From the NCBI RefSeq assembly GCF_029542785.1, contig NC_083377.1, positions 434,001 through 498,000 on the forward strand: a stretch of DNA of 64,000 nucleotides, written 5' to 3'. The translations under genes were made by a program, and so were the position numbers. Numbering within the stretch: the first letter of the stretch is position 1; each line of letters opens with the position of its first letter. The notes beneath the pieces are model-generated. The model saw only the letters and a list, made by a program, of their open reading frames with translations. It was not told where the DNA came from and searched no databases. Shown piece by piece: positions 1 to 64,000 of this stretch. The DNA is from Malassezia japonica (taxonomy: Eukaryota > Basidiomycota > Malasseziomycetes > Malasseziales > Malasseziaceae).

Positions 1-2174
1 TGGAGTTTAAGCAGGCCAGCATTGCCGGCGTCACGTTTGCCGACAGGCCCGCAGAAGTGCACGTCGACGACGAGTACCAAGGGAGCCGCCTAGTCGCCGG
101 GCAGCGCACCTGGTCGCAGCTCCCCTCGATCCTGAGCGACGACACGGACGGCCTGCGCGGTGCCTGCGACGAGTTCCTTACGATCCTCGCCGTGTGCCAT
201 ACGGTGATCCCCGAGCGCCGGGGCGACAAGGTAGTCTTTCAAGCCTCGTCCCCGGACGAAGCCGCGCTTGTCGCCGGCGCCGAGGCCCTGGGCTACCAGT
301 TTGTCACGCGCAAGCCTCAGAGCGTGTATGTCGACGTGCATGGCACCACGCGCGAGTACGGCATCCTGCAAGTGTGCGAGTTTAACTCGACACGCAAGCG
401 CATGTCGACCGTGGTGCGCCAGCCGAACGGGCGCATCACGCTCTTTTGCAAAGGCGCCGACACGGTGATCCTCCCGCGGCTCGCAGCCGGCCAGGCATAC
501 ACCGATGCGACGCTTGCGCACCTCGAGGAGTACGCGGCCGAGGGCCTGCGTACGCTATGCATTGCCAAGAAGGAGCTGCGCGAGGAGGAGTACAAGGCGT
601 GGGCCAAGACCTACGAAGAGGCCGCGGCGCGTCTCGACGGGCGTGCGGCTGCGCTCGACGAGGCGGCTGCGGCGATCGAGACGGACCTGACACTCGTCGG
701 TGCTACGGCGATCGAGGACAAGCTGCAAGAAGGCGTGCCCGAGACGATTGCCACGCTCCAGAGTGCTGGCATCAAGGTGTGGGTGCTTACCGGCGACCGC
801 CAGGAAACGGCGATCAACATTGGCTACTCGTGCCGCCTGATTTCCGAGTCGATGAGCCTGCTGATTGTCAACGAGGCGACCGCCGCGGATACAGCGGCCG
901 TCATTCGGCAGCAGCTCGACACCGTGCAAGGCCAGGCCGGCGAGGCGGTGCAGGAAGAGCTGGCGCTCGTCGTCGAAGGGCGGAGCTTGCAGCATGCGCT
1001 GCATGCGGACCTTGCGCCGCTCTTTCTCGAGCTTGCGTCGTCGTGCAAGGCGGTGGTGTGCTGCCGTGTGTCGCCGCTGCAGAAAGCGCTGGTCGTCGAG
1101 CTGGTCAAGGCGTACACGCCGTCGGTCCTGCTTGCGATCGGCGACGGTGCAAACGACGTGGGGATGATCCAGGCGGCGCACATTGGCGTCGGTATCTCGG
1201 GCCTCGAAGGTCTCCAAGCCGCGCGCAGCGCCGACGTGGCCATTGCGCAGTTCCGCTATCTGAAGAAGCTGCTGCTCGTGCACGGCAACTGGAGCTATGC
1301 GCGCCTGAGCAAGATGGTCCTCTACTCGTTCTACAAGACCGTGACGCTGTACCTGACGCTCTTTTGGTTCTCGTTCTACAACCGCTTTTCCGGGCAGACG
1401 GCGTACGAGAGCTGGTCGCAGTCCTTTTACAATGTCGTGTTTACCGTCATGCCGACGCTCGTGCTGGGCATCTTTGACCAGTACGTGAGCGCCGTGATGC
1501 TGGAGCGGTATCCCCAGCTGTACCGCCAGGCGTTCTTTACCGGGCGCGACATTGGGGGGTGGATGGTGAATGCCGTGTACCACTCGATCACCAACTTTTT
1601 CTTTGTCACGTACGCCTTTTACGATACGACGATGGAGCGCAGCGGCATGCCGGGCTACCAGTGGATCTGGGGCACGACGCTCTACTTTACCGTCCTGGTC
1701 ACGGTGCTCGGCAAGGCGGCGATCGTCTCAAATCTGTGGACGCGCTACACGCTGATGGCCATCCCGGGCTCGTTTGGCGTGACGCTCGTCTTTTTTGTGG
1801 TGTTTGCAACGGTCGCACCCGCGCTCGGCGTCTCGCTCGAGTACTACCAGATCGTGCCGCGCCTGTTGGGTCTCCCGCTGTTCTGGGTCCTGCTGGTGTT
1901 TGTGCCGATATTTTCGCTGCTGCGCGACATGCTCTGGCGGTTCTGGCAGCGGACGTACATGCCGCGGTCGTACCACATTGTGCAAGAGATGCAAAAGTAC
2001 AACCTGCAAGATATCTACCCCCGCGCCGACGAGTTCCAGAAGAACATTCGCAAGGTGCGGGCCGTGCAGCGTGTGCGCCGCTCGCGTGGCTATGCCTTTT
2101 CACAGACCGAGGGCGACCAAGCGCATCTCATCCGGCAGTATGACACGACGCAGGCGCGTCCCGAGGGTCTGTAG
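1..2174 (+). CDS. DRS2: P4-type ATPase, Drs2-like phospholipid flippase (3' part only)
   Basis: The reading frame is open from the left edge, so the N-terminal half lies outside the window. The visible ~720 residues start just after the phosphorylation site region, at the conserved EFKQASIAG segment. They contain the nucleotide-binding motif CKGADTVI, the hinge segment VWVLTGDRQETAINI and the GDGANDVGMI motif of P-type ATPases. About six C-terminal membrane segments follow. The segment ESWSQSFYNVVFTVMPT and the tail motif GYAFSQTE are characteristic of the Drs2/ATP8A branch rather than Dnf or Neo1. The family moves phosphatidylserine and phosphatidylethanolamine from the lumenal to the cytosolic leaflet of trans-Golgi membranes, with a Cdc50-type partner. 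No intron is visible in this part. The GTG at 57 is an internal codon, not a start. Assignment to the Drs2 branch is from remembered motifs. Confidence 0.93.
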   Translation, partial: EFKQASIAGVTFADRPAEVHVDDEYQGSRLVAGQRTWSQLPSILSDDTDGLRGACDEFLTILAVCHTVIPERRGDKVVFQASSPDEAALVAGAEALGYQFVTRKPQSVYVDVHGTTREYGILQVCEFNSTRKRMSTVVRQPNGRITLFCKGADTVILPRLAAGQAYTDATLAHLEEYAAEGLRTLCIAKKELREEEYKAWAKTYEEAAARLDGRAAALDEAAAAIETDLTLVGATAIEDKLQEGVPETIATLQSAGIKVWVLTGDRQETAINIGYSCRLISESMSLLIVNEATAADTAAVIRQQLDTVQGQAGEAVQEELALVVEGRSLQHALHADLAPLFLELASSCKAVVCCRVSPLQKALVVELVKAYTPSVLLAIGDGANDVGMIQAAHIGVGISGLEGLQAARSADVAIAQFRYLKKLLLVHGNWSYARLSKMVLYSFYKTVTLYLTLFWFSFYNRFSGQTAYESWSQSFYNVVFTVMPTLVLGIFDQYVSAVMLERYPQLYRQAFFTGRDIGGWMVNAVYHSITNFFFVTYAFYDTTMERSGMPGYQWIWGTTLYFTVLVTVLGKAAIVSNLWTRYTLMAIPGSFGVTLVFFVVFATVAPALGVSLEYYQIVPRLLGLPLFWVLLVFVPIFSLLRDMLWRFWQRTYMPRSYHIVQEMQKYNLQDIYPRADEFQKNIRKVRAVQRVRRSRGYAFSQTEGDQAHLIRQYDTTQARPEGL

Positions 2175-2357
2175 GTGCTAGAGGAAACGGACAGATGAGC
2201 ATAGGGATGTGCAAGGTAAACCGAGTGGGCTTATGATGGCGTCGAGGCAGACCGGGCGAGCGTATGAGAAGACGTCGAGATAAACCAGACATGGAAAGGC
2301 GGCCGTGCATTCGAGCATCCTACGACAACAGCATAGCCCTACACCCCACTATCCACG

Positions 2358-3331
2358 CTACTTTTTCTTGTACCGCGTCGCGTCCAGAGGAAAGAGCTGG
2401 TCAAAGTTGGCACGGTCCAAAAACCACGGCTCCGTGTCCACGCCGTTCGCCGCGCGCTGCGTCTGAGCGGCCTTTTCGGCGGCACCCGCCTCGTATCCCG
2501 GCGCCTGCTCCCAGTCTGTCGCGCCACGGAGCAGCAGGTGGAAAAAGCGGCGGATCCCCCCCGGCGGCTTCTCGCCCAGGAACGACGCGCGCTGCGGCTG
2601 TGCCGACAGCTGGAACGCCAGACGCGCGTCGCCGACACGCAGCATGAGCGTGTCCTGCTGGTCGACCTTGGGAATGCTCGGCGCCGTCTTTTGCAGCCAC
2701 GTCGCAATGTGCGGCGGGAGCGTCACGCGTTCCTTGACGAGCTGCGTGCCGAGCGCGACCTCGCTGCCGACCGCAGAGCCCTGCAGGCGGTACAGCTCGG
2801 CGAGCGGCACGAGGCGCTCGCGCGGATCATCCGGCGAGAGCGTGCCTGCGCGGCGGAAGAATGGGCGCGCACGCAGCGACGCCGGAAGGTAGCGGGTCGG
2901 TGCCGCGGTCGCGGTGCGCAGGCCGACCATCTGCGTGCGGGGATAGATCGTGACGCGCGTCACCATGCGGCTCGGTGCGTAGAAAAAGTACCACCCACAG
3001 AGGAGCGAGAGGAGGACCGTGCCGCCTGCGGCCGTGTACCGCAGCGCGGGATGCACGAGCTCCGACTCCTGCCCCTCTTCCGGAATGAGCGGCCAGGTAA
3101 GGTAGTCGCGAATGAACCAGCCAAAGTTGACGCTGCGTGAGAAGAACGTACGTACCCAGCGAGGACAAAGCACCCGCTCGCAAAGAAGAACCACGGGCGA
3201 CGCATGTACGGCCCCCCGCGGTAGACCACACGGGCGCTCGGCGCCTCGCGGGCGCTCGCGTACATGCGAACCCCCCCCAGGCGCGCGCCGCGGCCCAGGC
3301 CCACGCTCGCGATCCAAAGCGCACGCACCAT
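2358..3331 (-). CDS. Two-TM, probably mitochondrial membrane protein (TMEM223-like?), one 23-nt intron
   Basis: Two exons (3331-3156 and 3132-2358) join in frame after removal of a 23-nt intron at 3133-3155 with a GTACGT donor and a CTCACGCAG acceptor, giving 316 residues. The ATG at 3331 begins a basic, acid-free leader rich in Arg, Ala and Leu, as in mitochondrial presequences. Two hydrophobic segments follow, around residues 48-62 (WFFFASGCFVLAG) and 92-108 (GTVLLSLLCGWYFFYA). A soluble ~200-residue tail ends in YKKK. The two-TM layout with a following basic beta-rich stretch resembles TMEM223, a mitochondrial complex IV assembly factor, but I cannot confirm this. The gene lies tail-to-tail with the flippase and head-to-head with REX4, with 112 bp between the two ATGs. 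The splice model rests on frame restoration. Confidence 0.6.
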
Positions 3332-3443
3332 ACTCCGAAGATGCTGACAAAGCGGGCGGGGCAATTTGAGCTGACCTGCATGTACGCCGCTAAAGTTTGC
3401 AGCCACCGTGTCCAGTATTTGGCGTTGGGTGCCGCGTTGGGGG

Positions 3444-4556
3444 ATGAGTGCTGCTGCAAAGCCTGGAAGTAACTGGAGCGCGCTCCAAAGCAAGATACGC
3501 GACGATACATCACGTCCGCAGCGGCGGCGTCCTCGGCCGCGCGTGTCGCAGCCTGCGCCCGAGCCTGTGCAGGACACCAAGCCGCTGCCGTGGTTTGCCG
3601 AGGACCTCGCGCCGGAGGACCTTGCGCTGGTCCTCTCGACCGCGGACTCGACCGAGTCGGAGCTTGCGAAGCGTGACGTGTCGCGTGAGCGCCTTGCGTT
3701 CCTCAAGCAGAACGCCGTGCAGTGGGAGGGCTATCTGGACGAGCGCACCAAGCGCCGTATCGTCCTCGGCGAAAACGAGGCGGATATGACGCCGGAGAAG
3801 CGCGAGATTGGGCACTACATTGGCATCGACTGCGAGATGGTCGGCGTGGGCCCTGGCGGCCGCGGCTCGGCCTTAGCGCGCGTATCGCTGGTGAACTGGC
3901 ACGGCCATGTCATCCTGGACAAGTTTGTGCGCCCCCAAGAGAGGGTCACCGACTACCGCACCTGGGTGTCGGGCGTGCGCCCGCGCGACCTCATCAACGC
4001 GCCGTCCTTTGCCGAAGTCCAGGCGGAGGTCGCCACACTGATCAAAGGGCGTGTCTTGGTCGGCCACGCCATCGAGAACGATATGCGCGCGCTGATGCTC
4101 TCGCACCCCCGGCCGCAGATCCGCGATACGGCGCAGTTTGCGCCGTTGCGGGAGATCGCGGGGCGCAAGCAGCCCGGCCTGCGCTCGCTCGCCAAGCTCG
4201 TGCTCGGCATCGAGATCCAAAAGAGCGGGCACGAGCACAGCTCCGTCGAGGATGCGCGGACGACCATGGCCATCTTCCGCACGCAGAAGGACGCGTGGGA
4301 CCGGACACTGGGCATAAGCAAGACGCGCAAGCGCCCCGCGGCGCACGCGGGCCTCACGATCAACATCTCGGCCGCGAAGTCGCTGGAGGAGGAGAAACTG
4401 CCGACCAAGTCGCCGCGCACGCAGCAGGCTACGAGCCCGCTCGGGACGCTGCCCAGTCCGCGGTCCGTGCAGCTGACGACGCGCATGAGCCAGATGCGCG
4501 TACGGCGCGACACGGCGCGTGTGCGCGCCGCGCCGGAATGGTGGCTCAACGACTAG
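3444..4556 (+). CDS. REX4: RNA exonuclease 4 (DEDDh 3'-5' exonuclease)
   Basis: An uninterrupted 370-residue ORF. The first in-frame ATG is 3444 (MSAAAKPGSNWSALQSK); the GSNW..LQ leader is typical of REX4 proteins, and the upstream GTG at 3408 is not needed. The exonuclease domain (about residues 113-275) has all DEDDh motifs: Exo I IGIDCEMVG (Asp and Glu metal ligands), Exo II VGHAIENDM (Asp), and Exo III HSSVEDARTTM (His and Asp). REX4 proteins are nucleolar and act in pre-rRNA processing around ITS1. The ~95-residue C-terminal tail is low-complexity, rich in Ser, Thr and Arg. The gene is convergent with GYP1, with stop codons only 4 bp apart. Confidence 0.93.
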   Translation: MSAAAKPGSNWSALQSKIRDDTSRPQRRRPRPRVSQPAPEPVQDTKPLPWFAEDLAPEDLALVLSTADSTESELAKRDVSRERLAFLKQNAVQWEGYLDERTKRRIVLGENEADMTPEKREIGHYIGIDCEMVGVGPGGRGSALARVSLVNWHGHVILDKFVRPQERVTDYRTWVSGVRPRDLINAPSFAEVQAEVATLIKGRVLVGHAIENDMRALMLSHPRPQIRDTAQFAPLREIAGRKQPGLRSLAKLVLGIEIQKSGHEHSSVEDARTTMAIFRTQKDAWDRTLGISKTRKRPAAHAGLTINISAAKSLEEEKLPTKSPRTQQATSPLGTLPSPRSVQLTTRMSQMRVRRDTARVRAAPEWWLND

Positions 4557-4560
4557 TCCT

Positions 4561-6242
4561 CTACGTATGGAGGTGCGCCGTGTTGCCAAACAGCGACTTG
4601 TACATGAACGCTTCGCTGAGCAGCATCTCGGCGTCTTTATCCGACCACTGCTGCGTCGGAAGGCTCTGTAGAAACATAATGATACCCTGCGTGAGTGTCG
4701 GGGCATACCTGGAAATCCATCTCGAGCAGCGTCGCGCGCCACTTGTGCAGGAATACGGCACAGACATAGGGGTGAAAGTCGGAGAAGGCGTCCGCGCCTT
4801 CCGCCAGGTAGGTATCCCACATGCGGATGATGCTGTTCACACTCATCTCGCGCATCAGCAGGCAGTTGATCCATCGAAAGGAAAACTGGATGTACTCGAC
4901 GCCTTCCGCCGCGAGGTGCGCGTGGAGAGGAGCTGGGTCAGTCTCGCAACGTACCGTCGACGCGCGCCACAATCTCGCCCATGCGCCGCAGCTGCCGCTG
5001 GATGCCGGGCTGCGCAAAAATATAATTGTCCTGGATCCCTTCCAGGAGCTTGGACAGGCACCAAAACGTGTCCGCCTCGACCGCCTGCAGCGCATGCGCG
5101 GGCAGCTGCGCCAGCTCGTACTGCTCGGGGTCGCTGTCGATGTACGCGGAGAGGAACACCTCAAAGAACGGCGTCGCAAGGTCGTTGATGCCTTGGACGT
5201 AGCCGCTCGCGGGGTGCCGGATCGCCCACACGTACAAGAGGCGCTCGAGCGAACGCTGCGTCGCGTCTTGCTGCCACAGCTTGATCCCGGGATTCGTCCG
5301 GGGGACATCGATATGGATCTGGTGCCAGATTGGCTGGTCGAGCGCCTCCTTGCCTTGGGCGAGCGCACGCTCGACTCCGGACGCGTACTCGGCGCGCTTG
5401 CGCGACAGCGTCGCCGTGCGCAGCACCGCCGTCGCGGGGAGGTAGCCGAGGAGGAGCGGCCAGACGACCGGGCGCAGCGCGCTCGGCACGCCTTTCCACG
5501 CCAGCGTGCGCAGCGCATGGAGGTCCACCTCGTCGCTGTCCAGGCAGTCGGCCAGCTGCTGGTGCCGCCGGAGCGTCCGTGTGCTCGGCTGGCGGCGCAC
5601 TTCGGTGCTTTTCTGCGGCACGTCCCGCGGCTGCGGCGGCAGCGACGGCGGCGGCGGCGGCGGTGGCTCATAGTCGCCGAGCGTCATCATGATCCCGTCG
5701 CCGCTCGTCGCGAGCGGGTCGAATGCGGGCGCGCTCGGCGCGGCATGCGACGACTGGAGGCCCACGTCGTGGCTCTCGTCGTGCGCGGATGTCTCTGGCT
5801 CTGGCTCTGGCTCTGGCTCCGGCTCAGTGTCGGTGCGTGTATTCGCGCAGCGCAGCTGTGTGCGGTACGCGTCGAGGATCGCCATGGGGTCCTCGATCAG
5901 TGCGTCGAGGCCGGGCATCGTCGCCGGCTCGGGCGACGCAAGCGACATGCTGCGCTCCGCCCACGACGCGACAAACACGTTCATGCGATCGCTCTTGGTA
6001 TCCACTGCCGGCTTGGCTTTTGTCTCGCACTTTGGCTCGGGCGGCGGCGGCGGCGAGGCCGGCACGTCCTGCGGAAGGTGCATGTACGCGTCGTTTTCCA
6101 TGGCGCCTGCCCATGCGGCGCTTGGCGTGCGCTTCGTAGACACCCGTGCGACAAAATCCTCGTCATCCGAGTTCGACGCCCAGGCCTCGTCGTCCCAGCC
6201 GTCGTTCCCCCGCGCCTTGCGCGGGCTTCGACGCATGGTCAA
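4561..6242 (-). CDS. GYP1: Rab GTPase-activating protein of the Gyp1 type (TBC domain), two 22-nt introns
   Basis: Three exons, 6242-4955, 4932-4709 and 4686-4561, give 545 residues. Introns are 4933-4954 and 4687-4708, both exactly 22 nt with GTACGT/GTATGC donors and CTGACCCAG/CTCACGCAG acceptors. Splicing restores the Gyp1-like sequence VDAPLHAHL...VEYIQFSFRWINCLLMRE and MDFQGIIMFLQ. The C-terminal half is a TBC domain with the catalytic arginine finger in IHIDVPRTNP and the glutamine finger in YVQGINDL. Gyp1 proteins inactivate Ypt1/Rab1 at the Golgi. The N-terminal ~200 residues are disordered, with a proline run (EPPPPPPPSLPP) and a Glu-Pro repeat from a hexanucleotide microsatellite. 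The ATG at 6242 lies 20 bp from a CACGTG site. Confidence 0.92.
5792..5825. repeat. CTCTGG hexanucleotide microsatellite inside GYP1
   Basis: About five and a half copies of CTCTGG on the plus strand. On the coding (minus) strand it gives an alternating Glu-Pro run of six EP units in the disordered N-terminal region of the Rab-GAP. Because the unit is 6 nt, copy-number change would keep the frame. Confidence 0.85.
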
Positions 6243-6261
6243 TGCTCGGCGTCGAGAGTGT

Positions 6262-6267
6262 CACGTG
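6262..6267. promoter_or_regulatory. CACGTG palindrome upstream of GYP1
   Basis: An exact CACGTG in the context GTCACGTG, 20 bp upstream of the GYP1 start codon. The same palindrome recurs in many promoters of this window. It is the recognition core of bHLH factors such as Cbf1; that it is used here is inference. Confidence 0.45.
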
Positions 6268-6288
6268 GCTACAAACGCTGGGTATGGA

Positions 6289-6754
6289 CTAGCGGAGGAG
6301 GAGGTAGACGTTCGCGCCGACGGTGATCTTGCTGAGGTGGCGGTATGACCCGGTGAGTGCCATGAGCAGGCCGCCGAAGGAGCCGTAGACGGTCACCTGC
6401 TCGGTGCTGCGCTCGTCGTACTTGAAAATCTTGCCGTACATGACATAGTCAAAGTCCGCGGACAGGTCGTCGCCGCTGTCGACGCGCCACGACTCGCGGT
6501 CGGCCTGCGACTCTTCGCCCTCGCCCTTCTCGCGGCGCAGGGAGGAGACGAGCTGGAAGGTGAGCTGCTGGCCGGTCGCGATCGGGTAAATGTCCGTCGC
6601 AATATCGATCGACAGCGACATGTCGAGCGTCGGCGAATGCGCAATGATGCGCGACACTGGGTTAGCGCAGGCACGTACCCCGGTCGAACTTCTTGCCGTC
6701 GGGGTCGATCTGCTGCACGACAAACTGCGTGTCAAACAGACTATGAGCGCTCAT
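6289..6754 (-). CDS. RPB8: RNA polymerases I, II and III shared subunit ABC3 (Rpb8), one 22-nt intron
   Basis: Exons 6754-6679 and 6656-6289 encode 147 residues, the normal Rpb8 length. The 22-nt intron (6657-6678; donor GTACGT, acceptor CTAACCCAG) splits the start of the OB-fold after KKFDR; splicing gives FDRVSRIIAHS. Recognisable Rpb8 features are the opening HSLFDTQFVVQQIDPDG, the DIYPIATGQQLTFQLVSSL strand pair, YVMYGKIFKYDE, and the C-terminal YGSFGGLLMALTG...VYLLLR. The protein is a structural subunit common to the three nuclear RNA polymerases. Its ATG is only 26 bp from that of the divergent GGPP synthase gene. Confidence 0.95.
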
Positions 6755-6767
6755 CGTAGTAAGAAGG

Positions 6768-6773
6768 CACGTG
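6768..6773. promoter_or_regulatory. CACGTG palindrome in the 26-bp RPB8/BTS1 divergent promoter
   Basis: GGCACGTGAC occupies the middle of the 26-bp gap between the two divergent start codons. With so little space, the transcription start sites must lie in or very near the coding sequences, so this site is positioned to serve both genes. Function is inferred. Confidence 0.45.
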
Positions 6774-6780
6774 ACTTACC

Positions 6781-7746
6781 ATGCCGGCCATCCAGGAGGA
6801 CGCGGCGTGGTGCGAGGGTATCCTCGCGCGGCTCGGCGACGCGCCGTGGAGCGACGAGCAGGAAAAGGCGGTGCTCGAGCCGTACAGGTACCTCGACTCG
6901 CAGCCGGGGAAGGAAATACGCACGAAACTCATCGACGCGTTCCAGGGATGGCTCGTGCTCACCCCGCGCGACCTCGCGACGGTGACCGGCGTCGTGCGGC
7001 AGCTGCACACGGCGAGCCTGCTGGTAGACGATATCGAAGATAGCTCGGCACTGCGCAGAGGACTGCCGACCGCGCACACGATCTACGGCGTGCCGCTCAC
7101 AATCAACGCGGCAAACTACGTCTACTTTCAGGTGTTTGGCGCGCTCGTCGGCCAGGCGCCCGCGACGCACGCCATGGTCACGGACGAGCTCATGCGACTG
7201 CACCGGGGGCAGGGGATGGACCTGTTCTGGCGTGAAAATCTCGTGTGCCCGACCGAGGAGGAGTACATCGCCATGGTCACGAACAAGACCGGCGGCCTGT
7301 TCCGCATCGCGATCAAGCTCATGTGCGCGATGAGCGCAGTGGACGTCGATCTCGTGCCACTCGTAAACCTCATTGGATTGCTGTTCCAGATCCGCGACGA
7401 CTACATGAACTTGCAGAGCGCCCCGCTGCATACCAACAAGGGCTACTGCGAAGACCTGACCGAGGGCAAGTTTTCGTTTCCGGTCGTGCACGCAATGCGC
7501 CACGGCAGCGAGCGCCAGCTCCTTCATATCCTGCGGCAGCGCACGACCAATATCGAGACAAAACAGGCCGCAGTGCAGTACATGGAGCAGTGCGGCTCGT
7601 TTGCGTACACGCGCGACGTCTTGCAGAGGCTGCACGCACAGGCGCGGCAGGAAGTGCTGCGCCTTGAACAGGTCCTAGGCGAAAATACCCCACTGATGTC
7701 GATCCTCGACGCACTGTGCCTGGACAAGGAGTCGCCGCGTGTATAG
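6781..7746 (+). CDS. BTS1: Geranylgeranyl diphosphate synthase
   Basis: A single-exon 321-residue trans-prenyltransferase, the usual length for fungal GGPP synthases. The conserved start region EPYRYLDSQPGKEIR, the first Asp-rich motif DDIED with following SALRRG, the lysine/threonine pair NKTGG, and the second Asp-rich motif RDDYMN are present, as is the KGYCEDLTEGKFSFP segment. The enzyme condenses isopentenyl diphosphate with farnesyl diphosphate to give the C20 donor used for Rab/Rho prenylation and carotenoid-type products. Bulky residues just before the first Asp-rich motif fit a GGPP rather than a long-chain polyprenyl product, though chain length cannot be fixed by eye. It is divergent from RPB8. 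Confidence 0.92.
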   Translation: MPAIQEDAAWCEGILARLGDAPWSDEQEKAVLEPYRYLDSQPGKEIRTKLIDAFQGWLVLTPRDLATVTGVVRQLHTASLLVDDIEDSSALRRGLPTAHTIYGVPLTINAANYVYFQVFGALVGQAPATHAMVTDELMRLHRGQGMDLFWRENLVCPTEEEYIAMVTNKTGGLFRIAIKLMCAMSAVDVDLVPLVNLIGLLFQIRDDYMNLQSAPLHTNKGYCEDLTEGKFSFPVVHAMRHGSERQLLHILRQRTTNIETKQAAVQYMEQCGSFAYTRDVLQRLHAQARQEVLRLEQVLGENTPLMSILDALCLDKESPRV

Positions 7747-7957
7747 AGGAGCAATTGGCGCAGCCGGCTATGTACGTAGTTAAAAGTGCCGCAAAAAGGT
7801 TTGCGCCTTGCGCAAGAGGTGTGGACTATCGTGGTACAAAGCATGGCTCGGGTTGCAGTTATACCACGCCACACACTTACACTTGTGCATTTGTAGCTAC
7901 ACTGGGATCTCATCCTGCACCTACATTTCCGACAGCAGGATACACAGGTACTCAGCA

Positions 7958-9814
7958 CTACTTGTTCGCCTTGGCCCCCGCGCGGATCGCGTACTCTTCA
8001 AGCACCATCCACACATCGGAGAACTCGGCATAAGCACGCGCACGGTCGGCATCCGGCCTGGCAATCACTTCGTACGCCGCGCCCGCGCCGCCGTTCTTGC
8101 GTGCGTTCGCAATGGTGTCCTCAAACGACGGCGCCGAGCCGCTCTGTGCACACTCCCACACCCAGCGCGCACGGTACGCGGCGCCGACCGAGCAAAAGTT
8201 GTAGGCGACATGTTCGTTCGAGTCCGCCGAGCGCCCCTGGATGACTGGGCGTGCAACTTCGCACCCCAGTACGTTCGCAAGGACCTGGCACAGCGTGCGG
8301 TTCTCTGCCGCGCCACCGACGACGTACACGCGCTCAAGGCGCTGCTCGGCCGCCTTGGACGCGGCGAGGACCTGGGCGATGCGCATGCGAAAGTCGAGGA
8401 ACTGGCTCTGGACCATGGCCATGGCATTGCTGCGGGGGTCGGTGAACTCGTCCACCTGCTCCCACTCGCGGTCCTTGCGCTGGTAACGGTGCGTGCCCCG
8501 CGCGTCCCACGGGAGGATTTCCGGGCGGAGCCAGTAGAAGCCGACGCCTTCGGAGCCCGGCGCACGCTGCGCACTCGACTCGATCGCCTGGTCAAACGTG
8601 TTCCAAGACCCGTCGCAGTAGGTGTTGCGCACCCACTCGCGGGCCAGCGACCCGTTCTTGTACACAAACATGAGGAAGTAGGGAGCGGTGGCGTTCGCCG
8701 AGCGATCGCCGTCGCGTGCGGCGGGGTGCGCAAACGTGTGGTACTGTGCATCCGGCACGTATGCGTTGCTCGGCAAAAGAATGGTGTCTGATGTGCCCAG
8801 CGAGAGCACTGCCTCGCCGAAGCGCGGCGTGAGGCACTGCAGCGTCGCGGGGTTGTCGCCCGTCGCCTGGCACACGAGACAGTCGCGCGCAAAGCCGTAG
8901 CGGCGCTGGAGCCACTGGCCAATGTGCCCCACCGGCTCTGCCGGGTCCGCGAGCACCGGCCCCAGCATGCGCTCGAGCGTCGCGCGGCCGCCACACGCCG
9001 TGGTGCCCGAGTGGATGCGTCCCTCGCTGTCAAGGCGCGTCTCTTTCGAGATGTACTGCAGGATCGGTGCGCTCCAGCGCGGCGGCTGGGCGCTCATGTC
9101 CCACAGGTTCATGCCGCACGCGTCGCTCTTGTCGAGCGGAGCCATGCCGTTCTTGGTCACGACCGAACCTGCGCAGAGGAGCGACGTGAGGAAGTTGCTC
9201 ACGAGCGTGATGTACGCCGTGTTGGTGTACTGTTCCGTCTTGTTCTTGCGCCAGCGCAGGATCTGTGCGGCCGTGAAGCGCGTGTGCGCAATGCTCCCCG
9301 TCACGCGACAGAGCGCCGGGACGTGCTTTTCGCCGAACGCCGCGTTGGCGACGCGCATCAGCTCGTCGCACTCTTCGAGCGTCGTCGCGTCCTGCCAGTT
9401 GGGCACGATCGCACGCGAGAACACGCCCCGCCCGAGCTGTGGCGCGAGCGGCTTCTCCGGCGAGACGCCCGCGAGGCGCTTCGCCGCGTCGTGCGTAAAG
9501 TACACCGACGCGTGCTGCTGCCCCGCGCTGCTGATGGCTGCGATGCGCTCTACGGGCCACTTTCTCTCGTGCACAATACGGTCCATCAGCTTGTCGAGCG
9601 CCGCGACGTACATGGCGACCGGCGCCGCGGCCGCGTCGGGCGTGTCGAGCAGCTTGTCGCCCTTGGGCAAAATTCCACCCTGCGTATGGAATTCGTCGAG
9701 GTCCGTGTCAAAGCGGACCTGCGCCTCGTCGATTCCCTGCAAATTCGCATCGAGGAGCGAGGCTTTGAGCGCCTGCGTGGACAGGTCCAGCCCCAGGAAC
9801 AGCGCACGGCTCAT
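7958..9814 (-). CDS. XKS1: D-xylulose kinase (FGGY family)
   Basis: A 618-residue single-exon FGGY carbohydrate kinase. The N-terminal ATPase-fold strand is GLDLSTQALKASLLD. The xylulokinase block AISSAGQQHASVYF (about residues 95-108) is followed by VTGSIAHTRFTAAQI and CGMNLWDM. In the second domain VLSLGTSDTIL and VVGGAAENRTLCQVLANVLG are nucleotide-binding segments. The reaction phosphorylates D-xylulose with ATP to xylulose 5-phosphate and so feeds the pentose phosphate pathway. The gene lies convergent with BTS1 with a 211-bp gap, and its ATG is 74 bp from that of the divergent KAP104. Confidence 0.93.
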   Translation of the reverse strand: MSRALFLGLDLSTQALKASLLDANLQGIDEAQVRFDTDLDEFHTQGGILPKGDKLLDTPDAAAAPVAMYVAALDKLMDRIVHERKWPVERIAAISSAGQQHASVYFTHDAAKRLAGVSPEKPLAPQLGRGVFSRAIVPNWQDATTLEECDELMRVANAAFGEKHVPALCRVTGSIAHTRFTAAQILRWRKNKTEQYTNTAYITLVSNFLTSLLCAGSVVTKNGMAPLDKSDACGMNLWDMSAQPPRWSAPILQYISKETRLDSEGRIHSGTTACGGRATLERMLGPVLADPAEPVGHIGQWLQRRYGFARDCLVCQATGDNPATLQCLTPRFGEAVLSLGTSDTILLPSNAYVPDAQYHTFAHPAARDGDRSANATAPYFLMFVYKNGSLAREWVRNTYCDGSWNTFDQAIESSAQRAPGSEGVGFYWLRPEILPWDARGTHRYQRKDREWEQVDEFTDPRSNAMAMVQSQFLDFRMRIAQVLAASKAAEQRLERVYVVGGAAENRTLCQVLANVLGCEVARPVIQGRSADSNEHVAYNFCSVGAAYRARWVWECAQSGSAPSFEDTIANARKNGGAGAAYEVIARPDADRARAYAEFSDVWMVLEEYAIRAGAKANK

Positions 9815-9840
9815 CGTGGGTCGGGCTGCGCTGAGTCAGC

Positions 9841-9846
9841 CACGTG
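9841..9846. promoter_or_regulatory. CACGTG palindrome between XKS1 and KAP104
   Basis: Exact CACGTG 27 bp upstream of the XKS1 ATG and 43 bp upstream of the KAP104 ATG. One of a recurrent set of such sites in divergent promoters of this window. Confidence 0.45.
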
Positions 9847-9888
9847 ATTGCCGGAAGATGCTCGGCATCCGCAACCACTGGCGCCGAG

Positions 9889-12657
9889 ATGGCGACGCCC
9901 TGGAGTCCGCAGCCGGATGGCCTGGCGGAGCTCGTGGATCTCTTCCGACAGTCGACGTCGACAGAGCGCGATGTGCAGCGGCGCATTGCGCAGCGCCTGG
10001 ATGCCATCAGCCAAATTCCCGATTATGTGAACTACCTCGTGCTGGTCTTTGTACGGATGGACCAGGAGGAAGTGTCGACGCGCAGCGTTGCTGGTCTGCT
10101 TGCCAAAAACCATTTGTACTTTAACTATCAGCGTATTTCGCCCGAGTCGCTCGAGTACGTCAAGGGCATGGTACTTCCCGCGCTCTCGTTCCCCGACACG
10201 GTCCTCAGGAACGTCGCGACGCAGCTCGTCTCGGTCCTGATGCAGGTCGTGCGCCCGGGAAACTGGGTCGAGGCGCTCTCGACGCTGACCCAGGCGATGG
10301 AGTCGACGAATATGGACGAGGCCGAGGCCGCGCTCTCGACGCTCGCCAAAATCTCGGAGGATATTCCCGAAGAGCTCGATGGGTGCGAGATCAACGGCGT
10401 GCGCCCGCTCGACGTGCTCATTCCCAAGATGCTGCAGGCGACGGCACACGGAGACGCGCGCATCCGCGTGCACGCGCTCAACGCGCTCAACCAGTACATC
10501 CAGATCGGCTCGCCGTCGATGAACGCGAACGTCGACGCATACGTCGCTTCGCTCTTCCAGCGCGCGAGCGACGACCGCCCAGTCGTGCGCAAGTTTGTGT
10601 GCAAGGCGCTCGTATTTGTCCTGAGCACCTGGCCCGAAAAGCTCGCGCCGGAAATGAACAACCTCGTGGAATACATGCTCTACTCGACCCAGGACAAGGA
10701 CGAGGACGTGGCCCTCGAGGCTGCCGAGTTCTGGCTCCAGTTTGCAGAGGAGACACGCCTCGCGGACCAGCTGCGCCCGTACCTGCCCCGCGTGATCCCG
10801 GTGCTGCTCAAGTGCATGGTCTACTCGGAGCTCTCGCTCTTGATGCTCGGCGAGTCGAACGACGACGCAGAGCAGCCGGACCGCCCAGAGGATATCAAGC
10901 CGCGGCACTATGGCGGCGCGACGCACCGCAGCGAGCGCGAGGAGCAGCAAGAGGCCACGACGCACCGCTCGCGCGCTGCGATCGACGCCGAGTTTGACGA
11001 CGACGAGGACGACGAGGACGAGGACGATGACGACGACTTTGACGACGACGATGCGCTCGGCTCGTGGAACCTGCGAAAGTGCTCCGCCGCAGCGCTCGAT
11101 GTGCTTGCCGTGCACTTTCACGACGAAATCCTCCCGACGCTCCTCCCGCTGCTCAAGGAGCGCCTCTTTTCGGAGGACTGGATCCAGCGCGAGGCGGGCA
11201 TCCTCGCACTCGGCGCGGTGGCCGAGGGGTGCATGTCCGGCATCGAGCCGCACCTCCCGACGCTCGTCCCGATGCTGCTCAACATGCTCCAGGACAAGCA
11301 GCCGCTCGTGCGGTCCATCACCTGCTGGACGCTCGGCCGCTACTCGGCGTGGTGCGCCGGCGACGGCTCGCCGGAGCACCTGCAGCAGTTCTTTGTGCCG
11401 ACGCTCGAGGGGCTCCTCACCATGGTCCTCGACAACAACAAGCGCGTCCAAGAAGCCGGATGCAGCGCCTTTGCGACGCTCGAGGAGGAGGTGGGTTCTG
11501 CGCTTGCGCCCTACCTCGGCCCCGTGCTGCAGACGCTCGTGCTGGCCTTTGACCGCTACTACCAAAAGAACATGCTCATCCTCTACGACGCCGTCGGCAC
11601 GCTCGCCGACAGCGTCGGCCCTGCGCTGAACCAGCCGCAGTACATCGAGGTGCTCATGGCGCCGCTGACGGCCAAGTGGGCGGCGCTCGACGATACCGAT
11701 CCGGACCTGATCCCGCTGCTCGAGTGCCTTGCCTCGGTGACGATCGCGATGGGTCCCGGCTTTGCGCCGTACGCCCTGACCGTGTACCAGCGGTGCGTGT
11801 CGATTATCCACGCGAACCTGCAGGCGTACGAGCAGGCGGCGGCGAACCCCGACCCCGACCAGGACCTGCCAGACCGCACGTTTTTGATCGTGGCGCTCGA
11901 CCTGCTCAGCGGCCTGAGCCAGGGCCTTGGCCCGAGCGTGTCGGAGCTGGTCGCCAACGGCCAGCCCCTCCTCCTCCCCCAGATGCTGCCGTGCCTCACA
12001 AACATCGAGCCGCCGGTGCGCCAGAGCGCCTATGCGCTGCTCGGCGACCTGGCCATCTCGGCGTTTGAGCAGCTGCGCCCGTACCTCGGCGCGTTTATGC
12101 CGCAGCTCCTCTCCCAGATCGACCCCGAGCAGATCCACGAGACGCTGAGCGTGTGCAACAATGCGACGTGGGCGGCGGGCGAGATTGCGCTGCAGTACGG
12201 CAGCGACGCGTCCTTCCACCAGTGGATCCCCGAGCTGCTCACGAAGCTCATCGCGATTTTGCGGCACCCCAAGAGCGTCAAGTCCCTCTCGGAGAACGCC
12301 GCGGTGACGATCGGGCGTGTGGGCCTTGTGGCGCCGCAGCTCGTCGCGCCGCACCTCAACGTGTTCCTCGAACCGTGGTGCCAGGCGCTGTGGGACATTA
12401 AAGACAATGACGAAAAAGACTCGGCGTTCCGCGGGCTCTGCGAGATGATCCGCGTGAACCCGAACGGGGCAACGCAGGGCTTTGCGTACTTCTGCAACGC
12501 CGTCGTGCGCTGGCAAAAGCCGAGCGCGCGCTTGAACGAGCTCTTTGCAGAAATTCTGCATGGCTTCCGCACCATGTCGGGCGACAAGTGGGGCGAGACC
12601 AAGGCGCAGTTCCCCCCGGTCATCCAGCAGCGCCTCGCAGAGCGTTACGGCGTGTGA
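9889..12657 (+). CDS. KAP104: Transportin / karyopherin beta-2 nuclear import receptor
   Basis: A single-exon 922-residue HEAT-repeat protein, the usual length for transportin. The start at 9889 (MATPWSPQPDGLAELVDLF) fits the family N-terminus; the open frame upstream begins with GTG only. Diagnostic segments are QRLDAISQIPDYVNYLVLVF (about residues 31-50), an acidic H8-type loop of Asp and Glu (about 365-388), and the downstream SWNLRKCSAAALD and RSITCWTLGRYS. Transportins import mRNA-binding proteins carrying PY-type signals and release them on RanGTP binding; the acidic loop couples the two events. The C-terminal HEAT repeats match SENAAVTIGRVGLV and QGLCEMIRVNP-type blocks. Confidence 0.95.
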   Translation: MATPWSPQPDGLAELVDLFRQSTSTERDVQRRIAQRLDAISQIPDYVNYLVLVFVRMDQEEVSTRSVAGLLAKNHLYFNYQRISPESLEYVKGMVLPALSFPDTVLRNVATQLVSVLMQVVRPGNWVEALSTLTQAMESTNMDEAEAALSTLAKISEDIPEELDGCEINGVRPLDVLIPKMLQATAHGDARIRVHALNALNQYIQIGSPSMNANVDAYVASLFQRASDDRPVVRKFVCKALVFVLSTWPEKLAPEMNNLVEYMLYSTQDKDEDVALEAAEFWLQFAEETRLADQLRPYLPRVIPVLLKCMVYSELSLLMLGESNDDAEQPDRPEDIKPRHYGGATHRSEREEQQEATTHRSRAAIDAEFDDDEDDEDEDDDDDFDDDDALGSWNLRKCSAAALDVLAVHFHDEILPTLLPLLKERLFSEDWIQREAGILALGAVAEGCMSGIEPHLPTLVPMLLNMLQDKQPLVRSITCWTLGRYSAWCAGDGSPEHLQQFFVPTLEGLLTMVLDNNKRVQEAGCSAFATLEEEVGSALAPYLGPVLQTLVLAFDRYYQKNMLILYDAVGTLADSVGPALNQPQYIEVLMAPLTAKWAALDDTDPDLIPLLECLASVTIAMGPGFAPYALTVYQRCVSIIHANLQAYEQAAANPDPDQDLPDRTFLIVALDLLSGLSQGLGPSVSELVANGQPLLLPQMLPCLTNIEPPVRQSAYALLGDLAISAFEQLRPYLGAFMPQLLSQIDPEQIHETLSVCNNATWAAGEIALQYGSDASFHQWIPELLTKLIAILRHPKSVKSLSENAAVTIGRVGLVAPQLVAPHLNVFLEPWCQALWDIKDNDEKDSAFRGLCEMIRVNPNGATQGFAYFCNAVVRWQKPSARLNELFAEILHGFRTMSGDKWGETKAQFPPVIQQRLAERYGV

Positions 12658-12693
12658 TTGCGCACGTAGGTTACTATACCATGTAGAAACTAC

Positions 12694-14355
12694 CTAGTCC
12701 TCGTCCCAGTTGGGGTTCTTGCCGGGGGCCTTGATGCCCGCCGCCTTGCTCATGATGATCGAATCGACCTTGAGCACGTCGATCGCGGCGCTCGTCGCGT
12801 ACTTGATCGCCCAGTGCTTGGCCACGAGCACGTCAAAGATCTGCGCAGCCACCGTCGAGACGGTGCCGTCGGCCTCGTTGTCGACGTCCACACCCAGGTC
12901 CGCCGCGTCGGACGACGCGTGCTTCGCCAAGAGCCGGCTCACGACCTCGGTCGCATCCAGGCCCGCGGTCTCGGCCAGCGTGCGGGGGATCACCTGCAGC
13001 GCCTCGCCAAACTTTTTGATCGCGTGCTGGTTCAGACCGGGGGTCTTTTCGCCGTACTCAAACACGCGGCGCGCCAGCTCAATCTCGCTCGCACCGGCGC
13101 CCGGCACGAGGCGGGGGTCGCGCGTGAGCGCCTTGACCGCGTTGATTCCGTCGTCGATCGTGCGCTCGAGGTCGTCGAGGTGCGACGTCGTGGCGCCACG
13201 CAGCACAATCGTCGCGAGACGCGGCTTGGACTTGCCTCCGGGCTGGTCCTCTTCCTGGCGCAGCACCGTGACGCGGTCGCCACCGATCTCGGTCGTCTCG
13301 GCAGTGTCCACCCAGCCCGCCTCTTCGGCGGTCGGCGCGCCGAGGCGCGCGAGTGGCGTCGCACCGAGCAGGCGGCAGAGGCGCTGCAGGTCAAACTTGC
13401 TCTGCACCTTTAGCACAAAGATCCCGAGGCGGTTAAGGTAGTGCAGCGCAAGCTCGCCGACGGTGCTCTGCGCCACGACCACCTTGACGTTCGCCTCGGC
13501 GATCTCGGTGAGCGCTTTTTCAAGCTGCACCTCTTCGCCGCGCGAAAAGCTCTTGAGCTCGTTTGCATTGTGCAGGAGGACAGTGCCTTTGGTCTCGGTC
13601 TGCGAGATATCAATGCCGCACGAGTACACGGCGACCTTGGCGTGGCGCGCAGTCTTGACCGAGCCCTCCGGCACGCGGCCAAAGACCATCCCGCGCACGA
13701 CGCGGCTCTGGGCGAGGGAGCCGCCCATGATCTTGACGACACGCACATTGTCGACACTCAGGTCGCGCAGCGTGTCCTGCGACGGGAGCACGAGGTGCAC
13801 GGCCTGCGCGACGAGCGGCGCAAGGACGTCCTCCGAGCCGTACTGCTTCGAGGCGAGCGCGGGGCGCAGCGCGAGCGCGAGCGACTCTTGCGTCGGCGGC
13901 GACGAGAGCGTCGCGAGCGAGAGGTGCTCGAGCTCTTCGAGCGCGCGGTCGCGTGCAAGGGCAAACCCTTGCACGATCTCGGTGGGGTGCAGGCCGAGCG
14001 CAATGAGGCCCTCGGCCTTGCGCAGAAGCTCGCCGGCGAGGATCAGCACAAAGTTGGTGCCGTCGCCCATCTCGGCCTCTTGCTGCTGCGAGGCAAAGAC
14101 GATGAGCTTCGCAGCGGGATGCACAACTTCCATCTCGCGGATGATCGTCGCGGCGTCGCTCGTGACAAACATGCGCCCGAGGTGGTTGACGACCATCTTG
14201 TTGCGCCCAATCGGGCCAAAGGACGTGCGCACGATATTCGACAGCTCGCCTACGGCCTGAATGTTCCGCAGAACGGCCTCTTCGATGCCTTCCATATGCT
14301 TGTATCCATCCTTGAACAGGTTGGGGCCGCCCGCGCGCGGCACTTTCAGCGCCAT
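12694..14355 (-). CDS. CCT8: CCT/TRiC chaperonin subunit theta
   Basis: A single-exon 553-residue group II chaperonin subunit. The start at 14355 (MALKVPRAGGPNLFKDGYKHMEG) matches CCT8 N-termini. The longer open frame upstream is ignored. It has the nucleotide-binding motif GDGTNFVLILAGELL, the early SFGPIGRNKMVVNHLG, the VVAQSTVGELALHYLNR apical segment and the GASEIELARRV / GLDATEVVSRLLAKH equatorial blocks. CCT8 is one of eight paralogous subunits of the cytosolic ring that folds actin and tubulin. The gene is convergent with KAP104, 36 bp between stops. Confidence 0.95.
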   Translation of the reverse strand: MALKVPRAGGPNLFKDGYKHMEGIEEAVLRNIQAVGELSNIVRTSFGPIGRNKMVVNHLGRMFVTSDAATIIREMEVVHPAAKLIVFASQQQEAEMGDGTNFVLILAGELLRKAEGLIALGLHPTEIVQGFALARDRALEELEHLSLATLSSPPTQESLALALRPALASKQYGSEDVLAPLVAQAVHLVLPSQDTLRDLSVDNVRVVKIMGGSLAQSRVVRGMVFGRVPEGSVKTARHAKVAVYSCGIDISQTETKGTVLLHNANELKSFSRGEEVQLEKALTEIAEANVKVVVAQSTVGELALHYLNRLGIFVLKVQSKFDLQRLCRLLGATPLARLGAPTAEEAGWVDTAETTEIGGDRVTVLRQEEDQPGGKSKPRLATIVLRGATTSHLDDLERTIDDGINAVKALTRDPRLVPGAGASEIELARRVFEYGEKTPGLNQHAIKKFGEALQVIPRTLAETAGLDATEVVSRLLAKHASSDAADLGVDVDNEADGTVSTVAAQIFDVLVAKHWAIKYATSAAIDVLKVDSIIMSKAAGIKAPGKNPNWDED

Positions 14356-14705
14356 GGTCGATCCGAAGAAAACGCGTGGCGCTGCGGAAGTATGTCGAGG
14401 AAATATGTGGAGGGGCGCGACGGCCGCCGCTAGGGCCACTGTGATCGGTGGAGGATGCGGGGATGACGCTCGGGCGAAAGGCGGGCCGTGGCGAGATATT
14501 GAGATAGGGCAGAGAGTATGGGCAGTATGTACAGTGTGGTGAGGAGGCATGGGATACTAGCATTGTAGCAGGCGCAGGGACGCGCCGGGGCACACGTGCC
14601 AAAGGCATCGAATCCTCCGACATTCAGACTCCGAGCGCTTTGTGAAAGCCGCTCGTCATGGTCATGCTACATAGTACCGTTCGTATCGGCACGCCCACGC
14701 CCATG
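14356..14705. other. Gene-free upstream region of CCT8
   Basis: 350 bp with no convincing ORF on either strand. It carries a CACGTG at 14593-14598, 238 bp from the CCT8 ATG, and presumably holds the CCT8 promoter. The right edge meets the relic of an SCCPDH paralog. Confidence 0.5.
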
Positions 14706-14755
14706 TTCTCGGCCGTTTCCTTTCGATTGCTTAATAGTGGAGGTGATAGTTTCTC
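14706..14755 (+). promoter_or_regulatory. Orphan copy of the SCCPDH-2 upstream segment
   Basis: About 50 bp that align almost base for base with the 50 bp directly before the start codon of the second SCCPDH gene (16378-16426). Shared blocks are CGGCCGTTTCCT and TAGTGGAGGT. Here the segment is not followed by a start codon but by degenerate 3' coding sequence, so it marks the 5' end of a deleted paralog. Confidence 0.75.
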
Positions 14756-14760
14756 GAGGG

Positions 14761-14993
14761 CGCCATAGCAAGACGCACACCCTAGCGTGTTCCGCGTGCA
14801 AGGCGACCTCTACCTCGAGACGGCCGCTTTCTTGTCGAGCATGCCCTGACGCGCATGCTCGAAAATGAACGCCACGCCCCAAAGCACCAAGGCGGCAGCC
14901 TGACGCCCGCCGCGATCAGTGCTGACGTCATCTTCGAGCGCGTACGCCGGCGAACCGGCGTAATGATCGAGTGTGCTGACGACTCTGGCGCCT
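14761..14993 (+). pseudogene. Relic of a sixth SCCPDH-like gene (3' end only)
   Basis: This stretch aligns with the last ~280 bp of the neighbouring SCCPDH genes, from the CGKTQ region onward: CAAGACGCA, then GCGTGTTCCGCGTGCAAGG, then the LTPA block. The frame is broken in the first part but open near the end, where it reads LTPAAISADVIFERV...GVMIECADD and ends in TAA at about 14993, compared with LTPATIGAEALAARL...GVVIRSA in the second gene. About 1 kb between the retained upstream segment and this 3' end is missing. It is a remnant of an older array member that lost most of its body by internal deletion. Confidence 0.75.
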
Positions 14994-15073
14994 AAAAGGC
15001 GTCGCAAGCGCTGCTGTAGTACGTGGCCTTGTGGGCGATCGGCGTGGGAGTACAGGCCACAACTTTCTCCACG

Positions 15074-16324
15074 ATGTATGACGTTGTCGTGTATGGTGCC
15101 ACTGGCTTTACCGGCCAGCTTACGGCGCAGTACCTCGCCGAACACCCTCAGGCACCGGCCATAGCACTTGCAGGACGCAATGTCGCCAAGCTGCGCAAGG
15201 TGCGCGAGCAGCTCGACGTGCCCAAAGAGCGCCGCGACGCAATTCAGCTGATCGAGGCGTCGGCTGAAGACCCCGCGAGCATCCAAGCGTTCGCACGCAG
15301 TACCAAGGCCATTATCAACACCGTCGGGCCCTACCTGAAGCTGGGCGGATTCGACGTCGTCAAGGCCGCCGTCGAGGCGGGGGCGGGGTACGTCGACCTG
15401 GCCGGCGAGTCGGTGTTTTATGCGCGCCTCATCCAAGAGCTGCACGAGGCCGCGCAAAAGACGCACGCCGTCATTGTGCCGTCGTCTGCGATGGACTCGC
15501 TCCCGTTCGACATCTCGACATACTTGGCCGTGAAAGAGGTGAAGAAGGCGCTGGGTGGCAATGCCGATGTCGGGCGCGTCGAGAGCGGTTATGCGGCGCA
15601 AGGCTCGTTTTCGGGGGGCTCGTTTGCGAGTCTCGCAAGCATGCGCACGCACCCCGAGCTGTTCAAGTACGCGCAGCCGTACATGCTGAGCCCGGTCAAG
15701 GGGGCCGCCACGTCCCCGTGGTTCTTCACGCGGTACATGCCACAGTTTGGGCGGAGCGGCGCATTCACCATCCTCTCACCGCACAACACGCGTGTCTTGA
15801 ACCGCACGTGGGGCCTGTTGGAGGAGGCGCGCCTGCCGGAGCGGTACGGACCGACGTTTAGCTTCTTGGACGTGTTCGTCGCGCCGAATTACCTGCTGTC
15901 CTTCCTCGTTTCGGTCACCTGCACGGTGCTCGCTTGGGTACTCGTAAACGTTCCGCATATCGAAAAAGGGCTCGCGTGGATCGCTCCGCCGGGCACCGGC
16001 GCCTCAAAGGAGGCGCTCGAGAGCGGATACTTGGACGCCCGTACCGTGGCCTACGCGCGCGACGGCAAGACGCGCGGCCTCGTCGTGTTCCGTGCAAAGG
16101 GCGACCCTGGCTACCTCAAGACGGCCGCGTTCCTTGGCGAAATGGCGCTCACGATTGCGCTCGAAAAAGAGCGCCTCACGCCGATGGCCAAGCAGGGCGG
16201 CATCCTCACTCCGGCCACGGTTGCGCCAGAGATCATCGCCGCACGTCTCGGCAAGTATGCGGGCGTGACGATCAAGGGCACCAAGGTGTCCGATTCCGAA
16301 GATGTGTCCAAGGTGCTTGCGTAA
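15074..16324 (+). CDS. Saccharopine dehydrogenase-like (SCCPDH) oxidoreductase, array copy 1
   Basis: A single-exon 416-residue protein. The Rossmann fold opens with VVYGATGFTGQLTAQYLAEH (NAD(P)-binding glycine motif), followed by LAGRN at residue ~37. A hydrophobic segment at ~275-297 (LLSFLVSVTCTVLAWVLVNV) is probably membrane-associated. The family (animal SCCPDH, mycobacterial trans-acting enoyl reductase) is lipid-linked and is not the lysine-pathway enzyme. Unlike the other four copies, the conserved SSGFD.PFDLS segment reads SSAMDSLPFDIS here, so a motif near the putative active site has changed. First intact member of a co-oriented array; the substrate is unknown. Confidence 0.85.
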   Translation: MYDVVVYGATGFTGQLTAQYLAEHPQAPAIALAGRNVAKLRKVREQLDVPKERRDAIQLIEASAEDPASIQAFARSTKAIINTVGPYLKLGGFDVVKAAVEAGAGYVDLAGESVFYARLIQELHEAAQKTHAVIVPSSAMDSLPFDISTYLAVKEVKKALGGNADVGRVESGYAAQGSFSGGSFASLASMRTHPELFKYAQPYMLSPVKGAATSPWFFTRYMPQFGRSGAFTILSPHNTRVLNRTWGLLEEARLPERYGPTFSFLDVFVAPNYLLSFLVSVTCTVLAWVLVNVPHIEKGLAWIAPPGTGASKEALESGYLDARTVAYARDGKTRGLVVFRAKGDPGYLKTAAFLGEMALTIALEKERLTPMAKQGGILTPATVAPEIIAARLGKYAGVTIKGTKVSDSEDVSKVLA

Positions 16325-16377
16325 TATTAGGCCATTCGCGTTTGGCTCCTCGTGGAGGGTTTGTGGGTTTACCAGTT

Positions 16378-16426
16378 CCGGCCGTTTCCTCTCAATTGTT
16401 TCGTAGTGGAGGTAATCGTTTCTACC
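16378..16426 (+). promoter_or_regulatory. Immediate upstream segment of SCCPDH copy 2
   Basis: The 50 bp next to the start codon, duplicated at 14706-14755. Conservation of a non-coding stretch between a live copy and a relic shows that the upstream region was part of the duplicated unit; it may hold core promoter or 5' UTR signals. Confidence 0.55.
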
Positions 16427-17686
16427 ATGTACGACGTGGTCGTGTATGGCGCGACGGGCTTTACCGGCCAGCTTACGGCGCAGTACCTTGCCGAGCATCC
16501 TCAGGCACCGGCTGTTGCGCTTGCCGGGCGCAACCATGCCAAGCTGCAGAAAGTGCGCGACGCACTGACCGGCATCTCAGACGAGCGCCGTGCCTCGATT
16601 GCGCTCGTTGTAGCGTCGGCAGAGGACGCGGCGAGCATCCAGGCACTCGCACGCAGCGCCAAGGTGGTGATCGATACGGTCGGCCCGTACGCCAAGCTGG
16701 GCGGCTTCGAGGTCGCGCGGGCCGTCGTCGAGGCGGGCGCGGGGTACGTCGACCTTGCGGGAGAGTCGATCTACTGTGCGCGCCTCGTCCAGGAGCTGCA
16801 CAAGCGCGCGCAGGCGACGCATGCAGTGCTTGTGCCGTCGTCCGGCTTCGATGTGCTTCCGTTCGACCTCGCGGCGTACTTTGCGGTGCAAGAGGTGAAA
16901 AAGGCGCTAGGGCCGGATGCCGACGTCGACCACGTCAGCTGCGGCTTTGACGTGCGTGCCTCCGTGTCCGGCGGCACGCTCGCGACGATGGCAAGCATGC
17001 GCACGCACCCCGAGCTGCTGCAGTACAAGCACCCCTACCTCTTGAGCCCGGTGCAAGGCACGCTCCAGCCGAAGCTCTTCCGCTCGCGATGGCTGCCGCA
17101 GTTTGCCAAGAGCGGCGCGTACTCGCTCTTTGCACCGCACAACACGCGCGTCGTCTCCCGCTCGTGGGGCTTGCTGGAAGAGGCGCACCTCCCCAATCGC
17201 TACGGGTCTACGTTCCGCTACCTCGAGGCGATCGCGATGCCGTTCCACGCGCTTGCGATTATCGCGTCGCTCGTCTTCCCCATCATCGCGTGGCTCCTGG
17301 TGCACATTCCCCACATCGACAAGCTCTTCGCGGCGCTCGCTCCCCCGGGCACCGGTGCGTCGATGGCAACCATGCGCAAAGGATACGCCAACCTGCGCAC
17401 CATGGCCTATGGCCGCGACGGCAAGACGCAGGCCCTGAGCGTGTTCCGCGTGCAAGGCGACCCCGGCTACCTGAAGACAGCCGCCTTCCTTGCCGAGACC
17501 GCGCTGACGCTTGCGCTCGAAAAAGAGCGCCTCTCGCCCCTGGCACGCCAAGGCGGCGTCCTCACCCCTGCTACAATCGGCGCCGAAGCCCTCGCCGCGC
17601 GCCTCGGCCAGTACGCCGGCGTAGTGATCCGCAGCGCGCCCGTGCCCCCGGGCACGGACCCTGCGACAGTCTTAGTGGAGGCGTAG
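16427..17686 (+). CDS. SCCPDH-like oxidoreductase, array copy 2
   Basis: A single-exon 419-residue paralog of the preceding gene, starting MYDVVVYGATGFTG. It keeps the glycine motif, LAGRN, GGFEVARAVVEAGAGYVDLAGES, the family block PSSGFDVLPFDLAAYFAVQEVKKALG, and the C-terminal GDPGYLKTAAFLAETALTLALEKERLSP. A hydrophobic stretch near residues 275-300 (ALAIIASLVFPIIAWLLVHI) suggests membrane contact. The stop is only 34 bp before the start of copy 3, which leaves almost no room for an independent promoter. Confidence 0.86.
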   Translation: MYDVVVYGATGFTGQLTAQYLAEHPQAPAVALAGRNHAKLQKVRDALTGISDERRASIALVVASAEDAASIQALARSAKVVIDTVGPYAKLGGFEVARAVVEAGAGYVDLAGESIYCARLVQELHKRAQATHAVLVPSSGFDVLPFDLAAYFAVQEVKKALGPDADVDHVSCGFDVRASVSGGTLATMASMRTHPELLQYKHPYLLSPVQGTLQPKLFRSRWLPQFAKSGAYSLFAPHNTRVVSRSWGLLEEAHLPNRYGSTFRYLEAIAMPFHALAIIASLVFPIIAWLLVHIPHIDKLFAALAPPGTGASMATMRKGYANLRTMAYGRDGKTQALSVFRVQGDPGYLKTAAFLAETALTLALEKERLSPLARQGGVLTPATIGAEALAARLGQYAGVVIRSAPVPPGTDPATVLVEA

Positions 17687-17720
17687 CGGGACGTCTGGGA
17701 TTTATGCCGACGGGCTCCTC

Positions 17721-18992
17721 ATGTCTCCCGCCACCCCGTTCGACGTTGTGCTGTACGGAGCCACGGGCTTCACCGGCAGCCTCACTGCGCAGTACCTTGC
17801 GGTGCACCCCCAGGCCCCCAAGGTTGCGTTTGCCGGCCGCAACCTCGAGAAGCTGCGCAATGTGCGCGATAAGCTGACGAATGTGTCCAAGGAGCGCCTC
17901 GAGTCCATAGAGCTGATCGAGGCGTCGGCGAGCGATTATGCGAGCCTGCAGCGCCTTGCTGCCTCGGCCAAGGTCGTGATCAACATGGTCGGCCCCTACG
18001 GCCAGCTCGGCGGCTTTGAGGTCGCCAAGGCGGCGGCCGAGGCAGGCAAGGGCTACGTCGACCTCACTGGCGAGTCGGACGTGTTTGAGCACATTGCCAA
18101 GGACCTGCACGCGGTCGCGAAGCAGACCAAGGCGGTGCTTGTGCCGTCTTCTGGCTTTGACTCGATGCCGTTCGACCTGTCGACCTACTTTGCGGTGCAG
18201 GAGGTGAAGAAGATCATGGGCCCTGCTGCCGACGTCGACCACGTCGTCTGCGGCTACCTTGTCAAGGGCACCATGTCGGGCGGCACGCTCGCGAGCGCCG
18301 TGAGCATGCGCGATCACCCCGATGCGCTCAAGTACAACAAGCCCTACCTGTTTAGCCCGGTGCAGGGCTCGCTTGTGCCCAAGGTGGCCTTCTCGCGCTG
18401 GCTGCCCCAGTTTAACAAGTACGGCTCCTTTTCCCTGTTCACGCCCCACAACACGCGTGTGGTGAGCCGTACGTGGGGTCTGCTCGAGGAGGCACGCCTG
18501 CCGGTGCGCTACGGCTCGACCTTCCGCTACCTTGAGGGCTTCGTCGCGCCGAGCAAGTTTGCGGCAATTGCCGCCTCGACCATCTTCCAGATCCTCGCGT
18601 GGCTCATCTTCCAGTTTGCGTTTGTCGGCAACTTCCTCAAGAAGCTCGTGCCCCAGGGTACGGGCGGCTCGATGGAGAAGCAACTCCAGGGCTTTGCCAA
18701 CGTGCGCACCGTCGCCTACGGCCGCGACGGCAAGACCCAGGGCCTCTCCGTCTTCCGCGTGAAGGGCGACCCCGGCTACCTAAAGACCGCCGCGTTTATC
18801 TCCGAGACCGCTCTTACGCTCGCCCTCGAGAAGGAGCGTCTGTCGCCCCTTGCGCAGCAGGGCGGTGTCCTTACCACGGCCTCGATTGGCGCCGAGGCAT
18901 TGGCCGACCGCCTCGGCAAGTACGCCGGAGTTACCATCGAGTCGGCCAATATCACCGGGTCGGCCGACCCGAGCGCCGTGCTGAAGCAATAG
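17721..18992 (+). CDS. SCCPDH-like oxidoreductase, array copy 3
   Basis: A 423-residue single-exon paralog with a slightly longer N-terminus (MSPATPFDVVLYGATGFTG). The core motifs are intact: FAGRN, SSGFDSMPFDLSTYFAVQEVKKI, TPHNTRVVSRTWGLLEEARLP and GDPGYLKTAAFISETALTLALEKERLSP. The hydrophobic segment is FAAIAASTIFQILAWLIFQF near residue 290. An out-of-frame ATG at 17704 precedes the true start in the 34-bp spacer and could lower initiation. It sits 34 bp after copy 2 and 45 bp before copy 4, the tightest part of the array. Confidence 0.86.
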   Translation: MSPATPFDVVLYGATGFTGSLTAQYLAVHPQAPKVAFAGRNLEKLRNVRDKLTNVSKERLESIELIEASASDYASLQRLAASAKVVINMVGPYGQLGGFEVAKAAAEAGKGYVDLTGESDVFEHIAKDLHAVAKQTKAVLVPSSGFDSMPFDLSTYFAVQEVKKIMGPAADVDHVVCGYLVKGTMSGGTLASAVSMRDHPDALKYNKPYLFSPVQGSLVPKVAFSRWLPQFNKYGSFSLFTPHNTRVVSRTWGLLEEARLPVRYGSTFRYLEGFVAPSKFAAIAASTIFQILAWLIFQFAFVGNFLKKLVPQGTGGSMEKQLQGFANVRTVAYGRDGKTQGLSVFRVKGDPGYLKTAAFISETALTLALEKERLSPLAQQGGVLTTASIGAEALADRLGKYAGVTIESANITGSADPSAVLKQ

Positions 18993-19037
18993 TTAAATTA
19001 GACCGTTAATTTGTGCACAGACCATATTGTGGCGCCC

Positions 19038-20288
19038 ATGTACGACGTCGTGCTGTACGGAGCAACGGGCTTTACCGGCGGCTTTGCCGCGCAGTACCTT
19101 GCCGAGCATCCCCAAAAGCCGCGCATTGCGTTTGCCGGCCGCAACCTCGCCAAGGTGCGCGCGGTGCGCGACGGCCTCGTGCATGTGTCGAAAGAGCGCA
19201 TCGAGTCCATCGACCTCCTCGAGGCGTCGGCGGACGACAAGGAGAGCCTCCAGCGCATGGCGCGCTCGGCCAAGGCGGTGATCAATGCTGTAGGGCCGTA
19301 CTCGCTGCTCGGCGGCTTTGACGTCGCCCAGGCCGTAGCCGAGGCCGGCGGGGGGTACGTCGACCTCACGGGCGAGTCCAACGTCTTTGAGCGCTATGTC
19401 AAGGAGCTCACGCCGGTCGCACAGCAGACCAAGGCGGTGCTCGTGCCGTCGTCCGGCTTTGACTGCCTTCCGTTTGACCTGACCACGTACTTTGCCGTGC
19501 AAGAGGTGAAGAAGAAGCTGGGGGCAGATGCAGACATCGACCGCGTAGTGTGTGGCTACGACATTGGCGGCTCAGTGTCGGGGGGCACGCTCGCGAGCAT
19601 GGTCAACAAGGACCCCGAGGCGCTCAAGTTTACGCGCCCATACTGGCTGAGCCCGGTGCAGGGCACCATGACGGCCAAGATCATCAACGCGCTTCCTCTG
19701 CCCCAGTTTGCCAAAAAGTCGGGTGCATTCACCTTCCTCACCGCGCACAACCTGCGAGTGGTGAACCGCTCGTGGGGCCTCTTGCAGGACGCCCAGTCGC
19801 CGCACCGCTACGGGCGGACGTTCCAGTACTTTGAAGGCGTCACGCGCCCGTCGAAGCTCGCGGCGTGCATCGCCTCGAGTGTCGTGCGCCTCATCGTCTG
19901 GCTCCTGCTGCATGTGTCACTATTCGGCAAGCTACTTATGCGCTCCGTTCCGCAGGGCACCGGCGCGCCGATGGAGAAACAGCTCCAGGGCTTCCTCAAC
20001 ATGCGCACGGTCGCCTACGGCAGCGACGGCCGCACCCAGGGCCTCGCCGTGATGAAGGTCAAGGGCGACCCCGGCTACCTCAAGACGGGCGCGTTCATCT
20101 CGGAGGTCGCACTGGCCATCGCCCTGGACCGCGAGCGCCTCTCGCCCCTCGGACAAAAGGGCGGGGTCTTAACCCCGGCGACGGTCGGCGCTGACGTGGT
20201 CGTCGAGCGCCTCGCCCAATACGGCGGCGGAATTTCGCTTCAGGCGGCCGACGCGACGCATGGGGACTTGACCCAGCTTCTGGCGTAG
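19038..20288 (+). CDS. SCCPDH-like oxidoreductase, array copy 4
   Basis: A 416-residue single-exon paralog. The ATG at 19038 (MYDVVLYGATGFTGGF) is the first in frame; an upstream in-frame TTG is not needed. Motifs as in copy 3: FAGRN, SSGFDCLPFDLTTYFAVQEVKKKLG, LTAHNLRVVNRSWGLLQDA and GDPGYLKTGAFISEVALAIALDRERLSP. The middle hydrophobic segment is LAACIASSVVRLIVWLLLHV. The 45-bp spacer to copy 3 again suggests co-transcription or a promoter inside the upstream coding sequence. Confidence 0.86.
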   Translation: MYDVVLYGATGFTGGFAAQYLAEHPQKPRIAFAGRNLAKVRAVRDGLVHVSKERIESIDLLEASADDKESLQRMARSAKAVINAVGPYSLLGGFDVAQAVAEAGGGYVDLTGESNVFERYVKELTPVAQQTKAVLVPSSGFDCLPFDLTTYFAVQEVKKKLGADADIDRVVCGYDIGGSVSGGTLASMVNKDPEALKFTRPYWLSPVQGTMTAKIINALPLPQFAKKSGAFTFLTAHNLRVVNRSWGLLQDAQSPHRYGRTFQYFEGVTRPSKLAACIASSVVRLIVWLLLHVSLFGKLLMRSVPQGTGAPMEKQLQGFLNMRTVAYGSDGRTQGLAVMKVKGDPGYLKTGAFISEVALAIALDRERLSPLGQKGGVLTPATVGADVVVERLAQYGGGISLQAADATHGDLTQLLA

Positions 20289-20398
20289 GAAATAGGGAGC
20301 ATGTGAAAGTAGTAGTGCATTTGCGCACAGCGAATGTGGGGAAATAGATCGAATGTATTAAGACCGATCTAGGATGCAATGTCCGAGGGGGGGCAAGG

Positions 20399-20405
20399 TA
20401 TAAAG
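20399..20405 (+). promoter_or_regulatory. TATA-box candidate of SCCPDH copy 5
   Basis: TATAAAG 33 bp before the ATG at 20438, in the only spacer of the array (149 bp) long enough for a conventional promoter. The short distance implies a very short 5' UTR. Confidence 0.4.
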
Positions 20406-20437
20406 AAGGGCAGCTGAGCATGTAGGAACGGTATACA

Positions 20438-21703
20438 ATGGCGACGCACGAGTACGACATTGTCCTCTACGGTGCGACGGGCTTTACCGGCAAGTTTGTG
20501 GCGCAGTACCTCGCCGAGCACCCTCAGGTGCCGCGCATTGCGCTCGCCGGGCGCAATGCGTCCAAGGTGCGCGCGGTACGCGACGGTCTCGTGAACGTGA
20601 CCAAGGAGCGTATCGAGAGCATCGGGCTCGTCGAGGCGTCGGCGGGCGACAAGGCGAGTCTGCAGCGCCTCGCTGCCTTGGCCAAGGTCGTGATCAACAC
20701 CGTCGGACCTTTTGGCCAGCTGGGCGGCTTTGACGTTGCCAAGGCGGCGGCTGAAGCGGGCACGGGCTACGTTGACTTGACTGGCGAGTCGGACGTGTAT
20801 GCAGACGAGGTCAAAGGCATTCATGCGATCGCCCAAAAGACCAATGCGGTGATCATCCCCTCGTCGGGCTTTGACTGCCTTCCTTTTGACTTGTCGACGT
20901 ACTTTGCGGTCCAAGAAGTAAAAAAGGTGCTGGGCCCCGACGCCGAGATCGACCATGTGCTACTGGGCTACGACGTCAAGGGGTCCGTGTCGGGCGGCAC
21001 GTTTGCGAGCGCGCTGAGCATGGCCAAGCATCCTTATGCGCTGTCGTACTCGCACCCCTACTGGTTCAGCCCTGTGCAGGGCGTGATGAAGACCCAGCCG
21101 TACAAGACACGTTTCCTGCCGCAGTTCAACAAGAGCGGCTCGTATACCATGTTTGCGCCGCACAATACACGCGTCGTGAACCGCTCGTGGGGTCTGCAAG
21201 AAGAGGCGCATCTTCCGACTCACTACGGCCCCGAATTTCGGTACCTAGAGGCCGAGGTGTCCTGGTCATCCCTCGGCGCGTTCCTCGTCTCGTGCAAGTT
21301 CCTGCTGGCGACGTGGATGTTTAACAATATGCCGTTTATCGGGCGCATGGCACAGACCGTACTCCCCCAAGGCTCGGGCTCGTCGCTGGAAGAGCAGCTC
21401 AAAGGCCACGCCAAGCTGCGCACGATCGCGTACGGCCGCGACGGAAAGACCAAGGGGCTGTCGGTCTTTAGCGTCCAGGGCGATCCCGGCTACTACAAGA
21501 CGGGTGCATTCCTGTCCGAGTCGGCGCTGGCCATTGCGCTCGACAAGGACCGCCTTACGCCGATGGCGCACCGAGGCGGCGTGCTTACCTGGGCGACAGC
21601 TGGACCCGAGGTCGTGATGGAGCGCCTCGTCAAGTACGGCGGCGTCACTTTTGGCGCGGCCGACATTACGAACGAGGCGAATCCCAGCAAGGTGCTTGCC
21701 TAA
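20438..21703 (+). CDS. SCCPDH-like oxidoreductase, array copy 5
   Basis: A 421-residue single-exon paralog closing the array. It begins MATHEYDIVLYGATGFTGKFVAQ and keeps LAGRN, SSGFDCLPFDLSTYFAVQEVKKVLG, FAPHNTRVVNRSWGLQEEAHLP and GDPGYYKTGAFLSESALAIALDKDRLTP. The hydrophobic region around residue 280 (LGAFLVSCKFLLATWMF) is shorter and less uniform than in copies 2-4. It has its own spacer with a TATA-like sequence, so it may be regulated separately. Confidence 0.86.
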   Translation: MATHEYDIVLYGATGFTGKFVAQYLAEHPQVPRIALAGRNASKVRAVRDGLVNVTKERIESIGLVEASAGDKASLQRLAALAKVVINTVGPFGQLGGFDVAKAAAEAGTGYVDLTGESDVYADEVKGIHAIAQKTNAVIIPSSGFDCLPFDLSTYFAVQEVKKVLGPDAEIDHVLLGYDVKGSVSGGTFASALSMAKHPYALSYSHPYWFSPVQGVMKTQPYKTRFLPQFNKSGSYTMFAPHNTRVVNRSWGLQEEAHLPTHYGPEFRYLEAEVSWSSLGAFLVSCKFLLATWMFNNMPFIGRMAQTVLPQGSGSSLEEQLKGHAKLRTIAYGRDGKTKGLSVFSVQGDPGYYKTGAFLSESALAIALDKDRLTPMAHRGGVLTWATAGPEVVMERLVKYGGVTFGAADITNEANPSKVLA

Positions 21704-21930
21704 GCATGTAGTGATGTAGATTCGAACCACTCTGTAGCGATTATGAACGGATCTCTGCAGTATGTTGGAGACGAGCTTTCCGAGCGTCGCGCAGCCCTCT
21801 TGTGTACGTATCCCACTATACGCTGCTGGGCACGTCGTGCCGCCGTCAGCGAGCGCCGCACTGACCAATTCCCTCGTTTCGGAAGCCTCCACCTAATTCC
21901 TTCCGCGCTCCCATCTTCCCCCGCCGATCG

Positions 21931-22420
21931 ATGTTCGCGTGGCTCCGCAAGAGCCCTCAGCGGGCGCAGCTCGCGTATGACCTCGCGCTGCTGTCTGTCG
22001 TTACGTCTCTTGCACTCAACACGACGCTGCTGGTGCGTGAGCGCGAGATCCGCAACCGCTCCTTTCGCCTGCAGCGGGAAGTGCTGACGAACCTGCGGCA
22101 GCACCTGCAGACCAACCGTGCCGCGACGCTTGGCCGTGCGCCCGAGATCTGTCGGCAGCTGGTCAAGGTCGGTCTGAAGCCTGCCGCGTACGGCCTGGAC
22201 GAGCGCGAGTCGGCGACGGCCGAGGCCGATGTCGTGCCCTTCCACCGCGACCTGTCGTGGTACGACGTCTTTTTCCGGCGCAAGAAGCTCGACGAGCAGC
22301 ACCGTCCGCAGACGCTGCTGTCTTCGGAGCAGCAGTGGGAGCAAGGTAAGTCGCCTATCTAACGCAGATCTCGCCCAGCTCATTGAGCAGCTCGAGAACG
22401 AAGGCGAGGATGCCGTGTAG
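21931..22420 (+). CDS. Small single-TM protein of unknown function, one 22-nt intron
   Basis: Exons 21931-22345 and 22368-22420 give 155 residues. The 22-nt intron (22346-22367) has a GTAAGT donor and a CTAACGCAG acceptor; splicing gives EQQWEQDLAQLIEQLENEGEDAV instead of an early stop. Residues 16-34 (YDLALLSVVTSLALNTTLL) form one hydrophobic segment, followed by a basic amphipathic stretch (LQREVLTNLRQHLQTNR). A motif DLSWYDVFFRRKKLDE lies near residue 110, and the C-terminus is acidic. I do not recognise the family; the basic start and single anchor would suit a mitochondrial inner-membrane or ER protein. The nearest ATG-proximal context is pyrimidine-rich. Confidence 0.65.
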
Positions 22421-22451
22421 CTACGCATAGACTTGCAGCGTGTACTATACA

Positions 22452-22685
22452 TTAGGCCTCTTCCGAGGCGAGTCCGTTGCGGAGGTTGATGAGCTGGCTC
22501 ATCAGGACGCCGCCCGCGTTCGACACGTCCTGCGCGTCGCCCGCCGCGTCCGCGCCGCAGCGCATCTTGAATTCGGTCATAAATGTCTCGATCTGGTCCT
22601 TGGCATCGTCCGTCGACACCTCTTTCGGCGCGCCGGTTGTCGTGAGGCGCAGCAGCGGCTGCAGCAGGGGATCCATCGTGGCCAA
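22452..22685 (-). CDS. Small acidic hypothetical protein (77 aa)
   Basis: An intronless ORF starting MATMDPLLQPLLRL and ending NLRNGLASEEA. It contains an amphipathic central helix (DDAKDQIETFMTEFKMRCG) and looks like a small helical subunit of a larger complex. A link to KEOPS Gon7-type or kinetochore small subunits was considered but the similarity is too slight to use. Reasons to accept it as real: it fills the gap between two genes, starts 53 bp from the divergent ERG9 ATG across a CACGTG promoter, and has a natural composition for this genome. A second ATG at 22676 could be the actual start. Confidence 0.5.
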   Translation of the reverse strand: MATMDPLLQPLLRLTTTGAPKEVSTDDAKDQIETFMTEFKMRCGADAAGDAQDVSNAGGVLMSQLINLRNGLASEEA

Positions 22686-22695
22686 AAAAACGCGT

Positions 22696-22701
22696 CACGT
22701 G
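22696..22701. promoter_or_regulatory. CACGTG palindrome between the 77-aa gene and ERG9
   Basis: GTCACGTG in the 53-bp divergent gap, 11 bp from one start codon and 38 bp from the other. Same arrangement as in RPB8/BTS1 and POP4/RCC1-PHD. Confidence 0.45.
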
Positions 22702-22738
22702 CCGTGCCGCGCCGCGCTTCGCCTCGCTCCACGTCAGG

Positions 22739-24412
22739 ATGGGGGTGTTGAGTACGGTGCACACGGCGGTCTTCCGCCCCAAGGAGTTCCGCGCGATGGT
22801 CACGTACAAGGTGTGGCGTGATCCCGTGCACGACTTCAAGAGGAATCCCGAAGCGAGCGGTTGGGACCGTGAGCGTATGCGCCAGTGCTGGGCGTTTCTC
22901 GACGCGACGAGCCGCAGTTTTGCGGCGGTGATCAAGGAGCTGAAAGGCGAGCTGAGCCGTGTCATTTGCATCTTCTACCTGGTGCTGCGTGCGCTCGACA
23001 CGATCGAGGACGACATGACGCTCGACCCCAAGGTCAAGGTCCCGCTCCTGGTCGACTTTTACCAGAAGCTCGAGGAGCCGGGCTGGACCTTTAGCGGGAG
23101 CGGCCCCAACGAAAAGGACCGCCAGCTCCTGGTCGAGTTTGACAAGGTCATTGGCGAGTACCAGCTGCTGAACGACGGCTGCCGCTACGTGATCAAGGAC
23201 ATTTGCGCTCGTATGGGTGCGGGTATGGCGTCCTACATCGAGCTTGGCGACTCGCCCCAGGGCCTGACGATGGAGAAGTACGCGGACTATGACCTGTACT
23301 GCCACTTTGTCGCGGGCCTTGTCGGCGAGGGCCTGTCCGGCCTCTTTTCCGAGACCAACATCGAGCGCCCGGGCATCGGTCTGCAGCTCAAGCTGTCGAA
23401 CCACATGGGTCTCTTTTTGCAAAAGACCAACATCATCCGCGACTACGCGGAGGACGTCGACGAGGGCCGCTCGTTCTGGCCCAAGGAGTGCTGGGGCGCG
23501 AACGGCGTCTTTCAGCGCCAGGCCGAGGTGCAGCGCGGCGTCGTCGAGACGCGCAAGGGCTCGAACAACTACGTCTGGGCGGACTCGGCGGAGGGCAAGG
23601 AGGCGCGCCGCATCCTCTCGTCGATGCTCCTCGACGCCTTCTCGCACGCGACGCTCTCGCTCGAGTACCTGATTCTGCTGCGCGACCAGAGCGTGTTCAA
23701 CTTCTGTGCGCTGCCGCAGGTGATGGCGATCGCGACGCTGGCGCTGATGTTTGACAATGCCAACGTTTTGAAGAAGAACGTCAAGATCCGCAAGTCGCTC
23801 GCTGTGCGCCTGATCCTCTTTGCGATCAACCCGCGCGACGTGGCGTACACCTTTTTGGAGTACGCGCGCGACATCCACGGCCGTCTGCGCCCCGACGACC
23901 CCAACTATGTGCGCTGGTGCGTCGAGCTGGGCCGCATCGAGACGTGGTGCGAGTCCAAGTTCCCGTCGTACATCATGTCCGCCGCCAAGAAGAACACGGG
24001 CGACGTGCGTGCGCTCATGTTTGAGCGCTGGGTGCTCGACAGCGAGGCGGCGGTGCGCAACGCGCGCGTGCTCAAAGGCGAGGCGGTCCAGCAGCCGACC
24101 GCCGCCGAAGAGGTCCGCGAGAAGCGCGACGAGACGAAAAAGATGATGATGGTCACCTTTTTGATGATCCTCCTGGTCACCTTTTCGATGGCCGCGATCG
24201 CGCTCACGTGCTGGTTCGGCGTGTGGTACTACCTCGAGGACGGCACGGACCCGCTGACGCTTTTTATCCGGTACCTCTGGCGCTTTGGCCGCGAGTCGAT
24301 CCAGCAGCGCGAGGTGGGCTGGAACGCGTTTGCCAACTTTGGCGTGGCACAGGGCATCGTGCGCAAGGCGGGCGCGCTGGTAATGAAGGACATGGACGCG
24401 CGCTACGAGTAA
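22739..24412 (+). CDS. ERG9: Squalene synthase (farnesyl-diphosphate farnesyltransferase)
   Basis: A single-exon 557-residue enzyme, somewhat longer than the ~440-residue yeast protein. It has the first Asp-rich motif in RALDTIEDDMT (about residue 84), the GMASYIELGDS / YCHFVAGLVGEGLS segment, and the second Asp-rich motif in IIRDYAEDVDEGRSFWP. A C-terminal anchor at ~465-490 (VTFLMILLVTFSMAAIALTCWF) places it in the ER membrane with the active site in the cytosol. Unusually, about 65 residues follow the anchor, including FIRYLWRFGRESIQQREVGW, whereas yeast Erg9 ends shortly after its anchor. The enzyme makes squalene from two farnesyl diphosphates, the first committed step of sterol synthesis. 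Confidence 0.95.
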   Translation: MGVLSTVHTAVFRPKEFRAMVTYKVWRDPVHDFKRNPEASGWDRERMRQCWAFLDATSRSFAAVIKELKGELSRVICIFYLVLRALDTIEDDMTLDPKVKVPLLVDFYQKLEEPGWTFSGSGPNEKDRQLLVEFDKVIGEYQLLNDGCRYVIKDICARMGAGMASYIELGDSPQGLTMEKYADYDLYCHFVAGLVGEGLSGLFSETNIERPGIGLQLKLSNHMGLFLQKTNIIRDYAEDVDEGRSFWPKECWGANGVFQRQAEVQRGVVETRKGSNNYVWADSAEGKEARRILSSMLLDAFSHATLSLEYLILLRDQSVFNFCALPQVMAIATLALMFDNANVLKKNVKIRKSLAVRLILFAINPRDVAYTFLEYARDIHGRLRPDDPNYVRWCVELGRIETWCESKFPSYIMSAAKKNTGDVRALMFERWVLDSEAAVRNARVLKGEAVQQPTAAEEVREKRDETKKMMMVTFLMILLVTFSMAAIALTCWFGVWYYLEDGTDPLTLFIRYLWRFGRESIQQREVGWNAFANFGVAQGIVRKAGALVMKDMDARYE

Positions 24413-26104
24413 CTAGCTAGCCTCCTTCTCCTTGAGGCGCTGGCGCTGCTGCTTGCCGAGGCGCTTCTTCTTGGGCGGCTCGGCCTCGGGCTCGTGCTTC
24501 GCGTCGAGGTCCTCGCGGAAGCGCTTGAGGCGCTTGCCGAGGTTCGCGGGCTTGGAAGCGTTCCGGCGGTACGGCTGCATCTGCTTGAGGCCCACAACAT
24601 TGTTCAGCTCAGCGTCGTCGGCCATCAGGATCTCGACCGCGCTCAGCCCGTAGTCTTCTTTCGGGACGCTCGCGTACTTGAATCGTGTGGGAATATCGCC
24701 AATCATATCTTCGTACCCAAGGTTGTAGTACTCGTCCATCAGCTCGCGCGCCTTGGCCTTGCGGTCGGTCTCGGAGACGGGCGCTGCCTCGGCGTCCATC
24801 TCGATCTCGGGCTCGCGCTCGGCCTTGGCCCGCGCCTTTTTCTCCTTCTTCTTGAGGCGCTTCTTTTCCTCCTTCGAGAGGCGCGCATCGGCGCCTTGCT
24901 CAAAATCGGCGTCCATGCTCTCGCCGGTCACCTTGCGGTGCTTCTTTGGCTCCTCGTTCTCGTCGAGGATCTCTTGGAAGTCGTCGTCGTCAAAGTCGAT
25001 CGCCGGCTTCTCGCCCTCCTCGCCATAGTACGCGTCGCCAAACTGCGACTGCATCATCTTGTCGTGCGCGGCGGGGTCAAAGTCCGCGTCGAGGTCCAGA
25101 TTCTCAAACGCCCCGTCGTCCATGCGGTTGTCGCTGCCCGACGCCTCGCGCAACTGCTTGAGCATCTCGGCGATGGACTTGCGTTTCTTGGACTTTTCTT
25201 GGTCGAGCTTGCGCATTTTTTCCTCCTTCTCGGCCTTTTTGCGCTCCGCACGCTCCGCACGCTTCTCCTTGCGGCGGTCGTCCGAGCGGCGCACGGTATC
25301 GGTCGCCTGGCGGGGAAAGCTCTGGATCGCAAAGTTCTGCTGCGCCAGCGACGGGTCCTCGAAGCGGAAGTTGTACGCGTGCTCAAACGCATCCGCCGCG
25401 GAGTCGAACGACGCCTCGGAGTCGAGGTCGGCGGCCTCGGCGTCCCAGTCGCGCTTCTCCTCCTTGCCTTGGTCGACCCAGCCGCGGTTCAGCACATAGT
25501 TCAGCAAAAAGTCCTCGTTCTCTTTCGAAATGGTATTCTGGTCGTCGCGCAGCAAGCCCCGCACCTGGTCCTCGTCGCCGACCGCGCCGAGGAGCGTCGA
25601 GCGGTAGGTATCCTCGCCGTCGTCGCGGCGCACCTGGAACAGGTCGTCATCGTCGTCGCCCTGCGCCGCTTCGAGGAACTCGTTGCGGATCGCCTCTTGC
25701 TCCTCGTCGCGCGTAAGCTCGCCTTGCGCCGCCTCTTTGGGCTTGGACGTCGCATCGGCGTACGCCTTGGCGGGGTCCGCCTCGGCCATGGCGTCCTGCA
25801 GGCGCTGGCGCTGGTAGTCCTGTAGCGTCACCTTCTTGCTGCGCTTTTGCCCTTGCGGCGCATCCTCGGCGCCGGCAGCTGCGCGCGACTGGTCAAAGAC
25901 GCGCGTCTCGCTATTGTACACCTCGGGGTCCTTGCTCCGGATCTTTTGCAGCGTGCGCAGAATCGCCGCATCGACTTGGGGCGTCAGCTGCTCACCGTCC
26001 TCATCCTCCGTCACATCCGACTCCTCCTCGCTCTCGCTCGCGCTCTGCTCCGCCTGCAGCTGCCGCTTGATGTCTTTGTAGCGCTCCGCGTATGAGCCGT
26101 CCAT
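24413..26104 (-). CDS. KRI1: Ribosome biogenesis protein Kri1
   Basis: A single-exon 563-residue highly charged protein. It starts MDGSYAERYKDIKRQLQAEQ and carries an acidic Ser/Glu block, the Kri1 segment LTPQVDAAILRTLQKIRSKDPEVY, KKVTLQDYQRQRL, and the NFRFEDPS...IQSFPRQ block. The conserved C-terminal domain contains LMDEYYNLGYEDMIGDIPTRFKY and the ILMADDAELNNVVGLKQMQPYR segment, ending in a basic tail. Kri1 acts in 40S assembly in the nucleolus. Its stop codon abuts that of ERG9 with no base between. It is divergent from UTP20 (55 bp between ATGs), another 40S-assembly gene, so the pair may be co-regulated. Confidence 0.93.
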   Translation of the reverse strand: MDGSYAERYKDIKRQLQAEQSASESEEESDVTEDEDGEQLTPQVDAAILRTLQKIRSKDPEVYNSETRVFDQSRAAAGAEDAPQGQKRSKKVTLQDYQRQRLQDAMAEADPAKAYADATSKPKEAAQGELTRDEEQEAIRNEFLEAAQGDDDDDLFQVRRDDGEDTYRSTLLGAVGDEDQVRGLLRDDQNTISKENEDFLLNYVLNRGWVDQGKEEKRDWDAEAADLDSEASFDSAADAFEHAYNFRFEDPSLAQQNFAIQSFPRQATDTVRRSDDRRKEKRAERAERKKAEKEEKMRKLDQEKSKKRKSIAEMLKQLREASGSDNRMDDGAFENLDLDADFDPAAHDKMMQSQFGDAYYGEEGEKPAIDFDDDDFQEILDENEEPKKHRKVTGESMDADFEQGADARLSKEEKKRLKKKEKKARAKAEREPEIEMDAEAAPVSETDRKAKARELMDEYYNLGYEDMIGDIPTRFKYASVPKEDYGLSAVEILMADDAELNNVVGLKQMQPYRRNASKPANLGKRLKRFREDLDAKHEPEAEPPKKKRLGKQQRQRLKEKEAS

Positions 26105-26159
26105 GAAGAAGCCGTGCGTCGGCCGAGAAAAAAATTTGGTGCTCCACCTTGCTGCGACG

Positions 26160-29100
26160 ATGAGCGAGGCGGGGCGCTTCCGCTACGTGTCGTTTCACGA
26201 GCGTCTGCAAGACGTCTCGATCGATCTCTCGCGCGAGAGCGAGTCGAGCTGGGGGGCGTCGCGGCTGCACGTCGCCGGGCTCGACGCGCCGGCGAGCGCG
26301 TTCGCTGCGGCGACCAGTGCGTCGAATGTCGCACAGGCGTCCGATCCGAATAGCACCGCGTTTGGCGTCGCGCTGCGCGAGTGGGGCGAGCTGAATTTGA
26401 GCTTGCCGTTCCAGGCGTTTTCGTCCAAGGTGTCTCGCAAAGCGCAGTCGCTCGTGCTGCTGCTGCACCACCGCGACGAGATCGCCGAGGTGCTCGACCA
26501 GGGCCTGATGCTCGACGGGCAAAACTGGCTCGCATGGGACGCGCTCCTGGACCTCGTGCCGCGCCTCGCGTTTGACCTCGGCTCGGAATTCCTGCCTGTA
26601 TACCCCAAGCTGTTGCACGCGCTCCTGCGTGCTTCCACCCAGATGGACAAGAACGTGACGAGGAACGACGAGGGGCTCGCCGCGCGCCTCGTCGAGCGCG
26701 CATTTCACTCGGCCGCATGGCTCTTTCGCGCGGTTTCGAGCATCATGATCCGCAGCGCGGACGCGGACCTCTTGCTCGACAGCTGGGCCATCGTCCAAAA
26801 GTTCCTCGGCAAAGGCGTCCGCTCGCACACGCGCCGCTTTGCGACCGAGGCGTTTGCGCACCTCGTACGAAAGGCGCCGCACAAGAAACTCGACGTGCTC
26901 GTGCCGACGATGCTCGACGATGCGTCCACGCCGAATATCGAGCACGGCGTCGCGGCGACGTTTGCCAACAGCTGCGAAGCGGCGGCGCACGCGCTGCACT
27001 CGCGCACGCCGGCGCTCCTCGAGATCTTTTTGCGGAGAGCGGAGCACAAGGACCGCGTGCGGCGCATCGGCACGCACGTCTTTACCGCATTCGTGCACCA
27101 CTGCCATGCGCCGCAAATGACCAAGGCGCTCGACGTGCTGATCCAGTGGACTAACGAGAGTATGGACAACGAGGACGAGCTGCACACGCTCCTCCTCTGG
27201 CTCACGCACACCGCTGCACGCAAGGGCACGCGCATCGCCGACGACGCCAAAGGGGCACTCTTTGCACTCATGCGCACAATCAACGAGCGCCTCACATGGA
27301 CGGCAGAGCATGCGCCGCTCCTCCAGGCGTACTGCACGCTCCTCGTGATCCTGCTCCCGGTCGGCCGCGTGCAGGACGCGGCGGGCGCTGGCACGGATAT
27401 CCTCAAGGCCATGGCCGCACGGCCGGCGACCGGCGACTTTGCCGTCGCGTGGGCCGCGATGGAGGGCGTGTGCCGTGCACTGGCCGATTCCTGGCAGTCC
27501 TTCCGTGCATTTGTCCTGCCGATGGCCCTCGAGGCCACCGCCGAGCTCCTCGGCGAGGACCGCACAAAGCAGGACGCCGCACTGCTCCTCCTTGCCGACC
27601 TCGAGGCACACGGCCACCTCGCGCACTTGCAGTCCGCGCCGCCGACCAGCATCGTCCTGCGCTGGATCCGGCGCACGCGCCAGGCGGTCGATGCGCGCCT
27701 CGCCGAGCCGCTCAAGGAGGCGGACGCAGGCCACCTCGCTGCCATCCGCCTCGCGACGCACTTTTCGACCAGTGCCAAGACCAATGTCGCTGCGCTCGTC
27801 CAGGGCGTCGTGGCGCTCCAGGAGGCGGCGGACGCGACGCAGCAGGCGACGCTCGGCGCGCTGCTTTCCGGCGCGGTCGACACGGCGGCCGCGGGCAATG
27901 CATGGGCGCCGCTCGCCACACTGTTTGAGGGGTCGCCGAGCGTTGCAGAAAAGCTCATTTCGCACACGAGCCATGCGGTGCTTGTTCCCCTCGCCGAGCT
28001 CATTGCGCGCGGCGCCGAGCAGGGCTGGGCGCCGCCGAATGCGCCCAACACCACCGCGACTCTGCGCCCGGTGCTCCTTGCGGCGGACCGCGAGTGTGTG
28101 CGTGCTGCGCTCCGCATTCTCGCGGCGGTGCACGCCGCAGCGCCGTTCAACGTCTATGACATTATGCTCGCGACCGAAGAGATGCCGCTGGACGTGCCGA
28201 ACGTCACTGCACGCAACGTCAAGCTGCGGCAGGCGCAGCGCGAGGCGTTCAAGGCGCTGCGTGGCACCGATCCGCAGCTCCAGTCGCTGATCACGTACAC
28301 GGTCGGCACGCTCAAGGTGAATTTGAAGCCGATCTGGAAAGAGAGCCGCGCGACGCTCGTCGCGCTGGCGGCGCGGCTGCCCGACGAGGTGTGGAAGGTG
28401 TCGTTTGAGGAGCTCGAAAAGACGGTGGCCGAGGACAAGGAGGACGAAGAAGAGGAAGAGCACGACGAGGACGACGAGGACGACGAGGACGACGAGGAAC
28501 AGAAAGAGGACAAAGACGCCGACGAGTACGTCTCGCCGTTTGCCAACGAGCCGCTCGGCTCTGCGCCGTCCGTCCCGGAAGACAAGAACCTCGACGATCC
28601 GCAGCTGCGTGCGCGCATCGAGTCGCTGCACGAGCTCCTTCCTCTGTCCGACCCCCGCGACGCGGCGCAGGCCGCGCTCGACGCGCTCTTTGCCCCGCCG
28701 CACGTCCGCTTCGACGCGCTGCACTATGCCGACCAGCTCCTCCTTCTGTACGAAGAGCACGCGGTCCTTGCCGAGAAGCACAATACCCCGTTTGTCGACC
28801 ACGTCCTCGCCGCATGGCCCGGCCTCGTGACCGAAGGCGGCGCGCCAGCCAAGTTCCGTGTCGCGCGCCTGAACCGCTACCTGGACATTTTCGCCGAGTT
28901 CAAGAACCCCCGTGCGATGCACTGCGCGGATACCATGCGCGGCCACTTTGTCGCGCTGTGTGCGCACCCCGAAGGGCCGGTGCAGCGCGGTGCCCTTGCG
29001 TGCCTTCTTACGTGGAAGGATGCGTGGCTCGTGCACCATGAAGAGCGGCTGCGTGCGCTCCTCGACCCTGCCAAGTTCCGCGAGACGCTCGCGAGTACCA

Positions 29101-32100
29101 ACTTTGGCGTGGGCTCGGAGCAGTTTGCGACCGACCGCGCGTCGCTCATGCCGATCGTCCTGCGTCTGCTGTTCGGCCTGATGGTGTCCCGTCGTGCCGT
29201 CAAGACGTCGGGCGCAGGACAGCACGCGCGCCGCACGGCGATCCTCGGTGCGCTGTACGACTGCAGCGCCGACGAGCTTCGCCTGCTGGTCGACCTCATG
29301 CTGGAGGCGTTCCCGGAAGAGGGATCAGTCGAGGGCGGCGTCTATGTCCCTGCCGAGCCGTCGGCGACGCTGCGCCAGCAGAACGGCCTGCTCTCCTTCC
29401 TCGGCGACGTGCTCAAGCACCTCGGCACGCCGCTTGCGCCGTCGATGCCCCGCCTCGTCGGCGCGGTCGTGTCGATTGCGTGCCATGCGTCGAGCGACGA
29501 CAACGAGCGTGCGATCCGCCGCCTCGGCCTGCGTCGCCTCGGCGACGTCGTGCGCTACTCGACCGAGCCGGACTGGAGCGTGTACGCCCAGGCGATCCTC
29601 ACGCGCCTCGTGCATCCCCGCCTTGTGACGCTCGCCGAGGACAGCGTGCAGGCGCCGTCGGCGCTCCTCGACCTCGTGCGCGCATGGGTTGACCGCCGCG
29701 ACACGCAGCTCGTCTTTTTGTCGGACGCGGCCGTGCTGCGTGGCATCTATGCGTGCCTCGGCAGCGCGAGCATCAAGCCGCCTGTCGCGCACGCGATCCT
29801 CGACATTGCCGAAAAGACGCTCGCAAGCGACGACGAGGTGCGCGAGGCCGTCGTGCGCCCGAGTGTCGAGGCGCTGCTGAGCCACCTTTCGGGCCTGGTC
29901 AGCCGCACGGTATCGAGCTCGTTTACGTACGTGCTTGCGGGCCATTTGCGCGACGAGCTGCTGCGCCGCGAGGTCGCGCTCCTCTCGACGCTCGGGCCGT
30001 ACATGACGCGCGCGTCGGACGCGGCGTCGGTCATTGGCCTCCTCGTGCCGTTGATGCGCCACAGCGCGCGTGCGGTGCCCGAGCGCACCAAGCTCGAGCT
30101 CTTGCGCACCTTCGAGACGCTCCTGCCCCTGGCGCCGCTCGACGGCGCGGCGTTCAAGGATTTGTACACGCTGTTCTGCCGCCTCGGTGCCGAGCTGCGG
30201 TTCCCGGGCGCACGTACGCAGTACGCGGCGGCCTTTGGGCAGCTCGTGCCTGCCGACCCGTCGCTCGCGCGTGTCGCGTCGTGGGTCGCCGACCTGAATG
30301 CGTACTCCGCCAAGACGCTCGGCGAGATCGACTTTGACCGCCGCCTCGCGGCGTCGGACGCGATCCTCGCACCAGAGACGGTGGTGACGATACCCGAGTG
30401 GCACGCGCTCTTGTTCAATGCGCTCTTCTTTATCACGGACACAGAAGAGCTCGCGATGCGCACGACCGGCGCGGCGATTTTGCAGCGCTTTGTCAAAGAG
30501 GCCAAGTCGGACGAGGCGGTGGCGCTCGCACACAGCGTGCTGCTGCCGGGCATCCGCCGGCGCCTGCATGCCAAGTCGGAGCTGGTGCGCAAAGAGGTCT
30601 TTACGCTCCTCGGCCTCACGGTCGTCGAGCTCGCGCCGAAACTGCCGCAGATCCAGGAGCTCGAGTGCCTCCTGGCCCGCGGCGACGAGGAGGCGAGCGT
30701 CTTTACCAACCTGTACCACATCCAGGCACACCGCCGGACGCGTGCGCTGCAGCGCATCGCGCAGTACGCCGAACAGGGCCTCTTGCGCTCCAAGACGCTT
30801 TCGGACCTGTTTGTGCCGATGGCGTGGTACGACCTGCTGCCGAATGCGAGCGGCGGCATCGATATGAACCGCGCCAACGACGCACTGGCGTGCATCCGCC
30901 GCATCTGTGCGCAGCTGCAGTGGAGCCACTACTACCACTGGCTCTCGCGCTTCATGAAGGAGATGAAGGAGCATGCGGCCAAGGAGGCGACGTCGGTGTT
31001 TGAGCGTCTGCATGTGCGTGGCACGGTCGGCGTGCTCGAGGCTTTCCACTTTGAGATGGAGGAAGGCGATGCAGAGATGCAGGTCGAGGCGGACGACGCC
31101 GAAGCGGAAGGCGAGGCTGGTGAGGCAGGCGAGGGCGAAGACGCAGGCGAAGGCGACGACAATGCTGCTCCCCAGCCGGCCGTCTCGGCGCCCCGCCCCC
31201 CGCCGTCCCCGGCAGCGATCGCACAGATCGTCACGGAAAAGATCCTGCCGCAGCTGCATTCCACGCTCGATACCAAGGACGAAGAGCGCGTGCCTGCGCG
31301 TCTCCCTCTTCTTGTCGGCGCGGCGCGCGTCGCACAGCATCTTCCGCACGAGCGCCGGCGCATCGAGCTCTTCAAGACGTTCTCTGCGCTGGCCATGGCG
31401 CTGCGGAGCAAGCTGCAGTCGACGCGCGACACGACGCGCGAGGTCGCGCTGCAGCTCGTGCGTGCGATTGGCGCTCAGTACTTTGCGCCGGTCGTGCGTG
31501 AGCTGCGCCGCCTCCTTACGCGTGGCCCCCAAAAGGCCGTGTGTGCGTACACGGTTCACAGCCTGCTTGTCGCGCTCAGCACGCCGACCAAGAGTGCAGC
31601 GCCGCTCCTGACGCTCGTCGACGACGGCGTGCCCGACATTGTCGCGGCGGCCGTCGAGGACATCTTTGGCGAGACGAGCGAGGACCGCACGGCGGTCGAG
31701 AACAAGACCAAGGTCCGCGAGCTGCGGCAGAGCAAGAGTCTCGACACGGTCGAGCAGCTTGCGCGCCTCTGCTCCCCCACGCGCCTCAACGAGCTGCTGT
31801 ACCCCCTGCGTGACGTGATGAGCTCGACGGGCGTCCCAAAGACGCTGCACATTGTCGAAGAGTGCCTGCACCGCATCGCATCCGGCGTCAATGCGAACGA
31901 GCACCTGGACGCGGATGCGCTGCTGGTCCTGTGCCATACGCTCATTGCGCGTGGCGTGAGTGCCGTCGGCGTCAGCACACGGCCGACCAAGCGCCGCAAA
32001 GACAAGGCGGAAGTGCAAGGCACGCGCAAAGAGGCCGAGGCGGTCGTGCGCGACCACCTCACGCAGAACGCGCACCTGTTTGTCGCGCTCGGTCTCGACA

Positions 32101-34124
32101 TGCTCACGACCGCGCTGCGCCGCGGCCGCTTTGACGTGCACGACGAGGCGACGGTCGCCAAGCTCATTCCCCTCGTGCCGGCCGTCGGCGAGACGCTCTA
32201 TGCGCGCCACGCGCCGGTCGTCGAGCGTGGCCTGCGTGCGGCCGCGGCGCTGAGCCGCTGCCCGCTGCCGAACCTCGGCGAAGGCATGCCGGTCATCCAG
32301 CGCCAGATCCTCGCGATTTTGCGGCACACCGGCGGCCTGCACTCGGCCGTGGCCCAGGCGGCGGTGCGTGCGCTGGCGGTGATTCTGCGCGAGTGCAAGG
32401 ACGCCGCGCCGCAGGAGCAGCAGCTGACCGAGCTGCTGCGCCTCGCTGCGCCCGAGCTCGACGAGCCGAGCGTGCAGGCGAGCGTCTTTGCGCTTTTGCG
32501 TGCGATCGTCGCGCGTGCGTTTGTCGTGCCCGAGATCTACGACGTGATGGACCGCGTCGCAGAGCTTCTGGTCACGTCGCACGACGCGCAGGTGCGTGAA
32601 GTGTGCCGCTCGCTCTACCTGCAGTTCCTACTCGACTATCCCCAAGGCAAAGGGCGCCTGCAGAACCAGCTGCAGTTCCTCGCCAAGAACCTTGCGTACG
32701 AGGTCGAGTCGGGGCGCAAGAGCGTCCTCGAGCTCCTGGGCGCGGTCCTGTCCAAGTTTAGCCCGGCGGTGGTCAACGAGCACGCCGAGCTGTTCTTTGT
32801 CGCGCTCATCATGCAGCTTGCGAACGACGAGTCGGTCGCGTGCAAGCAGCAGTGTGCCAAGGTGCTCGGCGTGCTGCTCGGTGTGCTCGACGATCCGGCG
32901 CTCGGCAATGTCCTGCGCATGACGCACAAGTGGGGCAGCGCGCCGCAGAACTCGGCGCAGGCGGCTCAGCTCGCTGCGGTCGCGCTCCGTGTCTATGACG
33001 TGGCGCTGGCGCGCGGCGATGGGTACGCGCGCATTGCGCCGGACGCGCTGCCGATTGTCAAAGCGGCGCTCCAAGCGAGTGCCGCCGACGAGGACGAGGA
33101 GCCCGAGTGGCGCGTCGCCTACCAGGCGCTGCAGACGCTGCAGACGCTTCTTCAGAAGGACGCCGCATCGACGTACGTCAAGATGGGCTCGACGACCGAC
33201 GACGTGCTGACGATGCTCACGTACCCCCATGCGTGGTGCCGCATCGCTGCGAGCCGCGTCGTCGGTGCGCTGTTTGCCGCCGAGCAGCCGATGGAGCATG
33301 CGACGCACATCCGTGCAGCCAAGCAGCTCGTTGCTCAGCTGCACGGCACGACGCTCGACGATGCACTTACGCTACAAATTGTACGCAACTTGGTGTACCT
33401 CGGCCGCGTGTTTGCGGAGAAGAGTGTGGACGAGGAGGACGAGGAAGAGGAGGAAGCGGAAGAAGAAGCGGAGGAGGAAGCGGAAGAAGCGGAAGCCGCC
33501 GCCGAGCTCGGCACGGCCGAGGCTATGGACGACGAAAGCGACACCGACGCACCTCCTGCCCCAGTCGACGCGCACCTGCAAGCCGTCGAGGCCGAGATCG
33601 AGGCGCTGGACACCGATCCCCAGCGCGGCGCCGACGAGAACCCCCTTGCGTGGCTCTTTTCGAAGCTGTCGCACGCCGCGCGCAACTCGCCGCAGGCCGG
33701 CAGCCGCGCGAATGCGCCGCAGCGCATCTCGGCGATCCTCAAGTGGTTCGCTGCGATTGCGACACAGCTCGAAGCCAAGCGCCTCGAAAAGTTCCTCGTG
33801 CACATCCTCTCTCCCGTGCAGCGCGTCACGGAAGACGAGACGCTGAGCGAGAGTCTGCGCACGCTTGCCGGCGAGGTCCAGGAGCTGGTGCAGAGCCGTG
33901 TGACGCCGTCTGCATTCACGCGCGCCTACACGCACGTCCGCCAGTCGATCCAGGAGAAGCGCCGCGAGCGCAAGCATGCGCGCCTGATGCAAGGCATTAC
34001 CGACCCCGAGCGGGCGGCCAAGCGCCGTGCGACGCGCAACGTCGCGAAGCACGAAAACCGGAAGCGCAAGAATGCGTCCTTCCGCGAGTCGCGCCAGCGC
34101 AACATTAAGCGTAGAGCCGACTAG
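26160..34124 (+). CDS. UTP20: U3 snoRNP / small-subunit processome protein Utp20
   Basis: A single open frame of 7,965 nt encoding 2,654 residues, close to yeast Utp20 (~2,490). The ATG at 26160 gives MSEAGRFRYVSFHERLQDVSID, the typical Utp20 opening. The rest is HEAT/ARM-type helical repeat with acidic insertions at about residues 760-785 and 2420-2450, and the DRIM-type central region around KEMKEHAAKEA...PARLPLLVGAARV. The C-terminus is a basic nucleolar-type tail (KRRATRNVAKHENRKRKN). Utp20 is a scaffold of the 90S pre-ribosome needed for early cleavages of pre-18S rRNA. No intron interrupts 8 kb. Long antisense ORFs across it are composition artefacts. Confidence 0.93.
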   Translation: MSEAGRFRYVSFHERLQDVSIDLSRESESSWGASRLHVAGLDAPASAFAAATSASNVAQASDPNSTAFGVALREWGELNLSLPFQAFSSKVSRKAQSLVLLLHHRDEIAEVLDQGLMLDGQNWLAWDALLDLVPRLAFDLGSEFLPVYPKLLHALLRASTQMDKNVTRNDEGLAARLVERAFHSAAWLFRAVSSIMIRSADADLLLDSWAIVQKFLGKGVRSHTRRFATEAFAHLVRKAPHKKLDVLVPTMLDDASTPNIEHGVAATFANSCEAAAHALHSRTPALLEIFLRRAEHKDRVRRIGTHVFTAFVHHCHAPQMTKALDVLIQWTNESMDNEDELHTLLLWLTHTAARKGTRIADDAKGALFALMRTINERLTWTAEHAPLLQAYCTLLVILLPVGRVQDAAGAGTDILKAMAARPATGDFAVAWAAMEGVCRALADSWQSFRAFVLPMALEATAELLGEDRTKQDAALLLLADLEAHGHLAHLQSAPPTSIVLRWIRRTRQAVDARLAEPLKEADAGHLAAIRLATHFSTSAKTNVAALVQGVVALQEAADATQQATLGALLSGAVDTAAAGNAWAPLATLFEGSPSVAEKLISHTSHAVLVPLAELIARGAEQGWAPPNAPNTTATLRPVLLAADRECVRAALRILAAVHAAAPFNVYDIMLATEEMPLDVPNVTARNVKLRQAQREAFKALRGTDPQLQSLITYTVGTLKVNLKPIWKESRATLVALAARLPDEVWKVSFEELEKTVAEDKEDEEEEEHDEDDEDDEDDEEQKEDKDADEYVSPFANEPLGSAPSVPEDKNLDDPQLRARIESLHELLPLSDPRDAAQAALDALFAPPHVRFDALHYADQLLLLYEEHAVLAEKHNTPFVDHVLAAWPGLVTEGGAPAKFRVARLNRYLDIFAEFKNPRAMHCADTMRGHFVALCAHPEGPVQRGALACLLTWKDAWLVHHEERLRALLDPAKFRETLASTNFGVGSEQFATDRASLMPIVLRLLFGLMVSRRAVKTSGAGQHARRTAILGALYDCSADELRLLVDLMLEAFPEEGSVEGGVYVPAEPSATLRQQNGLLSFLGDVLKHLGTPLAPSMPRLVGAVVSIACHASSDDNERAIRRLGLRRLGDVVRYSTEPDWSVYAQAILTRLVHPRLVTLAEDSVQAPSALLDLVRAWVDRRDTQLVFLSDAAVLRGIYACLGSASIKPPVAHAILDIAEKTLASDDEVREAVVRPSVEALLSHLSGLVSRTVSSSFTYVLAGHLRDELLRREVALLSTLGPYMTRASDAASVIGLLVPLMRHSARAVPERTKLELLRTFETLLPLAPLDGAAFKDLYTLFCRLGAELRFPGARTQYAAAFGQLVPADPSLARVASWVADLNAYSAKTLGEIDFDRRLAASDAILAPETVVTIPEWHALLFNALFFITDTEELAMRTTGAAILQRFVKEAKSDEAVALAHSVLLPGIRRRLHAKSELVRKEVFTLLGLTVVELAPKLPQIQELECLLARGDEEASVFTNLYHIQAHRRTRALQRIAQYAEQGLLRSKTLSDLFVPMAWYDLLPNASGGIDMNRANDALACIRRICAQLQWSHYYHWLSRFMKEMKEHAAKEATSVFERLHVRGTVGVLEAFHFEMEEGDAEMQVEADDAEAEGEAGEAGEGEDAGEGDDNAAPQPAVSAPRPPPSPAAIAQIVTEKILPQLHSTLDTKDEERVPARLPLLVGAARVAQHLPHERRRIELFKTFSALAMALRSKLQSTRDTTREVALQLVRAIGAQYFAPVVRELRRLLTRGPQKAVCAYTVHSLLVALSTPTKSAAPLLTLVDDGVPDIVAAAVEDIFGETSEDRTAVENKTKVRELRQSKSLDTVEQLARLCSPTRLNELLYPLRDVMSSTGVPKTLHIVEECLHRIASGVNANEHLDADALLVLCHTLIARGVSAVGVSTRPTKRRKDKAEVQGTRKEAEAVVRDHLTQNAHLFVALGLDMLTTALRRGRFDVHDEATVAKLIPLVPAVGETLYARHAPVVERGLRAAAALSRCPLPNLGEGMPVIQRQILAILRHTGGLHSAVAQAAVRALAVILRECKDAAPQEQQLTELLRLAAPELDEPSVQASVFALLRAIVARAFVVPEIYDVMDRVAELLVTSHDAQVREVCRSLYLQFLLDYPQGKGRLQNQLQFLAKNLAYEVESGRKSVLELLGAVLSKFSPAVVNEHAELFFVALIMQLANDESVACKQQCAKVLGVLLGVLDDPALGNVLRMTHKWGSAPQNSAQAAQLAAVALRVYDVALARGDGYARIAPDALPIVKAALQASAADEDEEPEWRVAYQALQTLQTLLQKDAASTYVKMGSTTDDVLTMLTYPHAWCRIAASRVVGALFAAEQPMEHATHIRAAKQLVAQLHGTTLDDALTLQIVRNLVYLGRVFAEKSVDEEDEEEEEAEEEAEEEAEEAEAAAELGTAEAMDDESDTDAPPAPVDAHLQAVEAEIEALDTDPQRGADENPLAWLFSKLSHAARNSPQAGSRANAPQRISAILKWFAAIATQLEAKRLEKFLVHILSPVQRVTEDETLSESLRTLAGEVQELVQSRVTPSAFTRAYTHVRQSIQEKRRERKHARLMQGITDPERAAKRRATRNVAKHENRKRKNASFRESRQRNIKRRAD

Positions 34125-34154
34125 ATAGATACATGATTATGATATCAAGGGCCA

Positions 34155-34695
34155 TTATTTCTTCTCGCCGAGCGCCCCCGAAAAGCCGCCCCAGCGCGAC
34201 AAGAGGGACTGTGCCGAGCGCGCGCGCGGCCCCTGCGCGTCTGGCGCGTCTGGCGCGCGCTGGCGCTCGGCCTTGACGAGAAAATAGTCTTGGTCGCCGC
34301 CCCGTGCGCCGGACGCGAGCGGCGCCGCCTCGCGCACCACGTCGCGCACCGACGGCGCCGTCTTCCACGCGCGCTCTGCATCATGGAGCGTCGCATAGGC
34401 AATATTGTCCTCGGGGCGCGCACTATAGGGTATCCGGATGCGCCCGTGCTTTTGGTGCGCGGCCTTGAGCATGCGCTCCGCGCCGTCGGCATCGCGAAAT
34501 AGAAGCGAGCCGTAGCCTAATAAACTCCCATCGACCTGCGTCAGACAGGCTACGTACCCGTGGAAAGGAGCATTGCTGCACGGGCCCAAACCGCTTCGCA
34601 CAGTATGCCACGAGCGCAAGGCAGTGATGGGGGCCCAGCCGCCATCCCTCGCTCGGACCCCGCAGATGCACAAAGAGCGCCGCACGTTGGGCCAT
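34155..34695 (-). CDS. Small hypothetical protein, possibly RRM-like, one 22-nt intron
   Basis: Exons 34695-34558 and 34535-34155 give 172 residues. The 22-nt intron (34536-34557; donor GTACGT, acceptor CTGACGCAG) joins CSFPR to VDGSLLGYGSLLF. The block VAYCAKRFGPVQQCSF...GYGSLLFRDADGAERML has the alternating pattern of an RRM with an RNP1-like GYGSLLF strand, but the fold is a guess. A DYFLVKAERQR strand and a basic, Gly-rich C-terminus follow. The gene is tail-to-tail with UTP20 (30 bp apart) and head-to-head with the first HRD3-like gene (30 bp between start codons). Confidence 0.6.
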
Positions 34696-34704
34696 GGAAA
34701 GTGG

Positions 34705-34721
34705 CACGTGGCGCGCACGGT
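34705..34721. promoter_or_regulatory. HRD3-family start-proximal element, copy a
   Basis: The 17-mer CACGTGGCGCGCACGGT ends 4 bp before the first HRD3-like ATG. Identical 17-mers lie 8 and 12 bp before the ATGs of the other two HRD3-like genes. In this copy it also lies in the 30-bp gap to the divergent hypothetical gene. Confidence 0.7.
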
Positions 34722-34725
34722 CAGC

Positions 34726-37486
34726 ATGCGTCTTGCATGGCAAGTCGGACTGGCGTGGGCGGCCGCGTGCGTGCTGCCAGTCACGCCGGCCAAGGCGGAT
34801 GTGGCCGCGCTGGACGTGTCGTGGGGTCGTATGGATGATGCACAGCTCGTTTCGCTGTTTGAAAAGAGGTACTCGCCTGCCGAAGGGCTCAACACGTCGC
34901 TGGCGGCGCTGCGGAGTTTGCTGGACGAGGCACACGTCGACGTCGAGCTGCCGGCGGCGCCCAGCGCGGTGTCTGCGGCGGCGCGTAGCCTTGCCAGTGC
35001 TGGCGATGCGCTCGGCCTGCGCCGTGCGGCCGACGGACTCCGGCGGCAGGTGCAGGTGTGGACGTTGCGGCACCAGCAAGTCTATGCACATTCCGAGCAC
35101 GGCAAGGAAGTGTATACCGGTCCACTGCGCAAGGCGATTGCGATCGTGGCGCACTGGATCATGCGGCCAGCGCCGGAGCCGCACCGGCCGCCGTATACGT
35201 ACTATGATGCGACGGACCAATGGCCCGACTGGGACTTTGACGAAACACGGGCGGCCGTTGCTGCCGCCGCCCACAAGGTGCAGCCCATTACGAATGGCTG
35301 GGAACAGGCCATGTGGGGACCGTTTGTTGAAGGACTTGCACAGAGCACTGTACCGGCGATGCAGGCCGTGCAGGACGCGTACGATGCAGCTCCTAAAGAG
35401 CGTGCGCTCTTCTTTTACTTTCGCAAGGCTGTACAAAGCCTGTTCAAAAATACCAAGACGCCGAGCGCCGAAGTGCGCGAGACAAGCGCTACGCAGCGCC
35501 GTGCTTTGGCCATCCGTCTCCTCGAGTGGGTCGCGTTTTCGGGCGATTCAGCGGGGCTCGAGATGCGCACGACCCATGTGCAACGTGACGCTCTGTGGAT
35601 CCTCGGCGAGCACTCGTTATGGGGCACGCACGGAGCCTCCCCTAATATATCCCGTGCTATTCACTCTTTTGAACGGCTTGCTGCTTCTGGCAATGCCACG
35701 GCACATGCCCGCCTCGGCTTCCTCTACAGCAGTCCTCTGATGAAAGGGGTGTACAATACTAGCACACACCTGGACCGTGCGCTTCTTCATTATGCAATGG
35801 CTGCCGAGCAAGGCGAGCGGCATGCCGAGCTTGCCCTTGCAAGTCGTTACCGATTTGGATTCGGTGTAAAGCAAAATTGTACCAAAGCACTGTACCACTA
35901 CGAGCGCCAGGCCAACAAGTCCTACGATCTGTCGACGACCGTGATAGGCGGCCGAATGCCTTCGTACAGCAAGTGGTCCATTTATGTCCTCGAGGGGATT
36001 GTACGGCGTACCCGTGATATTCCGACCAGGCTATATTATAACCTCCTGGAGAGAGACGCGAACACTTTATATGTGGTCGCGTCCGATGAGGACCTACCAG
36101 GTTCTACACTCGATACGTTGAAACGATACCGCACGCTTCTCCATCAACAGCACGTTCGACACCATCTTCTGGAAATGGCCAATGCAAGGCAGATTCACGA
36201 TACAGGTCTTTTGTACCTAATTGCCCGTGCCCTTTACCATGGCAGTTTTGTCAGCCAGAGTGAGACGATCGGCGCATTTCCGCGCAACTTGACCAAGAGC
36301 GCACAACTCGCTGAACAAATTGCGCGGCGTTTGTGGCCCCATCCGAGTACAGAGAAGAAGCAAGCGCTGAGCGATAAGGAACAAAATATCGCGGTAAGAG
36401 CCGCTCTGCAACTTGGGATGCAGTACCTCCGTGGCGAAGGCGTCGCACAGAATATCAAAGCGGCGCATGAATGGTTTACGCGTGTAAAAGAGATGAATAA
36501 AGAGACCAACTCCTTCCAGAGCGCGCGTGCCTCCCATGGTCTGGCTTTAATTTCTATCCATGGCGTCGGTGGGTATCCAGCAGACAAGGAGTTGGCGCTC
36601 AAGCACTTAAAAGAACTCGACACTTCGGGAGAACCTGTTTTCTCCTTCGCACCTCGCCTTGATTTGGAGCTTGCAAGCCTCTACCTAAAAGAAGGTGATT
36701 ATGACCAAGCGCGCAACCGCATGGCGCATACACTGGAAGTTATCTCTATGTTGGACATGAAAACCTTTGTCTACCCCCGCGTCGAGAGGCCTTACATCCA
36801 GGGTGTTGTGCGCAAGGATTCGTTTATGAACGACAAAGGAAATTTTTGCAATGATGTTGTGGAAGCTTTCCAAGAGGCTGCCGAGCGCGGCGACTGGGAA
36901 GATCCTATATACCACCGCGGTACTGCCGCGTATGCACGCAACGATATACCCCGTGCGCTTCTGGCCTTTGCCCTTGCCGCGGATAATGGAATGTGGGAGG
37001 GCCAAGTCAACTCGGCCTACCTATTGGACCAAAGTACGTAACCCATCTCACCCAGACAAGTATGCCTTGCACGTAACACCGTCGCAACGGACGAATGCTG
37101 CGGCACTGCAGTTCTGGTCACAGGCTTCACTCAATCATGGCGCCGCAACCCAAGCTGGAACTGCACCACTCAGTCTCCGTGTTTGTAATTCCCAGTTATA
37201 CCTGGACGTGCCGGTTGAAGAAGCACACCATCGTGCCCTCGACTGTTACCTCGGCCACGCCAATGATACGCAGCCTCTCGCGTATTCCCACCTACAAGCA
37301 AGCTGGCTCTATGAATCAAGCCCTCATGTCCGCAACCTAACACTCGCCAAACACCACTTCATACGTGCTTTTGGCGGCGCAAAGCAGAACGAAGCCTTGA
37401 TCTTGTTATGGATGCGCGTCCGCCTTCAAGCGCGTGCCTTTGCCGAAGCAATTCATTATCGCGATTGGACGCGCGCTTTCCCATAG
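34726..37486 (+). CDS. HRD3/SEL1L-like protein a, truncated paralog without membrane anchor
   Basis: Exons 34726-37033 and 37056-37486 encode 912 residues; the 22-nt intron (37034-37055) has a GTACGT donor and CTCACCCAG acceptor. A signal peptide (MRLAWQVGLAWAAACVLPV) is followed by SEL1-type repeats such as LGEHSLWGTHGASPNISRAI, AELALASRYRFGFGVKQN and AALQLGMQYLRGEGVAQN. The layout matches the full-length HRD3-like gene at 42202-45087, but the protein stops at RDWTRAFP before any transmembrane segment or cytosolic tail. It should therefore be lumenal or secreted rather than a Hrd1-bound membrane subunit. Its stop codon lies inside the promoter element of the next copy. Base composition becomes markedly AT-richer from about 35.3 kb. 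Confidence 0.82.
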
Positions 37487-37487
37487 C

Positions 37488-37504
37488 CACGTGGCGCGCA
37501 CGGT
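37488..37504. promoter_or_regulatory. HRD3-family start-proximal element, copy b
   Basis: The same 17-mer as at 34705, 8 bp before the second HRD3-like ATG. Identity with the third copy extends over 27 bp (37478-37504 compared with 42163-42189) and takes in the last codons and TAG of the preceding gene. Confidence 0.75.
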
Positions 37505-37512
37505 TCCCTTTA

Positions 37513-40249
37513 ATGCATATTGCATGGCTTGGCCTGCTGGTAGTTGTTGTATGCGTGCTTTCGGTAGCACCGCGCAGCACACCAGCAGATGGGCTGGATG
37601 AGTCGTGGATTAATTTTAGCGATGCGCAACTTCATTCCCGACTCGAACAAACGTTCACCGCACCCGAGGCCCTGGATGCCGCATTGGCCATCCTGCGGAG
37701 CTTGTTGGACAACCCGAACGTTGAAGGCGAGACGCTGCTGGTACAGGGAAACCACTTGAGCTCCTACTTTACTCTTTCAAAGGTATGTGATGTGATTGGT
37801 TTGCATCATATGGCGGAGCGACTCCGCCAGCGGGCGCAGCAAAAAAGGTCGCAGCACCCGCTCCATGGAAACGCCAAGCCAGGCAAGGCCGGAAAAACTT
37901 GGCGGCCTCCCCATACATACTATGACGCGACGGATCTATGGCCTGATTGGGACTTTGATGCAGCAAGAGCTGCACTTGCAGTAGATGTGCACAATGTGCA
38001 GCCTGTTACCAATGGATGGGAACAGACCATGTGGGGTCCGTTTGTCAAAGGAATCGAGCCGCGCACCGTACCTGGGTTGCAGACCATACAAGACGCACAT
38101 GATACAACTCGAAAACAGCGCGCACTGCTGTATCTCTTTGGTAAATTGCTCCAGCGCGCTTGCTGGAGGTCTCCGACTCGAACTGCAGAGGTGCTAGAGT
38201 CGACAGAAACACAGAAGCGCACCCTCGCCATTCGTCTTCTCGAGTGGGTCGCCATTGGAAGCGCAGATCGCAATGTCCTTGAAGCCGATACGACCGACGT
38301 CCAATGTGACGCTCTGTGGATCCTCGGCGAGCACTCGTTATGGGGCACGCACGGAGCCTCCCCTAATATATCTCGTGCTATTCACTCTTTTGAGCGGCTC
38401 GCTGCTTCTGGCAATGCCACGGCACATGCCCGCCTCGGCTTCCTCTACAGCAGTCCTCTGATGGGAGGGGTGTACAATACGAGCACGCACCTCGACCGTG
38501 CGCTTCTCCATTATACGATTGCTGCCAAGCAAGGTGAGCGACACGCCGAGCTTGCCTTGGCGCACCGCTATCGGTTTGGTCATGGTGTTAAGAAAGATTG
38601 TGCCAAAGCACTATACCATTACGAGAGCCAGGCCAGCAAGTCGTATTCAATGTCAACGGCCGTGCTAGGCGGCCGTGTGCCCTCATACAGCAAGTGGTCG
38701 ATTCATATTCTTGATGGGATCGTACGGCGCACTCAAAAAGTTCCCAAGATGCTGTACCATACCCTGAATATAAGGGATACCGGAACAATGATTTTCGCTT
38801 CAAGTTCAGATCCTGACATGCCGTCTGCAGCCTTGAAAGCTCTGGAAAAATATCCTAGCCTGCTGCAAAGGGAACATACTCGTCATCATTTGCTCAATTT
38901 GGTAAACGCTGGTCAGGTCCATGATGCCCGCCTTTTGTATATCCTCTCTCGTGCTCTCTATCATGGCAGTTTTTTTGGTCCGAGCGAGACAATCGGTGAA
39001 TTCCCTCGTGATTGGATCAAGAGTGCCCAGTTAGCCGAGCAAGTCGCGCAGTTGATGTGGCCCAAAACAGGGTCGAAGAGGAAAGAACTCAGCCCAGACG
39101 ATCGGAAGCTCGCTATGAAAGCAGCCGAACAGCTTGGTATGCAGTACCTTCTTGGCGAAGGTGTCGCGCAGAACGTCGACATTGCATATCAATGGTTCAT
39201 GCGTGCGAAAGAAGTTGACAAGGGTTTGCCCAGACACTTAGTCGGAAGCGATTTTAGTTTTCGTGCCTCACTTGGCTTGGGTCTCATTGCGTTGCATGGT
39301 GTCAGTGGGAATGCCCAGAATACAGAACTGGCACTCGAGCATTTTAATGCTCATAAGCTCTGGAAGGAGGGCCAAAAGAAAAAATCACCATTCCTCGACT
39401 TTGAGCTTGCCAAATTGGATCTTCAAAAGGGAGATATGGACAGCGCACGCGAACAACTCATCCAACCCCTTGATTCGATCAACTTATTCGGGAGCTGGAC
39501 GTATCTTTACCCTCGTGTTGAGAATCCCTATGTACATGGCGCCGTGCGCTTAGACTCATTTCTGAAAGAGAAAGGAAATACATGTGAAGATGTTGTGGAA
39601 AAGTTCAAAGAGGCAGCCGAGCGTGGCGACTGGGCCGATCCTATATACCACCGAGGCTCAGCGGCATATTCCCGCAACGATATTCCCAGTGCACTTTTGT
39701 CATTTGCCATTGCAGCTGACGCAGGTGTATGGGAGGGTCAAGTGAATTCTGCCTACTTACTCGAAGCAAGTACGTATTTTATCTCACCTAGACAAGAACG
39801 CTCTACTTCAAATGCTCAATTATTCGGCTGACGCAGTCGCACTTCAGTACTGGTCGCATGCTGCACTATACAACAGTTCATCGATCCCCGAAAGAAGCGC
39901 ATTCCCAAAATTACGCGTATGCGACGCCCAGCTGCGTTCCAATACATCCACTCAAGAAGCACACCAGCGTGCCGTTCAATGTTATGAGCATTTTGCACGG
40001 GCTCGTCTCCCAAGACGCTATGAGTACGACATGCAACACGTCGCACATTTGCAAGCAAGCTGGCTCTACGAATCCAGTCCGCACGTCCGCAACTTGACGA
40101 GCGCCAAGTACCATTACTACTTTGCTTCATTAGACGCAGCACCTTACGAATTCTTCATCCTGCAGTGGATCCGCTTCCGCCTTCTCACACGCGCAATTCT
40201 CGACGCGATTCAATATCGCGATTGGACGCGTGCCTTTCTTAACGACTAG
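37513..40249 (+). CDS. HRD3/SEL1L-like protein b, truncated paralog without membrane anchor
   Basis: Exons 37513-39769 and 39792-40249 encode 904 residues. The 22-nt intron (39770-39791; donor GTACGT, acceptor CTCACCTAG) is at the same place as in paralog a. A signal peptide (MHIAWLGLLVVVVCVLSVAP) is followed by SEL1 repeats (LGEHSLWGTHGASPNISRAI, AELALAHRYRFGHGVKKD, LGMQYLLGEGVAQN). It ends RDWTRAFLND without an anchor, like paralog a. Only 26 bp separate its ATG from the stop of paralog a. A ~175-bp stretch (38308-38480) is nearly identical to 35587-35760 of paralog a although the proteins are much less alike overall. The gene is clearly AT-richer than the canonical copy. Confidence 0.82.
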
Positions 40250-40796
40250 GAGTAGGACGTATATGGCACTTTTTAATGGTTTAACGCCATATCCCAATCC
40301 AACGATGCATAATGCGTACAACGCACATGTTTGGCCCTAAACAAACGTGCAACAAGTCATTCAGGCGACCCTCGAATTCTTTTGCGTGCTCAAAGAGATA
40401 CTGCCGAGGGCATTACCTTTTATCCTCTCAAGACAAAAGGATACACTGTATTGCAATCGAGTTGAGAACAGGCGTGCATGTGGGCCAAGCTGCCCACGTC
40501 CTTGCTAATCTGTTGTCCTGGCTACGATACCTCACCTGGACGCTGCGCTAGCGATACCCATGTTGCGCATGATCGAGACAATCTCTCATCACCAGGCAAT
40601 AACAGTATGGCCCCCATTAGGAGTCGTTAATTTATTCCGTAGTCGTTCAAAGGCATTTGGACTATATGAGAGTGCTTTTCTGAGATGATAGATGGGGCAT
40701 CATTTGTTCGGTTTTAGATGGTCAGCGCGAAGGCAAACTACTCGAAACAAGCGGTTATAACTTTCATAAAATCGAGAACCGCTTAAACAAATATGA
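40250..40796. other. AT-rich intergenic region after HRD3-like b
   Basis: 547 bp with only short fortuitous ORFs. It is the 3' flank of both the HRD3-like b gene and the convergent double-cyanase-like gene. No repeat, tRNA or conserved motif was recognised. Confidence 0.5.
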
Positions 40797-41956
40797 TTAA
40801 GGAAAGTGCAATAACTCTCCCTCGATCACAATTTTGATGCTTTGGCCATTACTACCCAACACTTGTCCGACCGACACGTGGTTGATATTTTTGTCGAAAT
40901 ACACATGTTCAGCCTGGCATTAGACTCACGATGTGTACGTACTTGATCCTTGAATGCATTCCAAACGTAGGTTGAGTTCCTCTGAAATGCATGGAGTAGC
41001 TGTGCCATGATAGGATCTGTTTAAGTTGTTGGTATCCGTACCATAGAATGGTCCTCTTATTTCGTAGTTCACAATATTAGAAGCAAGACCGGCATTGTTG
41101 GCAATAATATGTTGGTGTTGGTTTAGCTGGAAAAACGAAACCAGCTTCGCGATGTCACTTTCAGTTGGACTTGCAGTACCGTCTAAGCTAATTATGAGTA
41201 CCAACCTGATAACATACATCTTGGAAAGATGATTTAAACCCAAATCAAGCGCTTTCGCTATTGCGCTCATTGGCTTACCACACTCCGTCATCGCCGCCTT
41301 CAAGGACATGATAAAGTTGAAGTAAAGAACTTGAGCAGTAAACTTTTCATACTCGAGTTTGAAAGCCTCATATTCAGCTTGTGTTGCATATATGTGTTTG
41401 GTATCCTTTCTAGTGCCACTCTGGAAAGTAATCGCAAAGATGCGGTCTTGCTTCATGAAATCAATATCACAGACCCAATCACCAGGGATCTCATCTAGCC
41501 ATTGAGACTAGCGTAAGTAATAAATATTCACTCACATGAGCATACACTTGATCAAGGATATCCTTGGAACATACGAACAACGTCCAGTTAAGCGTGGCGA
41601 GGAATTGTACTGTTGTGAGATGTGATTGTGCGGACCTTGGTGGTTAAATAGAATCTGACCGCTCGCTTGAATATGACTCCTGATAATTCCGCAAAAAAAC
41701 CTCTCTTCGAAGGTCAAGTGTAACATATCGTATATACAACCCTTTTCATGTTCGTCCGGGATTTTGATCCCACTCAAGCTTAATATAAATAGGATGCTCT
41801 AGCAACGTACATGTCCTCCAAGGCCCATTCATCAATTCTCACCACCTTTGCCAGATCACTAGTGCTCATATTCTTCTCGCGTTGCACATTATGTATGGCT
41901 TCGGCATAGTGCTCGATAATCCAACTGAGAACCTGTTTGTATGGAGTAGGATACAT
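40797..41956 (-). CDS. Double cyanase-like (HTH) protein, family member A, six introns
   Basis: Seven exons: 41956-41811, 41778-41636, 41609-41536, 41507-41218, 41187-41042, 41016-40943 and 40913-40797 (146, 143, 74, 290, 146, 74 and 117 nt). They give 329 residues; introns are 25-32 nt. The protein has two modules. Each has an XRE/cyanase-type helix-turn-helix (AKVVRIDEWALEDILSGIKIP; AIAKALDLGLNHLSKILDG.ASPTESD) and a short tail like the cyanase C-terminus (GDWVCDIDFMKQDRIFAITFQ; NGQSIKIVIEGELLHFP). The catalytic Arg and Glu of the cyanase motif YRxxE are Gln272 and His275 here, so hydratase activity is unlikely. It could bind DNA or form cyanase-like assemblies. It lies between two HRD3-like genes in AT-rich DNA. 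Cyanase homology is judged by eye; the gene model is strong because exon lengths match member C exactly. Confidence 0.72.
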
Positions 41957-42117
41957 CAAGGGGTGTGAAAAAAAGCGAGTAGCTAGGAGAAAAAATTGTG
42001 CCATTCTATTAAGTCTAAAAGTTCTAGCACAGCCACTGTACGGAAGAGGTAGCTCGTTGGAAGGACGCATTAGGTCGGTATGCATATGCGTGCACGCTCC
42101 TGCCGCTTCCTATGGAT

Positions 42118-42125
42118 GTGGAGGC
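42118..42125 (-). promoter_or_regulatory. Conserved upstream element of double-cyanase family, member A
   Basis: GTGGAGGC within a block resembling the regions upstream of members C and D (TATGGATGTGGAGGC here, TATGATGTGGAGGC at C). It sits about 162 bp from the ATG of member A, compared with 155 and 157 bp in C and D. It also lies upstream of the divergent HRD3-like c gene. Confidence 0.5.
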
Positions 42126-42172
42126 CCGCACACTCATTGGGTGCCACGCGTTGCCGAGCACCTTCCCATAGC

Positions 42173-42189
42173 CACGTGGCGCGCACGGT
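42173..42189. promoter_or_regulatory. HRD3-family start-proximal element, copy c
   Basis: The 17-mer CACGTGGCGCGCACGGT, 12 bp before the ATG of the full-length HRD3-like gene; 27 bp are shared with copy b. This is likely the ancestral location, since the downstream gene is the complete one. Confidence 0.75.
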
Positions 42190-42201
42190 GCTTCTTCCAC
42201 G

Positions 42202-45087
42202 ATGCGCTTGCGCTGGGTCGTGGGCCTGGTGCTCGCCTCGTGCGTCGGAGCGCAGCATAGCAATGCAGAGACTGCGTACCAGGATGCACTGGCGCAGCTT
42301 CGTGAGCTGGTGGATACCTCCATCGACCCCGTCGTGACGTCGTCGACGCCGTGGCTCGGGGCGCTGGTCGAACGTGCCGCCCACCTCGCCGAACGAGTCG
42401 GTATGGACGGTGTTGGCCGCCGTATGCGCGTCGACGCACAGCAGTGGTCTCTGCGCCACCGAGCCAAGGCCACCGAGCCTGCGGGCCTCTCTGAGCGCGT
42501 CGCGGCGTGGCTCGACCAGTCGCCGACCCGTGGCGCTCCCCGCGAGCCACACACCTTTTACGATGTGCCGGACCACGCGCTGTGGCCAGATTGGGACTTT
42601 GATGCTGTGAAAGCAGGGCGTGCACAGGCGCGCAAGCAGCACATGGCCGTGCTCAACGGATGGGAGCAGGCCATGTGGGGCCCGTTTGTTGCCGACCTCT
42701 TTGATGCGCCGAACGAGGCCGTGCAGCGCGTTATCGATGCGCATGATGCCGCCGAGCGCTATGCGATGCTCTCGAGCTGGATTGCAAACGTCTCGAAAAG
42801 TTATGTGCCAGAGACACTGCTCACTGCGCTGGAGCGGAAAAAAGATACCAAGAAGGCCACCGAGGCCAAGCACAAAAGGGCCCGTGCCATTGCGCAGCTC
42901 GAGTGGGCCGCATTCGAGGGGGAAATGTCGCCCGAGTCGGTGATTGACGCGACGTTTGATGCGGCGAATGCCACCGGGCGCCCCCTCAACGTGCACGCCG
43001 ACGCCCTGTGGGTCCTCGGCGAGCACTCGCTCTGGGGCACGCACGGTGCGCAGCCCAACATTTCGCGCGCGATCCGCGCGTTTGAGCGTTTGGCGGATAC
43101 CGGAAACGCGACTGCGCATGCGCGCCTCGGGTTCCTGTACAACAGCCCGTTGCTCACGACGCTGTACGGTATCGAGCCCCAACCCGAGCGCTCCCATGTA
43201 CACTATACGCTCGGCGCGCAAGAAGGCGAGCGTGCCGCGCAGCTCGCGGTTGGCTACCGCTACGACCGCGGCCTCGGTGTCCCCCCCGACTGCATGGAGG
43301 CGCTCGCGTGGTACGATGCCGCGGCGCAGCAGGCCTACAAGACCTATCTGGAAGGCCCAATTGGCGGGCGCAGACTGCCGTATGCCAAGCTGCGTCTGAG
43401 CGACCGCGCGGCACTGAAGCGCGGCTTGCAGCGCGGCCTCGCATCGGGCATGGACAACCTCTTGCTCCTTGCCAAGCTGTACCGCCCTGCCGTGCGGCGC
43501 CTCGTGAGCCAGGAGCCGCTCGCACTGCAGGATACGCACACGCTAGGTGGCCTGCTCGACGCGTACGAGCACCAAGGCGGCGCGTTCCAAACCGCGCGCC
43601 TCTCGTTCCTCGCCCATGCCTTGTACCGCGGCAGTGTCGTCGGCGAGGCCGAGGCGATCGGCGCCGTGAGCCGCGACTTTCGGCGGGCGCACCGCTTTGC
43701 GCTCATCGTCGCGGAGCAGCGGTGGCCCGCACCGGTGGCGCTCGAAAACTTTGCGTGGCCGTCGACGCGCCCCGACGGCACGCTCCAGGCGGCATACCGC
43801 GCGGCAGAGGTCGAGGAGAGCGTGCGTGTGCACGCGGCGAATAGTGCTGCGCTCCTTGGGCAAATGTACCTGCGTGGCGACGGCGTCGCGCAGGACTTTG
43901 TCAAGGCCAAGGTGTGGCTTACGCGTGCGGCGCTCGACGGCAATACGCGCGGCGCTCATGCGCTCGGTCGCATGTTTGAGCACGGCTGGGGCGGCACGCC
44001 GGACCTCGAGCGTGCGAGCAAGATCTACGAGTCCGCCAAGGCGAAAGAGTCTGCGCCGGACGTTGCGCTGGAGATGGCCAAGGCGTACATGCATGCACAG
44101 CAGCCCGACAAGGCGCTGACGCAGCTCGCGATCGCTGGCAGCGTCTCTGATTTGAAAGATGCGCGCGAGTCGACGCTCCTCGAGACGGGTTTCGAGGTGC
44201 AGTACCTCGCCGGCGCGATCCGTGCAGACTGGGCGTACCACCAAAACCAAAGCGCGACCAACTGCGCGGCGGGCCTCCCGGGCCTGAAACGTGCGGCAGA
44301 GCGGGGCGACTGGGACGACCCCATCTTTCACCGCGCCGAGGCTGCGCACGTACGCCGCGACGTCGCGACGTCGCTCATGGCGTGGGCGGTGGCGGGGGCA
44401 TCCGGCATCGAGGAGGCGCAGGACAATATCGCGTACGTCCTCGATCCGGTGCGCTCGTACCTGCGTCCTGCGCCGGAGCAGCCGACCGACCGCACGGCGC
44501 TTGCATTCTGGGCGAACAGCGCGCTGCAAGGCAGCCCGCATGCGATGATCAAGCTATGCGACTACCTGCGCCTGGCGCGGGGAACGAATGCGACGGCACA
44601 CCGCGCCGCACAGTGCTACCTTGCACTGGTGGACGGCGACGCGAGCCTCGTCGTGCCCCGCTGGCACCTCGCGCAGATGTACGAGAGCGGCGATGGCGTG
44701 CTGCAGCCGGACTATCCTCTGGCGAAGCGGTACTATGACATGGTCGCGGCGCTTGCGCCGACCGATGCGGTGCTTACCGCCTTCCCGGCCCTGATTCGAC
44801 TGCACGTGAAAGCATTTTGGCGTTTGCTGAAAGGCGACGACACGGCGCGCCGCCTGCTGCATGCGTATATTGGCGGGAAAAAAGAGGCGCAGCCGCCGGC
44901 CAAGGCCAAGGCCAAAACCAAGACGCCGTCGCTGCCGGACGACGTGTGGCTCGACTGGGCCGTCGACCTTGCCGTGTTTTCGATGGGGATCGTGTGCTTG
45001 GTCGTGCTGATGTATGTGCGCAGGGTCGTGCAGCGCCGCAGAGATGCGGCGAATGTGCAGCTTGCGCAAATGCAGGCGCTGCGCTAG
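42202..45087 (+). CDS. HRD3: HRD3/SEL1L-like ERAD adaptor, full-length copy
   Basis: A single-exon 961-residue protein. Signal peptide MRLRWVVGLVLASCVGA, then a lumenal domain of SEL1-type repeats (LGEHSLWGTHGAQPNISRAI, AQLAVGYRYDRGLGVPPD, LLGQMYLRGDGVAQDFVKAK, HALGRMFEHGWGG), then one transmembrane helix near residues 922-942 (AVDLAVFSMGIVCLVVLMYV) and a basic cytosolic tail (RRVVQRRRDA). This is the architecture of Hrd3/SEL1L, which captures misfolded glycoproteins in the ER lumen and holds the Hrd1 ubiquitin ligase. The 22-nt intron of the two truncated paralogs is absent here. GC content is as in ordinary genes of the window, unlike the paralogs. Confidence 0.88.
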   Translation: MRLRWVVGLVLASCVGAQHSNAETAYQDALAQLRELVDTSIDPVVTSSTPWLGALVERAAHLAERVGMDGVGRRMRVDAQQWSLRHRAKATEPAGLSERVAAWLDQSPTRGAPREPHTFYDVPDHALWPDWDFDAVKAGRAQARKQHMAVLNGWEQAMWGPFVADLFDAPNEAVQRVIDAHDAAERYAMLSSWIANVSKSYVPETLLTALERKKDTKKATEAKHKRARAIAQLEWAAFEGEMSPESVIDATFDAANATGRPLNVHADALWVLGEHSLWGTHGAQPNISRAIRAFERLADTGNATAHARLGFLYNSPLLTTLYGIEPQPERSHVHYTLGAQEGERAAQLAVGYRYDRGLGVPPDCMEALAWYDAAAQQAYKTYLEGPIGGRRLPYAKLRLSDRAALKRGLQRGLASGMDNLLLLAKLYRPAVRRLVSQEPLALQDTHTLGGLLDAYEHQGGAFQTARLSFLAHALYRGSVVGEAEAIGAVSRDFRRAHRFALIVAEQRWPAPVALENFAWPSTRPDGTLQAAYRAAEVEESVRVHAANSAALLGQMYLRGDGVAQDFVKAKVWLTRAALDGNTRGAHALGRMFEHGWGGTPDLERASKIYESAKAKESAPDVALEMAKAYMHAQQPDKALTQLAIAGSVSDLKDARESTLLETGFEVQYLAGAIRADWAYHQNQSATNCAAGLPGLKRAAERGDWDDPIFHRAEAAHVRRDVATSLMAWAVAGASGIEEAQDNIAYVLDPVRSYLRPAPEQPTDRTALAFWANSALQGSPHAMIKLCDYLRLARGTNATAHRAAQCYLALVDGDASLVVPRWHLAQMYESGDGVLQPDYPLAKRYYDMVAALAPTDAVLTAFPALIRLHVKAFWRLLKGDDTARRLLHAYIGGKKEAQPPAKAKAKTKTPSLPDDVWLDWAVDLAVFSMGIVCLVVLMYVRRVVQRRRDAANVQLAQMQALR

Positions 45088-45373
45088 GGATTGTAGGTGA
45101 TGTAGATGCGAGCACGGACGACTATGGATGGGTGTGGACTATATAGGCTGGGACGTCCTTGGTCGGTGAGACTTGGACATTTCGAGATGCTTCGACTGTT
45201 CTGTAGCATCGTTGGGACGCGCTATTCCCATGGGATCCGATAATGTGGTATTTCCAGATAGTCACTCGAATTGTGCCTGATTTTGCGCCACGTCTTGCTG
45301 CTCCTGCCAAACTTCGTATATCGCATATACATTATAGTCACAATCCCTATATATTTCCTTCACTTTTCATTCC

Positions 45374-45406
45374 CCATTCCTTTCCCATTCCTTTCCCATT
45401 CCTTTC
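45374..45406. repeat. Three perfect 11-bp pyrimidine repeats upstream of LHS1
   Basis: CCATTCCTTTC three times without mismatch, inside a ~60-bp almost pure C/T tract (45361-45420), 130 bp before the LHS1 ATG. The rest of the 449-bp gap between HRD3 and LHS1 holds a TATA-like CTATATATTT around 45348 and no ORF I would accept. Such a tract fits a core promoter or 5' UTR. Confidence 0.75.
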
Positions 45407-45536
45407 CTCCTCTCATTTCTACTACATACACACACCCGCCTTCCCCCCGCCACGCCAGTGTGTTTATCCATTGTGGCCTGTGCGTGTTGTTCTCTCGGCC
45501 GAGGTGTCGACGTGGAAGGTGTCTCTCTCCTTCCAT

Positions 45537-48218
45537 ATGCGCCCCTTCCCCACCGGCGTGCTGACGGTGCTGGTGTACGCCGCCTTTGCGGTGTTCCTTG
45601 CACCGCCCGCAGCTGCGATTGGCGTAGTGAGTATTGACTACGGCACGGAATGGATCAAGGCTGCGCTGGTCAAGCCCGGCATGCCCTTTGATGTTGTGCT
45701 GAGCCGCGACTCGAAGCGCAAGGTCCAGGCGAGCGCCGCCTTCAAAGGCAAGGTGCCTGCCGACGGCAACCTTGCGCGGCAGGAGCGCCTGCTTGGCAGT
45801 GATGCGTATGCGTACGCATCGCGCGACCCCCTGCAGAGTTTCCACGCGGCCAAGCTCCTCCTTGGCCAGTCGTGCAATGCGTCGTTCCCCCGGGCGGTCG
45901 AGATGTACCGCGATGTGTTCGGCAACGACGTTGTGCCCCTCTCCTGGAACTCGACGGGTTCGTCGTGTGTCCTGCGTCCCTCGCCGGAGAGCGAGGCGTT
46001 CTGGCGCCCCGAAGAGATTGTCGGCATGGAGCTCGACCACATCCGGGAGCTTGCCGAGGACACCGCCGGCGAGATGCTCAGCATCGGCGTCGTGGCCGGT
46101 TCGCAGGGCTACTTTGGCGCGCAGCGCGGCCTCGACACGGTGATCACCGTGCCGATCTTCTTTACGGCGCTCGAGCGCCAAGCGTTGATGGACTCTGCGC
46201 TCCTTGCCGGATTCCGCCCCCACATGATCAGCGACGGTGCGGCGGCGGCCGTGAACTACGTGCAGAGCCGCTCGTTCCCCAAGCCCGAGCGCCACATTTT
46301 CTTTGACGTCGGTTCCGGCGCGTCGCGTGCGTCGCTTGTGGAACTCTCGGAGAAGCCGGCGCCCGAGGCCAAAGGCAAGGTGCTCACCGACGTGCGCGTC
46401 GTCGACGCCGCGTGGGAGCGCGAGGCCGGTGGTCTGGCGCTTGATATGCTCGTGCGCGACCTGCTCGTCGAGCAGTTCGACAAGCAGCACGGTGCTGCGA
46501 TCCAGGGCTCGGTCAAGAGCGACAAGCGTGCGATGGCGCGTCTCCTGCGTGAGGCGAACCGCGTGAAGCATGTGCTGTCTGCGAACGCCGCGGCGGTGAG
46601 CAACGTCGAGTCGCTTACGCACGACATCGACTTCCGTGCGTCGATCGAGCGCGAGGCGTTTGAGGCGGCGATGAAGAGTGCGGGCCTGTTGGACCGCATC
46701 ACCTCGCCGCTGACCGAGCTGCTGCAGCGCACGAAGCGTACGATGAACGACATCGACTCGGTGGTGCTCATTGGCGGATCGACGCGTGTCCCGGCGGTGC
46801 ACGCGGCGCTGCGCGCGGCTGGCATTCCCGATGCGAAGCTCGCGGTGAATGTCAACGCGGACGAGGCGGCGGTGATGGGTGCGGCCGCGTACGGCGCGAC
46901 GATGCAGCCGTCGCTGCGTATGAAGCAGGTGTCGGTCACCGACGGCAACATGTACGCGGTCGACATGAGCGACGTCTCGACGCAGCAGCACACGACCATC
47001 TTCCCTGCTGGCCCCCGTGAGCACGAGCAGTTCCACTACGAGGTCGAGGGTGCGGACGAGGACTTTGGCGTGACGCTGTCGTATGCGCCCGAGTCGCTCG
47101 CGCGCCTGCCGAATGGCGAGCAGGGCCCCCTGATGCATGTCCAGCTCGAAGGCATCAGTGCGGTGCTTGGCGAGCTGCGTGCCGCGAATGAGCTCAAGAA
47201 CGTCGACGTGCTTGTCAACGCGACGATCTCCACGTCGCCGCCTGGTGTGTACACCGTGCACAATGCGAACCTCAAGGTGACGCCCAAGACGACCGTCGCC
47301 GGAGCGCTGAAGAACTTCTTTAAGCTGTCGGACGAGCCGGCGGCGAACGCGACGAATGCCACCGAGCCGATTTCCTCCGAAAAGGTCGAGTCGCTGACGC
47401 TCGACACGCGCTACCTCACGCGCTCGGTGCCGCTGGCGGGCACGGACAAGCTCAAGTCGCTCGAGCGCCTGCGCCTGATTGTGCACGAGGCCAAGCAGCG
47501 TGTGCTCAAGGACACGGCCTCGAACCAGCTCGAGGCGACGCTGTACCAGGCGCGCGAGCTGCTCGACGACGCCACGTTTGCGCCGTCCGTCGCCGCGTCC
47601 GAGCGCAAGTCGATCCTCGCCGGCGCGGACAAGACGGCCGAGTACCTTGCCGGCGCCGTCGAGGACGCGAGTGCCGACGAGGTCCAAAAGCGCCTGCGCG
47701 AGCTGCACAAGCTCCTCGAGCCGGCGAAGCGCCGCGTCGAGCAGGCGGCCAAGCGCCCGGCGGCGACGACGGCGCTGCGTGCGACGCTGGACGAGGGCAC
47801 GGCGTTCATCCAGGAGGCCAAGGCGAACCTCACCGAGGCGCTCAAGGCGTCGGCCGCGAGCAAGTACACCGCTGCTGAGCTCGACTCGCTCACCTCGCAG
47901 CTCGACAAGGACCGCAAGTGGCTCGACGACGGCGAGCGCGCGCAGGCCTCGCGCAAGGCCGACCAGGACGCGGTGCTCCTTGCAGAGGACATGGACCGCC
48001 GTGCAAAGAAGGTGCGCGATGCGCTCACGCGCCTGCGCCGCCGCCGCATTCCCAAGACGCGCCCGAAGAAGAAGGAGAGCGCGAGTGCGAGCGCCACCGA
48101 GAGCCCCACCGAGAGCGCCACCGCCACCGGCAGCGCCACCGAGAGCGCCACCGAGAGCCCCGCCTCCAGCACCTCCACCTCGGCCACGCCCGAGGTGCCG
48201 ATCCACGAGGATTTGTAG
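45537..48218 (+). CDS. LHS1: ER-lumenal Hsp70-like chaperone/nucleotide exchange factor (Grp170 type)
   Basis: An 893-residue single-exon protein. The ATG at 45537 gives a signal peptide (MRPFPTGVLTVLVYAAFAVFLAPPAAA) directly before the Hsp70 ATPase strand IGVVSIDYGTEWIKAALV; the frame extends upstream without a better start. ATPase motifs include FFDVGSGASRASLVEL and VVLIGGSTRVPAVHAAL. A beta-sandwich and a long alpha-helical region of the Grp170 class follow, with NATN and NATI glycosylation sequons. The tail is a Ser/Thr/Glu-rich linker ending in IHEDL. Lhs1 is the exchange factor for Kar2/BiP in translocation and folding. The terminal HEDL differs from the usual HDEL. Next to HRD3 and PMR1 it forms an ER-homeostasis neighbourhood. 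Confidence 0.92.
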   Translation: MRPFPTGVLTVLVYAAFAVFLAPPAAAIGVVSIDYGTEWIKAALVKPGMPFDVVLSRDSKRKVQASAAFKGKVPADGNLARQERLLGSDAYAYASRDPLQSFHAAKLLLGQSCNASFPRAVEMYRDVFGNDVVPLSWNSTGSSCVLRPSPESEAFWRPEEIVGMELDHIRELAEDTAGEMLSIGVVAGSQGYFGAQRGLDTVITVPIFFTALERQALMDSALLAGFRPHMISDGAAAAVNYVQSRSFPKPERHIFFDVGSGASRASLVELSEKPAPEAKGKVLTDVRVVDAAWEREAGGLALDMLVRDLLVEQFDKQHGAAIQGSVKSDKRAMARLLREANRVKHVLSANAAAVSNVESLTHDIDFRASIEREAFEAAMKSAGLLDRITSPLTELLQRTKRTMNDIDSVVLIGGSTRVPAVHAALRAAGIPDAKLAVNVNADEAAVMGAAAYGATMQPSLRMKQVSVTDGNMYAVDMSDVSTQQHTTIFPAGPREHEQFHYEVEGADEDFGVTLSYAPESLARLPNGEQGPLMHVQLEGISAVLGELRAANELKNVDVLVNATISTSPPGVYTVHNANLKVTPKTTVAGALKNFFKLSDEPAANATNATEPISSEKVESLTLDTRYLTRSVPLAGTDKLKSLERLRLIVHEAKQRVLKDTASNQLEATLYQARELLDDATFAPSVAASERKSILAGADKTAEYLAGAVEDASADEVQKRLRELHKLLEPAKRRVEQAAKRPAATTALRATLDEGTAFIQEAKANLTEALKASAASKYTAAELDSLTSQLDKDRKWLDDGERAQASRKADQDAVLLAEDMDRRAKKVRDALTRLRRRRIPKTRPKKKESASASATESPTESATATGSATESATESPASSTSTSATPEVPIHEDL

Positions 48219-48272
48219 TGGCCCCTGCACGTAGCGCACCTCCATTGGACCTGCTGCACACCTCCATCGCGC

Positions 48273-50991
48273 ATGCCGGCGCGAAGCCAAGTCGATAGTG
48301 ACGGTACGTCCTGCTGCTGACGCAGCGCCCTATGCGCGGCACGATGCCAAGCCGACGGTGCGCTTCATGCGTATGGATGTCGACGAGACGCTGCGAGCGC
48401 TCGAAGTGTCCTCGCTGGAAGAGGGCCTGTCGGACGCCGCGGCCAAGTCGGTCCGCGCGTCTGTCGGTGCGAACGAGCTTTCGGAAAAGGAGCCCGAGCG
48501 CCCGTGGGAGAAGTGGGTGGCGCAGTTTAAAGAGCCGCTGAATCTGCTGCTGCTCGGCAGTGCGGGCGTGAGTGTGCTGGTGGGCCAGCTCGACGATGCG
48601 ATCTGCATCACGCTGGCGCTGGCGATTGTCATTACGGTCGGGATCGTGCAAGAGTACCGCTCGGAAAAGAGTCTCGAGGCGCTGAACCAGCTCGTCCCTC
48701 CCCGGTGCCACCTGGTGCGTGGCGGCGAGTCGGTCACGGTGCTTGCGTCGGAGCTCGTGCCCGGCGACATTGTCACCTTTTCGACCGGCGACCGTGTGCC
48801 CGCGGACGTGCGCGTGGCCAAGGCGTCCGGCCTCGAGGTCGACGAAAGTGCGCTCACCGGCGAGGTGCAGGCGATGCGCAAGACCACGCGCGCGATTCCC
48901 GCGGACGACGACGGGGAGCCGTCGATCAACGACCGCGAAAACATTGCGTACATGGGCACGCTCGTGCAGCACGGCAGCGGCACCGGGATTGTGGTCGCGA
49001 CCGGCGCGCGCACCGAGTTCGGGAGCATCTTTGACATGGTCGACCAGGTGGACGAGCGCCAGACGCCGATGCAGCGCAGCATGGCAGATCTGGCGCAGCG
49101 CCTGAGTGTCGGCAGCCTGGCCGTGATTGGCACGATTATGCTGCTCGGCATCCTGCAGCAGCAGGACCTTCTCGAGATGTTTACCATCGCCGTGTCGCTC
49201 GCCGTCGCGGCGATTCCCGAGGGCCTCCCGATCGTGGTGACGGTCACGCTCGCGCTCGGTGCGCTGCGCATGTCGCACCGCAACGCGATCATCAAGCGCC
49301 TGCCGAGCGTCGAGACGCTGGGGTGCGTGTCGGTGATCTGCTCGGACAAGACGGGGACACTCACCGCGAACGAAATGCGCGTCGTGCAGACATACACTGT
49401 CCCAGACGGCGTCCAGGACGTGCCCGAGCACGGAAAAGCGTCGGACGCGCTTGCGCGATGCCTCGAGGTGGGCACCCTCTGCAACAACACCGAGACCGGC
49501 CCCGACGGGCGCTGGCTGGGTCAGTCGACCGAGGTCGCGATGCTCGGCGTGCTCGGCAGCTTTGGGCTGCAGGACAAACGGAAGGAGTGGACGCGCACCG
49601 ACGAGCAGCCGTTCCGCTCGGATACCAAGATGATGACCGTCACCGGCCACTACCAGAACGAGCGCAAGGAGACCATCTTTATGAAGGGCGCGCCGGAAGT
49701 CGTCCTGCGCCAGTGCACGCAGTACCAAGGGCCGGACGGCACGCCGCAGCTCACCGACAAGGTGCGCGACGAGATCCGCGGCGCAATCAAAAGCATGTCC
49801 GACCGCGGCCTGCGCGTGCTGGCGTTTGCCGCGTCGCCCGCATCGCACCGCCCGTCGTATGCGTTCTGCGGCCTGCAGGCGATGCACGACCCGCCGCGCG
49901 AAGGCGTCGCGGACGCAATCCGCACGCTGCACCGCGGCGGCGTCCAGATCGCCATGATCACGGGCGACGCGGAGCCGACGGCGGTCGCCATCGCCCAGGA
50001 GCTGGGACTGCTGCAGAGCGGGCGCGCCGGCGTGCTCACCGGGCCGCAGATCGAGTCGCTGAGCGAGGGACAGCTGCGCGAGCGCGTGCAGTCCATCACG
50101 GTCTTTGCGCGCACCGCTCCGGAGCACAAGCTGCGCATCGTCGCCGCGCTGCAGTCGCACGCGGCCGTCGTCGGCATGACGGGCGACGGCGTGAACGACG
50201 CGCCGGCGCTCAAGCTCGCCGACGTCGGCATCGCGATGGGCCGCGGCGGGACCGATGTCACGAAAGAGGCCGCCGACGTGATCCTTGTCGACGACAACTT
50301 TGCCACGATCCTTTCGGCGGTGCGCGAGGGGAAGAGCATCTTTTACAACATCCAAAACTTTGTCGCCTTCCAGCTCAGCACCTCTGCCGCGGCGCTCGTG
50401 CTGATTGGGCTCAGCACCGTGATGAAGCTGCGCTTCCCGCTGAACGCGATGCAGATCCTCTTTATCAACATCCTCATGGACGGGCCGCCCAGCCAGAGTC
50501 TCGGCGTGGACCCCGCGAGCGAGAGCGTGATGCGCCGCCCGCCGCGTGCGAAAGACGCGCCGGTGCTCACGCGCCAGCTGCTCTACCGCGCGCTCTTTTC
50601 GACGTCGGTGATTGTCGTCCTGACGCAGTTCGTCTTCCTGTTCGAGCGCCCGCCCGACGGCGCAGACAAGCGCGACGCGACCATGACCTTTACCTGCTTC
50701 GTGTTCCTCGACCTGGTGTCCGTCGTGCAGAACCGCGGGCTGCTGACCGGCATCGATCAGAACCACATGCTCCTCTGGACGGTCGGCGCGAGCTTCCTCG
50801 CACAGCTCCTCCTGGTCTACTTCCCGCCGCTCCAGCACGTGTTTCTCACCGAGTCGCTCGCGGCCAACGACCTGATGTTTTTGCTGGTCGTCGCGGGCAT
50901 CGCATTCGGGCTGCACGAGCTGCGCAGGCACTATGAACGTGGGCTGCTCGACGAGCACGACAGCCAGACACAGGGTATTCAGAATGTGTAG
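48273..50991 (+). CDS. PMR1: Golgi Ca2+/Mn2+-transporting P-type ATPase (SPCA)
   Basis: Exons 48273-48303 and 48326-50991 give 898 residues. The 22-nt intron (48304-48325; donor GTACGT, acceptor CTGACGCAG) is ten codons in; splicing supplies an ATG start (MPARSQVDSDAPYARHD) that the unspliced frame lacks. The protein has the SPCA N-terminus, VDESALTGE in the actuator domain, AIPEGLPIVV in M4, the phosphorylation motif CSDKTGTLTANEM (Asp about residue 351), KGAPE, and MTGDGVNDAPALKLADVGIAMG. Ten membrane segments are expected. It supplies the secretory pathway with Ca and Mn for glycosylation and ERAD. Its stop codon touches that of the convergent RCC1-PHD gene. Confidence 0.95.
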
Positions 50992-52511
50992 CTACCTCCG
51001 CCGCCGCTTACGCGGCGCCGACACAACCGGCGGCCCCGCCGCCGCTGTACCTCCGCACGCATCGCAGAACCACTCGTCGTCGGGGATCGCGGCAAGCTTC
51101 GGGCGCAGGCAGCCCAAATGGTAGGGGTTCTCGCACTTGTCGCACGCAAGCAGCTGCGCCTCGTCGTCCGCGGCGTGGCACACGAGACACGCGTCCGCCG
51201 AGTCGACCGCGTGCGGCAGCCGCGGCAGCTCGCCGTACGCTTTGCCGGGCTCCACGAGCCAGAAACTCGTGTGCGCCGCACTCGCCACGTCGACCACGGC
51301 CACCTCGCGGAGCGAGGCGAGGGGCGCAGGGTCCGCCGGCGCACGGCGCACGCCGAGCTCGCCGTGCGACGCGCCTTGGCCCCATGCGTATGCGCGTGCG
51401 CCTTCGCCTTGGGCGCCGGCAGCGCAGTACAGGCCGTCGACGCCGAGCGCGGCCTTGTACGTATCGAGCTCCTCGAGCGCCGCAAGGGGCTTGAAGATGT
51501 AGTAGCCCTGGCCGAGTCCGCCGTCGCCGGTGACGCGCGTGCGGCCCGCAATCCAGTAATTCTGCTCCAGGTCCAGACACACGGTCGCGTCGCGCCCTGC
51601 GACGACGCGCTGCACACGCGCGTGCTTCGGCTTGCTGCGTGAGACGGACAACGCACCTTGCAAACTGCTCGACACGCACCGGCGCCATCTGGTCGCGCTG
51701 CGTCCCGCACCCGAGGCGTCCAAAGCGGTTCTCGCCCCAGGTGTACACAAAGTGCTCGGTATCAAGGCTGGGTTAGCGAAAAAGACGTACGCCACGGCAT
51801 GCGTCGCGCCGCATGCGATCTGGATCACATTCTCGAGGGCGAGCGGCACCGGCAGTGCACGCTGGCGGAACTGCCACGCGCTTGCCGAGACGGCCTCGGC
51901 CCCGAGCTCGTCTGTGCCGAGCTGCCCGTAGATGGTCGAGCCCATGGCGTACACCTTGCCCGACTCGCCGAGGATCAGGCCAAAGGTGCGGCCGCAGCCG
52001 ACCTGCCACGCGCGGTCCTCGCCAAAGGGCACAGGGTCGAGGCGCGTAAAGGGCGATGCGGTGCGCACGCTTCCAAGGCCGCACTGCCCGTGCGAATTCG
52101 AGCCGGTGGCGTACACGTGCCCGTAGGAGGTTGCGAGGAGCGAGTGCTCCGCGCCGGCCGCGACGTGCACCACCGTCTCGCCTTCGGCGAGCGGCGGGCG
52201 AAAGTCGCTCTGGCGGTCGAGCTTGTGCGGCTCGCTCACCACGGTGCGCGCGTCGAGGCCACACTGCCCCGCGCCGTTCGCGCCGTAGACGTACACGTCG
52301 CCGTCGAGCGTCAGAAAGAGCGCGTGTTGGCTCGAGGCCGACGCGCCGATCTGCTGCACGCGCACATTGCTCAGCCCACGGAGGATCGCTGGCGATGCGA
52401 TGCTGCGTCAGTTGCGCTACCTACTTTTCCCACGTTCCATCGGGTGCGGGCACGCTCCCGGTGAGAAGCACTACGTCAGTCGCGTCACGTACCTCGGCCC
52501 CACGTCGCCAT
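50992..52511 (-). CDS. RCC1-repeat protein with C-terminal PHD finger, four tiny introns
   Basis: Exons 52511-52493, 52470-52425, 52402-51791, 51767-51657 and 51634-50992 give 476 residues. Introns are 22, 22, 23 and 22 nt, all with GT...CTNACNNAG-like ends. The start MATWGRVLLTGSVPAPDGTWE comes only after splicing the first two. RCC1 propeller repeats include VYVYGANGAGQCGLD, VYATGSNSHGQCGLG, VYAMGSTIYGQLGTDE and VYTWGENRFGRLGCG. The C-terminus is a C4HC3 PHD finger (CLVCHAADDEAQLLACDKC...HLGCLRP...WFCDAC) with a basic tail. The pair suggests a chromatin reader, but it is not a standard Ran exchange factor, since it has few blades. Head-to-head with POP4 (32 bp). Confidence 0.8.
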
Positions 52512-52532
52512 AAGGAAACGCGTCGCGCCTGT

Positions 52533-52538
52533 CACGTG
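52533..52538. promoter_or_regulatory. CACGTG palindrome in the POP4 / RCC1-PHD divergent gap
   Basis: GTCACGTG in the 32-bp space between two start codons, 5 bp before the POP4 ATG. Another example of a CACGTG in a minimal divergent promoter. Confidence 0.45.
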
Positions 52539-52543
52539 CCTCG

Positions 52544-53251
52544 ATGGACGCTGCGGAGGCCTGGCAGGCGGTCCTCCAGCAGGACGCGGGGACCGCCGCG
52601 CACTACGAGAGCCGCGTGCAGGGGCGCCGCGTGCAGCTCGAGAATGTCGACCGCGCGGCGCCGAAGCCGGCGTCGGAGATGCTCGCGCGCCAGGTGCGGC
52701 GTGCAGAAGGGCGCGCACGCCGCGCGGCACACATGGCCCAGCGCCGAACGCCGCGGCACGCACACACCGTGCGCCCGAACCAAGTGTCCTACGCGCAGGC
52801 CGAGCCGCTGCATGCGCTCTGGACGACCTACGCACAGGAGCTGCTGGGGCTGCCCGAGCTGGGCGCAGACGAAAAGGCACTGCGCTCCGCTCTGACGAAC
52901 ACCTCGCATGTGCAAAACATGCAAAACACCCTGCTCAAGGCAGACTGGATCGGCGCACACGTCGAGGTCGTGCAGTCGACCAACCCCACCCTCGTCCACC
53001 TCGCAGGGATCATTGTACAGGAAACGCACGAAGCACTCCACATAGTCGTGCGCGGCGACGCGCGCGTACGCCTCGTCCCGAAACAAAACTCGGTGTTTCG
53101 TATGGAGATTGCCGCATCCGACGCGGCCGACGCACCGCGCTTGCGGCTGGATTTGTACGGGAACCAGCTGCGTTATACCCTCCCAGCACGTGCCACACGC
53201 AAGCACAAGGCGCGCAAGACCATTGAGCTCGACCGGACCGCGGCGGGGTAG
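52544..53251 (+). CDS. POP4: RNase P / RNase MRP protein subunit Pop4 (Rpp29)
   Basis: A single-exon 235-residue protein. The C-terminal half is the Rpp29 Sm-like barrel: LLKADWIGAHVEVVQSTNPTLVHLAGIIVQET, ALHIVVRGDARVRLVPKQNSVFRMEI, and the closing LRLDLYGNQLRYTLPARATRKHK. The basic helical N-terminus (MLARQVRRAEGRARRAAH) is usual for eukaryotic Pop4. The protein is a core subunit of both RNase P (tRNA 5' processing) and RNase MRP (pre-rRNA A3 cleavage). It diverges from the RCC1-PHD gene. Confidence 0.93.
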   Translation: MDAAEAWQAVLQQDAGTAAHYESRVQGRRVQLENVDRAAPKPASEMLARQVRRAEGRARRAAHMAQRRTPRHAHTVRPNQVSYAQAEPLHALWTTYAQELLGLPELGADEKALRSALTNTSHVQNMQNTLLKADWIGAHVEVVQSTNPTLVHLAGIIVQETHEALHIVVRGDARVRLVPKQNSVFRMEIAASDAADAPRLRLDLYGNQLRYTLPARATRKHKARKTIELDRTAAG

Positions 53252-53491
53252 CGCACACGCAGAGGCACAGTGCACGCCACGTCTGCGCACGGCGTCGTCC
53301 GAGAAGTGCAGGGGCTCGTTGCACGCGATGCACACTCTCTGCCTACTCCACATGCTCACCGCGATCGGGCCGATCGTGACTGCAGGGGACTGCAGTGCGT
53401 CCATCCTACCCCATTCGGATCGCGACGAGCCGCCGAACGTGTGGCGGTGCCTCGTAGGCTTCTTCTCATAGATTCCCCGTTCCCCACCATC

Positions 53492-54967
53492 ATGTCTGCT
53501 TTGCCGTATGAACGCGATGCGGAAATGGTCATCAAGCACTTCCTCAAGGAAGTCGCCGACATGCAAAAGACACGCCGCCTCGATGACCATTCCTTCTCTA
53601 TGTTAGTCAATATCGAAAAAACACTCCTCTTTAAGCTGTACGTGGACTCGCTCATGCAGCATCGACCGCGTTCGCATCCCGAATGCGAACCAGATCACGT
53701 CGCTAGTCACGTCGCTCAACATCACGCTGGGTCGTAGGATGTACTGCCACCTAATCAAGAGCTTTGTCAGGCGCAAGGGTCCGGGGGCGCTGGGCAAGAA
53801 GGGTACGTCGCACCGGCCAACGTAGAACATTTTCACCTGCAGCTCCAAGAGGTTATCATTTACAACGCCGAGTTCACGCTCAGCGGGATGGAAAAGAGGG
53901 TACGTCGCCACGCTCACCCAGTTCCAAGGCCACACAGAAAGCCTAGACGACTGGACGACGTCGGTGGATTACATGCGCAAGTTTGAAATCGTCGGCGTTT
54001 TCTACCGCGTCAAGGGCTACAACCACCTGGACGACAGTAACGTGGCCAGGGTGCGAACCCTCAGCGAATCCGAAAAGAAGATGCTCGAGCTCCACTTTGA
54101 TGCTGTCATGGCACAGAGCGGCTACCAGCAGTTTCTCGACGCGCTGAACAGTGCTAGGGCTACCAAGCACATCCCGATGCGCGATTTGGCCCGAGAACTG
54201 TGCATGAGCCCAGCGCGTATGCAAAAAGTGTACGTCTCCCTCGCGTGCTGATGCGCAGGTTTCAGGGATTCGAGGACCCCACGGACGACGACATTTTCGA
54301 TCTCGCCGAGTACTTCAAGCTGTACGAGAATCCGGGCGTGGTCGACAACATCGTCTTTCACGCATTCAACTCGACCGCTGCATCATTCAAGCACTATTGC
54401 CGTTCGTCGCTAAAGCTCACCCAGACCCCGTCATGGGCCAGTTTCGCCAGGTCATGAAGCGGGACCTCGACAAGATCTGGGAGGCGTTTCAGCAGATTGT
54501 AGGTTGAATGTTGCTCACACCAGTGTCCTGACTCGATTCTGGGAACCAAGTCCTCGCACACGTTTGTCATGCGGCTGCCGGGGTGGAACACGCCGGGCGT
54601 AAAGGTGATGGCCGCCGCACCGTCTCTCAAGTGCCCTACGGACTTGGGATTCCGCCAGATTGACAACTACACCGGCCCCGTGATCAAGCGGCACCGTACT
54701 GAAGAGGAAAAGGGCAAGGACGTCAAGAAGGAGGAGCCAAATGCTACCAATGCGCTTCCTGTGACTAATCCTGAGTCTATGGAGGTAGAGGAAGTGCCCA
54801 GCAATCTCAAGGCCGAGACTAGTGAAGTCAAGGTGCCCTATGATGTCAAGGAGGAGCCTAGCCAGGTCAACGCGCCGTCTCACGATATCAAGGAAGAAGA
54901 CGACATCAAAGAGGTCATCAAGAACGAGAAGGGAGAATCGGTTGAGGTTATCTATATTTCGGATTAG
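53492..54967 (+). CDS. Double cyanase-like (HTH) protein, family member B, with acidic/SUMO-type tail
   Basis: Seven exons: 53492-53637, 53660-53802, 53826-53899, 53922-54229, 54259-54401, 54425-54498, 54524-54967 (146, 143, 74, 308, 143, 74, 444 nt). They give 443 residues; introns are 22-29 nt and one uses a GTTCGT donor. Two cyanase-like modules: HTH1 SMLVNIEKTLLFKLIDRVRIP with tail DDWTTSVDYMRKFEIVGVFY, and HTH2 DLARELCMSPARMQKVFQGFEDPTDDD with PVMGQFRQVMKRDLDKIW. The Arg/Glu catalytic pair is Gln/Gln. The last exon is much longer than in A, C and D and adds ~95 residues with repeated VKKEE, LKAE, VKEE, IKEE, IKNE sequences, ending in VEVIYISD. This is the GC-richest member, so it may be the ancestral or most constrained copy. 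Confidence 0.72.
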
Positions 54968-55310
54968 CCTACTGATAGCTTGCGTGGCTCATGGAGCTTG
55001 CACGTCCAAGTCTTTTGCTGTCCAATTCGGCTCGCCCTGGCGTAAAGGCGAGGCCATGTGGACCCACGTGATGGGGATTGTCCAAAATTGGGCCGAATTA
55101 GCCAAAAGGTACCTCCACATGTGTCCGTCGAGAACATGGCGCACCTTGCCCCAGCGCATGATTGGGTACCAAACAACTTTCAAAGCATAATCTGCTCCTG
55201 AATCAGACGTTTTCCAATACATACTGGCATACGGGTAGCTTTTGAATATATTTGCACAGCACAAGTCAGACCCCAACGCATCCATATGTATATATATAGT
55301 CTCTCCCAAG
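54968..55310. other. Intergenic region after member B
   Basis: 343 bp with no accepted gene. It contains a CACGTG at 55065-55070 and a TATATATATA run at 55289-55298 just before the small ORF that follows. A 154-codon minus-strand ORF covering it has no recognisable features. Confidence 0.4.
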
Positions 55311-55715
55311 ATGTTCCATTTCCTTGTCATCATTATGCCTGCCCCTACGAAGGCACCTCTCCACCAAGAACAAAACGATGGACCTGCTTTTGATTTTGAA
55401 GGCTCGATTCCACCTGGAGTCGTGGGCCTTGATTTTGATAATTCAACGTACAACGTGGAGCTCTACATGCAGGATGGCCAAGAAATGATGAGCATTGACG
55501 TGACCGTTCCTTATCTCTTTGACAAGAACGATGAAAACCGCGCGCCTTCTACGGATGGAGACTCTAGCAGTCGTGGACGCGACACAGGGGGCAACGGATC
55601 CCACGACGATTCCGCCAGTGCACAGCAGCGTGCGGACAGGGGTTCTTCTGCTCCTCGTGTTACCGATGGCAATGATGTGGCTGCTGACTCACCGATGAAG
55701 AAGCACACACTCTAA
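55311..55715 (+). CDS. Small acidic ORF (134 aa), possible relic of a double-cyanase gene 3' exon
   Basis: ATG at 55311 (a second in-frame ATG at 55335) to a TAA at 55713. The segment MQDGQEMMSIDVTVPYLF resembles the last strand pair of family member C (NDGHEINISIHGELVPMP), so the ORF may derive from a terminal exon of a fifth family member. The C-terminal half is a disordered Ser/Asp/Gly-rich tail, as in member B. A TATA-like run lies 13 bp before the first ATG, which is close for a functional promoter. Whether it is expressed is unknown. Confidence 0.35.
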   Translation: MFHFLVIIMPAPTKAPLHQEQNDGPAFDFEGSIPPGVVGLDFDNSTYNVELYMQDGQEMMSIDVTVPYLFDKNDENRAPSTDGDSSSRGRDTGGNGSHDDSASAQQRADRGSSAPRVTDGNDVAADSPMKKHTL

Positions 55716-55968
55716 AATTGTCCGGATCGGATGTTAGATGGATCAGGTTATGGCGACAAATAGTGTTAACGAGTCAATCGTTCTAATGGAGAGCCTCTGT
55801 AGCACTGGAATATCCATGGGAAATTGCGTCAATAGACCCATGTTACTCTTTTGTGGCGAATTATTGAGCTATAGTAGGGTTCTTCAAATGTAGTCAGTCA
55901 TAAGGTTTAATATGAGCTTCTCCATTCATTTCCTTCCTAGTTTCAAAAACTTGTTCCACTGGTCTACT

Positions 55969-57131
55969 TTAAGGCATCGGTACAAGCTCCCCATGGATCG
56001 AGATATTGATCTCATGGCCATCATTACGTGGTATAATTATGGCCGAAACGTAGTGACAATACATCTCCAAGTATGTATTGGGAGCCTATTGTCAGATATG
56101 CCTTAAGTGACGTACATGATGGACGAATTCATTCCAAAGGTAAATTGCATTCCTCTTCAACACATGACGTAGCTGAATCATAATGGGGTCTGAGTCAGAA
56201 GCAGATACATGCCGCAAAATTCATCCATTGTCTCCTGACAACCCGTGCTAAAGGCATTCATCACACAGTTATCAATTATTGCAGCGTTGTGATGTAGTTG
56301 AAAGAAGTCCACCATTTTAGAGATATCACTTTCACTGGGACTGTAGGTCCCATCAAGGCTGTTTATAAGTTACTTCTCGGAACCACATACATTTTGGCAA
56401 GCGTAGAAACTTCTAGGTTGAGTTCTTTGGCCATTTTTTCGATTGGAATGTTACTGTCCAGAAAAGCAGTCCTCAGGTTGAGAAAGTATGCAAGGTAGAG
56501 CCACCGAGCAGCAGTCTGGTCATACTCATGTACAAGGTCAACGGCATCTACTTCTGGGATACAATCCCAGCTGGTATTGCCCCTGTTCACTCCTTGGAAT
56601 GAGATAGCAAAGACTTGGTTATGTCTCATGAAATCGAATTCACATGTCCAATTTTTAAAGAGCTCGTCTTTGTAATTTGACTGTAGTTAAATATACAGTC
56701 TGAAACTCACTTGGTCAAGGAGCTGGGTAATGATATTTTGAGCACAAACCATCAGGGTGCAGTTCAATTCGATTGAAAGCAATTCTTAAATTAGCAATGA
56801 AAAGACGGACCTGGGCCACAGAGTAATACTTGTCCACTTCTCTGCACTAGGCTGTTGAAAATGCGACTGATGAAAGCTTCGCTGTACGACAAGTTCAAAG
56901 TGTACCATATGTGCTGTCGTTTAGCAAAGTCGGGGAGGTATTGTCCGACCAATCTAGAAGTAAGCCGCATTGGCTGAGGACTCACATCTCGCTAAGTTCC
57001 TGATCGCTGATTCTCAGAAGCTTGCCAAGATTATGGTGATCCAGTTTCCTTTTGTGCTGCTCATCTCTGATGGCTTGGACATAGTGCTTGATCGTGTCGC
57101 TGGAATCTTGCTCGTACGATGTACTGGTCAT
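55969..57131 (-). CDS. Double cyanase-like (HTH) protein, family member C, six introns
   Basis: Seven exons: 57131-56986, 56953-56811, 56784-56711, 56680-56391, 56358-56213, 56189-56116, 56085-55969 (146, 143, 74, 290, 146, 74, 117 nt), exactly the exon lengths of member A, giving 329 residues. Introns are 23-32 nt; the fifth (56190-56212) appears to be a GC-AG intron. Modules: HTH1 LGKLLRISDQELSEILVGQYLP and tail FKNWTCEFDFMRHNQVFAISFQG; HTH2 MAKELNLEVSTLAKILDG.YSPSESD, then DPIMIQLRHVLKRNAIYLWNEF and NDGHEINISIHGELVPMP. The YRxxE pair of cyanase is replaced by Gln and His. The gene is AT-rich and lies 341 bp from member D in the same orientation, indicating tandem duplication. Confidence 0.72.
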
Positions 57132-57472
57132 GAAAGGTAATTTGGTTTAAGGGAAACTCGTCAATTTCATAAAAGAAAGATATGATAACATAGGCACAGC
57201 CTCAATAAGGGGCTTCCCTTATGCAGAAACCATACTCTTTCTAGGCATACATCTATGCATACCCCTTGCTGTTATTCAGTATGATGTGGAGGCCTCCATA
57301 GTTCATTGGACATCACCTGTCTCGCAAGATGCTGTCCTCTTACAGCCATGGTTCCGCTGGTCTATTATTTTTTTTTTCGATCCCCACTGTTGAACCACTA
57401 TGATACCATGTATGATTATGAGTCGTATCCGCTTCATAGGAAACTCAGAGGTCGGTTGAAACCACGAGTGGT
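57132..57472 (-). promoter_or_regulatory. Upstream region of member C with conserved element
   Basis: 341 bp between the C start and the D stop. CCCCTTGCTG at 57262-57271 is shared with the region upstream of D, and GTGGAGGC at 57286 with that upstream of A; the latter is 155 bp from the ATG. A run of T (about 57366-57378) is also present. No ORF is accepted. Confidence 0.5.
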
Positions 57473-58660
57473 TCAATCTAGCACTTTTGTTGAAGGAATA
57501 TGAGGCAGTTTCTTGAGTTCTCCTTCGATGATAATGTTGATCATGCGACCAACAGTATCAGGCACTTGAGTTGCAATAACATGAAGGTCTACCTTCTCCA
57601 TTCGTGAGTTTGGAACCAGGCATTAGATACTCAGTGAGCACTTACAGTTCGAACAAACTCGTCCCAGATGTAATCGACATTCCTCTTTAACGTGTTGCGT
57701 AACTGTACCATGACGGGATCTGTGTAAGGTACGGAAAACGTACGGCAAAAAAAATGGAATAAGTCTCGTTGTCGGTTGTCAAATGCATGAGCAACATAGT
57801 TTCCAACGATCGCTGGATTCCGGTTCAGTTCGAAGAAAGTGACAAGCTTAAATATGTCGCTTTCATTTGGGATCGAAGTGCCATCGATGCTAATGAATGA
57901 GCGGCGTGCACAGAGAACGCACATCTTTTTGAAATAACAACTTTCGAGATCAAGTTCTTTAGCCACCATACCAAGCGTCTTAGCAGTCATGGACAAGCCA
58001 TTCCTTAGGTTTATGAGAAAAATCCAATAGAGTATCCGAGAAGTAGCCTTATCATATTCTGCCTTGAGGGTATCATGGTCCATTTCGAGTACGTTTCCAC
58101 TGTATTCCCCGTTCTTGGTACACCCTTGAAATAGGATAACAAACATCTGGTCTTGTCGCATGAAATCGATATTGCAGATCCAATTATCTTTGAAATTGTT
58201 TTGATCATTTGGCTGGAATGAGCTTTCACACCATGGCGTACCTGCGTATGCACTTGGCACAGTATCTCAGAAGCACGTGTCAAAAACAAGCAGTTGATTT
58301 CAGTCAAGAGTAGCTCTGGTGTGAGTCATCCATACACGTACCTGGACCACAAAGTGATGCCCTTCCACTGCATTGAACAAAGCTGCTGACCAGCTGACTA
58401 CAGAATCGATTATCCAAGGATATGCTAAACGCGTCGATTGTATGCCGTAGAAGGATGGGGTCGGGGGATGTGGACCCGTCTATTCTACGAGGTAAGCTTG
58501 TGCTTTAGACATACATGTTATTCAACGTCTCCTCATTCATCCTCAGAATCCTGGCCAGTTCCAAGTTACTAATATTTTGTTTTTGCTGTACATCCTTAAT
58601 GGACTGGAGATAGTGCTGGATAATAACACGCGAGCTTTGGCTGTCTGAAGAAAGGACCAT
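57473..58660 (-). CDS. Double cyanase-like (HTH) protein, family member D, last splice acceptor mutated
   Basis: Exons 58660-58515, 58484-58342, 58315-58242, 58212-57923, 57889-57744, 57719-57646 and a last exon ending at 57473. The first six are 146, 143, 74, 290, 146 and 74 nt, as in A and C. The acceptor of the last intron, by alignment at 57617, reads CTAATGCCTG instead of CTAATGCCAG. An in-frame AG 21 nt further (intron 57596-57645) could serve, giving 331 residues. Retention would add only VSAH and remove the last strands. Modules: HTH1 ARILRMNEETLNNIIDGSTSP; tail FKDNWICNIDFMRQDQMFVILFQG; HTH2 VAKELDLESCYFKKIIDGTSIPNESD; HPVMVQLRNTLKRN (Gln/Asn for Arg/Glu). It is the member closest to the AT-rich core. 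Confidence 0.68.
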
Positions 58661-59200
58661 GGATTGAAATAAAGAGTAGGGGAAGACTTCGTTTCAAAGT
58701 AACACAAAACCAGAGATTAGGAACACAGCCATAACGGGACATACTCCCATGCCAGGCAAGCATCCTTCTCAACTTGCATATTTCTGCACGCCCCTTGCTG
58801 CTCTCATGTGCTGGTGTGGAGTATGCTCAAGTTCCTTGGACCCAATACGCTTCGAGTCAAAGTTAGATAAGACGAGCCTTGCGAAACTAACGCCAGCATT
58901 GAGGGCATCACTGGTTTATTCGGACAGCTGCGCTGTACCAAGCATCGCTACGTTGTGGACAAGTTGGCGCCAGATTTTGTTTGCATCAATATCTCGGCCT
59001 ACAATCGAGTGGAAACTTTCAGTAGTAGTTCTATATCTTCACTGAAGCACACACTCATACCAGTCTTACACAGAACCCGTTCGGAATTCGTGCAAAGTAG
59101 TTGCCTGTACAGACCCTTCATCGTAGAACATGATTACCAATCCAAGAACCAGAAGGGCGACCCTGGACGGACTTCTGACTTTTCAAAAACTTGAATAAAT
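58661..59200. other. Gene-free flank between member D and the AT-rich core
   Basis: 540 bp without an accepted ORF. Contains the shared block CCCCTTGCTG (58793-58802) and GGTGTGGAG (58815-58823), 157 bp from the D start codon, matching the upstream regions of A and C. A+T content rises sharply at the right end. Confidence 0.45.
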
Positions 59201-59645
59201 AAACCCCATCAAAGATATTACATTATGTAAATATATTCATTGACGCATTACAAAAAGAATCTTGAAAACCTCCCGACAATATAAAACAACAAATTTATTA
59301 TTCAAATTTAACATTTATAAAATACATATACAACATTTTGTTTTCTTTTCAAAATAAAATATATTAAATAACTGATTGTCATGCTTCTAAATTGCAAATA
59401 CAAATTAAAAGAATTCATAAAATAAAATAAATTGAATAATTGTGTTGCGATGTATTTATTGATAATCAATATTTACACGAATTTCAAATTAAGTTTTATA
59501 ATTTTACAATATAATTGCATTAAATTTTGGAATTATTCTTATCTTAGTGAATTATTACTCGCTTTTGATATGTGTTATTTCACCATGTTGTTGATTAATG
59601 ATTTAAATAATGCAAAAATGTTATAGAGTAGATATTTTATGCTCT
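59201..59645. other. AT-rich core, candidate centromere core
   Basis: By hand count 59281-59640 has about 66 G or C in 360 bases, some 82% A+T, in a window whose genes are well above 55% G+C. No ORF over 65 codons, no tandem array and no transposon features were seen. AT-only words such as AATAAAATAAATT recur on both strands. Malassezia centromeres are described as kinetochore-bound regions of a few kb around an AT-rich core below 1 kb with a short AT-rich motif. Size, composition and gene-poor setting fit. I cannot check the 12-bp motif from memory. Alternatives are an AT-rich replication origin or a long 3' region of SWI1. Confidence 0.55.
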
Positions 59646-59655
59646 ATTGTGTCTA

Positions 59656-61069
59656 CTACTTTGTACTTAACAGTGCCGAGTCTGACCACCAGTCGCCGTC
59701 GCGGCCAGCCTGACGGGTGGAGGTATCTTCGCGGCTTAGGAATGACGACTGGTCAGATACATTTTTGCCGTCATAGGAAGTGAAGTCCAAAAATTGTACA
59801 TCCCAATTCTCATTTGGATTGCCATCATTTTGGACAGAAGAGAGAGCACCTTGCGGCGACTCATACAGACCTTGGACATCTTTCATCCCAAGGTCGAGCA
59901 TGTCTTGGAAATCGCCCGCAATTCCATAAGGTGCATTGATCAATGCAAAGACAGCGGCCTCTGTGTTTCCGGATGAAAAGACCGAGTATTCATCCACAAG
60001 GCTGCCCTTGGGGCTTGCTTGATTTTCCATCGATTTTGACTTGGATGTGTGCTCATCCATAGCGATCAACTCATTCCAAATCTTCTTGACAAATTCGATT
60101 GGCGAGTTCTTTGACAGCTCCGTGTATTGGGCCTGCTCCTGATCAAACTCTTCTTGAGTTCGCTTGAGAGCTTCCGCGAGGTGATCTGGCGAAGTGGTAA
60201 CCATCGGCGATCCTGTCCTGGTCATAGGCGTGACTGTCTTTTTGGAATCGACGTCGGGCGTCTCACTGAGTGGCGCTGATGGTGTATCAGTCTGCTTGCC
60301 CTTGAAGATCTTCGTCTTGGTCCCACTCTTGGTACTTTCTGTAGTCTTTGGCGAGCTCGTTCCAGTGATCTCAAAGTCCTCATTAAGATCACCAAGCTTG
60401 GCCCGTTTGTTGAGGGGCGATTCGACGTTGAGCGAGCGCTTCGCAGCTTCCTCTTGAGCCTGCTTGGCGCGCGCAGCCTTTTGCGCCTGTGCCATAGCTT
60501 GTGATGCTTTGGCCACAATTTGCTGTGCAAGGTTGTCGTCGTTCACTCGAACAAAGCCAATGCACCGCGTCATTTGAGTTTTGAGCTTTTCCAAGTCAGT
60601 GAGCCGCAAGATACATTGCCGCTTAGGAACTAGAGCAAGCTGGTCGTCAAACATGTAAATCATGATCTTGACGCGCTTTGCTGGTTCAATATTACCAGTC
60701 ATGGCCAAGAAAGCCGGTAACAATGCAACAACAGTTGCCTTTAAGGAGACCAGCTTCTTAATCTGCTCCAGAACCTGGGAACGTTCGGTTTCTGACATGC
60801 TTTCAATGATAGGAAGTTTTGGTCTTGAAGAAGCCAAGCTAGCATCCACGCGCTTCAGCACCGTTTCAGCATCTTCCAGCATCTTGGGCGTGACCTTTGT
60901 CTGTGTCTGCTGGTTCTTTTCCGGCGAAGCTGTAGGGGCTTTAGGTGCCACCTGTGGCGGCCGTGCCTGCGCCTGTTGTGCAGCCATCTGTTGTATCGCA
61001 GGCCAATTTTGCCCGGCATTCGACTGGGCCTGTACCGGCATGGCTGTCGCGTTCTGCACAGGCCTTGGC

Positions 61070-61101
<32 letters not shown>

Positions 61102-62745
61102 CTTATGCTGCTGCAAAAGCTGAGCAAGCTGCTCTGGTTTGAGCTTCAGCTGGGCAAGCTGTTCTGCTGTGATAGGCAAGTCTTGGCGAGTAGCCGAATT
61201 CATCGGCTGCGCAGGCCGCTGCTGCATTTGTGCAAAAGGCTGTCCCTGAACCATGTTGAAGTTGGGCCGGGGAGTTGTATTTTGCATTGCAGCGCCTTGC
61301 AAGCTAGGGGGAATCAGCGGGTTATGATCGCTCCGGCCAGGCATGGAAGTACTGGGTATTGGGTTGTCGCGCTTCACATTAGACATGCTCATCTGATGAA
61401 GCATAGCGCGGTTCCACACTTCTTCAAATAATTCCAAGAAGGAGCGGTACACCTGCGCAATCTTTTGGGCAGCCATAGTCGCCTGTGGAGACTTGGCCAT
61501 TGCCAGACCCAGCGTGACGGCGACGGTGGGCCACGTCCCCTTTTGGGTGACCATCTTGCTTCCTCCCAGTGCCTGCACCACGGTGAATAAATGATAGAGG
61601 TCCACTTCGCGCCCATCCACAACGGGATTCGAGTGGAAAGACTTTCCGTGGTGATTCATCAGATCGGTCAGTGCCCGCTTGAACTGTTCCGGGCTCGGTG
61701 TCATTACCGGCGGATTCGACGTATTCTGCACAGGCTTTTGCACGCCCATCGATTGATTGAAAGGCTGAGCGCTGAGCGACGGGCTGCTGGTGCCCACCTG
61801 GTTTTGATTGTGCATGTTCATCATGGGGTTCTTGGCTTGCGCACTAAAGTTGACGCCAAAGTTGGGCACATTTTGCTGCACTTGCGGCTGAACCATGCCC
61901 ATCTGCGGCGAGTTGACCTGCTGCTGAACATTGTTCCGCTGCTGTGCCAGCTTTTGGACCAACGCTGTCTGTACGCGTGTCAGCTCTTGGTGCGCGCGCT
62001 GCAGTGCTTGGCGCTCGTTATCAGGGATCGCCGTAGCCAGCTTCTGTTCCACTTCGCGGATCCGCTGCTGGATCGTGCGAACGAATTGCACACCCTGTGC
62101 CATATTAGGCTCTTGTTTCGCTTGTCCCATGTTGTCCTGCGTAGGTATCGCATTCATCTGTGGCTGAGGCACCGACGTCGAGGCCGGAGTCTGCATCATC
62201 ATCGATGGCTGCTGTTGCACCGGCTGCTGCTGCATGGCCTGCTGCTGCATCGACTGCAAGAGCGCAGCATACTGCGCGTTCGGCACGACGTTCGGCTGTG
62301 TCTGGGGCTGTTGTACCGATTGCTGCTGCTCGATAATCGCACGCAGCTGGACTAGCTGATTGGGCGTGAGCATCCCCGCCTTGGCCTTGGATGCCATATC
62401 GGCGAGTATAGCACTCATATTGTTCTGTGCCGGTGGCCTGACCATGTTGGCGGCGTTCATCGCGTTAGGCATACTCGCCATCGGCGCAGGCTGTGCCTGC
62501 TGTGGCTGCAACATCATGTTCTGGGAGAACTGATTGGTGGGCATAGGTTGCTGTACAGATGAGTTCTTTTGGTTCAGAAGCGTTTGGAGCTGCTGCGCAG
62601 AGAGACTGTTTAGAAAGTCTTGCTGCGACTTTGGGAAGGCCTGGACATCGTGCTGCGGCTGCATCGCCTGCTGCTGCTGTAACAGCCGTACGATCTGCTG
62701 CTGCACCCCAGGATCAAACTTCCCTCCTGGCGTAAATCCCGACAT
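59656..62745 (-). CDS. SWI1: SWI/SNF chromatin-remodelling subunit with ARID domain (Swi1-like)
   Basis: A single-exon 1,029-residue Gln-rich protein. The start is the ATG at 62745 (MSGFTPGGKFDPGVQQQIVRLL); the frame upstream offers only GTG. Residues ~1-340 are Gln, Met, Asn and Pro-rich. An ARID DNA-binding domain follows at ~355-450 (FKRALTDLMNHHGKSFHSNPVVDGREVDLYHLFTVV...GGSKMV...WPTVAVTLG), then a poly-Gln run encoded by CAG/CAA repeats near residue 550. A conserved helical region follows (KMLEDAETVLKRVDASLAS...KRVKIMIYMFDDQ), and the C-terminus is acidic. ARID plus Q-rich regions is the signature of Swi1/ARID1, the DNA-binding subunit of SWI/SNF. A Med15 identity was considered for the Q-rich part but there is no KIX domain. 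Its 3' end borders the AT-rich core. Confidence 0.83.
61056..61120 (-). repeat. CAG/CAA polyglutamine tract in SWI1
   Basis: A run of glutamine codons (CTG/TTG-reading on the plus strand) near residue 550 of the SWI1 protein, about 14 residues long. Mixed CAG and CAA codons suggest selection for the amino acid rather than a pure expanding microsatellite. Confidence 0.8.
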
Positions 62746-63074
62746 CACGGGACGCTTGGGTTCTGGTCCAGCTCAGCGATCTAACGATAGTGCCAATCGC
62801 GGTGGTGGCCTGCAGGTCGCTTTTAGAGCCCTGTGCGGGATACGCAGCTCCACATTGTGTATTTCCACGACAGCCTATGGGGACGGCATGCAGCTATGGC
62901 GGGGTATGTCGTCATGCCAGGCAGCATAGGGAAGGCGCGGCACAAAGAACTAGAAGTAGGTGAAGGAAGAGTGCACAGAGAGCATAGCTTGCGTGGGCCC
63001 ATAGAGTGTTCGGCATGCCGGGGCGAAATCGGCTACGCGGCTGTGACGAAGCGGCCGGCGGATCGTCTGTCTGA
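62746..63074. other. SWI1 upstream region
   Basis: 329 bp between the SWI1 start and the stop of the INO80-F-like gene. It should hold the SWI1 promoter and possibly 5' UTR. No motif, repeat or additional gene recognised. Confidence 0.4.
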
Positions 63075-63490
63075 TCACACCGTGTTTTCGAGTTCCAGGC
63101 CGATATCCATTTCTGGCTCCTCCTCCTTCGGAGCCGAGGCGGTGCTCGGCGCGGATTCCGTAGCCGGAGGCTTGGCCGTCGTCATCGTCCGCATATCTGC
63201 CTCCATGCGCTCATAAAGAATTCTGCGTTAGCCATTGAACATACGCGCGCTCGAGACGCAGGCGCTGGATGTTGCGCTTGATGCGCAGCGTCGTCACCTG
63301 GAGCTTGTCGTTTTCCTGCGTCAGCTGTGGCACGTACACCCTCGATCTCGCGCACTTTGCGCTTCAGCTCCTTATACTTTTGGCGGTACTTGGTCGCATC
63401 GCTCTGGATCGCAACAGACGACAGATACGCCTTGGACTTTTGCTTCCCGCTCGGCGGGACGCTCTGCATCGGCGGTGCTCCACTCGCCAT
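63075..63490 (-). CDS. INO80 complex subunit F-like protein, two 22-nt introns
   Basis: Exons 63490-63338, 63315-63245 and 63222-63075 give 123 residues. Both introns (63316-63337 and 63223-63244) are 22 nt with GTACGT/GTATGT donors and CTGACGCAG/CTAACGCAG acceptors. The spliced protein has one long basic coiled coil: DATKYRQKYKELKRKVREIE joined to ENDKLQVTTLRIKRNIQRLR and then LERAILYERME. This matches the INO80 subunit F domain (animal TFPT, fission yeast Iec3-type), a module that docks on the INO80 remodeller. The C-terminus is acidic (EEEPEMDIGLELEN). It is divergent from THS1 (58 bp between ATGs) across a CACGTG. Confidence 0.7.
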
Positions 63491-63514
63491 GGTGAGAGAC
63501 ACGTTCGAAGGTGG

Positions 63515-63520
63515 CACGTG
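63515..63520. promoter_or_regulatory. CACGTG palindrome between INO80-F-like gene and THS1
   Basis: GGCACGTGAC in the 58-bp divergent gap, the same extended context as the site between RPB8 and BTS1. Confidence 0.45.
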
Positions 63521-63548
63521 ACTCGACTGGCGCTTTTGTTCTTCTACG

Positions 63549-64000
63549 ATGGCGAGTCAGAACGAGGCCAAGCCGGTCGCTCCGGAGGAGCTGGCTGAGG
63601 GAGTGAAGAAAATCCAGGTGAACGAGAAGCCCCAAAAGGCGAACAAGAAGGGTGGAAAAGGCGGCGAGAGCTCCGACTCGCCCCTCGAGTTTGAGCCGAA
63701 GCCGGCCTACTTCCAGTCTCGCATTGACCTGTTCAACAAGGTCAAGGCCGAGCACGATGCTGCGCTTGCTGCGAAGCAGCGCGTGCCGATCAAGGTGACG
63801 CTCCCCGATGGTGCCGTGCGCGAGGGCACCGCGTGGGAGACCTCGCCGATGGACATCGCCAAAGAGATCTCCAAGAGCCTCAGCGAGCGCATCGTCATTT
63901 CCAAGGTGAACGGCGACCTGTGGGACTTGGAGCGTCCGTTCGAGGGCGATGCTACGCTCGAGTTCTTCGACTTTGAGTCGCCAGAAGGCAAGCGCGTCTT
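63549..64000 (+). CDS. THS1: Cytosolic threonyl-tRNA synthetase (5' part only)
   Basis: The ATG at 63549 opens a frame that runs off the right edge (~150 residues visible). The first ~50 residues are a basic, Lys-rich eukaryotic extension (VNEKPQKANKKGGKGG). The segment FEPKPAYFQSRIDLFNKVKAEHDAALA and the following TGS domain (VPIKVTLPDGAVREGTAWETSP...DIAKEISKSL...VNGDLWDLERPFEGDATLEFFDF) are typical of threonyl-tRNA synthetases. The catalytic and anticodon-binding domains lie outside the window. No intron is visible in this part. Confidence 0.9.
   Translation, partial: MASQNEAKPVAPEELAEGVKKIQVNEKPQKANKKGGKGGESSDSPLEFEPKPAYFQSRIDLFNKVKAEHDAALAAKQRVPIKVTLPDGAVREGTAWETSPMDIAKEISKSLSERIVISKVNGDLWDLERPFEGDATLEFFDFESPEGKRV

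Follow-up and report, generated by a model that had tools for sequence, protein, structure and literature searches.

Cyanase is generally regarded as a single-function detoxifying enzyme; it is a decamer, with its active sites between subunits. The skin yeast Malassezia japonica has a single true cyanase gene, which scores 115.9 bits to the Pfam model PF02560 and matches solved cyanases, and its genome also holds at least ten genes (A to J) made of two modules. Three kinds of described system come closest to these double genes. The first is cyanase itself, CynS (PF02560 and PF21291; E. coli 1dw9, fungal 6xgt), with which they share the module order of helix-turn-helix (HTH) bundle, DP-helix block and end segment, as well as the intron places and phases of the genome's own cyanase gene, but from which they differ in having two modules per chain, no Arg96/Glu99 pair and no Pfam cyanase match. 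The second is the XRE or Cro/C1 type of HTH regulator (PF01381, PF12844), whose members are the best PDB sequence matches of the double proteins and whose curated cut-offs are passed by A, C, F and G; unlike these regulators, the double genes appear to be enzyme-derived, their HTHs are not consistently basic, and each chain has two of them, each followed by a cyanase-type C-terminal part. The third is the pseudoenzymes in general, since the double genes have likewise lost catalytic residues while gene and fold are apparently kept. A literature search found no cyanase pseudoenzyme, and one for cyanase domains, folds, cyanase-like proteins and fusions turned up only work on cyanate use in ascomycete yeasts.

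The window, that is, the whole stretch of 64,000 nucleotides analysed here, holds four of the double genes, whose predicted models give, after splicing, two-module proteins of 323 (A), 443 (B), 329 (C) and 331 (D) residues:

40797..41956, minus strand: member A, two-module gene, almost certainly cyanase-derived, 323 aa; both modules in the intron-pattern scan; exons 41956-41811, 41778-41636, 41609-41536, 41489-41218, 41187-41042, 41016-40943, 40913-40797
53492..54967, plus strand: member B, 443 aa; both modules in the intron-pattern scan; exons 53492-53637, 53660-53802, 53826-53899, 53922-54229, 54259-54401, 54425-54498, 54524-54967
55969..57131, minus strand: member C, 329 aa; module 1 in the intron-pattern scan; exons 57131-56986, 56953-56811, 56784-56711, 56680-56391, 56358-56213, 56189-56116, 56085-55969
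57473..58660, minus strand: member D, 331 aa; both modules in the intron-pattern scan; exons 58660-58515, 58484-58342, 58315-58242, 58212-57923, 57889-57744, 57719-57646, 57595-57473

The spliced model of A reproduces exactly the ends that the first-pass annotation had given for this gene. B is the most diverged of the four and carries an additional Lys/Glu-rich C-terminal tail; exon HMMs built without B match its exons 1, 2, 4, 5 and 6 and give no match to exons 3 and 7, and a search of the protein collection with its exon-4 frame (12 candidates) found nothing at E values up to 10. D has the metagenomic relatives P0001-P0003, and in its comparison with P0002 139 of 170 exon residues are equal against 28 of 39 in the read-through introns, a sample too small to use. 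Pfam searches with single exons gave nothing useful. The small ORF 55242-55715 was rejected as a possible remnant of a family end exon, since it had no exon-HMM match at E 0.05.

The first-pass annotation had proposed a family of four; A to D are indeed two-module genes, but that count was too narrow. E, F and G lie in the same cluster as A-D, H and I adjoin the true cyanase gene, and J is on a third contig. The modelled first exon of H is short, which makes its N-terminus tentative, and the J model starts after the first exons of that gene. That each member holds two successive domains was confirmed by profile-profile comparison, in which the first modules (A-G) matched the second modules (A, B, C, D, F, G) with a program probability of 91.6% and a score of 46.3 over 110 columns, whereas 200 column shuffles never exceeded 21.6. 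The cyanase-like tails quoted earlier are also present, GDWVCDIDFMKQDRIFAITFQ closing module 1 of A and NGQSIKIVIEGELLHFP closing A itself. Each module of B groups with its counterparts in the other cluster genes (99/95 and 97/96), which points to one fusion event.

The kinship with cyanase is seen in the introns. Short introns interrupt the true cyanase gene three times, at codons 45 (phase 2), 91 (phase 1) and 116 (phase 0), spaced by 46 and then 25 codons. In A the introns lie at codons 48/96/121 in module 1 and 211/260/285 in module 2, and B, C, D and F repeat this series. Each module of A-D matches the cyanase gene in intron place and phase, with a spacing of 48-49 and then exactly 25 codons; the last two places are exactly 25 codons apart in every module that has both introns. 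In the first automatic models the phase 2 intron of each HTH was already in place in all seven cluster genes, as was intron 2 in A-F, and the hand-drafted template E was made independently of the cyanase gene, before that gene was read. Other introns, namely introns 5/6 in several genes, intron 3 of E and those of the H, I and J models, were placed with the expected position in mind; the GC donor of intron 5 in C and F is our own choice, and the intron 5 stretch of D and F may be read in frame as well. The concern of circularity that this raises is answered by a scan free of sequence similarity and by a permutation test. The scan looked for cyanase-type phases around a 74-nt exon, the exon lengths being derived from the family and cyanase and other lengths serving as control. 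Across 94 kb of C8 it returned 20 chains, of which 13 fell on ten family modules, as compared to 0-9 chains (mean 4.3) for 23 other exon lengths; module 2 of C escaped it because of its GC donor. Across 10 kb of C6 it returned three chains, which belonged to the true cyanase gene and to module 2 of H and of I. In the permutation test, in-register placement of the intron-defined block of 25 residues gave the best fit to cyanase, for ten second modules (p = 0.0002) as well as for nine first modules (p = 0.002).

Profile-profile comparison of module 2 (A, B, C, D, F, G) with 11 cyanases gave a program probability of 94.4% and a score of 51.1 over 140 columns, the best of 200 shuffles reaching 21.9. 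The C-terminal part of module 2 from A-G alone was borderline (1 of 200 shuffles as good), that of module 1 alone gave no signal (39 of 200 as good), and the second module of I alone yielded nothing against the cyanases. None of the eight double proteins searched (A, B, C, D, F, G, H, I) passed the curated cut-off of PF02560. The proposed profile link thus held for module 2, was marginal for module 1 and failed in single-sequence Pfam searches. PDB profile searches of the family placed HTH proteins on top, with the cyanase 5uk3 as a weak match (E 0.088) in one of three, and we make no claim of cyanase identity from them, nearly all matches being HTH proteins. An AlphaFold model of the D read-through ORF, from an alignment of 17 rows (D ORF, P0001-P0014, P0016 and A ORF), reached a pLDDT of 47.3 and was left unused. 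That Pfam and PDB searches show almost only HTH would suit a protein with tandem XRE-type HTHs that resembles cyanase in its C-terminal part by chance, but three introns with cyanase places, phases and 25-codon spacing in both modules, the full-length profile match and the cyanase-like FGD...FTIELKG stretch at the C-terminus of H make this extremely unlikely. Combined together, the shared introns, the profile-profile match and the in-register block uphold the cyanase link that had earlier been aligned by eye, and both halves of the double genes almost certainly originate from cyanase.

Loss of the catalytic pair, claimed earlier for the window's members, extends to the whole set, as Arg96 and Glu99 occur together in none of the 20 modules; Arg96 is kept in one (J module 2) and Glu99 in three (B and H module 1, I module 2). 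In the second modules of A-D the Arg96 place is Gln in all four and the Glu99 place is His (A), Gln (B), His (C) and Asn (D). These are the residues that had been reported as Gln272 with His, Asn or Gln at 275, numbers which are right for C and D but should read 266/269 in A and 277/280 in B. The first modules do lack the pair, but B module 1 retains a Glu at the Glu99 place, so that the statement that no motif is kept there needs this correction. A Ser lies close to the Ser122 place in module 2 of A, C, E and F, an end that aligns poorly. Recurrent replacements, with Gln at the Arg96 place in 6/7 second modules and Trp or Cys at the Glu99 place in 6/7 first modules of A-G, might speak for an enzyme of altered chemistry with a rebuilt active site; by eye, however, there is no conserved new polar constellation, and we consider such an enzyme very unlikely. 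Judged from their residues, the double proteins very probably do not perform cyanase catalysis.

An HTH had been assigned to each member. With a cut-off of 23 bits for the Pfam model HTH_3, A (27.5) and C (23.9) pass while B (15.6) and D (15.3) fail; A, C, F and G together score 23.9-29.5 bits, the true cyanase 12.2 bits. Taking PF01381, PF12844 and PF13560 together, the same four of eight double proteins exceed the cut-offs, and B, D, H and I do not. The sole PF01381 match reported by the genome search lies at C2:394231, which we take to be an MBF1-like gene. The 14 HTHs of A-G have net charges from -7 to +8 and pI values of 4.5-10.3, and their recognition-helix residues show no conservation by eye. 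DNA binding or transcriptional regulation through the HTHs is a possibility that we would place a little short of an even chance; a scaffold role, also put forward in the first-pass annotation, may be a further one.

The course of events that we propose is, up to this point, all but established: an intron-bearing cyanase gene was duplicated head to tail within a single reading frame, and the double gene then multiplied, lost the catalytic pair in both modules and diverged into no fewer than ten genes. Because one chain holds the equivalent of two cyanase subunits, it may form a covalent pseudo-dimer that combines two HTH bundles with two C-terminal oligomerisation domains, and such pseudo-dimers may assemble into larger rings, like cyanase. 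The likeliest function is probably that of a non-catalytic, regulatory protein whose paired HTHs would bind DNA or a protein partner. Taken as a whole, with double-cyanase descent, catalytic loss, pseudo-dimer and regulatory role, the proposal seems to us about evenly balanced. A role without DNA, in which the double proteins co-assemble with true cyanase or each other and tune or store cyanase, would agree with the in-register position, in both modules, of the block in which the active-site Arg and Glu lie, and with the presence of a true cyanase gene that two double genes adjoin; the high divergence of the cluster members from true cyanase and HTH scores of A, C, F and G above that of the enzyme argue against it, and we hold it to be unlikely.

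Six of the cluster genes also share sequence outside their frames, and the cluster lies around a GC minimum:

42007..42171, minus strand: upstream block of A (-215 to -50), common to C, D, E, F and G
57182..57346, minus strand: upstream block of C
58711..58875, minus strand: upstream block of D
59171..59670, no strand: GC minimum, 21.2% GC in 500 bp, probable centromere core

The block is common to six cluster genes (A, C, D, E, F, G), 13 of their 15 pairs being alike (z>3), as against 0/15 in the control stretch from -450 to -285. Its likeness rests on these gene-pair comparisons, because BLAST of part of A's block against the genome returned only itself and no second copy. The GC minimum, some 510 bp away from where D starts, is probably the centromere core around which A-G are arranged; CEN8 of M. 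slooffiae has 513 bp and 24% GC (PMC7025860, Table 2). Conversion of cyanase into a eukaryotic covalent double-HTH DNA-binding family, expanded around one centromere under a common upstream block and perhaps acting on that block or on pericentromeric chromatin, may be entertained as a minor possibility. A decaying cluster without present function, retained near a centromere of low recombination, would account for E, which looks broken (at intron 5 it lacks a splice acceptor and has an in-frame stop), and for a copy of the upstream block at C8:513684 without a recognisable family gene. Against such decay stand the open spliced frames over the modelled exons of nine of the ten double genes (J only in part), the conserved upstream block, the metagenomic relatives of A, C, D and F, entries that are open frames by construction, and a pN/pS of 0.43-0.56 in all ten pairs of A, C, D, F and G, which demonstrates constraint only roughly because pS is saturated. 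We regard decay as quite improbable; A, C, D, F and G look to be under constraint, with function kept.

It thus seems that a new protein family, probably regulatory, has arisen from an old cyanate-degrading enzyme, whose gene was doubled in frame, lost its catalytic pair and is now present in at least ten copies within a small genome of 8.4 Mb. The coexistence of a gene of the ancestral kind with strongly diverged two-module copies makes it possible to trace how an enzyme became a new protein. Since the Pfam matches of the double proteins give no pointer to cyanase, it is the introns that reveal what sequence search misses, and shared intron places and phases can in this way expose common descent.

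The genome consists of 8,433,779 bases in nine contigs, and the window corresponds to C8:434001-498000, where C8 denotes NC_083377.1 and C6 and C7 are other contigs of the same genome. The genes discussed below, A to D being modelled with a spliced-alignment script and then by explicit splicing, are as follows.

A, window 41956..40797, minus strand, double gene, 323 aa
B, window 53492..54967, plus strand, double gene, 443 aa
C, window 57131..55969, minus strand, double gene, 329 aa
D, window 58660..57473, minus strand, double gene, 331 aa
E, F and G, C8 506.9-512.3 kb, double genes of the same cluster beyond the window, modelled from matches to the long exon of D
J, C7:424573-425409, double gene, found with H (see below) as query (E 0.0017, reciprocal E 0.0015)

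The introns of A to D measure 22-50 nt, and the two successive modules described for these genes in the first-pass annotation hold in the spliced models. The C-terminal tail of spliced B is rich in Lys and Glu and contains the stretch KRHR as well as several VKxE/IKxE-like motifs; it may carry a nuclear or SUMO signal. Between B and C, at window 55242-55715, there is a 157-codon open frame, which gave no Pfam match and no match to the exon HMMs of the family.

Both PF02560 matches reported for the genome fall in a single gene (C6:249192-249730), at two of its exons; this gene encodes a 156-residue cyanase with DP..YR..E and FGDG..S motifs and, among solved cyanases, matches 6xgt with E 1.3e-30. 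The gene is interrupted at codon 45 (phase 2), codon 91 (phase 1) and codon 116 (phase 0), by introns of 23, 22 and 23 nt, respectively. The corresponding places in module 1, the N-terminal half, of A to F are 48 in phase 2, 96 in phase 1 and 121 in phase 0, while G keeps the first of the series alone; in module 2, the C-terminal half, the series recurs, for instance at 217/266/291 in C, D and F. In every module with both of the last two introns, the distance between them is exactly the 25 codons seen in cyanase. Thus three introns are equal in place and phase across both halves and the true cyanase gene, which makes the case for a cyanase origin of the double genes strong and bears out a link that had earlier been drawn by eye. 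The cyanase gene itself is readable only by splicing its 22-23 nt introns. Malassezia introns are called very short, lengths not being given, in a passage of a review (PMC7426719), and genes with introns like these may be missed by annotation that imposes a minimum intron length.

We also scanned both strands for this pattern without using sequence similarity, requiring the phases, introns of 20-60 nt, an exon of 137-149 nt, an exon of 74 nt and open frames; the lengths were derived from the family and cyanase, and 23 other lengths served as controls. In 94 kb of C8 the scan gave 20 chains, 13 of them at ten family modules (A1, A2, B1, B2, C1, D1, D2, E1, F1 and G2, the digit being the module) and 7 at four other places, as against 0-9 chains (mean 4.3) with the control lengths. 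In 10 kb of C6 it gave three, namely the true cyanase and module 2 of H and of I (controls 0-3). Invisible to the scan are C2 and F2 (modelled GC donors), E2 (acceptor missing) and G1 (introns lost).

The family proved larger than the four members first proposed. The long exon of D had 12 matches in its own genome, every one on C8. E (C8:506885-508030) has an in-frame stop at intron 5 and lacks the splice acceptor there, and intact paralogs are present. Exon-by-exon HMMs trained on A, C, D, F and G, leaving B and E outside, matched E in seven of seven exons and B in exons 1, 2, 4, 5 and 6, and detected no additional copy within the 94 kb of C8. As a query, B matched C6:246690-246878 weakly (E 0.013). 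This locus, 2.3 kb away from the true cyanase gene, proved on reading to contain H and I, a tandem pair of double genes that share the intron series except for intron 3; the C-terminus of H, FGDRGVEPHDFTLKIQ...RFTIELKG, is near the cyanase end in sequence. J has a phase-2 and a phase-1 intron with 48 codons between them. As F, I and J gave no additional members as queries against the genome, A to G together with H and I (via B) and J (via H) amount to at least ten double genes, beside one true cyanase. Relatives from metagenome assemblies were present in the protein collection, where the search gave 16 proteins at E up to 10 (P0001-P0016), none carrying a name and P0015 being marked as the window's own. 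By eye, P0001-P0003 are D-like, P0004-P0009 A-like, P0010, P0011 and P0014 F-like, and P0012 and P0013 C-like; P0016 is unplaced. The exon-4 frame of B had no relative in that collection.

No cyanase model came up in Pfam searches with eight of the double proteins (A-D and F-I). The cut-offs for the helix-turn-helix (HTH) were passed by A, C, F and G, and all remaining matches lay under cut-off. Profile-profile comparisons were made with a cyanase profile of 11 sequences (the genome's own gene, two from Flavobacteriaceae and eight from plasmid records). For module 2 (A, B, C, D, F, G) the match had a probability of 94.4% and a score of 51.1 over 140 columns, against a maximum of 21.9 among 200 column shuffles; for module 1 of A-G the probability was 57.1% (33.5 over 116 columns; best shuffle 26.0). 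With B left out, module 2 gave 82.4% over 131 columns and module 1 gave 81.5%, the latter over just 62 HTH columns. The post-HTH part of module 2 was weaker in A-G (22.0 over 25 columns, equalled by 1 of 200 shuffles) and reached 27.4 over 60 columns with H added (0 of 199), while that of module 1 gave no signal (39 of 200). Taken alone, module 2 of H matched at 50.8% and that of I not at all. The likeness to cyanase claimed for both halves is thus seen by profile in module 2 and marginally in module 1, but not in the post-HTH part of module 1 alone nor in Pfam. The 25-residue block between the last two introns was best in register with cyanase (permutation p 0.0002 for ten module 2 and 0.002 for nine module 1; 0.002 and 0.006 with A-G only), being set from the remaining intron where one is missing (module 1 of H and I, module 2 of J and E), from codon number in module 1 of G and by eye in module 1 of J. 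The two modules are alike in sequence, and in the tree the first modules of A-G (97/96) and the second modules of A, B, C, D, F and G (99/95) each group together, which fits one in-frame doubling preceding the spread of the family; branches are long, and the positions of H, I and B module 1 are unsure.

The catalytic pair Arg96 and Glu99 (E. coli numbering) is absent from all 20 modules, Arg being kept at its place only in module 2 of J, and Glu in module 1 of B and of H and module 2 of I. In module 2 of A-D these places hold Gln followed by His (A), Gln (B), His (C) and Asn (D), confirming the earlier reading. Module 1, with Thr/Trp (A), Gln/Glu (B), Glu/Cys (C) and Glu/Cys (D), had been described as free of the motif, which is right for the pair, but B retains the Glu. 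A fungal cyanase is reported to depend critically on the residues equivalent to Arg96 and Ser122 (PMC7801690); the double proteins have therefore probably lost cyanase activity.

All ten pairs among A, C, D, F and G gave pN 0.32-0.41 and pS 0.73-0.79 (ratio 0.43-0.56), which indicates constraint just roughly because pS is saturated. Of the 15 pairs that A, C, D, E, F and G form, 13 were alike (z>3) in the sequence from -215 to -50 relative to the start codon, as against none in the control stretch -450 to -285; BLAST with this block of A found no second copy in the genome, so the blocks are alike just at the level seen by pairwise comparison. Of the ten genomic occurrences of CTCCAC-N80..92-GGCTGTG (eight for the reversed control), five precede A, C, D, E and F, one is at C8:513684 and four lie elsewhere. 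At C8:513684-513778 the block copy has no recognisable family gene behind it and is possibly the remnant of a lost copy.

The double genes lie in islands of about 35-59% GC (window 36000-42000, window 53000-60000 and C8:507-514 kb) in a stretch mostly of 58-70% GC. A, C, D, F and G have a GC3 of 0.45-0.50, and that of B and the true cyanase is higher, at 0.73-0.75. Within the 94 kb of C8, GC content reaches its minimum, 21.2%, in a 500-bp segment at C8:493171-493670 (window 59171-59670), about 510 bp from the start of D. On the minus strand at window 59656-62748 there is a Gln-rich open frame of 1030 aa, possibly ARID/Swi1-like, adjoining this minimum. The minimum is probably a centromere core, judging from its position and length near those of M. 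slooffiae CEN8 (497,637-498,149, 513 bp, 24% GC; PMC7025860).

Within the open-licence literature we found no prior report of a double cyanase family. Titles and abstract starts on Malassezia and cyanase held nothing on it; Malassezia with cyanate hydratase, and cyanase with pseudoenzyme, returned no publication; cyanase domain, fold, -like and fusion returned just work on ascomycete yeasts; and the main text of the genus-wide genome paper (PMC4634964) has 'cyan' as a colour alone and no PF02560.

As the anatomy suggests, a double protein would be a covalent pseudo-dimer carrying two HTH bundles. The main rival reading is that the double proteins act as partners of the true cyanase. A regulatory role is favoured since the HTHs of A, C, F and G, besides standing above the Pfam cut-offs, outscore the enzyme's own HTH. 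Against one shared DNA site stand the net charge of the HTH, which runs from -7 to +8 across A-G, and the recognition helix, in which we saw no conservation by eye. On the likeliest reading, the double proteins would be two-HTH regulatory proteins.
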